Part shown: one piece after another, positions 1-39,605 of the stretch
How positions within the stretch are numbered: position 1 is the stretch's first letter
Layout: every line of letters starts with the position of its first letter
From: Bacteroidota bacterium
Lineage (GTDB): Bacteria > Bacteroidota > Bacteroidia > Bacteroidales > PUMT01
Direction of reading: 5' to 3'
Length of the DNA: 39,605 nucleotides
Assembly: GCA_003554865.1 (NCBI GenBank)
Contig: PWHJ01000044.1
Span: 1-39,605 of the forward strand
The notes under the pieces: model-generated
Database searches by the model: none
The model's input: the letters and a program-made list of their open reading frames with translations, nothing else
Told to the model about the DNA's origin: nothing
Made by a program: the position numbers and the translations under genes

Positions 1-122
1 GCAGCAATAATACCCGCGGTCTCTTTCCATTGCAGCAATAATACCTGCGGCCTCTTTCGATAGCAGCAATAATACCTGCGGTCTTTTTCAACAGCAGCAG
101 TAATACCGGCTACTGTTTTTTC
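1..122. repeat. 31-bp tandem repeat, four units
   Basis: Four head-to-tail units start at 1, 32, 63 and 94, an exact 31-bp period. Each opens with GCAGCAATAATACC or a one-base variant (GCAGCAGTAATACC in the fourth), and the first three continue with a GCGGTCTCTTTC-like stretch; the fourth diverges after the first half. Units 2 and 3 can form a small GCAG/CTGC hairpin. The array touches the window edge, so it may be longer. There are no unique spacers, so it is not a CRISPR. It could be a mobile-element end or an intergenic satellite; function unknown. Confidence 0.85.
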
Positions 123-130
123 CTAAATGG

Positions 131-178
131 CCCCCATGTTTGTTTATCTTTATTTTGCCTGCAAAGGCTGATGGGGTT
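131..178. repeat. Palindromic dispersed repeat, copy A
   Basis: A ~48-bp element begins CCCCCATGTTT and ends GGCTGATGGGG, so its ends are inverted repeats (CCCCAT/ATGGGG). A near-identical copy lies at 37101-37149, differing by a few substitutions and 1-base indels. It sits just past the 3' end of the polyamine operon. The form suggests a small non-coding mobile repeat (REP or MITE-like); that is inference. Confidence 0.75.
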
Positions 179-188
179 CAATTGTGAT

Positions 189-208
189 GGCGGGAAATTA
201 TTCCCGCC
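189..208 (-). terminator. Hairpin downstream of polyamine operon
   Basis: A perfect 8-bp GC-rich stem (GGCGGGAA with TTCCCGCC) closes a 4-base loop, 39 bases past the stop of the deoxyhypusine-synthase-like gene. No T-run follows it on the minus strand, so it is not a textbook intrinsic terminator. It may protect or end the operon transcript. Confidence 0.4.
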
Positions 209-246
209 GCCGGGCCGGTGCTTATAATAAATTAAGGCCGGGTATT

Positions 247-1287
247 TTAGGCTTGTTCACCTGCGGGAATCTTGTCGAGAAAAGCTGACCACTCCTTTTT
301 GCTTCTGTTTTTCCAGTCTCCTTTTTGATAAAGGTAACTTCCTATAAGAGGCAGTACTGAAGTGGCTTCGGCAAACACCATTTGTTCATGAACATTGTTA
401 ACCTTTCCCCATGAAGAAGCTTCCTTCAGAGTGGATCCCGAGCACGCACCGTCGCGCTCATCGGCTACGGTTATCTGTATGGCATATTCGTGCATAGGCA
501 CCTCTTTTCCAATTATCTCGGCGCATATTACCGTATCCTGTGCGAAATTTTTCGGTACTCCGCCTCCTATTATGAAAAGGCCGGTGGTATTTGCTGCCAT
601 CTTGATCCTGGTAAGCTCAAGAAAGTCTTTTACCGAATCTATTGTTATGTGCCTGCCCGGATTGTCCCATTGGTGCTTGACCAGTCCGAAACCCGCGCTG
701 CTGTCGGTAAAAGCCGGACAAAATACGGGGACATTGTTTTCAAATGCTGTCTGAACCAGCGAATCTTTTTTGACGGCATTAACGGTCAAAAATCGCCCCA
801 TTTCCCTTATGAATTCGCGGGAGGAGTAAGCGCCCGGGTCGAGTGAATCGGCTATTTTGCCTACTGTAATATCGCAGGCCTGAAGCTGTTCTTCATCTAT
901 GTAGGTGTCATATATGCGGTCTATGTACAGCTCCCTGAGCTTATTGTCGTCTGCCTCTGGTGAACCTTTATAGTGCCTGAAGCCGAGGGCTTCAAAAAAG
1001 TCCATGTCAACAATGGAAGCACCTGATGCCACTACAGCATCAATCATGTTACATTTTAGCATATCAACGTAAACCTGCATGCAGCCGCCTGCACTGGTAC
1101 TCCCGGCAAGTGTGAGAATAACCGAACAGTCGTTCTTTTTGATCATTTCAGTATAAATGTCGGCAGCTTTGGCAATATCACGTGATGTAAAAGACATATC
1201 CCGCATTGAATCAATTATTGATGTTGAATCAAACGATTTGATATCGATATGCCTTACGGGGTCGCTTAAATAATCCTTTTTTTTCAT
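247..1287 (-). CDS. Deoxyhypusine synthase-like protein (probable polyamine aminobutyltransferase)
   Basis: The 346-residue protein belongs to the deoxyhypusine synthase family. Visible marks are the glycine-rich GGGVPKNF stretch near residues 241-248, which matches the NAD-binding region, and the SWGK motif carrying the lysine (K295) that forms the enzyme-aminobutyl intermediate in the eukaryotic enzyme. Eukaryotic members modify eIF5A using spermidine. Bacteria lack eIF5A, and bacterial homologues are thought to move the aminobutyl group onto a small amine, for example to make homospermidine. It is the last gene of a minus-strand operon, 20 bases after agmatinase, which supplies putrescine. 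Family is confident; the exact acceptor is inference. Confidence 0.88.
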   Translation of the reverse strand: MKKKDYLSDPVRHIDIKSFDSTSIIDSMRDMSFTSRDIAKAADIYTEMIKKNDCSVILTLAGSTSAGGCMQVYVDMLKCNMIDAVVASGASIVDMDFFEALGFRHYKGSPEADDNKLRELYIDRIYDTYIDEEQLQACDITVGKIADSLDPGAYSSREFIREMGRFLTVNAVKKDSLVQTAFENNVPVFCPAFTDSSAGFGLVKHQWDNPGRHITIDSVKDFLELTRIKMAANTTGLFIIGGGVPKNFAQDTVICAEIIGKEVPMHEYAIQITVADERDGACSGSTLKEASSWGKVNNVHEQMVFAEATSVLPLIGSYLYQKGDWKNRSKKEWSAFLDKIPAGEQA

Positions 1288-1307
1288 AATGTTGCTTTTT
1301 TCTTTTA

Positions 1308-2186
1308 TTAACGTAAAACGGACGCGGTTTTGTTTTCGGATATGTATTTCATGCTTAGCAGGCGGTATATAAGTTTGGCTGCCAAAAAATCTGGCGATTT
1401 GTTATTGTTGTTCGGGCAGAGCTCAACAACATCAAATCCCACAACGTTTTTTGCTCTTGCAACTATTTCAAGAAATCTAACCACATCGTACCATGAAAGT
1501 CCGCCGGGCTCGGGTGTACCTGTTGACGGCATAACCGAGGTGTCAAAAACATCCAGGTCGATCGTGATATAAACATTCTCTGTAAGTTGTCCTGCCGCCT
1601 TTTCCATCCAGGAGGTATTACCGGCTATTTCATGGGCAAAAAACATATTTTCCCTTTCATAATATTTTGTTTCACTAACGTCCATCGATCTTATTCCTGC
1701 CTGGACTACAGGACAACACTCCTTTGCCCTGGCAATCACGCATCCGTGGTTAAACTCAGAGCCTTTGTTATAGGGCCTAAGGTCAGCATGAGCATCCAGC
1801 TGCAGTATTGAAAGATTTTCAATATGACCGGCAAAAGCTTTCATGCTGCCTATTGAGACCGAATGTTCACCGCCGACTACAACCGGGAATTTACCTTTAC
1901 CAAGATATTTTTTTACTTCCTGCTCCACCGCTTTTACCATTTTGTCTGGGGTTTCATTGACAGTAACAGGCGGGGCTGTATATATCCCGTTGAGATAAAC
2001 CTCACTGCCGGTTTCTATATCATACAATTCCATATGCGCGGAGGCTTCAATGATAGCTTCAGGCCCCTTGTCGGCTCCTTTCATCCATGTACTTGTTTCA
2101 TCATATGGTACAGGCAGAATAACAATTGCAGAGTTGCGTTCCGATGAATACTCTTCAGGCAGATCGCCAAAATTATTATTATACAT
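1308..2186 (-). CDS. speB: Agmatinase (ureohydrolase)
   Basis: This 292-residue enzyme hydrolyses agmatine to putrescine and urea in the cytoplasm. The binuclear manganese ligands of the arginase/agmatinase family are all present: H108 in GGEHS, D131, H133 and D135 in DAHAD, and D210 and D212 in the TIDLDVFD stretch. The glycine- and proline-rich segment after this (STGTPEPGG) is also family-typical. Length is normal. It lies 37 bases downstream of the decarboxylase-like gene and 20 bases upstream of the deoxyhypusine-synthase-like gene, in one operon that runs from arginine to putrescine and then on to a larger polyamine. Agmatinase is preferred over arginase because of this context. Confidence 0.92.
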   Translation of the reverse strand: MYNNNFGDLPEEYSSERNSAIVILPVPYDETSTWMKGADKGPEAIIEASAHMELYDIETGSEVYLNGIYTAPPVTVNETPDKMVKAVEQEVKKYLGKGKFPVVVGGEHSVSIGSMKAFAGHIENLSILQLDAHADLRPYNKGSEFNHGCVIARAKECCPVVQAGIRSMDVSETKYYERENMFFAHEIAGNTSWMEKAAGQLTENVYITIDLDVFDTSVMPSTGTPEPGGLSWYDVVRFLEIVARAKNVVGFDVVELCPNNNNKSPDFLAAKLIYRLLSMKYISENKTASVLR

Positions 2187-2223
2187 AGGTTTTTTTTAAA
2201 AGGTAAATCTTATTAAAAATCCT

Positions 2224-3615
2224 TTAATAGCCAAGTGTTTTTAACATTGATTTGTAGCTTTGTTCTTTGGCGAACAGTTTTGTTACCGTCTCCCCTTTTT
2301 CGTCAATATCAATTATTATGTGCTTTGGTGCCGGTATCAGGCAATGCTGAATTCCTCCGTATCCTCCTATTGACTCCTGATATGCTCCTGTGTGAAACAA
2401 ACCGATGTACTGGGGTTTATTTTCCCTGATCTTGGGCAGGAAAACAGCATTTGCGTGAGCTTCGTAAGTATAGTAATCCTGACTGTCACATGTTAGTCCG
2501 CCGAGAAAAACCCTTTCGTACTCTTCATCCCAGTTATTTATTGCAAGAAGGACAAACCTTTTGTTGATGGCCCATGCATCTGGCAAGGTTGTCATAAAAG
2601 AGCTGTCAATCATATTCCATGCTTCCCTGTCATTTTGCCTTTTCTGTCCCAGTACCGAATACAAAACCGCATTGCTCTCTCCTACAGTATATGATCCGAA
2701 TTCGGTGAATATGTCGGGCTCGGGTGTGTCATTCTGGTTGCATATGTATTTAATCTGTGAAATGATTTCCTCGGTTATATATTCATAATCATATTCGAAT
2801 GAAAGTGAGTTTTTAACCGGGAAGCCCCCTCCTATATTGAGCGAGTCAAGCTCAGGACATATTTTTTTTAGCTCGCAGTAAACATTGACGCATTTTGTCA
2901 GCTCGTTCCAGTAATATGCAGTATCGCTTATGCCTGTATTGATAAAAAAATGCAGCATTTTCAGATCAATTTTTGCCTCAGGTTTGATCTTTTCTTTGTA
3001 AAACGGTACAATGTCATTATAGCGAATACCAAGACGCGATGTATAAAAGTCAAATTTGGGCTCTTCTTCGGAAGCGATGCGTATTCCTGCTTTGAACTTT
3101 TTATCGGTAGCACTCTTGAGGTGGTCGATCTCCCACTTGTTGTCCAGCACCGGGATTGTGTTTTCAAATCCGGATTCAATTAGCCTTGCAATATTTTCAA
3201 TGTATTCCAAACGCTTAAAGCCGTTGCATATAACATATATGTCTTTATCCAGCAAACCTGTTTTGTATAGTTCCTCCACAATGTTCAGGTCAAAGGCCGA
3301 GGAGGTTTCAATGTGAACATCATTTTTTAGAACCTCTTCCATAACGAATGAAAAATGATTGCTTTTGGTACAGTAGCTGTAGTAATACTCTCCGTTGTAG
3401 TCGGCTTTTGCCATAGCCACATTGAACCACTTTTTTGCCTGCTGGATCTGGGAGTTTATCTTGGGCAGATAGGTTATCTTCAATGGAGTCCCGTACTGCT
3501 TTATTATATCCATCATGCATATATCGTGAAAGTAAAGCTCGTTGTCCTCGACCCTGAATTCCTTCTGCGGAAAGTAAAAAGTCTGATCAATCAGGTCAAA
3601 ATATTTGTTTCTCAT
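2224..3615 (-). CDS. Short arginine decarboxylase-like PLP enzyme (fold type III)
   Basis: The 463-residue protein has the alanine-racemase-fold decarboxylase layout. The PLP lysine is K84 in YCTKSN, a glycine-rich phosphate-binding stretch NIGGGFP follows mid-protein, and C376 in TCDSQD matches the active-site cysteine of the group. It is much shorter than the ~650-residue SpeA of Escherichia coli and lacks room for that enzyme's extra domains. Placement directly upstream of agmatinase argues that it decarboxylates arginine to agmatine. Diaminopimelate or carboxynorspermidine decarboxylase activity is the main alternative. It is the first gene of the minus-strand polyamine operon, with a likely promoter just upstream. 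Confidence 0.82.
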   Translation of the reverse strand: MRNKYFDLIDQTFYFPQKEFRVEDNELYFHDICMMDIIKQYGTPLKITYLPKINSQIQQAKKWFNVAMAKADYNGEYYYSYCTKSNHFSFVMEEVLKNDVHIETSSAFDLNIVEELYKTGLLDKDIYVICNGFKRLEYIENIARLIESGFENTIPVLDNKWEIDHLKSATDKKFKAGIRIASEEEPKFDFYTSRLGIRYNDIVPFYKEKIKPEAKIDLKMLHFFINTGISDTAYYWNELTKCVNVYCELKKICPELDSLNIGGGFPVKNSLSFEYDYEYITEEIISQIKYICNQNDTPEPDIFTEFGSYTVGESNAVLYSVLGQKRQNDREAWNMIDSSFMTTLPDAWAINKRFVLLAINNWDEEYERVFLGGLTCDSQDYYTYEAHANAVFLPKIRENKPQYIGLFHTGAYQESIGGYGGIQHCLIPAPKHIIIDIDEKGETVTKLFAKEQSYKSMLKTLGY

Positions 3616-3647
3616 TCCGGTAAAAATTTAAGTTGAAAAATGTTATG

Positions 3648-3678
3648 CAAAGAAAAGAAAAATAACCGGAAGGTGCAA
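3648..3678 (-). promoter_or_regulatory. Probable Bacteroidota promoter of polyamine operon
   Basis: Read on the minus strand, TTG (3678-3676) is followed after 20 bases by TTTCTTTG (3655-3648) and then CA. This matches the Bacteroidota consensus TTG-N19-21-TAnnTTTG with one mismatch. Transcription would start about 25 bases before the decarboxylase ATG. Confidence 0.45.
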
Positions 3679-3824
3679 CAAGAATAAAAGTAAAAAAGAT
3701 GGATTGGTTAAAAATAATGTTTTTAGTTGAATTGATTTCTTTATATTTAAGATTGTCTTTGAGGAGCGCGCCGGTTTAACATATTAAAAAACAACTATTT
3801 AGCAGATTTCGTGTCGGCAGGTTT

Positions 3825-3880
3825 GGCGAATTTTTTGAATTTTAAGTTAATATAATAGCTGTTGATTTACAAAATTCGCC
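3825..3880. repeat. Inverted repeat in divergent intergenic region
   Basis: GGCGAATTTT (3825-3834) is the exact reverse complement of AAAATTCGCC (3871-3880), giving a 10-bp perfect stem around a 36-base AT-rich loop. It lies between two divergent operons and could be an operator pair, a terminator or an RNA structure. Confidence 0.6.
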
Positions 3881-4030
3881 TGAGATGGATGGTTTTGTTT
3901 TGTTTGATTTATTTCGGGTGGATTGTGTATTGAAGGTCGGGGTGTGTTTGGATTATGTGTGAAGTTTTGAACAGGCAGTTAACTTATTATTAATTTTTAT
4001 AAACCTGATGCCCTTTACTCTGATTATTTG

Positions 4031-4038
4031 TATTTTTG
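4031..4038 (+). promoter_or_regulatory. Possible -7 box of GNAT-nitrilase gene
   Basis: TATTTTTG fits the Bacteroidota TAnnTTTG element, 40 bases before the start codon. No TTG lies at the expected -33 distance, so support is partial. Confidence 0.35.
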
Positions 4039-4078
4039 TGCTGTTTTTTGTGGAATTAAAAATTTTAGTGAATTATAA

Positions 4079-5605
4079 ATGGAAAGTGAATTTGTTGTAA
4101 ACTTGCGTAATCTAAGGCTTGATGATTACAAGGATGTTGTAGAGGCTTACAATTATGCATATAACAGTATAGATGACCCCCCATGGGAATATTCCCATAT
4201 TAAAAAACTTCTTGATATATTCCCGGAAGGCCAGGTTTGTGTTGAGGTCAACGATAAAGTAGTAGCCTGTGCCCTTTCTATTATAGTCAATTATAAAAAG
4301 TTCGGTGATTCACATACCTATAACAGGATTATTGGCAATTATACATTTTCAACCCATGATCCTCAGGGTGATGTTCTTTACGGCATCGATATATTTGTTC
4401 ATCCCGATTACCGAGATCTCCGGCTGGGAAGAAGACTTTACGATGCCAGAAAAGAGTTGTGTGAAAATCTGAACCTGAGGGCAGTAATGGCCGGCGGCCG
4501 TATACCGGGTTACGACAGTTACGCATCTGATATGTCCCCCAAAGAGTATATTGAAAAAGTAAAAATGAAAGAGATCTATGATCCCATACTAACATTTCAG
4601 ATATCCAACGACTTTCATGTAAAAAAGATCTTGCGCAATTACCTGCCGGTTGACAATGAATCTAAAACATATGCCACGCTTCTTGAATGGAACAATATTT
4701 ATTATGAAGAGAAGGAGCTGCTTATCGGAAGCAGAAAATCGGTTGCCCGTGTTGGACTGGTTCAGTGGCAGATGCGCAGCTCACCCTCTTTTGATTCCCT
4801 GGTCGAGCAAATCGAGTTTTTTGTGGATGCAGTAAGCGGTTACCAGAGTGATTTTATACTTTTTCCGGAGTTTTTCAGCGGACCACTTATGGCAAGCTAC
4901 AATCATTTGTCCGCTCCCGATGCCATAAGAGAGCTCGCTGCCTATACCGTACCTATAAGGGACAAGTTTTTGGAGCTGGCAATTTCCTATAATGTTAACA
5001 TTATCTCGGGTGCCCTTCCTTTATATGAAGATGAGAAGCTTTATAACGTTTCCTATTTCTGCCGGCGCGACGGAACATGGGAGGTACAATACAAGATCCA
5101 TATAACTTACAACGAAGTTATAACCTGGGGGTTGACAGGAGGTGATAAGATTGCGGTCTTTGACAGTGATTCGGGTAGAGTGGGGATATTGATATGCTAT
5201 GATGTTGAATTTCCCGAACTTTCGCGATTAATGGCAGAAGAGGAAGTGGAAATTCTTTTTGTTCCCTTCCTTACTGATACCCAGAATGGATATAACAGGG
5301 TGAGGTATTGTGCTCAGGCGCGTGCAGTGGAAAACGAATGTTATGTTGCAATAGCCGGTTGTGTCGGTAATTTACCGAAAGTAAGCAATATGGACATTCA
5401 ATATGCCCAGTCAGCCGTTTTTTCACCTTCGGACTTTTCCTTCTCTACAAATGCCGTGGTAAGCGAAGCGACACCTAACACAGAAATGATGCTGGTTGTA
5501 GATGTTAACCTGGATTTGCTTAAAGAGCTGCGCCAGAAAGGTACAGTAAGAAATATGAAAGACCGCAGGAGAGATCTTTATAGTCTGAAATGGAAACATA
5601 AATAA
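4079..5605 (+). CDS. GNAT acetyltransferase-nitrilase fusion amidohydrolase
   Basis: The 508-residue protein joins two domains. Residues ~5-210 look like a GNAT N-acetyltransferase, with an acetyl-CoA loop around RDLRLGRRL (112-120). Residues ~222-500 form a carbon-nitrogen hydrolase of the nitrilase superfamily with the full catalytic triad E264 (FPEFF), K339 (QYKIH) and C373 (LICYD). The same architecture is known from Bacillus subtilis YhcX-type proteins, whose substrate is not settled. The 4-base gap to purM suggests co-transcription. A linked acylation/deamidation role on a small amine or amide is plausible, and the divergent polyamine operon makes polyamine metabolism one guess; that is inference only. 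Confidence 0.85.
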   Translation: MESEFVVNLRNLRLDDYKDVVEAYNYAYNSIDDPPWEYSHIKKLLDIFPEGQVCVEVNDKVVACALSIIVNYKKFGDSHTYNRIIGNYTFSTHDPQGDVLYGIDIFVHPDYRDLRLGRRLYDARKELCENLNLRAVMAGGRIPGYDSYASDMSPKEYIEKVKMKEIYDPILTFQISNDFHVKKILRNYLPVDNESKTYATLLEWNNIYYEEKELLIGSRKSVARVGLVQWQMRSSPSFDSLVEQIEFFVDAVSGYQSDFILFPEFFSGPLMASYNHLSAPDAIRELAAYTVPIRDKFLELAISYNVNIISGALPLYEDEKLYNVSYFCRRDGTWEVQYKIHITYNEVITWGLTGGDKIAVFDSDSGRVGILICYDVEFPELSRLMAEEEVEILFVPFLTDTQNGYNRVRYCAQARAVENECYVAIAGCVGNLPKVSNMDIQYAQSAVFSPSDFSFSTNAVVSEATPNTEMMLVVDVNLDLLKELRQKGTVRNMKDRRRDLYSLKWKHK

Positions 5606-5615
5606 ATCAGTGCTT

Positions 5616-6788
5616 ATGCAAAAAAAGTCAAGGTATGACCGCCGGGGTGTTTCAGCCTCAAAGCAGGATGTCTTCAATGCGATAAAAGAGATTGACAAAG
5701 GGCTTTACCCTGAATCGTTTTGCAAAATAGTACCCGATATTCTCGGGGGAAGCAGGGAGCATTGCAATATTATGCATGCCGACGGTGCGGGCACAAAATC
5801 TTCTCTTGCATATGTTTACTGGAGGGAAACAGGGGATATGTCTGTTTGGAAAGGTATTGCCCGCGATGCAGTTGTTATGAACCTGGATGATCTGCTTTGC
5901 GCGGGAGCTGTTGATGGTATTCTGCTTTCCTCTACAATCGGGCGGAACCGTAATCTGATACCGGGGGAGGTTATTTCAGCCATAATTAACGGTACAGAGG
6001 AGTTTCTCCAGGAACTTCGCGAACTCGGAATAGGTATTTACAGCACAGGCGGGGAAACTGCTGATGTAGGAGACCTTGTACGCACCGTTATTGTAGATTC
6101 GGTTGTCACCTGCCGCATGAAACGTAATGAAGTTATTTCAAACAAAACCATTGCCGGCGGGGATGTGATCGTAGGCCTTTCTTCCTTCGGGCAGGCAAAG
6201 TATGAAAATGAATACAACAGCGGTATCGGAAGCAACGGACTCACTTCGGCACGTCATGATGTTTTTGCATCCTACCTGAGGGAAAAATATCCTGAAAGCT
6301 TTGATCCTCAAATACCGGATGATCTGGTTTATTCCGGGAAAATGAATCTGACTGATAAGGTGGAGGGAACAGGCCTGGATGCAGGAAAGCTTGTGCTTTC
6401 CCCAACAAGGACCTATGCTCCGGTGATAAGAGAAGTGCTTGAAAAATACCGCAGTTCTGTTCACGGAATGATTCATTGTTCGGGAGGCGGCCAGACAAAG
6501 ATCCTGAACTTTATCCACGATTTACATGTAATAAAGGACAATATGTTCGAGCTTCCACCGCTTTTCCGAATGATAAGGGAGCAGTCAAAAACCTCCTGGA
6601 AGGAGATGTTCAGGGTTTTCAACATGGGACATCGTTTTGAAATTTACCTCCCCCCTCAAACCGCTCCGGCAGTAATTGACATTGCCCAAAAATACGGAAT
6701 AGAGGCAAAAGTGGTGGGAAGATGTGTTGCAGGGGAGGAGAGAAAACTTACAATACGGTCGGATTTTGGGGAATTTGAATATAAATGA
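5616..6788 (+). CDS. purM: Phosphoribosylformylglycinamidine cyclo-ligase (AIR synthetase)
   Basis: PurM closes the imidazole ring of formylglycinamidine ribonucleotide, using ATP, in purine synthesis. The nucleotide-binding HADGAGTKSS segment near the N terminus, the STGGETADVGD stretch and the C-terminal GHRFEIYLP region fit the PurM/AIRS family. A GTG six bases upstream (5610) is also in frame, but I prefer the ATG at 5616, giving MQKKSRYDRRGVS and 390 residues. That is longer than the ~345-residue enterobacterial enzyme but usual in Bacteroidota. It follows the nitrilase fusion almost directly and is not next to other pur genes here. Confidence 0.9.
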   Translation: MQKKSRYDRRGVSASKQDVFNAIKEIDKGLYPESFCKIVPDILGGSREHCNIMHADGAGTKSSLAYVYWRETGDMSVWKGIARDAVVMNLDDLLCAGAVDGILLSSTIGRNRNLIPGEVISAIINGTEEFLQELRELGIGIYSTGGETADVGDLVRTVIVDSVVTCRMKRNEVISNKTIAGGDVIVGLSSFGQAKYENEYNSGIGSNGLTSARHDVFASYLREKYPESFDPQIPDDLVYSGKMNLTDKVEGTGLDAGKLVLSPTRTYAPVIREVLEKYRSSVHGMIHCSGGGQTKILNFIHDLHVIKDNMFELPPLFRMIREQSKTSWKEMFRVFNMGHRFEIYLPPQTAPAVIDIAQKYGIEAKVVGRCVAGEERKLTIRSDFGEFEYK

Positions 6789-6790
6789 TA

Positions 6791-6820
6791 TTGTTTCCCG
6801 GCATTTTATAATTAAATTTT
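6791..6820 (+). promoter_or_regulatory. Possible prfA promoter
   Basis: TTG at 6791-6793 and TAAATTTT at 6813-6820 are spaced by exactly 19 bases, matching TTG-N19-TAnnTTTG with one mismatch at the final G. It lies in the 93-base gap between purM and prfA. Confidence 0.4.
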
Positions 6821-6881
6821 GTGTAAAACGTAATATTTTAGTAATATTAAACGGGGAACGATAAAATAAATTAAACTGGAA

Positions 6882-7964
6882 ATGGCCGAGAATCTGCTTA
6901 AAAAACTGGAAGGTGTAAAACAAAGGTTTGATGAAGTGGGCGAATTGATTACCGATCCCGCGGTTATCAATGATATGAAACGTTTTGTAAAGCTCAACAA
7001 AGAATATAAGGATCTGGAGCCTGTAGTGGAAGCTTACAGGGAATACAGGAATGTTGTCGAAAATATTGAATCCGCCAAAGAGATATTGGAAAATGAAAAA
7101 GATAATGAACTGGTTGAGATGGCAAAAACTGAGCTTGAGGAGCTGAGTGAGAAAAAAGACAAGATGGAAGAGGAGATACGTTTGCTGCTTCTTCCTTCCG
7201 ATCCGGAGGACGAAAAGAATGCTATAGTGGAAATAAGGGCGGGAACAGGAGGAGATGAGGCAAGTATTTTTGCGGGGGATCTTTATCGTATGTACACTAA
7301 GTTTTGTGAATTCAAAGGATGGAAAACCGAGGTTACAAGTTCAAATCCCGGAACTTCGGGAGGTTTTAAGGAGATTGTATTTAAAGTCACCGGTAAGGGA
7401 GTCTATGGAGTACTGAAATATGAATCCGGAGTTCACAGGGTGCAAAGGGTGCCTCAAACCGAAACACAGGGAAGAGTTCACACTTCTGCTGCCACTGTAG
7501 CCGTGCTGCCAGAGGCAGAGGAGTTTGATATTGACCTGCGCAGTGAAGATATTCGCAGGGACACTTTCTGTGCATCAGGTCCCGGCGGGCAGTCTGTCAA
7601 CACCACTCATTCAGCCGTACGCCTTACTCACATTCCCTCCGGTGTGGTTGTTACCTGTCAGGATCAAAAGTCACAGCTTAAAAATTATGAAAAGGCATTT
7701 GAAGAGCTGCGAACAAGAATATACAACCTGGAATACCAAAAGCACCTTGATGAAATATCCTCGAAAAGAAAAACAATGGTTTCCTCAGGCGACCGGTCTG
7801 CCAAAATAAGAACATACAATTTTCAGCAGGGGAGGGTGACCGATCACCGAATAAACCTCACCCTTTATAATTTAAGCTCCATATTGGACGGTAACATCCA
7901 GGAAATTATTGAAAAATTGCAGACAGCCGAAAATGCCGAACGGTTAAAGGCACATAATTTATAA
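6882..7964 (+). CDS. prfA: Peptide chain release factor 1
   Basis: RF1 ends translation at UAA and UAG codons in the ribosome. The protein is 360 residues, standard length. It has the GGQ peptidyl-hydrolysis motif at 235-237 within [10 protein letters not shown], and the PxT codon-reading tripeptide as P191-Q192-T193 in the [14 protein letters not shown] context that marks RF1 rather than RF2 (SPF). An N-terminal helical domain of ~100 charged residues is present as expected. No programmed frameshift is needed. It is followed after 3 bases by pyrF, so the two are likely co-transcribed. Confidence 0.96.
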
Positions 7965-7967
7965 AAT

Positions 7968-8801
7968 ATGGATTCTTCAGGGTTGTTCAAAGAAATCAGG
8001 AATAAACGCAGCTTTTTATGTGTAGGACTTGATCCTGATCCTCAAAAGCTGCCCGGGTCTGTTTTTGAAACTGATGACCCTGTTTTTGAGTTCAACAAAA
8101 AAATTGCCGACGCCACAGCCTCTTTTGCAGTCGCCTATAAACCCAATATAGCTTTTTACGAGGCACTTGGTGCAACAGGATGGTGGAGCCTGGAAAAGAC
8201 AATAGAGTATATCCGGAAAAAGTATCCCGAACAGCTTTTGATCGCAGACGCCAAAAGGGGTGATACGGGAAATTCCTCTGAAAGATATGCCAGGGCTTTT
8301 TTTGATAACCTTGGCTTCGATGCTGTTACCGTATCACCATATATGGGTATGGATTCGGTAAAACCCTTTCTTTCGTACAAAGACAAATGGGCAGTTGTGC
8401 TTGCACTGACGTCAAATTCAGGTGCATGGGATTTTCAGGTTGATGTGGAAGACAAGTCCGTTTACCCCCTCTATGAGAAGGTTTTGGCCAAAACATCTGC
8501 CTGGGGTGATATAGATAATATGATGTTTGTGGTAGGTGCAACCAGAGAGGACATGTTTTACAGGGTAAGAAGAATTGTTCCGGATCATTTTTTACTTGTC
8601 CCCGGTGTGGGAGCCCAGGGAGGGTCACTTGAAAATATTGCCCGCTCCGGGATGAACAGCAGATGCGGGTTGCTTGTAAATTGCTCGAGAAGTATAATAT
8701 ACTCTTCCGGGGGTGAAGATTTTGATTCGGCAGCAGGGAAAAAAGCCGGTGAAATTCAGCAACTGATGGAAATGCTGCTTCGTGAAAAGGAGCTTTTATG
8801 A
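7968..8801 (+). CDS. pyrF: Orotidine 5'-phosphate decarboxylase, long (type 2) form
   Basis: PyrF converts OMP to UMP, the last step of pyrimidine synthesis. The catalytic DAKRGD motif with D94, K96 and D99 is intact, followed by TGNSSERYA typical of the ~270-residue type 2 subfamily (277 residues here). The SNSGAWDFQ segment and the C-terminal PGVGAQGG phosphate-binding loop also fit. It starts 3 bases after prfA. Confidence 0.95.
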   Translation: MDSSGLFKEIRNKRSFLCVGLDPDPQKLPGSVFETDDPVFEFNKKIADATASFAVAYKPNIAFYEALGATGWWSLEKTIEYIRKKYPEQLLIADAKRGDTGNSSERYARAFFDNLGFDAVTVSPYMGMDSVKPFLSYKDKWAVVLALTSNSGAWDFQVDVEDKSVYPLYEKVLAKTSAWGDIDNMMFVVGATREDMFYRVRRIVPDHFLLVPGVGAQGGSLENIARSGMNSRCGLLVNCSRSIIYSSGGEDFDSAAGKKAGEIQQLMEMLLREKELL

Positions 8802-8820
8802 TTTTTCTATTGTTATAAAA

Positions 8821-8849
8821 CCCGGGTTAAATGTCCGGGACAATTTTTT
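8821..8849 (+). terminator. Weak terminator-like hairpin after pyrF
   Basis: CCCGG (8821-8825) pairs with CCGGG (8835-8839) over a 9-base loop, followed by ACAA and a T-run. The stem is short, so termination may be partial. Confidence 0.4.
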
Positions 8850-8865
8850 GTGAACCGTCGATTTT

Positions 8866-10146
8866 ATGTCAACTCAACCCCTGTGTGAGGATTTTTTGCA
8901 TTTTATATGGAAGAACCGCCTTTTCGATCCTTTGCTTTTTCTGACCGCTTCGGGTGAGAGGGTCGAGGTAGTGCATCCGGGAGAATATAATAATGATTCC
9001 GGCCCCGATTTTTTCAATGCCAAAATACGTTTAGGTTCAACAACCTGGGCTGGCAATGTGGAGGTGCATTTGCGCTCCTCCGACTGGTTAAGGCATGGCC
9101 ATAACAGCGACCGAGCATACGATAATGTTGTTTTGCAGGTGGTGAAAAATGATGATGTCCGGATATGCCGCACTAACGGGGAACCGGTGCCTACGGTTGA
9201 GATAAAGTATGAAACCAAATTGTTTGATAATTACTGCAAATTGCTTGAAAGCGATTTATGGATACCATGTCAGAATATGATAAGTCGCATAACCACCCCT
9301 GCAATAGAGTTGTGGCTTGACAGGCTTGCTATGGAGAGACTGGAGAATAAGGCAGACAGATTGCTTAAAAATCTGAGGTTGAATAAAAATGACTGGGAAG
9401 AGACTTGTTACCAGCAGATTGCCCGAAATTTTGGCTTGAAGCTGAATGGACTTCCCTTTGAGATGCTTGCAAAACAGACCCCTTTGAAAATTATTTCAAA
9501 ACATAAAGACAGCCTTACACAGATTGAAGCTTTGTTTTTCGGTCAGGCCGGCATGCTTGATGAACCGGAAGGAGATGATTATTATGCAGATCTTAAAAGG
9601 GAGTACAATTTTTTGCGGCATAAATTCAGGCTTAAACCTCTGGGCAAGCATTTATGGAAATTTATGCGTATTCGTCCATCTAATTTCCCAACTGTGCGTA
9701 TTGCTCAGTTTGCAGCATTGATGCAGCAAACTGCCGGCTTGTTCTCAAGGGTCATCCAAAGCTCCGGGCAGGGATATTTGCATGAATTGTTCAATGTGAC
9801 AGCATCAACTTACTGGGATACTCACTACGTATTCAACAGGACAAGTATAAGGTCGAAGAAAAAGGTGGGAAAAGTCACAGTCAATCTTTTACTGATAAAT
9901 ACTGTTGTTCCGCTTCTAATTCTTTACGGTCGTTTCAAAGATAACAAGGTTTACGGGGAAATGGCCCTGAGGTTGCTGAAAGAAATGGAGGCTGAAAGCA
10001 ACTTTGTAACTAACAAGTGGAGGGAGCTCAACTTTGAAATTCCCGATGCCTTCATTTCACAGGCGTTTCTGCAACTTAAATATGAATACTGTACCCCCAA
10101 AAAATGTTTGCAGTGTTCGATCGGCAGCACTCTTATAGGTAAATAA
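8866..10146 (+). CDS. DUF2851 family protein
   Basis: This 426-residue protein matches the DUF2851 family, found mainly in Bacteroidota, for which no function is established. Recognisable parts are the N-terminal FLHFIWKNRLFD stretch, the HPGEYNNDSGPDFFNAKI segment with several acidic and asparagine residues, and WAGNVEVHLRSSDW. The C terminus carries a CxxxxCLQC cysteine cluster (YCTPKKCLQC), possibly metal-binding. The acidic/polar N-terminal core recalls nuclease-like folds, but that is only an impression. It lies between pyrF and the rpsO promoter and is probably cytoplasmic, since no signal peptide is seen. Confidence 0.85.
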   Translation: MSTQPLCEDFLHFIWKNRLFDPLLFLTASGERVEVVHPGEYNNDSGPDFFNAKIRLGSTTWAGNVEVHLRSSDWLRHGHNSDRAYDNVVLQVVKNDDVRICRTNGEPVPTVEIKYETKLFDNYCKLLESDLWIPCQNMISRITTPAIELWLDRLAMERLENKADRLLKNLRLNKNDWEETCYQQIARNFGLKLNGLPFEMLAKQTPLKIISKHKDSLTQIEALFFGQAGMLDEPEGDDYYADLKREYNFLRHKFRLKPLGKHLWKFMRIRPSNFPTVRIAQFAALMQQTAGLFSRVIQSSGQGYLHELFNVTASTYWDTHYVFNRTSIRSKKKVGKVTVNLLLINTVVPLLILYGRFKDNKVYGEMALRLLKEMEAESNFVTNKWRELNFEIPDAFISQAFLQLKYEYCTPKKCLQCSIGSTLIGK

Positions 10147-10178
10147 TGAAGAAGGTTTTAATTTTGCGTTGAACTTGT

Positions 10179-10208
10179 TTGAAGTTTTAAAAAAAATGGA
10201 TAATTTTG
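10179..10208 (+). promoter_or_regulatory. rpsO promoter, perfect Bacteroidota consensus
   Basis: TTG (10179-10181), then exactly 19 bases, then TAATTTTG (10201-10208) matches TTG-N19-TAnnTTTG at every defined position. The start site would be near 10215, leaving a ~57-base leader before the rpsO ATG that could hold autoregulatory structure, as S15 leaders do in other bacteria. Confidence 0.75.
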
Positions 10209-10271
10209 CACATTCTAAATCTGTTAAGTACAGGATGGTTTATAAATAATAAATTACAGGAAAAGAAAAAT

Positions 10272-10541
10272 ATGTATCTGACAACTGAAAAGAAAAGGGA
10301 AATATTCGGTCAATTCGGTAAAAGCGAAACCGATACTGGTTCACCTGAAGCCCAGATAGCTTTGTTTACTTACCGTATCACTAAACTTACCGAACATTTG
10401 AAAGCCCATCCCAGGGATTTCAGCACAAGGCTGTCACTTGTAAAGATGGTTGGGAAAAGAAGGAGGTTGCTTGACTACCTTGCAGGCAAAGATATTGAGA
10501 GGTACAGGTCTGTTATTAAATCATTGGGCATAAGAAAATAA
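10272..10541 (+). CDS. rpsO: Ribosomal protein S15
   Basis: S15 binds 16S rRNA in the platform of the small subunit. From the ATG at 10272 the protein is 89 residues, the usual length, and carries the family core DTGSPEAQIALFTYRI and the H-x7-D region (KAHPRDFSTR) followed by MVGKRRRLLDYL. The frame stays open 66 bases further upstream, but that extension overlaps the promoter and is not used. A terminator follows, then pnp: the classical rpsO-pnp order. Confidence 0.97.
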   Translation: MYLTTEKKREIFGQFGKSETDTGSPEAQIALFTYRITKLTEHLKAHPRDFSTRLSLVKMVGKRRRLLDYLAGKDIERYRSVIKSLGIRK

Positions 10542-10548
10542 GTAAAAG

Positions 10549-10576
10549 AAAGGCAATTTTTTCGATTGCCTTTTTT
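10549..10576 (+). terminator. Intrinsic terminator between rpsO and pnp
   Basis: AAAGGCAAT (10549-10557) pairs with ATTGCCTTT (10565-10573) over a 7-base loop and is followed by three more Ts. Outer bases GTAAA and TTTAC extend the symmetry, so it could work on both strands. It may only attenuate read-through into pnp, since no clear promoter lies between. Confidence 0.8.
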
Positions 10577-10614
10577 ACTTTGATGTATTATCATTAAAAC
10601 ATTAATAGCATAAA

Positions 10615-12759
10615 ATGTTTAAAACTTATAATAAAACCATAGATCTCGGTGACGGAAGGTCTATCACGCTGGAAACAGGAAAGCTGGCCAGGCAGGCTGA
10701 CGGGGCTGTTGAGCTCACAATGGGCAAGACAAAATTGCTCGCTACGGTTGTTTCTGCAAAAGAAGGAAAGGAGGATGCCGATTTTATGCCCCTTTCTGTT
10801 GAGTACAGGGAAAAGTTTGCTTCAATCGGCCGAATACCCGGTGGTTTTCTGAAAAGGGAGGCAAGGCCCGGTGACAATGAAATACTTATTTCCCGTTTGG
10901 TTGACAGGGCTTTGCGCCCTCTATTCCCGGAAGATTATCATGCCGAAACTTTCGTTACAATTGATCTTATATCGGCAGACAAGGAGATAATTCCCGATGC
11001 ACTCGCTTGTCTGGCAGCATCTGCAGCAATATGCGTTTCCGATATACCTTTTGGCGGACCCGTTTCGGAGGTACGTGTTGCAAGAATAGACGGAGAGTTT
11101 AAAATAAATCCCACGTTTACGGAAAATGAAAATTCCGATATTGATATACTTGTGGGAGCCACCGAAGAGAATGTGATGATGGTTGAGGGGGAGATGAATG
11201 AAGTTTCGGAGGGGGAAATGCTTGAGGCTATAAAATTTGCTCATGAAGCAATAAAGGTTCAATGCAGGGCACAGGCTGAGCTGATTGAAATGACCGGCAA
11301 GGGCGCCAAGCGTGAATACAGTCACGAGGTAAGTGATGAGGAGCTCAGGAAAAAAATTCATGAAGAGACCTACGAGAAGTGTTACCAGGCTGCCAAAAGT
11401 GTAATATCCAAGCAGGAGAGGAGTGAGGCTTTCGACAGGATAAAGGAGGAGTTCATTGAATCCCTCCCCTCTGGAGAGGAGGAGGACGAGGTAAATCAGA
11501 TGCTTGTTGATCGCTACTTCCATGAAACACAGAAAGAGGCTGTCAGGAATATGATATTGGATGAGGGAGTACGACTTGACGGAAGGAAGCCTGATGAAAT
11601 CCGTTCAATTGAATGTGAAATAGATTACCTTCCTGCAGCACACGGTTCTGCACTTTTCACAAGGGGAGAGACCCAGTCGCTTACTACCGTTACACTTGGC
11701 ACCAAGCTTGACGAGAAAATGGTCGACGAGGTCTTGCGCAAGGGCAAAGACAAGTTTGTGCTTCATTATAATTTCCCGCCTTATTCTACAGGAGATGCAA
11801 GGCCCATTCGCGGATTGTCACGCAGGGAGGTGGGACATGGGAACCTTGCTCACAGAGCTTTAAAGAGAATGGTGCCTGTTGAATCCGACAATCCTTATGC
11901 CATTAGGGTTGTATCCGATATACTGGAATCAAACGGTTCTTCTTCTATGGCAACCGTATGTGCTGGTTCACTGGCTCTCATGGACGCGGGGGTAACCATG
12001 AAAAAGGCTGTTTCAGGTATTGCCATGGGATTGATAACAGATAAGGAGTCCGGTAATTATGCAGTTTTGTCTGATATACTCGGTGACGAAGATCACCTTG
12101 GTGATATGGATTTTAAGGTTGCCGGGACAAGGGATGGTATAACTGCAACCCAGATGGACATTAAAGTTGAAGGACTTTCTTACGAAGTTATGGAAAATGC
12201 CCTTAATCAGGCAAAGGAAGGCAGGTTGTACATCCTTGATAAAATGGATACCATTATAAAGAGCTCCCGTTCTGACCTGAAGCCCCATGTTCCAAGGATT
12301 GAGCAAATAAAGATCCCCAAGGATATGATTGGCTCAATAATAGGCCCCGGCGGTAAAATTATTCAGGATATACAGGCCAGGACCGGCGCAACCATTGTAG
12401 TAGAAGAGGCCGAAAACATGGGAACCGTTGATGTGTTTGCCGAAAACAAGGAATGCATTGATGAGGCCATGAAAATGATAAAAAATATCGTTGCCTCCCC
12501 CGAAACCGGCGAGGTGTATTCGGGTAAGGTAAAATCGGTGGTTTCCTTTGGAGCCTTTGTTGAGATACTGCCCGGAAAGGAAGGTTTACTTCACATTTCT
12601 GAGATTACATGGGAAAGACTGAATAAAGTTGAGGATATTTTAAAGGAAGGAGATGAAGTAGAGGTCAAGCTAATAGATGTTGATGAAAAAAGCGGAAAGC
12701 TGAAGCTTTCGCGTAAGGTTCTGCTTCCCAGGCCACAGGCGCAAAAAAGAAAAGACTGA
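10615..12759 (+). CDS. pnp: Polyribonucleotide nucleotidyltransferase (PNPase)
   Basis: PNPase is a trimeric 3'-5' phosphorolytic exoribonuclease central to RNA turnover. The 714-residue length and domain order are standard: two RNase PH-like halves (the second with [22 protein letters not shown]), a KH domain near 563-620 with [11 protein letters not shown], and a C-terminal S1 domain near 630-700 with [21 protein letters not shown]. Its position after rpsO and an attenuating terminator matches the arrangement in many bacteria, where PNPase also controls its own message. Confidence 0.97.
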
Positions 12760-12793
12760 CATGAGGGGCGGCATTTCAAACCGTCGATAGTTA

Positions 12794-13438
12794 ATGGATC
12801 TGGAATATATTGTAATTGAGGGTAACATTGGTGCCGGGAAAACCTCCCTTGCAAACAAAATAAGCAAAAGGTTCAATTCGGCATTAATAAGCGAGCAATT
12901 TTCCCCAAATCCATTTTTGGAAAAGTTTTACAGCGATCCCCGGCGTTACGCTTTCCCCCTTGAAATGTCTTTCCTGGCAGAAAGATACACTCAGCTGAGC
13001 CGTGTTTTTTCTTCCCGCGACACGTGCGGCTCTTTTTTTATATCTGATTATTTTATAAGCAAATCCCTTATATTTTCAAAAATAACTCTTACAGGAGAGG
13101 AATCAGATCTTTTTGAGAGAATATATTCAATAACCTCCCGCCCCCTTCCCCGGCCATCCCTGTATGTTTATATTCACAGAAGCGTTGAAAATCTGCTGCA
13201 AAACATCCGCAACAGAGGACGCTCTTATGAACGGTCAATTAGTGTATCCTACCTGGAAAAGATCGAAAAGGGATACCTCGAATATCTTAACTGTAAAGAG
13301 CGGGAAAAGCGTATGAAAATATTGATGGTAGATCTAAAAGATATTGATTTTATAGGAGATGATACCAACTTCGAGACTTTAATAAACGTTATTTTTAAAA
13401 GGTCACATTCTTTCGGATTGAATAGTATAGTTATATAA
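12794..13438 (+). CDS. Deoxynucleoside kinase
   Basis: This 214-residue protein belongs to the deoxynucleoside kinase family (dCK/dGK/dAK type), which phosphorylates salvaged deoxynucleosides. The P-loop GNIGAGKT spans 10-17 with K16. FISDYF stands where the family usually has an acidic-arginine substrate motif, and an RNRGRSYER segment further on fits the arginine-rich lid. The substrate cannot be told from sequence; deoxyadenosine/deoxyguanosine is usual for bacterial members of this size. It follows pnp after 34 bases with no terminator, so it may share its transcript. Confidence 0.85.
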   Translation: MDLEYIVIEGNIGAGKTSLANKISKRFNSALISEQFSPNPFLEKFYSDPRRYAFPLEMSFLAERYTQLSRVFSSRDTCGSFFISDYFISKSLIFSKITLTGEESDLFERIYSITSRPLPRPSLYVYIHRSVENLLQNIRNRGRSYERSISVSYLEKIEKGYLEYLNCKEREKRMKILMVDLKDIDFIGDDTNFETLINVIFKRSHSFGLNSIVI

Positions 13439-13491
13439 TTTTCAAACCAAAAAAAAGAGTTTGAGATTATGCATTTATTCGAAAAAAATAT

Positions 13492-13499
13492 TATGTTTG
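13492..13499 (+). promoter_or_regulatory. Possible -7 box of lipoprotein gene
   Basis: TATGTTTG matches TAnnTTTG exactly, about 70 bases before the preferred start at 13568. No TTG sits at the right -33 distance. It supports the shorter start over an upstream in-frame ATG at 13469. Confidence 0.4.
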
Positions 13500-13567
13500 T
13501 AACTGCTTTGGATAGTAAACAAACCATTGAGCCAAAATTGAATTGTATAACAAATAAAAATTTTATT

Positions 13568-15292
13568 ATGAGAAGAATTAGTCAAAACGCAATTATCCTT
13601 GTGTTGGCAGTTCTCCTGTTAAGCAGCTGTAGGGGGCTGAACTGGATGCAGAGGAATGCCGATGAGGTAAGATATGAAGTAACCCCTGAAGTTCTCGAAG
13701 CTCATGGAGGAGAGGTAGAGGCTAATATTAAGGGAACATATCCTGAAAGATATTTTCACAGGAATGTCACTCTAGAACTTACACCTGTTATTAACTACGA
13801 GGAGGGTGAAAAAGAATTAAGCACACTTACATTGCAGGGAGAAAATGTTCAGGACAATTACCAGGTTATAGACCGTGACGGTGATTCATTTGATTACAAC
13901 GACGTTGTTGATTTTGATGAGGAGATGAGAGTTTCGGACCTGGAGCTTAGGATTACCGGACGCCAGTCCAGGTGGTTATTAAGTGACAGAACTGCTGAAT
14001 TTGACCCAAAGAAACTGGCCGATGGTGTAATTGCAACTTCAACTCTGGTAGTTGAAAAACCCAAACCTGTTTTGGCACTTGATCAATTCAGAAGGATCAT
14101 AGACCATACCAAAGAGTCTGAAATTTACTATGTTATTAACAGATGGAATGTTCGCCAATCTGAGCTTGAATCTGACAGGGTGATATCTTTTGGCCAGTTT
14201 TTGGATGAAGCTGCTGAAGATGAGCGCATAAATTTAGACAGAGCTGGTATAAGAGCTTATGCATCACCTGACGGACCGATCGATTTCAATGAGGACCTTT
14301 CTGAAAGAAGGAAAGAGACTTCAAACAAAGTGATGAGTGACAAGATGGAAGAGGCAAACTTTGAGATCACCGAAAACTTCTATGAAACCAGGGCATTGGG
14401 TGAAGACTGGGAAGGCTTTAAAGAAATGGTTGAGGAGTCTGATATAGAAGACAGGGAGCTTATCCTTCGTGTTCTGTCTATGTATAGTGACCCTGAAGTT
14501 CGCGAAGAGGAGATAAGAAATATGGCGGCCGTTTTTGAGGAGCTTGCCGAAACAATACTTCCAAAGCTGCGCCGTGCTATTATGACAGTTGAATATGAAG
14601 AGGTGGGCTACAGCGATGATGAGCTTATGGAACTTTTTGCCAGCGACCCAGGCACCTTGAACCTGGAAGAGCTGCTTTATACGGCTACTTTGTATGATGA
14701 TCTTAACAGGCAACTGGAAGTGTATGAGACTGCTGCCAGCAACTTCCCAGAATCCCAAAGGGCACATAACAATGTAGGTTATGTACAGGTAAAGCTTGAA
14801 AACGTTCAGGCTGCAAAGAGAGCTTTCGAATCAGCACAGAACATTGAGGACGACGATATAGTAAGGAACAACCTGGGTGCAGTTGCACTTCTGGAAGGAA
14901 ATATAGATGAGGCCGAAGAGTACTTCAGGTCAGTTGCAAGTCCGACAAGCGAAACCAACTACAATCTGGGCATTATAAGCATTATAAAAGGTCAGTATGA
15001 TGATGCCGAAGATTACTTTGGCAATGCCCGCGAGGTAAATACTGCGCTTGCAAAGCTGCTGAACAACAAAAATGATGATGCTCTCAGGATACTCAATCAG
15101 ATAGATGAGCCATGTGCCATGACGCACTATCTGAAGGCTATTGTCGGTGCAAGGACAGATGATTCCGATATGTTGTTTGACAATCTGAGAACTGCAGTTG
15201 AAATGAAAGGTGATCTGAAAGAGCTTGCCAGAACTGACATGGAATTCGGAAATTATTTCGATGATGATACATTCATTTCAATAGTTGAATAA
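13568..15292 (+). CDS. Lipoprotein with OmpA-like and tetratricopeptide regions
   Basis: From the ATG at 13568 the 574-residue protein opens with a lipoprotein signal: two arginines, a hydrophobic stretch and the lipobox LSSC with C21. An upstream in-frame start at 13469 would bury this signal, so I reject it. After a beta-rich N-terminal part, residues ~180-265 resemble an OmpA-like domain (YASPDGPIDFNEDLSERRKE recalls the family's LSxxRA helix). Residues ~370-500 hold several TPR-like helix pairs. It is likely anchored in the outer membrane, facing peptidoglycan. It is very acidic. Specific function unknown; it stands alone between two terminators or promoters. Confidence 0.78.
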   Translation: MRRISQNAIILVLAVLLLSSCRGLNWMQRNADEVRYEVTPEVLEAHGGEVEANIKGTYPERYFHRNVTLELTPVINYEEGEKELSTLTLQGENVQDNYQVIDRDGDSFDYNDVVDFDEEMRVSDLELRITGRQSRWLLSDRTAEFDPKKLADGVIATSTLVVEKPKPVLALDQFRRIIDHTKESEIYYVINRWNVRQSELESDRVISFGQFLDEAAEDERINLDRAGIRAYASPDGPIDFNEDLSERRKETSNKVMSDKMEEANFEITENFYETRALGEDWEGFKEMVEESDIEDRELILRVLSMYSDPEVREEEIRNMAAVFEELAETILPKLRRAIMTVEYEEVGYSDDELMELFASDPGTLNLEELLYTATLYDDLNRQLEVYETAASNFPESQRAHNNVGYVQVKLENVQAAKRAFESAQNIEDDDIVRNNLGAVALLEGNIDEAEEYFRSVASPTSETNYNLGIISIIKGQYDDAEDYFGNAREVNTALAKLLNNKNDDALRILNQIDEPCAMTHYLKAIVGARTDDSDMLFDNLRTAVEMKGDLKELARTDMEFGNYFDDDTFISIVE

Positions 15293-15314
15293 TAATATAT
15301 CATCTTTTCATATT

Positions 15315-15346
15315 AAAGGCTGTCTCAAAGCGAGGCAGCCTTTTTT
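15315..15346 (+). terminator. Intrinsic terminator after lipoprotein gene
   Basis: AAAGGCTG plus TCTC (15315-15326) pairs with GAGG plus CAGCCTTT (15332-15343) with one G-T pair and a 5-base loop, then TTT. It lies between convergent genes. Its 3' arm GGCAGCCTTTTTT is identical to that of the terminator at 18004-18029. Confidence 0.88.
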
Positions 15347-15350
15347 GTGC

Positions 15351-15890
15351 TCAAAGCGGGGCAGTCTTTCTCTTTGTGTATAAATCCCATAAAACTATCC
15401 CGGCACTTACCGCAATATTGAAAGAGTGCTTGGTGCCGAACTGGGGTATTTCTATACAGCCTGAGCTGATTTCGATAATTTCCTGGCTTACACCTTTAAC
15501 TTCATTTCCGAAAACCAGGGCAATTGAACTTTCCCCGTCCGGATAAAACCCGGAAAGGGGAATACTTTTATCTGTTTGTTCCACAGAGTAGACTTTATAG
15601 TTCTCATTTTTTAATTCTTTTACAGCTTCGGTCCCTTTTTTGAAATATTTCCATTCTACCGACTCGGTTGCCCCCAGAGCTGTTTTGTGTATGTCTTTGT
15701 GGGGAGGTATTGCTGTGAAGCCGGTCAGGAATATGCTTTTAACCAGGAAAGCATCGGCTGTCCGGAAAACCGAGCCGATATTGTTAAGGCTTCTGATATT
15801 GTCAAGTACAATAACAATGGGTTGTTTTGAGGCGTTTTTGAATTGTTCTACTGATTTGCGCTCCAGCTCCCAGGTTTTTAATTTTTTCAT
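15351..15890 (-). CDS. TrmH/SpoU-family RNA 2'-O-methyltransferase
   Basis: This 179-residue SPOUT-class enzyme transfers a methyl group from S-adenosylmethionine to a ribose 2'-OH in tRNA or rRNA. All three SpoU motifs are visible: N-NIGSVFRTADAF (motif 1, arginine for catalysis), ALVFGNEVKGV (motif 2) and IPQFGTKHSFNIAVSAGI (motif 3, the trefoil-knot SAM site). It has no extra N-terminal RNA-binding domain, so it resembles short TrmH/TrmL-like members. The target nucleotide is not assignable. It converges on the lipoprotein gene. Confidence 0.9.
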   Translation of the reverse strand: MKKLKTWELERKSVEQFKNASKQPIVIVLDNIRSLNNIGSVFRTADAFLVKSIFLTGFTAIPPHKDIHKTALGATESVEWKYFKKGTEAVKELKNENYKVYSVEQTDKSIPLSGFYPDGESSIALVFGNEVKGVSQEIIEISSGCIEIPQFGTKHSFNIAVSAGIVLWDLYTKRKTAPL

Positions 15891-15973
15891 TTTTTGACCG
15901 GAAAATATTGCTTATAAAATAATTAAGAGTTAATTATTAATAAGTTGAAAAAAATAAATAATTTTATGCTCTG

Positions 15974-15981
15974 CAAAGATA
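15974..15981 (-). promoter_or_regulatory. Probable -7 box of TrmH-type gene
   Basis: On the minus strand this reads TATCTTTG followed by CAG, the classical Bacteroidota -7 element, about 84 bases before the start codon. No TTG is seen at the -33 spacing. Confidence 0.5.
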
Positions 15982-16122
15982 AGCTACATTATCAAAAATG
16001 CTGCTTTTTTTCCTATCACCCTTTTGCTTTGAAAAAGGTGAAAAATGGAGCATGTTTGGCACCAAGCAGGAGAAGGCTGTAATATATTAAATGCATTGTA
16101 AATTAACTAAAAAATAGTTCTT

Positions 16123-17313
16123 ATGAACATTCATGAATATCAGGGTAAGTATATTTTAAAAAAATCCGGGGTTGCAACCCCTGAAAGTGTTGTTGTCGAT
16201 TCACCCGATCAGGCGGTTGACGCGGCAAAGCAAATAGAATCGAAAACCGGTACATCCACCTGGGCAGTCAAAGCCCAAATCCATGCCGGCGGAAGAGGCA
16301 AGGGAGGTGGAGTAAAGATAGCCAAATCACTTGAAGAGGTAAAGAAATACACCTCAGAAATTCTGGGTATGACACTTGTAACTCACCAGACCGGTCCGGA
16401 AGGAAAGAAAGTTCACAGAGTTTTGATCGAGCAGGGTATATATTATCCCGGAGAAAGCGAAGTGGGAGAGTACTATATGGGGGTATTGCTGAATCGTCAG
16501 ACAGGCAGGAATATTATAATGTATTCACCCGAAGGGGGAGTTGATATTGAAACCGTTGCAGAGAAAGCCCCGCACTTGATATTCAAGGAGGAGATAGATC
16601 CTGCTGTGGGTATTCAGCCCTTTCAGGCCAGGAAAATAGCTTTCAATCTGGGTTTGTCCGGTATGGCATTCAAGGAGATGGTAAAGTTTTCCTCATCACT
16701 GTATAAGGCTTATGAAGGTTGTGACGCCTCGTTATTTGAGATAAACCCCGTGTTTAAGACTTCAGACAACAAGATTTTTGCAGCTGACGCCAAAGTGGTT
16801 CTCGATGATAATGCTCTTGGCCGTCATTCTGAATACGCTGAAATGCGTGATATCACAGAGGAAGACCCTGCCGAGGTAGAAGCGGGCAAGTATGATCTTA
16901 ATTTCATCAAGCTAGACGGGGATGTGGGTTGCATGGTGAATGGTGCAGGACTGGCAATGGCCACAATGGACATTATTAAGCTGTCCGGCGGCGATCCTGC
17001 CAATTTTCTTGATGTAGGCGGTGCTGCAAATGCAGAAACCGTTGAAGCCGGTTTTCGCATAATACTTAAAGATCCCAATGTAAATGTAATATTGATAAAT
17101 ATTTTCGGTGGTATTGTGCGTTGCGACAGGGTTGCACAGGGAGTCGTCGAGGCCTACAAGTCAATCGGAGACATAAACGTCCCGGTTATTGCACGTTTGC
17201 AGGGAACAAATGCCGGTGAGGCCAAAGAGCTCATAGACAAGTCCGGATTAAAGGTATACCCGGCCATATCTTTAGAGGAAGCAGCTTCACTGGTAAAAGA
17301 AATGGTAGGATAA
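16123..17313 (+). CDS. sucC: Succinyl-CoA synthetase beta subunit (ADP-forming)
   Basis: SucC carries the nucleotide-binding ATP-grasp half of succinyl-CoA synthetase, a TCA-cycle enzyme. The 396-residue protein starts with the family signature MNIHEYQGKYIL, has the ATP-grasp loop AGGRGKGGGVK, and the C-terminal ligase half with NIFGGIVRCDRVAQG. The alpha subunit SucD, which holds the phosphohistidine and CoA site, is not next to it. A lone sucC is common in Bacteroidota but means that the partner must lie elsewhere. Confidence 0.95.
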   Translation: MNIHEYQGKYILKKSGVATPESVVVDSPDQAVDAAKQIESKTGTSTWAVKAQIHAGGRGKGGGVKIAKSLEEVKKYTSEILGMTLVTHQTGPEGKKVHRVLIEQGIYYPGESEVGEYYMGVLLNRQTGRNIIMYSPEGGVDIETVAEKAPHLIFKEEIDPAVGIQPFQARKIAFNLGLSGMAFKEMVKFSSSLYKAYEGCDASLFEINPVFKTSDNKIFAADAKVVLDDNALGRHSEYAEMRDITEEDPAEVEAGKYDLNFIKLDGDVGCMVNGAGLAMATMDIIKLSGGDPANFLDVGGAANAETVEAGFRIILKDPNVNVILINIFGGIVRCDRVAQGVVEAYKSIGDINVPVIARLQGTNAGEAKELIDKSGLKVYPAISLEEAASLVKEMVG

Positions 17314-17382
17314 AGCATCGGTTTTGCTTGCTGAGTCAAGGTTTTAATAAGATTTTTCGAAGAATTAATTTATAACTCTTTT

Positions 17383-17415
17383 CTGATTTGGCTAAATCAG
17401 GGTAAAATTACCCTG
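17383..17415 (+). promoter_or_regulatory. Overlapping mutually exclusive hairpins
   Basis: CTGATTTGGCTAAATCAG (17383-17400) is a 7-bp stem with a 4-base loop. CAGGGTAAAATTACCCTG (17398-17415) is an 8-bp perfect stem with a 2-base loop. They share the bases CAG at 17398-17400, so only one can be fully formed at a time. They lie between sucC and the next gene. An attenuator-like switch or a protein-binding pair is possible; no T-run follows. Confidence 0.5.
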
Positions 17416-17537
17416 TGACAAAATATATTTGAGCCGATTTAGGGCCAACTCCTCCGATCCGCTTCAGCAGCGGGTGCTGATAGGTAAAATACAATAAATT
17501 TTGTTGGTTTTCCGTATATTTAAAAAATTTGTTAATT

Positions 17538-17960
17538 ATGGAATCCAACGAACAGTTCAGAAAGGATCTGCAAACTCTTGTCGAGTTGTTTAAAAAATAT
17601 GCCGACAAAGTCTCGGATGGAGAAATTGATGGAATGGATCCTGAACTTGCAAAACAGTTCAAAATGATGCTGGGTAATTACGATATGGTAAAAAATATGA
17701 TGCCACAGCAAGTGCCTGAACAATTCAGGGAGCCATTCCAGCAAATGATAAAGTCTCTTATTCATCAGTTAAAAGAAGAGGTTGGTGATGTGGATGTTTC
17801 TGAAAATGAAATAAGTGAAGAAAAGACCGGCAACACCCAAAGTATAGAAGAGATACAGGAAATTCTTAAAAAGCCCGGTCTCAGCAATGAGGAAATAGAC
17901 GAGCTGCTTGACCGGATGAGCTCTTTAAAAAACAAAGGTGAAGATCAGTTTCCGGTTTAA
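17538..17960 (+). CDS. Small acidic protein of unknown function
   Basis: I do not recognise this 140-residue protein. The start at ATG 17538 is preferred over an in-frame TTG nine bases upstream. It is rich in glutamate, glutamine and methionine and looks almost wholly alpha-helical. There is a middle stretch with MMPQQVPEQFREPFQQM, then a low-complexity acidic linker, then a C-terminal helix pair (GLSNEEIDELLDRM) that resembles a small helical hairpin. No signal peptide, membrane segment or cysteine is present, so it should be cytoplasmic. It has its own strong terminator. An adaptor or chaperone-like role is possible, but nothing specific supports it. Confidence 0.7.
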   Translation: MESNEQFRKDLQTLVELFKKYADKVSDGEIDGMDPELAKQFKMMLGNYDMVKNMMPQQVPEQFREPFQQMIKSLIHQLKEEVGDVDVSENEISEEKTGNTQSIEEIQEILKKPGLSNEEIDELLDRMSSLKNKGEDQFPV

Positions 17961-18003
17961 TTTCAAATTCTTGTAAAAACAATCTTTTAAAGCATACATT
18001 TAG

Positions 18004-18029
18004 GGCTGCCTGAAAAGGCAGCCTTTTTT
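18004..18029 (+). terminator. Strong intrinsic terminator
   Basis: GGCTGCCT (18004-18011) and AGGCAGCC (18016-18023) form a perfect 8-bp stem on a GAAA tetraloop, followed by six Ts. It ends the small-protein transcript. Confidence 0.92.
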
Positions 18030-18430
18030 ATGTGTGCCGGCGGCTGTTTAACCTGGCGGTGAAAATCCGCTATTGGGCAAGGAGGCAAGGAGGAAAACTA
18101 ATTTTTTTCTTTCTAAATCGATCTCTTCTATGCATTCCTAAATCTATTTCCTCTCCATTTAATTGATCTACTCTATGCATTGACCCTCTCTGCACCTGAA
18201 TGAAATAAAACAACAAATCCCTTGAAGCCTGCAAGTCTCACATAAGCAGGTTGTTACACTGTTTTGTTGAATGTTTTATCACCAAAAAAAATATATTCAT
18301 TACTTAAAAGTAACAGTTTATGTAAAATATAGTTTTTATTGCTTGCCGGATTCAAATTTTGTTTAATTTAATCTAAAAATAAAGCGCCGAAAATTTCAGT
18401 GTTTTAGGGGGTTTTCCCGAAATTATCTTT

Positions 18431-18527
18431 CAGGATTAACGATAATAAATCTGGCCCGGAATTAACGGTTGGTTCAGGATTAACGGTAAGAAATCTGGCC
18501 CAGGAATAAGGGTAATAACTCTGGTTC
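18431..18527. repeat. 44-48-bp direct repeat with internal sub-repeats
   Basis: Two copies start at 18431 and 18475. Each opens CAGGATTAACG, continues through AAATCTGGCCC and then holds a second, weaker AGGAAT-type sub-unit. ATTAACG-like cores recur at spacings of 26, 18 and 26 bases. The alternation of two sub-unit types resembles the array at the end of the window, though the sequence differs. It may be a remnant of a transposon end or a protein-binding array. Confidence 0.7.
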
Positions 18528-18670
18528 TTTTTGTTATTTGTTTTTGGTATTGTATAGATTAATTAATTATCTGTTTTTGCTTTTCAACCCTAAATGGGAT
18601 TGCCGTCTCTGCCAATTTGATTCAAATGCCTTCCGGGATGCGGTCAATTTCATTGATTATAAAAATCAAA

Positions 18671-20398
18671 ATGGATAATAATGTAGTATTGTTGCAGCCC
18701 TCTTTATGGAAGGTTGAAAAAATAGGGGTTATCGGGACAGACATAGCCGGATTGGCTTTGGCTGCAATGCTGGCACAGGCAAAAGTTAAAATCGGCAGCG
18801 ATAACCCTGCCAAAGTTATTATAGTTCGGCTGAATTCATCTTCCCCCGAATATGAAGCAGTAGAGAAAAATACCTTACAGGCATTAACAGAAATGGCAGA
18901 GCCCGGGTTGGGTAAATTGATAACCGGTGCTTTGGCGGAAGGATCTTTAATTGAAAGTTATGATTTTGATATCCTGGCAGATGCCGATGTAATTATTGTG
19001 TTTGCAAACACAGACAAAAAAGGGCTTGAGCCGGATTATAAATTTCTTGTGGAAGTTGTGAAAAAGCTGGGAAGTGTATTGAAAAGCAAACCGGCCGGCA
19101 AAATCCCTCTTGTTATATTTGAGGCAACACTTGCCCCCACAACAATGAGCACTCTTATATGGGACCTTTTTGACAAAAACGGTCTTACCGAAGGCAGGAA
19201 TATATTACTCGGCAATTCACCAGGCAGGGTTATGAGAGGAAATATTACTGAAATGATAAGGAAAACCGACAAGCTCGCCGGTGGTTTGCACCCTGAAACC
19301 CCTGAACTTATAGCGGAGCTTTACAATTATATTACAACGGAAGCATGTGTTCACAAGACCAATTGTTTGACCGCCGAGATTGTAAATACATTTGAAAATG
19401 CTTACAGGGATGTTAAAATTGCTTTTTCCACTGAGATTACAAGGTTTTGCGACCACAAAAATATTGACTTTTATGCTCTAAGGGAGCAGGTAAATGAAAA
19501 GTTTACAAAGCCACGCAATACAATATCATCTCCTATTGCCGCTGCCAATTGTGGCATGCTGACCCCGATGCTTGGTGTGGGCGGGCATTCCCTTCCAAGG
19601 GACGGCATATTTTTGTGGTGGAGAAATATTGAAGCCGGCTGTGATGTATCGGGCAGCATTGTTATCAGGTCCAGGCACATTAACGACAAGTCACCGGTTG
19701 CAGTCTTTAAGCAGGCAGAAACCCATTTCCCCATTGTTAAGGGCAACAAGATTGTGCTTCTTGGTGTTGCATACAGGCCCAACTGCGGTGACACCAAAAA
19801 TTCCCCTGCCATTGTGCTTGCAAATTACCTCCTGAAAAAAGGGTATACTTATATAATGCACGACCCTTATGTGAGTGGGGATGACTGGAACCTGAAGAAA
19901 TATGATCAGCAGGTTTTTTTTACCGATAATCTTGAAGAAGCGGTCAAAGATGCGGATTACCTTTTTATGTGTTCTCCCCACGATATATATGTTGAAAATT
20001 TTGACAAAATATTTACCACTGGTAGAGTGAGCGGTGTAATGGATGCATGCAATATTTACCAGGCTTCCAGGTTCAGTGAAAACGGCATTGAATACACCGG
20101 GGTAGGCCGGGGCAGGGAAGAGCCTCCCCAAAAACTGATAGACTTTGTTTACCAGAGCTTTTTGTTACTGGAAAAGGGGCTTGCACTTGAGTTGTGCGCG
20201 CTGATAGAATTTTATAATCTCAATTTTGTTTTCGACCCCTTTAACAAAGTGAAGTTCAGTGAAGTGAAAAGACTTGTTGCATCCGGCACTACCGGCTGTT
20301 ATTTAACCGAACCCGAAAAAATAAAAAACACTCCCCACTATAACGGCTTCCAGAGCAAACTGTTGGCTCATGCAGGTAAAACAAATATTAAATTATAA
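18671..20398 (+). CDS. UDP-sugar dehydrogenase homologue lacking catalytic Lys and Cys
   Basis: The 575-residue protein (ATG at 18671; the frame is open further upstream without support) has the three-domain UDP-glucose/UDP-ManNAc dehydrogenase layout. There is an N-terminal Rossmann part (IGVIGTDIAGLALA), a central helical part, and a C-terminal Rossmann part (LLGVAYRPNCGDTKNSPA) followed by an unusual ~100-residue tail. The helix TAEIVNTFENAYRDVKIAF aligns with WecC, but the catalytic lysine is N239 and the nucleophilic cysteine of the GGHC loop is S307 (GVGGHSLPRD). N243 and D311 are kept. Without Lys and Cys the standard thiohemiacetal route to an acid should fail, so a two-electron or non-oxidative role is likely. 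First gene of the nucleotide-sugar block. Confidence 0.82.
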   Translation: MDNNVVLLQPSLWKVEKIGVIGTDIAGLALAAMLAQAKVKIGSDNPAKVIIVRLNSSSPEYEAVEKNTLQALTEMAEPGLGKLITGALAEGSLIESYDFDILADADVIIVFANTDKKGLEPDYKFLVEVVKKLGSVLKSKPAGKIPLVIFEATLAPTTMSTLIWDLFDKNGLTEGRNILLGNSPGRVMRGNITEMIRKTDKLAGGLHPETPELIAELYNYITTEACVHKTNCLTAEIVNTFENAYRDVKIAFSTEITRFCDHKNIDFYALREQVNEKFTKPRNTISSPIAAANCGMLTPMLGVGGHSLPRDGIFLWWRNIEAGCDVSGSIVIRSRHINDKSPVAVFKQAETHFPIVKGNKIVLLGVAYRPNCGDTKNSPAIVLANYLLKKGYTYIMHDPYVSGDDWNLKKYDQQVFFTDNLEEAVKDADYLFMCSPHDIYVENFDKIFTTGRVSGVMDACNIYQASRFSENGIEYTGVGRGREEPPQKLIDFVYQSFLLLEKGLALELCALIEFYNLNFVFDPFNKVKFSEVKRLVASGTTGCYLTEPEKIKNTPHYNGFQSKLLAHAGKTNIKL

Positions 20399-20416
20399 AC
20401 TATAAATAATGATTAA

Positions 20417-21505
20417 ATGAAGATACTTATTGCTGGTAATATGGGGTACATCGGCCCGAGTGTTATCAATCAGCTGAGAGGTACTTTTCCTGATGCTGAA
20501 CTTATAGGCTTTGATATTGGTTATTTTGCACATTGTCTTACCAATCCCCTGATTCTGCCTGAAGTTAAATTAAACAGGCAAGTATTCGGAGACATAAGGA
20601 AGTTCCCGGAAAAAATGCTGGAAGGTATAGATGCAGTTATTGACCTTGCTGCAATATCAAATGATCCTATGGGAAACAGATATGAAGAGGTTACACTGGA
20701 TGTAAATTACCGAAGTGCTGTAAAACTTGCCAAAATGTCCAGGGATGCGGGGGTAACGTCTTTTGTTTATGCATCGAGCTGCAGTATGTACGGTGCGGCT
20801 GATCAATATCCCAAGTCGGAAAATGATGAGCTTAATCCCCTTACTGCATATGCAAGATCAAAGGTTTATGCAGAAAAGGAGCTTGAATCACTGGCAAGGG
20901 ATAACTTTAAAATTACATGCCTGAGGTTTGCAACAGCTTGTGGTTTTTCCAGCAGGCTGAGACTTGACCTGGTCCTTAATGACTTTGTCGCCGGAGCCCT
21001 TGTTTCAAAGGAAATATCTATATTAAGTGACGGTACTCCCTGGCGTCCGATGATAAATACCAAGGATATGGCCCGCGCCTTTGAGTGGGGTATAGTAAGA
21101 GAAAACAAACAGGGGGGTAACTTTCTGGCTGTAAATACAGGCAGCGATGAATGGAACATTCAGGTTAAACCCCTTGCAGAGGCAATTGCAAGAATCATTC
21201 CCGATGTAAAAATATCTGTCAATCCTGATGCTCCTCCTGATAAAAGGTCTTACATGGCAAACTTTGAACTTTTTAAAAAGCTTGCACCGCATCATCAGCC
21301 TGTACATGGCCTGGAGAACACAATAAAGGAGGTAAATGACGGACTGAAAGGAATGGGATTCAATGATGCGGATTTCAGAAACTCCGGTTTTATTCGTTTG
21401 AAGACTTTGAATCGCTTGCAGAATCAAAATTATCTTAATAACAACCTGGAATGGAAGTTTATAAAACAACCGGATATTAAAACTATTGAGCATGATATTC
21501 ACTGA
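20417..21505 (+). CDS. Extended SDR nucleotide-sugar epimerase/reductase
   Basis: The 362-residue protein is an extended short-chain dehydrogenase acting on nucleotide sugars. The NAD(P) loop is G7-x2-G10-x2-G13 in AGNMGYIGP, and the catalytic pair is Y145/K149 in YARSK with a serine at 121-123 (SSCSMYG). Sugar 4,6-dehydratases carry Thr-Asp-Glu at this serine position. Here it is Ser-Cys-Ser, so dehydration is unlikely and epimerase or 4-keto-reductase activity is preferred. It starts 18 bases after the dehydrogenase homologue and overlaps the next gene by 14 bases, a sign of tight co-expression. Confidence 0.85.
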   Translation: MKILIAGNMGYIGPSVINQLRGTFPDAELIGFDIGYFAHCLTNPLILPEVKLNRQVFGDIRKFPEKMLEGIDAVIDLAAISNDPMGNRYEEVTLDVNYRSAVKLAKMSRDAGVTSFVYASSCSMYGAADQYPKSENDELNPLTAYARSKVYAEKELESLARDNFKITCLRFATACGFSSRLRLDLVLNDFVAGALVSKEISILSDGTPWRPMINTKDMARAFEWGIVRENKQGGNFLAVNTGSDEWNIQVKPLAEAIARIIPDVKISVNPDAPPDKRSYMANFELFKKLAPHHQPVHGLENTIKEVNDGLKGMGFNDADFRNSGFIRLKTLNRLQNQNYLNNNLEWKFIKQPDIKTIEHDIH

Positions 21506-22034
21506 AACAGATCTCAAAGGAGCTTTTATTATTGAGATAAAAAAAATTGAGGATGAAAGAGGTTTTTTCGGACGTTCATGGTGCCGGAGGGAAATGGAGG
21601 AGCATGGACTTAAGGGGGAGATAGTACAGGCCAACACTTCCTTTTCAAATAAAAAAGGTACTTTGAGAGGCATGCATTATCAGGTGCCTCCATATGAAGA
21701 GGCAAAGATTATAAGGTGTGTCAGGGGGGCGATATATGATGTTATAATTGACTTAAGACCAGGTTCATCCACATACAAAAAATGGGTTGGCACCGAACTC
21801 TCATGTGACAATTACAAAATGCTTTATGTGCCCGAGGGTTTTGCTCACGGTTTCCTTACGCTTACAGACAATGTCGAGGTTTATTATAATGTCACTGCAT
21901 TTTACACACCCGGTGCAGAAAGAGGTATCAGGTGGAATGACAGCTCTTTTAACATTAAATGGCCGTTTGAACCGGTTGTGATCTCCTCAAAGGATAAGGG
22001 ACATCCCGATTTTACCGAACAGATATTTAAATAG
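21492..22034 (+). CDS. RmlC-like dTDP-4-dehydrorhamnose 3,5-epimerase family protein
   Basis: The 180-residue cupin (start ATG 21492, preferred over an in-frame TTG at 21486) is an RmlC-family sugar epimerase. Family marks are the RGFFGRS segment, the catalytic histidine in LRGMHYQ, the VPEGFAHGF stretch and a tyrosine-rich strand (VYYNVTAFYTP) near the catalytic tyrosine. RmlC acts on 4-keto sugars. As no rmlA, rmlB or rmlD is present and a cytidylyltransferase is, the substrate may be a CDP- rather than dTDP-sugar; that is inference. A mono-epimerase or 3-epimerase role is possible. Confidence 0.87.
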   Translation: MIFTETDLKGAFIIEIKKIEDERGFFGRSWCRREMEEHGLKGEIVQANTSFSNKKGTLRGMHYQVPPYEEAKIIRCVRGAIYDVIIDLRPGSSTYKKWVGTELSCDNYKMLYVPEGFAHGFLTLTDNVEVYYNVTAFYTPGAERGIRWNDSSFNIKWPFEPVVISSKDKGHPDFTEQIFK

Positions 22035-22061
22035 TTAGTTTTTAAAATTAAATTATTCGCA

Positions 22062-23237
22062 ATGACCAGACATGATTTTTGCCCAAGTTGCCATGAAAAT
22101 GATACGGAGGATTTTTTTAAAATCAGAAATGCGCCCACTCAGAGCCTTCTCACTGTAAAAAGCAGCGATGAAGCGCTGGCTGTAAAAAGAGATGATATTA
22201 ACCTCGGATTTTGCAGCAAATGCGGGTTTATTTACAATACAACATTTGATACAACAATAGATTATTTTACTCAGGGTTATGAAGATCAGCAGGGTTTTTC
22301 CCCTACATTCAAAAAGTTCATAACAGGCATTTGCAATCGTATAATAGATAAATATGATCTTCGCGAAAAAGATGTTATCGAGATTGGATGCGGTAAAGGC
22401 GATTTTATTTCATTGCTTTGCGAGCTGGGGAATAACCGCGGAACAGGAATTGATCCTGCTTATGTACCCGGAAGGGTTCAGCCTAATCCAAGCCTGAGGT
22501 TTATACCGGAGTTTTATAGTCAAAAGCATGGTAGCCTACCTTATGATTTTATCTGTTGCCGGCATACTCTTGAACATATACATGAAACGGGAAATTTTTT
22601 AGAGACCATCAGAAATTCCATCGGCAACAGAAAAGATGTGGTAGTTTTTTTTGAGGTTCCCTCTATTTCAAGGATTCTGAAGAAACAGGCTTTCTGGGAT
22701 ATATTTTACGAGCATTGCACATACTATAGCCCTGGTTCTCTAGGCAGGCTGTTCAGGTTAAACAGGTTTGAGATATTGGATATGTACCTAGAGTATGATG
22801 ATCAGTATCTTTTTATTGAAGCCAGACCGGTTGATGATGTATCTGATAAGATACAACCTCTGGAGGAAGGGATAGATGAACTGAGGGAATTAACCCGGAA
22901 TTTTACTGTAGAAGTTAATCAGCGCCTTGATAAATGGCGGCATGATCTTAAGTCACTTAAAGATGCCGGCAGAAAGACAGTTATATGGGGAGGCGGATCA
23001 AAATCTGTCGGATTTCTCACAAATCTTGATGAAATGAAGGCAATAGATCATGTTGTGGATATCAATCCCCATATGCAGGGTAATTATATACCCGGTATTG
23101 GCATTCGATATCTTGGCCCGTACGATCTTGTTAAACACAAACCCGATGTTGTTATCATAATGAATTCGGTTTACAAGGATGAGATTAACAGAATGCTGAA
23201 TGAGAGAAATCTTTATCCTGAATTAGTCGGATTGTAA
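22062..23237 (+). CDS. Sugar C-methyltransferase with zinc-binding N terminus
   Basis: The 391-residue protein has the three-part build of deoxysugar C-methyltransferases such as TylC3 and TcaB9. A zinc knuckle has C7-x2-C10 and C51-x2-C54. A SAM-binding Rossmann domain carries EIGCGKGDF (107-115) and an RHTLEHIHE motif. A C-terminal Rossmann-like domain (VIWGGGSKSVGFL) is thought to hold the nucleotide sugar. Known members methylate C3 of a 4-keto-deoxysugar through an enol intermediate, giving branched sugars. It lies 27 bases after the RmlC-like gene, which fits a shared 4-keto substrate. Confidence 0.87.
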   Translation: MTRHDFCPSCHENDTEDFFKIRNAPTQSLLTVKSSDEALAVKRDDINLGFCSKCGFIYNTTFDTTIDYFTQGYEDQQGFSPTFKKFITGICNRIIDKYDLREKDVIEIGCGKGDFISLLCELGNNRGTGIDPAYVPGRVQPNPSLRFIPEFYSQKHGSLPYDFICCRHTLEHIHETGNFLETIRNSIGNRKDVVVFFEVPSISRILKKQAFWDIFYEHCTYYSPGSLGRLFRLNRFEILDMYLEYDDQYLFIEARPVDDVSDKIQPLEEGIDELRELTRNFTVEVNQRLDKWRHDLKSLKDAGRKTVIWGGGSKSVGFLTNLDEMKAIDHVVDINPHMQGNYIPGIGIRYLGPYDLVKHKPDVVIIMNSVYKDEINRMLNERNLYPELVGL

Positions 23238-23316
23238 TATAATGGTTCTGCGTAATAGGCAAAATGACAATTTACAGATATGCAATGATATTATTAATAC
23301 TTTTAATTAATCTATA

Positions 23317-24549
23317 ATGCAGTATGACATTACTATTATCGGCGCCGGTATTGTAGGACTGGCAACTGCTTTAAAAATAAAGGAATTCAATCCTGCTGTG
23401 AGGGTTTGTGTTTTGGAAAAGGAAAAAGATATTGCCCTGCATCAAACCGGCAACAACAGCGGTGTAATTCATGCCGGAGTGTACTATAAGCCCGGGAGCC
23501 TTAAAGCCCTGAACTGCCGGAAAGGATATAAAATGTTGGTTGATTTCTGCAGGAAACATGAAATCAAATTTGATTTATGCGGGAAGCTTATTGTTGCAAC
23601 CACCGGTGAGGAGCTCCCCCGGCTTGAGAGTCTTTATGAGAGATGTCTGGAGAATGGTTTAAGTGAAGTCAAAAAGATACCCGGAGAAGCTATAAAAGAA
23701 TACGAGCCATATGGCACCGGTTTGGCTGCAATATTTGTCCCATACACCGGAATTGTCGATTTCAGTGAAATCTCAAGGTATTATTTGAAATTGTTTCAGG
23801 AATGGGGTGGGGATGTTTTACTTGAGAGGAAGGTTAAAGGAATTGAGCACAAAGAATCATACTCAGAAGTTATAACTGAAAAAGAGGTCCTGACTACCGG
23901 GCTTGTTGTAAATACAGCCGGCCTGCATGCTGACCGTATTGCGCGTTTAACCAATTCCAGACTCAATGTAAGGATCATTCCTTTCAGGGGTGAGTATTAT
24001 GAGCTTGATCCTTCCAGGGCTCATTTAGTTAAGGGGTTGATTTACCCTGTTCCTGACCCTGCATTTCCTTTCCTTGGTGTTCACTTCACCCGTAAAATAA
24101 ACGGAGGAGTAGAGGCAGGGCCGAATGCAGTTTTTGCATTCAGCAGGGAAGGCTATGGAAAGTTTAGCGTTTCGCCACGAGATCTTTATGAATCACTAAC
24201 TTGGAAAGGATTTCATATAGTGATGAAAAAATACTGGAGAACCGGAGTTGGAGAATATTACCGGTCATACAATAAAACAGCCTTTACCAATGCGCTGAGA
24301 AGGCTTTTGCCATCACTTGAGAAAAAAGATCTTAGACCCGGAGGTTCAGGAGTAAGAGCTCAAGCCTGCGATAAGTATGGTGGATTGATAGATGATTTTT
24401 TGATAATGGAAAGTAAACGCCAGCTGGATATACTTAATGCTCCAAGTCCCGCTGCAACTGCATCATTGGCTATTGCTGAGACTATAAGCGGCAAAGCCTT
24501 AAAACATATTGGAAAAAAAATGATAAAACAGCATAATGTAATAAATTGA
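23317..24549 (+). CDS. lhgO: L-2-hydroxyglutarate oxidase-like FAD oxidoreductase
   Basis: The 410-residue flavoprotein has the FAD loop G9-x-G11-x2-G14 (IGAGIVGLA), the [16 protein letters not shown] segment diagnostic of the LhgO/YgaF group, and the C-terminal GGSGVRAQ and DDFLI stretches. LhgO oxidises L-2-hydroxyglutarate to 2-oxoglutarate and passes electrons to the membrane. Its place inside a sugar cluster, ending 2 bases before the cytidylyltransferase start, is unexpected. It may instead oxidise a sugar-derived hydroxy acid or a secondary alcohol of the nucleotide sugar. Family assignment is firm, substrate is not. Confidence 0.85.
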
Positions 24550-24551
24550 TT

Positions 24552-25337
24552 ATGAAGGCAATTATCCTCGCAGGTGGTTTCGGAACCCGCATAAGTGAAG
24601 AAAGCGGCGTGAGGCCCAAACCTATGGTAGAAATTGGTTCAAAACCAATTATATGGCATATAATGAAAATATACTCATTTTATGGCATAAATGATTTTAT
24701 AATATGCTGCGGTCATAAAGGCCATATTATAAAAGAATATTTCTCGAATTATTTTTTGCACATGTCTGATGTAACTTTTGATTTGGGATCTAATTCGATG
24801 GAAATTCACAGGAGTCCACACGAAAACTGGAGAGTGACCCTTGTTGACACAGGGGAAAATACCATGACAGGGGGGAGGATAAAAAGAGTAGCCCCTTATT
24901 TGAATAATGAAACTTTTTGCCTGACTTATGGCGACGGAGTTATTGATTCCAGCATCAGCGATTGTATTGAGTTCCATAAAAGCCAGGGTGTTTTGACGAC
25001 TTTGACTGCTGTCCAGCAACCGGGACGTTTTGGGGCCTTCTCACTTGGTCGGGGTGAAACAAAGATCGGCAGCTTCAGGGAAAAACCTAAAGCCAATGGC
25101 GATGATAATGCATGGATTAACGGTGGTTTTTTCGTGGTTGAGCCGCAGGCACTCGATTATGTAAAAGATGACCTAACAGTCTGGGAACGCGACCCATTGG
25201 AGATAATGGCCAAAAGCGGACAACTTGCTGCTTACAGACACTATGGATTTTGGCAGCCGATGGATACACTCAGAGACAGGAATGTACTGGAAGAAATTTG
25301 GCAAAGCGGTGAAGCTCCATGGAAATTATGGGAATAA
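24552..25337 (+). CDS. rfbF: Glucose-1-phosphate cytidylyltransferase
   Basis: The enzyme joins CTP and glucose-1-phosphate to give CDP-glucose, the entry to CDP-dideoxyhexoses. The 261-residue protein (ATG 24552, preferred over a TTG at 24546 that would overlap lhgO) has the nucleotidyltransferase start [19 protein letters not shown], the YGDGV metal-binding aspartate and [10 protein letters not shown], which fits RfbF closely. CDP-glucose 4,6-dehydratase (RfbG), its normal partner, is not seen in this window. Confidence 0.92.
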
Positions 25338-25419
25338 AAATGAATTTTCACTAAAAAAGTTGACAATAATAATTATAAAAGCTGGCCGGTAACAACCATC
25401 CAAAAAAAACTCAAAAACC

Positions 25420-26721
25420 ATGATGCTTGTGGATAATATTTTAAAAAACAGGGAGCAAAATAATAATCCCATAAAAGTCGGGATAGTTGGGACAGGAGCT
25501 ATGGGGTTTGGTTTGATTAACCAGATAACCAGATATACTCCCGGTATGACAGTTGCCGGGGTTTATAACAGGACTCCCGCTAAAGCGATTCAAGCTTTTG
25601 ACTATTCTGGCATAAGTGATTATGTTGTTTGTAACGGTAAGGCTAAGACTGCACAGGATGCTTTTGATTCTGGTAAACCTTTTATTACCAGGGACATCGA
25701 TATTTTACTCGATTTAAAAGGCATTGATGTTTTAGTTGAGATTACAGGTACAATAGAATTTGCCTTGATGACTGTATTGAAAGCATTTAAAAAAGGCATA
25801 AGTGTACTATCATTCAATGCCGAGCTGGAATCAGCATTTGGCCCGCTTCTTAAACAAACGGCATGTGATTACGGAGTCAGATACGGTCTAAGTGACGGAG
25901 ACCAGCCCGGGGTTACAATGAACCTTTACCGCCATGTTAAGTGTATGGGATTTGAACCTTTGCTTTGCGGGAATATCAAAAGTTTTCATGACCGCTACCG
26001 AAATCCTGAAACTCAAAAGGGATTTGCTGCCAAATGGGGAATGTCGCCTGAAATGGTAACAAGCTTTGCTGACGGTACTAAAATTTCATTTGAACAATCC
26101 TGTATTGCAAATGCCACGGGTATGAAGGTTGCAAAAAGGGGCATGCTTGGCTATCATTCAAATGAACATGTTGATGAGCTGACACACTTGTATGATGTTG
26201 ACAGGGTCAGGGAGTTGGGAGGAATAGTTGATTATGTGATTGGAGCAAAACCCTCACCGGGAGTTTTTATCTACGCTGCAATCAATGATCCATATTCAAA
26301 AAAAATTTTGAGTTATGCGAAAATGGGCAACGGCCAACTTTACAGTTTTTACGCTCCCTACCACCTCCTTTTTTTCGAAATAACCAGTTCAGTTTGCAGG
26401 CTTGTTGATTTAGACGATCCGGTTATCATTTCCAAAAAAGAGCCCGTCGTTGATGTGATCACAGCTGCCAAGGTAAATCTGTATAAAGGAGATATAATTG
26501 ACGGCATAGGAGGCTTTAAAACCTATGGGTTATGTGAGAATCATGATATAGTCCTCGGAGAAAATATATTGCCTATGGCACTTGCAAAAGGTTCTGTTTT
26601 GAAAAGAAATGTAAAGCGTGATGAAATTTTGTCTTTTGATGATGTGGAGATTGATGAAAGCGGATTTTTATTCAGCATGAATAAATTGTTGGATAATATG
26701 TTTCCAGTTTTGGATTCTTGA
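25420..26721 (+). CDS. Homoserine dehydrogenase-like oxidoreductase with SAF domain
   Basis: The 433-residue protein resembles the 'predicted homoserine dehydrogenase' group that carries a C-terminal SAF domain. The NAD(P) loop is G24-x-G26-x2-G29 (VGTGAMG), followed by VEITGTIEFA. The last ~90 residues (KGDIIDGIGGFKTYG to the end, with ENILPMALAKGSVLKRNVKRDE) read as the SAF fold also found in sialic-acid synthases. True homoserine dehydrogenase features are weak and amino-acid genes are absent nearby, so a role in sugar or sugar-acid reduction is likelier; substrate unknown. It follows rfbF after 82 bases. Confidence 0.8.
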   Translation: MMLVDNILKNREQNNNPIKVGIVGTGAMGFGLINQITRYTPGMTVAGVYNRTPAKAIQAFDYSGISDYVVCNGKAKTAQDAFDSGKPFITRDIDILLDLKGIDVLVEITGTIEFALMTVLKAFKKGISVLSFNAELESAFGPLLKQTACDYGVRYGLSDGDQPGVTMNLYRHVKCMGFEPLLCGNIKSFHDRYRNPETQKGFAAKWGMSPEMVTSFADGTKISFEQSCIANATGMKVAKRGMLGYHSNEHVDELTHLYDVDRVRELGGIVDYVIGAKPSPGVFIYAAINDPYSKKILSYAKMGNGQLYSFYAPYHLLFFEITSSVCRLVDLDDPVIISKKEPVVDVITAAKVNLYKGDIIDGIGGFKTYGLCENHDIVLGENILPMALAKGSVLKRNVKRDEILSFDDVEIDESGFLFSMNKLLDNMFPVLDS

Positions 26722-26905
26722 TAAACAAATATTAAGATAATTTAAAAAGGGATGATTTTTTATTCAATTAATTTTAGTGGAGATCGCCAGGTTTTAAAAT
26801 GTGTTAAAGAGTTTAAGAGTATTTATGGATTAATGTTTGATATCCGGGATGTCCTGTTTGTATACTATATAATAAATGATAATAAGGTTTTGAATTATTA
26901 AAAAA

Positions 26906-27625
26906 ATGAGAAACATATTAATTACCGGGGTAAGCTATGGATTGGGAAATTATTTGACAAGAAGGTTGATTAATGATGGTTTTAAAGTCATTGGGATAGA
27001 CTGCATTTTTCCTGAATCACTGAGAAAGGAAATTGATGATAAATCCTTTTTTTATTATAATCAAGATCTGAATAAAATTGAAGAAATAAATGGATTATTG
27101 AATAGGATTAACAGTAATCATGAAAAAATCGATGTGGTTATTAATAATGCGGCTATCTTAAATTTTAAATTTTTTTTAAGTTACAACTCTTCTGAAATAA
27201 CCCGGAAATTAAAAGTAAATCTTATAGCACCAATTGTTATTGTGAATTTTTATTTGAAATACATGATTGAAAGAGATTATGGCAGAATAATTAATATTTC
27301 CTCTGTATCAGCATTTAGGGGTGGAGAGACTACATCAGTGTATGCAGTTTCCAAAAGCGGTCTTAATAGGTTTCATCATGTATTATACAAAGAAATGAAG
27401 ATGATCAATACATCAGTTAATGTGACATTAAATACCATTTGTCCTGGTAGAATAGCATTACCAGAATTTTTAAAAGAAAATCCAGAGATCAATTCCAAAA
27501 AATTGATTCAGCCGGATAAGATTTTTTTTATTATAAAAAAAATTATTACCGGTAATGTAAATGGTAAAATATATGTAATTCCAAAATTTAACTGGAAAAG
27601 ATTAATAAACGAAATTAAATTATAA
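26906..27625 (+). CDS. Classical short-chain dehydrogenase/reductase
   Basis: The 239-residue SDR has the TGVSYGLG cofactor loop at 7-14, the NNAA motif, a catalytic serine in ISSVSA and YAVSK. These fit an NAD(P)-dependent reductase of a ketone or alcohol. The C-terminal part is shorter and more lysine-rich than most, and the gene is strongly AT-rich, unlike genes upstream. It is set off by a 184-base gap before it and a large palindrome after it. It may reduce a keto sugar made by the cluster; that is inference. Confidence 0.85.
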   Translation: MRNILITGVSYGLGNYLTRRLINDGFKVIGIDCIFPESLRKEIDDKSFFYYNQDLNKIEEINGLLNRINSNHEKIDVVINNAAILNFKFFLSYNSSEITRKLKVNLIAPIVIVNFYLKYMIERDYGRIINISSVSAFRGGETTSVYAVSKSGLNRFHHVLYKEMKMINTSVNVTLNTICPGRIALPEFLKENPEINSKKLIQPDKIFFIIKKIITGNVNGKIYVIPKFNWKRLINEIKL

Positions 27626-27641
27626 AAAGAATATTTTTATT

Positions 27642-27743
27642 CAGAAGTTTCAACAATTTTTAGTAATTGGTATTTATAGTAAGTTAGCTGTACTGTTTAA
27701 ATAGTTATGCTTTATCAATACCAATATTTTTTTCAAACTTCTG
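27642..27743. repeat. Long imperfect palindrome
   Basis: CAGAAGTTT (27642-27650) mirrors AAACTTCTG (27735-27743), and inside it ATTGGTATT (27666-27674) mirrors AATACCAAT (27717-27725). The whole ~102-bp unit can fold into a long interrupted hairpin. It separates the sugar-enzyme genes from the glycosyltransferase genes. It could be a terminator, an RNA element or a MITE-like insert. Confidence 0.6.
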
Positions 27744-27797
27744 TTCAAAAGAATTGTATTAATATTTAAACTAATTTTTAACAATCAATTTTTAAAT

Positions 27798-28796
27798 ATG
27801 ACCTATTTAAAAGAACATAATAACGATTTGGTTTCAGTAATTGTGCCGGTTTACAATGGAGGCAAATACCTGCAGGAGTGTTTGGAGAGCGTTGAAAATC
27901 AAACTTACAAAAATTTTGAGTGTATTATCAACAATAACAAAAGCAATGACAATACACTTGAGATCGCTGAAAAGTTCTCTGAACGGGATAAAAGATTCAG
28001 GATTTTTAACAATGACAATTTTCTTGGCCAGACAGAAAACTGGAATATATCTGTTTCAAGAATATCAGGTGAATCAAAATATATTAAGATAGTTCCTGCC
28101 GACGACTGGTTGTTCCCGGAGTGCCTTCAGGAAATGGTAAAGCTTATGGATAGTTATCCCAGTACCGGTATTTGCTCATCTTACCGCCTTGATGAAAACA
28201 AAGTCAGGTGTGATGGACTTGATTATTACAAAGGTCCCGTTTTCCCCGGAAAAGAAATTCTTTACCGTCAGCTTTTGCAGGATATAGAGATAACAGGTTC
28301 TATTAACACTGTTATGTACAGGACATCGGTGCTGAAAAGTCTGCACGGATACCCCGATATTTTTGACGTTAATAGTTATCATATAGATACGATACTTGCA
28401 TATGAAGTATTGAGGATTTCGGATCTTGCATTTGTAAACCAGGTTCTCAGTTTTACCCGCAGGCACAATGAAACCTATACCAATAATATCTCCGACAGGT
28501 TCAAAACAAGTTATTATGCAAATGAGACTTTTCTTTACAGGCATATGGACAAGTTCCCAAACCTGAAACCTCTTTATGATGACCACAGGCTTGATTACGC
28601 TTTTTTTCTTATAAAAAAAAGGTTGAAAGGTGACAAGGAATGTTTTAACTGGCATAACAAACATCTGATTCAGCCGATAAGGTTTTCTGAATACCTGAAG
28701 TCAATTTTAACAAGAGTTTTGCTTATCAACAGAATCGGAAAAAAGAGCTCAAATATTTATAAAAAACGAAAATACATAACAGAACCTATTATTTGA
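27798..28796 (+). CDS. Family 2 glycosyltransferase
   Basis: The 332-residue GT-A enzyme starts with VSVIVPVYNGGKYLQECLESV, the usual GT2 nucleotide-binding opening. The common DDGSTD acidic loop is altered to NNNKSNDN, while a PADDWL motif fits the metal-binding DXD. No membrane segments are seen, so it acts at the cytoplasmic face, adding a sugar to the lipid-linked repeat unit. Donor and acceptor are unknown. It is the first gene of the AT-rich assembly block. Confidence 0.88.
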   Translation: MTYLKEHNNDLVSVIVPVYNGGKYLQECLESVENQTYKNFECIINNNKSNDNTLEIAEKFSERDKRFRIFNNDNFLGQTENWNISVSRISGESKYIKIVPADDWLFPECLQEMVKLMDSYPSTGICSSYRLDENKVRCDGLDYYKGPVFPGKEILYRQLLQDIEITGSINTVMYRTSVLKSLHGYPDIFDVNSYHIDTILAYEVLRISDLAFVNQVLSFTRRHNETYTNNISDRFKTSYYANETFLYRHMDKFPNLKPLYDDHRLDYAFFLIKKRLKGDKECFNWHNKHLIQPIRFSEYLKSILTRVLLINRIGKKSSNIYKKRKYITEPII

Positions 28797-28867
28797 GGTT
28801 TAAAAAATAAATTAAGTTATACCATACTGGATTTATATTGCTTGTTCTGCTTTAATATATAACTATT

Positions 28868-30424
28868 ATGAGAGAAATTACCGAAAATTTAAAATTCAGA
28901 AGGCAATATTTGTTTTCAGCAAAAAAATGCGCAGAACTGGAAAATTGGCATAAGGAAACCCTGGATAATTATATATTATATGTTCACAAAGATTGTGAAG
29001 TCTCTAAAGTAGAAAATTTAAATAACATTTCTATTCTAATCGGTTATATAATTGATCCAAAATTTCCTCAAAAGAAATCATCAGATATTTTAACCGACAT
29101 TTCAACCCTTTCTGAAATTAATCAGATAACGGAGTTTCTTTATGGATTGGTTGGCCGATATGTTTTATTAATTAAAAAACAAAACAGGCTGTTTTTTTTA
29201 AATGATCCCTTCGGACTTAAAACAATTTATTATACCAGATATGAAGATGAAATATATGCAGCATCACAACCCCTGTTAATAAAACTTGTCATACCAATAA
29301 AAAAGGGGAGTAAATATCAACAATATTATGATTCTGCATATGTTGAGAAAGTAAAGGAACATTACCTTCCTGCCGGCACAAGTTTATACAATGAAGTTTA
29401 TCATCTTACTCCAAATCATTATTTTGATTCCTTAAGTTTTAGACAGATAAGATATTTTCCAAACAAACCAATAAAAAAAAAGGAACAAGAAGAAGCTCTG
29501 CAAGAATTTACCTCTCTTTTGAAAAAAACAATGATAGCTGCAAACAACAGATTCAGATTAGCCCTTGCTATAACCGGAGGTCTTGATTCCCGAATGATCT
29601 TGGGTGCGTGTAAAGAGATAGTCGGTGATATTTACTTTTACACATTGCAATTTCGCAACCTGACAAAAAATTCAAATGATATAATAATACCAAAAAAACT
29701 GCTATCACATTTAGGGCTTCAGCACAATATTATTAATTGCCGCAAGCCGGTTAATAAGGATTTTGAAGAAATATATATAAACAATACCGACATTCACCAT
29801 TTTAATGACTGGGGGTTAATGGCCAGTGGTGAACATGATGAATTTCCCCCCGGTCACATTGCTGTAAAAGGTAATGGTGTTGAAATTGGCAGATGTATTT
29901 TCTATCGTAATTATCAACTGAGAAAACATCCGGAAATCTCTTCATGTGAACAAATATTTAGTTTTAACGATGTTGCATATGGCTGGGAGAATATCCCTTT
30001 CATAAGAAAAAGAGTTTCTGATTGGTTTGATGAAATCAAAAATAACAAAGATAATTTTGGCTATGGTCTGCTTGATTTATTTTATTGGGAACACAGAATA
30101 GGAAGCTGGTTGGCACAAAATCAACTAGAAAGGGATATTGTGCATGATGTTTTTCTTCCATTCAACAACAGAGAACTAATAGATGTAATGCTGAGTGTTA
30201 ATCCGGAATATCGCTTTCTCCCGGATTTCTTATTTTATAAGAAATCAATTCAGATATTATGGAAAGAGCTCTTGATACAACCAATTAATCCTCTACAACA
30301 AAAAAATAATGTAAAAAATATTATTAAAAATAAAATGAAAAGGTTGCTTATTGGAACGGGGGTAATAAATAATACTACACTTAACAGACTGAAGAGCAGT
30401 TGGATTGGCAAATTCTTTCAGTAG
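28868..30424 (+). CDS. Asparagine synthase-like protein without glutaminase cysteine
   Basis: The 518-residue protein has the asparagine synthetase layout. The N-terminal half (to ~150) is a degenerate class-II glutamine-amidotransferase-like domain (LNDPFGLKTIYY). The C-terminal half is an ATP-pyrophosphatase domain with the PP-loop TGGLDS (236-241). The N terminus is MREI, without the Cys2 nucleophile needed for glutamine hydrolysis, so it should use free ammonia or another amine, or form a different acyl-AMP-dependent bond. Such proteins recur in polysaccharide loci and may amidate a uronic acid. Substrate unknown. Confidence 0.83.
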   Translation: MREITENLKFRRQYLFSAKKCAELENWHKETLDNYILYVHKDCEVSKVENLNNISILIGYIIDPKFPQKKSSDILTDISTLSEINQITEFLYGLVGRYVLLIKKQNRLFFLNDPFGLKTIYYTRYEDEIYAASQPLLIKLVIPIKKGSKYQQYYDSAYVEKVKEHYLPAGTSLYNEVYHLTPNHYFDSLSFRQIRYFPNKPIKKKEQEEALQEFTSLLKKTMIAANNRFRLALAITGGLDSRMILGACKEIVGDIYFYTLQFRNLTKNSNDIIIPKKLLSHLGLQHNIINCRKPVNKDFEEIYINNTDIHHFNDWGLMASGEHDEFPPGHIAVKGNGVEIGRCIFYRNYQLRKHPEISSCEQIFSFNDVAYGWENIPFIRKRVSDWFDEIKNNKDNFGYGLLDLFYWEHRIGSWLAQNQLERDIVHDVFLPFNNRELIDVMLSVNPEYRFLPDFLFYKKSIQILWKELLIQPINPLQQKNNVKNIIKNKMKRLLIGTGVINNTTLNRLKSSWIGKFFQ

Positions 30425-30541
30425 CAGGTTAAATAATTCTAAAGCTTGAACCCCATAAGCAATTGACAAACAAAACAATATGAATAAACATGATAGGTTG
30501 ACATAAAAAAAATTGCTACATGATAATTAGGAATAGAAAAT

Positions 30542-32002
30542 GTGAGCTTTAAAAGAAATTTTTATAAAGATGTTGTTACCCTGGGTGGCTATAATTACAG
30601 CAGCCAGGTAATAAATTTTTTGACAACTGCCATTCTTTCAAGACTGCTTTTACCCTCTGAATATGGAATTGTTGCTCTTATAATGGTTTTTACTGGTTTT
30701 ATTATGATTTTTACCGATGCCGGCCTTTCTTTTGATGTAGTAAGAAGTGATTACAAATATACTTATCATAAATCGATAAGCAATTTGGCTTTTTTAATGG
30801 GAGTGAGTTTGTTTCTTTTAATGTGCCTGCTTGCATATCCTATAGCCCTTTTCTATGATAATATGGAACTTGTATTACCCACAATTGTATTGTCATCACT
30901 TTTTATTATAAGGACAATAAATATAGTACCATATGCCCTTTTGACCAAAAGTCTCAGTTTTAATTACATAGGACAGGTTCAATTCACAGCAAACCTTGTA
31001 TCAATATTTTTTATGATATCTTTTGCTTATTTTAATTTTTCATACTGGTCGCTCATACTTCCCCAAATAATAATTTCAGTTTATATATATTTTTTTTATT
31101 CACGAAAGACAAATTTTCCTTTCAGGCTGTACCCCCATAAATACACTGTTGCCGGCTTCAGAAAAGCCAAAAGTATAATGGGCAACCTCTCGGGTTTTAA
31201 TGTTATTAATTACTGGGTATCCAGTGCCGATAATCTTTTAATAGGGAAAATGTACGGTGAAGCAGCTCTTGGAATTTACAACCGGGCATTCCGATTATTG
31301 ACATTATCTACCAGCCTCATAAGCGGATTATTTGGAAAAGTATTATATCCCAGTCTTAAAAAACTTCAGTCCGAGGGTGGAAATGTTCAAAATGAATATT
31401 TTAATGTACTGGGTATTATAAGTCTTTTGAATTATCCTGCAGCTTTTTTGCTGATAATATTTCCCGAAAACTTCGTGCGTATTTTATGGGGAAGTAATTG
31501 GATTGATGTTGCAGCATTCTTGCCTTATTTCGGGCTTCTTATACTTATAAAAACATTAACAAATACAACCGGCCATATTTATATTCTTTTTCATAAAGAG
31601 AAAGTCCTTATGTATGTGGGTATAGTAAATTCAATTATTACAATTACTGCAATTGTTATTGGCTCAATGTATTCTGTTATAACCATTGCACGTTTTATAA
31701 CGCTAAGCACTCTTGCTGTAACCACACCTATTACACTGATTTATGGTTTTGCAAAGACTTTCGGTTTTAAAATTTCTGATATAATTAAGTTCTGGGTGCC
31801 CAAACTTTTATTCTCCTTGACAATATTATATTCTGTTTGGGCAGATTATTATTTTGTTTCAGTAATAGCAATTATTTCGTACCTTATTCACTTGATATTT
31901 TTTCAATGGAAAGACTTAATAAAAGTATCCGGGTTTTTAAAAGAAAAAGCGATTCAAATGAAAATTAAATTAATAAAAAAAGCTGTACTATTTAACAAAT
32001 AA
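30542..32002 (+). CDS. Polysaccharide flippase, Wzx-type (MOP superfamily)
   Basis: This 486-residue protein is almost wholly hydrophobic, with about 12-14 membrane segments, and begins with the RNFYKDVVTLGGYNYSSQVINFL pattern shared by the lipopolysaccharide/colanic-acid exporter group (for example WzxC). It should flip the undecaprenyl-linked repeat unit across the inner membrane. The start is a GTG at 30542; the overlapping ATG at 30540 runs into TGA at once. It is followed after 4 bases by a glycosyltransferase gene. Confidence 0.9.
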   Translation: MSFKRNFYKDVVTLGGYNYSSQVINFLTTAILSRLLLPSEYGIVALIMVFTGFIMIFTDAGLSFDVVRSDYKYTYHKSISNLAFLMGVSLFLLMCLLAYPIALFYDNMELVLPTIVLSSLFIIRTINIVPYALLTKSLSFNYIGQVQFTANLVSIFFMISFAYFNFSYWSLILPQIIISVYIYFFYSRKTNFPFRLYPHKYTVAGFRKAKSIMGNLSGFNVINYWVSSADNLLIGKMYGEAALGIYNRAFRLLTLSTSLISGLFGKVLYPSLKKLQSEGGNVQNEYFNVLGIISLLNYPAAFLLIIFPENFVRILWGSNWIDVAAFLPYFGLLILIKTLTNTTGHIYILFHKEKVLMYVGIVNSIITITAIVIGSMYSVITIARFITLSTLAVTTPITLIYGFAKTFGFKISDIIKFWVPKLLFSLTILYSVWADYYFVSVIAIISYLIHLIFFQWKDLIKVSGFLKEKAIQMKIKLIKKAVLFNK

Positions 32003-32006
32003 TTCA

Positions 32007-33197
32007 ATGAGCTTAAAAAATAGTAACCCTGTTATTGTTGTTGTAGCCTACAACCGTTTAAATTCTCTGAAACGCCTGCTTGGATCCTTAGAAAAAGCAC
32101 ATTATCCAGAGAATACCAGGCTTCTAATCAGTATTGACAGTGCTTACAATAACCCGGATGTTGTTAACTGTGCAAGAGAATTTGAATGGATATCTGGGGA
32201 AAAGGAAGTAATAACACATTCAGAGAATATGGGTTTAAAGAAACATATAATCTCCTGTGGTGATTTGACGCAAAAATATGGTTCAGTGATTATTTTAGAA
32301 GATGATTTGTTTGTATCACCATTTTTCTATGACTACGCGGTCCAGGCATTGGAATATTATCATGAAGATGAAGAAATATCCGGCATCGGACTTTTCAATT
32401 ACAGACACATTGAAAAAATAAAACCTGAGCCATTTAATCCTGTAGTTGACAACTCTGATGTTTATTTTATACAATATGCCTGTTCATCAGGCCAATTGTG
32501 GTCACAAAGGCAGTGGGGAGCATTCAGAAAATGGTATGACCCCTCTCCAGTTATTAATGATATTGCTGAAATGCCAAAACATGTAATGTATTGGCCTGAA
32601 AGAAGCTGGAAAAAATATTTTATTGCCTATTTGATTTCACATAAAAGGTTTTTTGTCTATCCCCGTGTATCACTTACTTCAAATTTTGATGATGTGGGAA
32701 CCAACAGGTCTTTGTCAACCTTTGAAGTTCAGTCAATACTTCTTCTTGAAAGAAAGAGCTTTTCTTTTAAAACTGTAAGGGATTCACTGGCTGTTTATGA
32801 TGCGCATTTCGAAATATTACCTGAAAAATTGCTCATTTTTAACAAAAATCTTCAGGCATACGATTTTGCAGTAGATCTTTACGGAAATAAAGTTCCCTCA
32901 AGAATCAACAAGGATTTTTTAATTACAACAAAAAAATGCAAAAGTTATGTACTAAGCTATTCAAGGTCTCTTAGACCGCATGAGATGAATTTAATTATGA
33001 ACGTAAAGGGCAATGACATTTTTCTTTGCAATAAAAGCGAATTGGTAAAACCTGATAAAAAAGACAGGATTAACTCTTTTGTTTCAAATTTTAATTATCA
33101 TTATCGTACATCACTCACAATTAATGAGTTAATATTGTTTTTCAAATATTGGATTTACAAGAAATTAATAAGGATTAAAAACCGGCTTCTGAATTAA
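32007..33197 (+). CDS. GT-A-fold glycosyltransferase
   Basis: The 396-residue protein starts with PVIVVVAYNRLNSLKRLLGSL and has a metal-binding ILEDDL motif, both of GT-A-type glycosyltransferases related to GT2. The middle part holds CSSGQLWSQRQWGAFRKWY, a conserved-looking acceptor-side segment. The C-terminal ~100 residues are charged and lysine-rich with no clear domain. It sits 4 bases after the flippase gene, so it is likely part of the same transcript and adds one sugar of the repeat unit. Confidence 0.85.
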   Translation: MSLKNSNPVIVVVAYNRLNSLKRLLGSLEKAHYPENTRLLISIDSAYNNPDVVNCAREFEWISGEKEVITHSENMGLKKHIISCGDLTQKYGSVIILEDDLFVSPFFYDYAVQALEYYHEDEEISGIGLFNYRHIEKIKPEPFNPVVDNSDVYFIQYACSSGQLWSQRQWGAFRKWYDPSPVINDIAEMPKHVMYWPERSWKKYFIAYLISHKRFFVYPRVSLTSNFDDVGTNRSLSTFEVQSILLLERKSFSFKTVRDSLAVYDAHFEILPEKLLIFNKNLQAYDFAVDLYGNKVPSRINKDFLITTKKCKSYVLSYSRSLRPHEMNLIMNVKGNDIFLCNKSELVKPDKKDRINSFVSNFNYHYRTSLTINELILFFKYWIYKKLIRIKNRLLN

Positions 33198-33306
33198 GAT
33201 CAAGCTCATATAGTTGCTGTAAAGTTTTACAAGGAAAGAATTTTGTCTGACTCCGTTAATTTTTTCAGATATATTGACTTTTTTTACTTCAAGTTAAATC
33301 GATGAG

Positions 33307-34518
33307 ATGATTAAAAATATTTTAATCTTATTTATATTAATGAGTTCGGCATATTTTTTCAGGCTTGTCATTATGTCCGGCCAACTCATGCAGCTAACCC
33401 AGCTTGGGATAACCACAATGATGTTTGTTGTTATATTGGTTCAGGAAATTTATGGAAAGAGTAAAACAATCAAGCATAATTTTAAATATCCGGTTTTTCT
33501 GATATTTGTCGGTGTCTTTCTAAGTATGGTTGCTGCACAATCTTTTCACAATCAGGATTTTGTGTTAACGTTTTGGGCGCAAAGTTTCATGTATTATTAC
33601 TTGTTCTATTTCTTTCTCCATATTATCAGTCCGGATATCAGAGATCTTGAAAAAATCCTTCTTGCTTTAGGGATAGGCTATGCAATATTATACCTTGTTC
33701 AATATTCAATTTATCCCACAACTATATTAGATGTTAGATTTGATGTAGATCGCGGTACTATCAGAATATTTATTCCCGGCTCAACTTTTATGGGATTTGC
33801 ACTTTTTATGTCTCTTGACAGGTTTTATAAATCCAATAAAATTCGCTATATCCTTTTTGCTTTTTTGTTTATTCCTGTTTATATACTCACCGGCACAAGG
33901 TATAGTATTTCAATTACTTTTCTGGTTGTAATTGCTAGCTTGCTGTTTAGTAAAATTATCAGGTCCAGGTACGTTATTTATTTTCTTTTTGTAATTTCGG
34001 TAATTCCGGTTTATTTAATATTCCAGGATATTTTTAATGCTTTTGTTGACCTTACAAGGGATCAAAGCGAAAATTTTGAAAGTGATATAAGAATAAGAGC
34101 TGCAACTTTTTTTTTAACTGAGTTTTTCCCCAATACTCTTGCCTATCTTTTTGGCAACGGACAGGATCATATGCGGTCCTTATACGGTATTCATGTAAAT
34201 ATTTATAAAATAACACAAGGTTTTTATCAGTCTGATGTTGGATTTATCGGGGAGTTCTCGAAATTCGGCCTGTTTTTTGCAACAGGTGCAATATGGCTTT
34301 TGTTAAAGGCATTGAGAGCTCCCTTGAAAAGTGAATATGCATATATAAAGTACCGTTTATTGGTTTTCATTTTAGTTTTACCTGTAGGAAGCACATTTAC
34401 AAATCCTGCTTCAATTGCTACACTTTGCATTATTATGTATATAATTGATAAAAACATTCACGAGTTGAAACAGGAAAGTATTTATGATAAGCTAAAAGAG
34501 GATAAAAAAGTATGTTAA
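33307..34518 (+). CDS. O-antigen polymerase-like membrane protein (Wzy-type)
   Basis: The 403-residue protein has about 10-12 hydrophobic segments and one large loop near the middle-to-late part (around the QSENFESDIRIRAATFF and NGQDHMRSLYGIH region), the topology usual for Wzy polymerases and O-antigen ligases. Sequence in this group is poorly conserved, so the call rests on topology and on lying beside the flippase and glycosyltransferases. It would link repeat units on the periplasmic side. A ligase of the WaaL type cannot be ruled out. Confidence 0.75.
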   Translation: MIKNILILFILMSSAYFFRLVIMSGQLMQLTQLGITTMMFVVILVQEIYGKSKTIKHNFKYPVFLIFVGVFLSMVAAQSFHNQDFVLTFWAQSFMYYYLFYFFLHIISPDIRDLEKILLALGIGYAILYLVQYSIYPTTILDVRFDVDRGTIRIFIPGSTFMGFALFMSLDRFYKSNKIRYILFAFLFIPVYILTGTRYSISITFLVVIASLLFSKIIRSRYVIYFLFVISVIPVYLIFQDIFNAFVDLTRDQSENFESDIRIRAATFFLTEFFPNTLAYLFGNGQDHMRSLYGIHVNIYKITQGFYQSDVGFIGEFSKFGLFFATGAIWLLLKALRAPLKSEYAYIKYRLLVFILVLPVGSTFTNPASIATLCIIMYIIDKNIHELKQESIYDKLKEDKKVC

Positions 34519-34554
34519 AAATAGTTTAAATACTGATAATTAAAAATTACAGAC

Positions 34555-36081
34555 ATGAAAAATATAATTGTTATGATGTTATGCCTGATTAGTTGCAGCA
34601 TAACAACCACAGATGAGTTTCCAATTGAGAAGAATTCCAGTAATGGCATTAAGCCTTACGGTGAAAATCCCCGATACTGGGAATATATGGAAGAGCCGGT
34701 ATTGTTGCTTGGCGGTTCTTTTGAGGACAACATTTTTCAGTTCCCCAATTGGTATTATGATACCGACAGGTATGATTATCCAACAGGTATGTCAACCTGG
34801 ACTTTAGAAGAACATCTAGATGAACTTATAAATTCTGGAGGTAATTACTTGAGAAATACGATGTCATCAAGAAATCCGGGTAACAGGTTTCCTTTTAAGA
34901 AAATTTCAGGTACACCGGGAGATAATCAACCCACAGATAATTACGACCTCGATCAATGGGATGATGAGTATTGGAATAGATTTGAAACTTTCCTTGCTGA
35001 ATGTTACAACAGAAATATAATTGTTCAGATAGAAATATGGGACCAATTTGATTTTCACAGAACTGAGGCTGAAAGCTGGGCTCCCGAGACCAGAGGTAAG
35101 GATAATACTGGATGGGAGTCTAATCCTTATAACCCATTGCTAAACATTAATTATACTGCAGCGGAATCCGGATTACCCGAAGTTGTCGATTATGGCCCGT
35201 CAACAACTGCATCTCCGCATCCTTTCCTTTATAGTGTTCCTGAATTATCTGAACATGAAAACGCATGTGAGCCAATAGTTTTATATTATCAGGAAAAATT
35301 TGTCGAGAAGTTGCTGTCAATATCTTTGGGATACCCAAATGTTCTTTATTGCACAAATAATGAAACCCCGCAACCCATGGAGTGGGGAGAACATTGGATG
35401 CAATTTGTGCGGAACAAGGCCTCAGAAGCAGGCAAAACGGTATATTGCTCTGATATGCGAAGGGCCAACAACTTTGACACAGGCGGCCACCCTCAGATAT
35501 TAGAGCAAGAGTTTTATGATTTTTTTGAAACATCTCAAAGCAGCGCAAAAAATGGAGATGATCATTATAATGCCCTGATATATGCAAGGGAGCAAATAAA
35601 GCACGGTGAAAAGATCAAGCCTATGAATAATGTAAAAATTTATGAAACAGGCAGTGAGCCGCCAAAGCGGATGTGGAGGTTGATATTTGCAGGAGCGTCA
35701 TCGGCAAGATTTCACAGGCCCGGCTATACTCAGTTTTTTTGGGGCATCGGGCTAAACAGCAGTGCAATGACACATATAAAAAGCCTGAGGATGTTTACCG
35801 ATGAAATGAACATATTCAGTTGTGAACCTGATAATTCGCTGTTAAGTAATAGGGGGTCAGGTGAGGCTTATTGCATAGCCGAGAGAGGGAAACAATATGC
35901 CGTTTATTTTAGCAACGGAGGTAGTGTTAATATTGACTTAAGTGGTTCTTCAGGTGAACTGGAAAAAAGATGGCTGAATATTGAGAAATCGGAATGGGGA
36001 GGTACTGCAACAATAACAGGTGGCGGGACACATACATTAAATTCTCCCTCAGCTGGTCAATGGGCGGTTTTGATTAAGTAA
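34555..36081 (+). CDS. Lipoprotein glycoside hydrolase (clan A-like)
   Basis: The 508-residue protein opens with a lipoprotein signal ending in the lipobox LISC (C14). The main part looks like a TIM-barrel hydrolase. NNE at 268-270 is a likely acid/base glutamate after asparagine, as in clan GH-A, and E364 in KIYETGSEP is a candidate nucleophile. The last ~80 residues are beta-rich (YAVYFSNGGSVNIDLSG to the end), like the small C-terminal domain of DUF4038-type cellulase-like enzymes. Within a wzx/wzy locus it could trim or release the polymer made here. The family number is not certain. Confidence 0.72.
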   Translation: MKNIIVMMLCLISCSITTTDEFPIEKNSSNGIKPYGENPRYWEYMEEPVLLLGGSFEDNIFQFPNWYYDTDRYDYPTGMSTWTLEEHLDELINSGGNYLRNTMSSRNPGNRFPFKKISGTPGDNQPTDNYDLDQWDDEYWNRFETFLAECYNRNIIVQIEIWDQFDFHRTEAESWAPETRGKDNTGWESNPYNPLLNINYTAAESGLPEVVDYGPSTTASPHPFLYSVPELSEHENACEPIVLYYQEKFVEKLLSISLGYPNVLYCTNNETPQPMEWGEHWMQFVRNKASEAGKTVYCSDMRRANNFDTGGHPQILEQEFYDFFETSQSSAKNGDDHYNALIYAREQIKHGEKIKPMNNVKIYETGSEPPKRMWRLIFAGASSARFHRPGYTQFFWGIGLNSSAMTHIKSLRMFTDEMNIFSCEPDNSLLSNRGSGEAYCIAERGKQYAVYFSNGGSVNIDLSGSSGELEKRWLNIEKSEWGGTATITGGGTHTLNSPSAGQWAVLIK

Positions 36082-36109
36082 CATCCCGGTGGTTATCTTT
36101 AACAGAGCT

Positions 36110-37018
36110 TTAATTTTTTTTCACACCCATGGCATTGAGAAACTTCCATTTATAAAAGCCTCCTATATATCTGAAATACCTGTTAAGCAAAAACATATAA
36201 GCCCTTGTGGAGCAAGCGTGTTTTTTGTAAAAAAGAAAATCCTTTTTTATATTATAATTTGATTTAATACTTGTAAGTGACTTATACAGGTCGCTGAACC
36301 TGCCTTTGTGCTTAATTCCTGTATTTGTATTATCATTGTATATTACAAGCTCGGGAGAAACGATAAGCTTAAAACCGCCTTTTTTAGCTCTATATGTAAA
36401 ATCGCTGTCGCCATGATATTGAGGGAAATTTTTTTCATCAGGCATACCTGTTTTTTCAAATACTTTTCTATGTAAAAGAGTACCCATCCCCGGTAACCAA
36501 TCTGTTTCAATAGGAGTTCTGTATATATCAGAGTCTTTTTGCAGCTCGCCATACATGCAGCGACGACCTGTAAAAGGGTCGAATTTTCCTCCCATTCCCC
36601 AAAGCAGATTTTCTTTCAAAGTGAAAACCTTTGATCCTATAATTACATTTTTGCCATATTTTTTAATTAACCTTTCAATTTGATTGAGATAATCATTTGC
36701 CGGCGTTATATCATTGTTCCACCACAAAACATATTCGGTGTTTAATTCTTTAATGGCATATTTTATACCCATATTTATCCCCCCGGTCCACCATAAATCT
36801 CCATTACCGTTAAGCAAGTGAACTGACGGGCAGTTTTCCTTAATCCAGGGCGAAGTTCCATCAGTTGATCCATCATCTACTACGATTATCTGAAAAATAT
36901 GATCCTTTGCTTCAGACCGGGATATTAAAGAAAAGAGAGTGGAGAAGCACTGTTTTGTATATTCAAGTCCATTGAAAACCGGAATAATTATAGCAATAAT
37001 TTTTTTATTGCTTTTCAT
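36110..37018 (-). CDS. Family 2 glycosyltransferase
   Basis: The 302-residue GT2 enzyme begins AIIIPVFNGLEYTKQCF and has the acidic loop VVDDGSTDGTS and a WWNND motif in place of DXD, a pattern close to rhamnosyl-type transferases (WbbL-like). The stretch GDLWWTGGINMG is also family-typical. It is the only gene of the polysaccharide block on the minus strand, converging on the hydrolase gene with a 28-base gap, so it has its own promoter, which I could not locate. Confidence 0.88.
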   Translation of the reverse strand: MKSNKKIIAIIIPVFNGLEYTKQCFSTLFSLISRSEAKDHIFQIIVVDDGSTDGTSPWIKENCPSVHLLNGNGDLWWTGGINMGIKYAIKELNTEYVLWWNNDITPANDYLNQIERLIKKYGKNVIIGSKVFTLKENLLWGMGGKFDPFTGRRCMYGELQKDSDIYRTPIETDWLPGMGTLLHRKVFEKTGMPDEKNFPQYHGDSDFTYRAKKGGFKLIVSPELVIYNDNTNTGIKHKGRFSDLYKSLTSIKSNYNIKKDFLFYKKHACSTRAYMFLLNRYFRYIGGFYKWKFLNAMGVKKN

Positions 37019-37100
37019 CTGTATAAAGTGTGTTTAATTATCTGTTTAACAGTATTTTATGATTACACTTTAGGATATTAAGTGTTTCAATTCCGATGGA

Positions 37101-37149
37101 CCCCCATGTTTATTCATCTTATTTTGTCTGCCAAAGGCTGATGGGGGTT
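37101..37149. repeat. Palindromic dispersed repeat, copy B
   Basis: CCCCCATGTTT at the left and GGCTGATGGGGG at the right make 7-bp inverted ends (CCCCCAT/ATGGGGG). It matches copy A at 131-178 along its whole length with few differences. Immediately after it, 37160-37187 repeats the right half in degraded form (TATTTTGTTTACCAAAGACT, then GATAGGG). Confidence 0.75.
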
Positions 37150-37268
37150 CATGCGAGTATTATTTTGTTTACCAAAGACTGATAGGGCTTTATTCGTATA
37201 TTATTTACTTAATCAGTTATTACTATGTTGACAAATTGAGATTTTAAATTTTTGCTTTTCAACCACAG

Positions 37269-37309
37269 CCCCATGCTTTATGTATTATTTATGAGTTTTG
37301 CTTATGGGG
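37269..37309. repeat. Related CCCCAT/ATGGGG hairpin
   Basis: CCCCAT (37269-37274) and ATGGGG (37304-37309) bracket an AT-rich core. Its ends match those of the dispersed palindrome nearby, but the interior is different, so it may be a diverged member or chance. Confidence 0.45.
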
Positions 37310-37525
37310 ATTCTTTCTAATAGAAAAAAATGAATTTAAATTGGCAGAGAGTTAATCCATTTTGTGTATTTTATTATAAAAAATAATACTGTAAGTTAAG
37401 GAAAAAAATCATAACTTTAATGTACCGTATAAGATAAGAATTGTTATTGATTTTTTATTTAATTATTACACAGTTATAATAGATCGCAGTTAAATTTAAA
37501 TAAGCATAAATTTTCAGATATACGG

Positions 37526-38680
37526 ATGAAGTATAGAATAGCTTATATAACCTCTGAAAATCCACTTGATAAAGGCAATTCTTCGGGTGTTTATTATTAC
37601 CAGTCAGCCGCTTTAAAAAAATATTGCGGTGAAGTTTATTTACTCGGACCCGTTAACAATTTAATTATAAATATAATCCGAAAGTCGATTAATTTTTTAC
37701 AAAGGTTTTTCAAAAAAAAATACAATCATTCCCACAGTATTTTAATATCAAAAATTTATGGGCGCATCTTTTCAAGAAAGCTTAGTAATGGAAAGTTTGA
37801 TTTAGTTTTTGCCGATAAATCTTCATGTGAAATAGCATATATTAAAACCAGCACGCCGGTAATATATTCAACAGATGCGACTTTTAATCTGTTACATGGC
37901 TATTATCCGGGATATAAAAGTTTATCAAGGATATCTGAAATAGAAGGAAATATAATTGAGCAAAATGCTGTCAATAAATCTTCTTTGGTTATATGTAGCA
38001 CCAAATGGGCCGCATCTTCGATACAAAAATTTTACAATTTTCCTTCAAAAAATACTCATATTTTACCCAGAGGTGCGAATATTGACAAGGTACCAGACAG
38101 AGAAATCATAGACCAAAAGGAAAAAACATCTGTTTGCCGCTTGCTTTTTATAGGCAAGGAATTAATGAGGAAAGGATTTGATATTGCATATAGAACGAAG
38201 GAATATATACGCTCCAGGGGAGTACCTGTTAAAATGATCGTTGTTGGAAGTATACCTCCAGAAAGTTTTCATGATGAAGACATGGAAATTATAGCTTATA
38301 TTGACAAAAACACTGAATATGGAATCAATGAATTTGACAGGATAATGTACAACTCAGATTTTTTTTTGCTTCCAACAAGGGCGTAATGTATGGGAATATC
38401 ATTCTGTGAAGCTGCGGCTTACGGAGTACCGGTCATTACAACTGATACCGGTGGTGTAAGTGAGGTTATAAAAAATGGAATTAATGGATATGCGCTAAAT
38501 TATGATTCAGACCATACTGAATACGGTGAAACAATAATTAATATTTTTTGTTCGGATGAAAAGTACTACAGTTTAGTAAGAGAAAGCAGAAATATGTTTG
38601 AAAAATCCTTGAACTGGGATGTTTGGGGTATCAATATGAAAAATATCCTTGATAAAAACCTCATGTTAAAACATTTATAA
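37526..38680 (+). pseudogene. GT4 glycosyltransferase broken by an in-frame TAA
   Basis: Two pieces, 37526-38386 (286 residues) and 38390-38680 (96 residues from its first ATG), lie in the same frame and together form one ~384-residue GT-B glycosyltransferase of family 4. The only break is TAA at 38384-38386. It falls after PTRA and before CMGISFCEA, exactly where GT4 enzymes have the first glutamate of the EX7E motif; the second glutamate, seven residues on, is present. A single G-to-T change of GAA would explain it. The N-terminal piece alone lacks most of the donor site and should be inactive. It could be a real pseudogene, phase-variable loss or a sequencing error. Confidence 0.85.
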
Positions 38681-38745
38681 TTTGTGAAAAGATAAAGCAA
38701 AACCATTTTAAAATTTTTTTCTTTTTATTTAATAAGGGTTTTTAA

Positions 38746-39432
38746 ATGACAATCGCTGTGGGAATAATAAATAAAATATTTAATAATATTCATTTTCTCA
38801 ATCATAAGACCATTTATTTAAACTTTAAATATTTGCCGATAAGGCAAGCTGTTCATCTGCCTTTTTTTGTTAGTTATAAAGTTAGGTTACGCAAGGTAAA
38901 AGGAAAAGTGATAATTGCATGCTCATTAAAACCTGGTTTAATTAAGCTCGGGGTATTTGAAATAGGTTTGTATGATAAAAAACACAACCGGGTGGTTTGG
39001 GAAAATGAGGGTGTAATAACTTTTAAAGGACCTGCTTTATTTAAATATGGATCTATATTAATTGTTGGTCCATTCGGGAGACTGGAGCTTGGCAATAATT
39101 TTCGTTTTTCTTCGGGAAGTGTGATAATATGTTATAAAAATATAATAATAGGTGATAATTGCAGGGTTTCATGGGATACTCAAATAATTGACTCTGATTT
39201 TCACAGAATATTAGATAAAGATGGTGTACAAATTAATCCCGATAAAGAGATAATAATAGGAGACAATTGTTGGATCGGCAATCGTACCACAATCAACAAA
39301 GGGGCCTTTCTGGGCAGTGACACTGTTGTAGCATCCAATTCTTTGGTAAATAAAAAATTTGAATTCTCAAATGTTATTATTGCAGGCATCCCCGCTAAAA
39401 TTATAAGATCTGGAATTAGCTGGAGTGAATGA
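38746..39432 (+). CDS. Left-handed beta-helix acyltransferase
   Basis: The 228-residue protein has a C-terminal hexapeptide-repeat fold: repeated [I/V]-G-D/x units such as IIIGDNCRV and EIIIGDNCWIGNRTTI, with a likely catalytic histidine in DSDFHRI. It ends in the AGIPAKIIR signature of the WbbJ/maltose O-acetyltransferase group. The N-terminal ~100 residues are unusual and may help bind the acceptor. It probably O-acetylates a sugar of the polymer using acetyl-CoA. Confidence 0.86.
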   Translation: MTIAVGIINKIFNNIHFLNHKTIYLNFKYLPIRQAVHLPFFVSYKVRLRKVKGKVIIACSLKPGLIKLGVFEIGLYDKKHNRVVWENEGVITFKGPALFKYGSILIVGPFGRLELGNNFRFSSGSVIICYKNIIIGDNCRVSWDTQIIDSDFHRILDKDGVQINPDKEIIIGDNCWIGNRTTINKGAFLGSDTVVASNSLVNKKFEFSNVIIAGIPAKIIRSGISWSE

Positions 39433-39497
39433 TTTTTATATTAAATCTGAGAGGTTGCTTAATTAATTGTATAATATTGATTACAAGTGCATATTCT

Positions 39498-39605
39498 TGA
39501 CCAAAACGGACACTGATTCCTGAGGAATCCGGACAGTGATTCCTGCACAAAGCGGACACTGTTTCCTGCTGATTCCGGACACCGATTCTTGCTGAAAACG
39601 GACAC
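39498..39605. mobile_element. 23-bp-period repeat array, likely IS21-family end (partial)
   Basis: The core CGGACAC (one unit CGGACAG) starts at 39507, 39530, 39553, 39576 and 39599, an exact 23-bp period, each complete unit followed by a TGATTCCTG-like stretch. The bases before the core alternate between an A-rich type (CCAAAA, ACAAAG, TGAAAA) and a GGAATC/TGATTC type, giving a 46-bp super-period. Several IS21-family elements carry multiple such repeats at their ends as transposase sites. The istA/istB genes would lie beyond the window, so this is an inference from form. Confidence 0.6.

Follow-up and report, generated by a model that had tools for sequence, protein, structure and literature searches.

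A nucleotide-sugar dehydrogenase homologue of Bacteroidales whose active site appears to have been lost in three different ways within one genus

What keeps a nucleotide-sugar dehydrogenase homologue in a genome when its active site is broken? The question is raised by a protein of 575 aa encoded at 18671..20398 (+ strand) in a stretch of 39,605 nucleotides from a Bacteroidota bacterium (contig PWHJ01000044.1), the whole of which is referred to here as the window. The open frame has 575 codons with zero internal stops and its start Met is aligned with the start Met of its relatives, which bears out the original prediction, made from the sequence alone, that the gene is full length. All three UGDH domains are matched in Pfam (PF03721, PF00984 and PF03720). 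The TIGR03026 score is 205.3 bits against a cut-off of 189.8, and this carries a warning for annotation, as the gene, lying above the cut-off, would be annotated as a nucleotide sugar dehydrogenase.

Fold and active-site residues of the window protein

By sequence, the nearest solved relatives in HMMER comparisons are 3g79 (E 6.9e-43), 4r16 and Cap5O. An AlphaFold2 model built with 60 sequences (pLDDT 85.6, pTM 0.87) has the UGDH fold, matching 4r16 with a Z of 34.0 and an rmsd of 2.2 over 410 residues, human UGDH (2q3e) with a Z of 31.1 and 1dli, the S. pyogenes enzyme, with a Z of 26.5. The protein begins with an N-terminal NAD-binding Rossmann domain (residues 17-212; 18719..19306, +; PF03721), and a C-terminal UDP-binding domain (residues 363-464; 19757..20062, +; PF03720, E 3.3e-17) is followed by a C-terminal extension (residues 482-575; 20114..20395, +) that is modelled with a long helix at 487-518. 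An extra tail of some 100 residues had been noted in this gene. The tail is real, at about 95 residues, but it is family-wide and not special to the window protein, being found also in nine members with a full active site and in the congener G002; in a further congener, G001, the gene is cut before the tail by a contig end. The tail bears a CxTGC motif in 9/9 active members, which may use it as a metal or disulphide site. At the same place, the window protein has GTTGC (residues 539-543, 20285-20299) and G002 has SSEGF.

While the fold is retained, the residues of the chemistry are not. In the alignments to 3g79, 4r16 and Cap5O, the column of the catalytic Lys (human UGDH Lys220) holds Asn at codon 239 (AAT, 19385..19387, +), and that of the catalytic Cys (human UGDH Cys276) holds Ser at codon 307 (TCC, 19589..19591, +). 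Asn243 and Asp311, the counterparts of human Asn224 and Asp280, are both present, and all four assignments agree with the original prediction. Human counterparts given in this work (Lys220, Asn224, Cys276, Asp280, Thr131 and E161) are residues named in the cited papers and paired with the window protein by alignment. The loop around the replaced Cys, GVGGHSLPRDG, is near the active form GVGGHCLPKDG. Both Rossmann parts had been thought to look intact, which proved wrong for the NAD domain. The GPGIVG of relatives is GTDIAG, with Asp at codon 24 (GAC, 18740..18742, +) replacing the second Gly of GxGxxG, and QR53-54 and SGWK59-62 have become RL and PEYE. Ser152 is replaced by Ala, and the conserved Arg of DTRNSP by Lys at codon 376 (AAA, 19796..19798, +). 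The protein has ten cysteines in all, and another of these may reach the active site.

A wider background was drawn from a scan of viral contigs with a broad UGDH alignment, which gave 79 loci and 57 aligned proteins and also served for the structure model. Cys307 and Ser152 are each present in 57/57 of these rows and Arg376 in 55/57, and these three positions lie outside the search patterns. The corresponding figures for Lys239 (57/57) and Gly24 (55/55 rows with a residue there) are partly built in, because the two fetching patterns contain that Lys and the NAD-motif Gly; the bias covers residues 24, 239 and 243.

Active relatives and their gene cassette

Genome searches recovered a family of 12 members in 11 genomes, all of them of the window's order. 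Hits came from 6/60 relatives and 10/393 genomes of the order, two overlapping samples that both include the window's own genome, while a 395-genome sample of the phylum returned the window's own genome only. The limits of these searches were E 1e-40 or 1e-60, and in the phylum and order samples at most three candidates per genome were scored. On plasmids, the best 30 of 690 records contained distant UGDH relatives only, as did 17 phage records, with none in either set aligned over 80% of the query. No relatives were found on viral contigs in scans with the family alignment, an active member and the genome's own WecC-like paralogue.

Nine members have a full active site, with the loop GVGGHCLPKDG in 9/9 and a Lys segment that takes three forms, AEIVKTLENAYRD (six members), AEVVKTLENAYRD (two) and AEIEKTLENAYRD (one). 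They are 57-78% identical to each other, with all but one pair coming from different families, and 44-54% identical to the window protein, which has the same length and tail. Beside the dehydrogenase, 9/9 active stretches carry asnB, a flavin amine-oxidase-like gene and a polysaccharide deacetylase gene, and 2/9 additionally carry a UDP-GlcNAc 2-epimerase gene (family names were taken from one representative per cluster). By analogy with the WbpS/VimE pathway of P. gingivalis, these active enzymes would supply a uronic acid for amidation. A further peculiarity of the nine concerns residue 185, the equivalent of human Glu161, which is Glu in 56/57 viral rows, Asn in the nine active members (SPNRVMPG in 9/9) and Gly in the window protein. 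The members with Asn (L023, L024, L025, L026, L028, L029, L030, L031 and L033) adjoin the asnB amidotransferase gene. An E161Q mutant of the human enzyme was crystallised with the thiohemiacetal intermediate (PMC3184952), and in the cassette family the acyl intermediate is perhaps freed to ammonia or to a partner.

It had been proposed that Asn239 and Ser307 might mark a new subfamily. Neither residue occurs in any of the other members (0/11; 60 relatives, 395 phylum and 393 order genomes, and a genome-contig scan with two loci), whose codons at these positions are AAA/AAG and TGC/TGT. With Lys and Cys both present in 11/11, Asn and Ser do not define a subfamily; 11/11 likewise retain the second Gly of GxGxxG. 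The two substitutions are thus private to the window gene, an outcome named beforehand as counting against the proposal. The real grouping is a lineage, spanning the genus and found at one locus, that has lost active-site residues in three ways.

The genus locus and its active-site losses

Three genomes of the genus were compared, the window's own (G000), G001 and G002. In all three congeners, sucC (16123..17313, +; NF001913 above cut-off) is followed by a small conserved gene (17529..17960, +; about 69% identity, no Pfam match) and then by the dehydrogenase, and gene order further upstream is shared too. Identity to the congeners is 86-87% for sucC and 46-50% over shared columns for the dehydrogenase. 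Within the 710-base gap upstream of the dehydrogenase, two direct 41-base copies that are 85% alike lie at a spacing of 44 (18429-18513).

An NAD-dependent epimerase/dehydratase (SDR) gene (20417..21505, +; PF01370) starts 18 bases downstream of the dehydrogenase and is followed by an RmlC-type sugar 3,5-epimerase gene (21486..22034, +) and, further on, by a glucose-1-phosphate cytidylyltransferase gene of the RfbF type (24546..25337, +; TIGR02623 above cut-off). In G002, nucleotide-sugar genes begin 14 bases after the dehydrogenase and are of the RmlC and RfbF types, as in the window; the RmlC-type product, directly after the dehydrogenase there, is 84% identical and the RfbF-type product 78%. 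The G001 dehydrogenase is cut at residue 449 by the contig end, and an rfbF fragment stands at the end of another contig; a search of the G001 genome for the missing tail, run without a positive control, gave no match. The cluster at 20417-27625 is itself unusual, comprising an SDR epimerase, the RmlC type, a C-methyltransferase, an L-2-hydroxyglutarate-oxidase-like protein, the glucose-1-phosphate cytidylyltransferase, a DRL-type oxidoreductase and a short-chain dehydrogenase. This composition suggests a branched CDP-sugar, and from the cluster the RmlC and RfbF types alone were matched in the fetched stretch of G002.

The fetched stretches of the three congeners contain no neighbours of the cassette kind. 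Searches of the G000, G001 and G002 genomes for the cassette partners gave no cassette-grade match (E 1e-10, 1e-10, 1e-20); in G000 the deacetylase had a single partial match, at 32%. The same searches found all three partners in G007, a genome of the same family (12/16 family genomes searched).

The three congeners have lost different parts of the active site. The window protein lacks Gly24, QR, SGWK, Ser152, Lys239, Cys307 and Arg376. G002 and G001 both keep GxGxxG, Lys and Cys; in G002 the loop GVGGHCLPKDG has become CIGEHCYSKES (with Asp311 changed to Glu) and Arg376 is Lys, and in G001 the loop is GTGQKCISNDG, with Ser for Asn243 and Asp at residue 376. With the 215 columns that are invariant in the nine active members as reference, motif columns, hand-chosen after the alignment had been seen, are lost at 24/69 in the window, 24/69 in G002 and 27/69 in G001, and other invariant columns at 38/146, 40/146 and 38/123, respectively. 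When each active member was left out in turn as a control, it had lost 0-1 of 69-70 motif columns and 2-13 of 148-159 others. Within each congener, losses at motif columns are not in significant excess over losses at other invariant columns (Fisher P 0.20-0.27). Within the genus the active site no longer enjoys special protection, and the losses are not aimed at it. Against the viral background, 55 columns are at least 90% conserved (80% occupancy, 57 rows), and the window differs at 21 of them, G002 at 21 and G001 at 23.

These comparisons also bear on simpler explanations. The idea that a lineage active elsewhere suffered a single mutation here is rejected, both sister species being degenerate too. 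An error of sequencing or assembly in this metagenome-assembled genome, the real gene keeping Lys, Cys and Gly, might be suspected from an assembly of 243 contigs and from the fact that Lys to Asn and Cys to Ser are each possible by one base. Such an error is scarcely credible given that the window differs at 62/215 columns invariant in the nine active members, that the congeners are degenerate too, and that ten window genes, the dehydrogenase included, show zero internal stops at 46-87% identity to those of the congeners.

A changed chemistry had also been suggested, with Asn and Ser substituting for Lys and Cys in a two-electron oxidation to the aldehyde or in an epimerisation via transient oxidation. 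Asn243 and Asp311 are kept and the window loop stays close to the active form, and in human UGDH a C276S mutant accumulates a covalent adduct and Lys220 mutants retain some activity (PMC3184952). Against this stand the change of Gly24 to Asp, the disappearance of QR and SGWK, and the changes S152A and R376K. Moreover, Lys and Cys survive in the sister species, where it is the GGH loop that was lost, so the genus has no one altered active site in common. With NAD binding, by its looks, damaged as well, a switch to a new oxidation or epimerisation reaction is highly unlikely.

Constraint on the protein and comparison with known systems

If catalysis has gone, the gene may be either on its way out or kept for something else. 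The main rival to retention is the slow decay of an orphan: the cassette was lost, no pathway remained and the gene is drifting towards a pseudogene, its frames open by chance or under weak residual selection. Pairwise dN/dS values by NG86 and YN00 were mostly saturated, and purpose-written codon likelihood models were therefore used; with synonymous sites saturated, absolute omega values from these are rough, and they average over the time before and after the losses in the three genomes of the genus. On the 12-member tree, where the genus split has a support of 100, omega is 0.138 in the genus and 0.026 elsewhere (lnL -17978.0 vs -17999.8 for one omega). This fivefold rise is what decay would produce, and decay would equally explain why cassette partners were not found in three congeners, why different residues are lost in each species and why the CxTGC motif of the tail has gone too. 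Fixing omega at 1 on the genus branches, stem excluded, is nevertheless far worse than leaving it free (lnL -18150.7 vs -17980.9). For the window branch alone, omega = 1 is weakly rejected on this tree (lnL -17995.8 vs -17998.1), a point that also favours decay, although the comparison is weak, since synonymous change can be taken up by the saturated branches of the sisters.

When times were taken from seven neighbour genes, omega on the window branch was 0.14 and omega = 1 was about 288 lnL units worse; even at a quarter of the neighbour-derived time it was 44 units worse. A late neutral phase long enough for the excess amino-acid change would be expected to leave 10-14 stops, and the probability of none, the number observed, is 9e-7 to 4e-5. 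When 0.18 neutral changes per site were simulated, 0/2000 copies remained stop-free for each of two starting genes. Three open frames, one of them cut by a contig, at a saturated synonymous distance likewise argue against decay. Two further genes of the window are fast between congeners amid very conserved neighbours, namely 8866-10146 (58-60% identity to the window, omega 0.107) and 12794-13438 (49-52%, omega 0.115). With two neighbours nearly as fast, the rate of the dehydrogenase is not unique. On these codon comparisons, the genus dehydrogenase frames are not only open but on average under purifying selection.

The pattern of constraint has itself changed. Between the genus trio and the nine active members, conservation profiles are uncorrelated (r 0.01), compared with r 0.80-0.94 for 84 control trios of active members, each set against the remaining six. 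Conservation among the three congeners peaks in a beta5-alpha6-beta6 block at residues 147-182 (19109..19216, +), modelled as beta5 147-150, alpha6 158-169 and beta6 178-182. Mean pairwise identity at residues 149-178 is 0.88 in the genus vs 0.73 in the active members, and with third codon positions there at an identity of 0.47 in the genus, it is the protein and not the DNA that is conserved. Sixteen columns are fixed in the genus for a residue absent from the active members, and 7/16 fall within residues 160-177. This clustering in 18 columns has, by shuffling, a P of 0.0007 among trio-identical columns and 0.0001 among all columns, and active trios have at most three derived fixed residues in a stretch of that size. 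Newly fixed residues gathered in one helix region speak against decay. The catalytic loop (residues 284-313) has gone the other way, with mean pairwise identity down from 0.80 in the active members to 0.16 in the genus; as the window loop still has a mean identity of 0.54 to the active members, the fall comes largely from G002 and G001.

Taken together, the omega tests, the stop expectation and the conservation profile support the original view that the gene is selected and not decayed, and they lend support to the structural role that had been suggested among its possible functions. Slow decay is a possibility to be taken seriously, though not a likely one. The window protein is probably a genus-specific pseudo-dehydrogenase that is non-catalytic and kept for contacts or sensing via beta5-alpha6-beta6. 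Catalysis may already have been dispensable in the ancestor of the genus, and the protein would have been kept as a subunit contact, a scaffold or a sensor of nucleotide sugars. The human enzyme has a buried allosteric switch, made up of the Thr131 loop and the alpha6 helix, which responds to bound sugar; alpha6 lies in the hexamer-building interface (PMC11713868, PMC3184952). A role of this kind is transferred to the window protein by alignment from a distant hexameric enzyme, and the non-catalytic function would then depend on the block that contains the human subunit-assembly switch. As partners, the likeliest candidates are the products of the nucleotide-sugar genes immediately downstream, or else an active paralogue encoded at another place in the genome; these enzymes and the paralogues G000:C150 and G000:C5 are candidates by position and kinship only. 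A more detailed scenario, offered tentatively and rather unlikely in its full form, is that loss of the pathway turned the dehydrogenase into a sensor or assembly subunit, with selection on the Thr131-loop/alpha6 switch and independent erosion of the NAD site and catalytic loop in each species.

The closest known systems are the NDP-sugar 6-dehydrogenases (TIGR03026), including UDP-ManNAc dehydrogenases of the 4r16 type, Cap5O (3ojl) and the Methanosarcina mazei protein 3g79. The window protein shares their three-domain fold, can be aligned with them over nearly the whole core and keeps Asn243 and Asp311. It differs from them in lacking the catalytic Lys, Cys and second Gly, in having Gly at the Glu161 equivalent and Lys for Arg376, and in its extra tail. 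The nine cassette dehydrogenases of 575 aa, from the same order, have Lys, Asn, Cys and Asp and the cassette partners, whereas none of these partners lies beside the window gene. In P. gingivalis, WbpS, an AsnB-type amidotransferase, and VimE, a putative deacetylase, belong to the Wbp/Vim pathway of the linking sugar of type IX secretion cargo, the sugar being a uronamide (PMC7468200). In the cassette of the active members, too, sugar enzymes are accompanied by an amidotransferase of the AsnB type and a putative polysaccharide deacetylase. As far as the searches reached, these partners are absent from the window's genus, and a link to the type IX secretion system would hold by analogy only.

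A partial structural match to the model (Z 17.2) is given by the dehydrogenase domain of N-PAC/GLYR1 (2uyy), which differs from the window protein in being eukaryotic and of the beta-hydroxyacid dehydrogenase family. The dehydrogenase fold of N-PAC/GLYR1 is regarded as serving assembly rather than catalysis. With a homologous fold and the essential catalytic residues lost, the window protein is a probable pseudoenzyme. Among the titles and abstract openings of the open-access literature, most subscription journals lying outside it, no bacterial pseudoenzyme of the UGDH superfamily was found. Pseudoenzymes as such are already known; the same literature gave no description of a putative case in this superfamily that combines active relatives in a cassette with three eroded orthologues. 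Pseudoenzymes are usually described singly, and here active cassette relatives can be compared with three differently eroded orthologues, which makes it testable which part of an enzyme outlasts selection for its chemistry.
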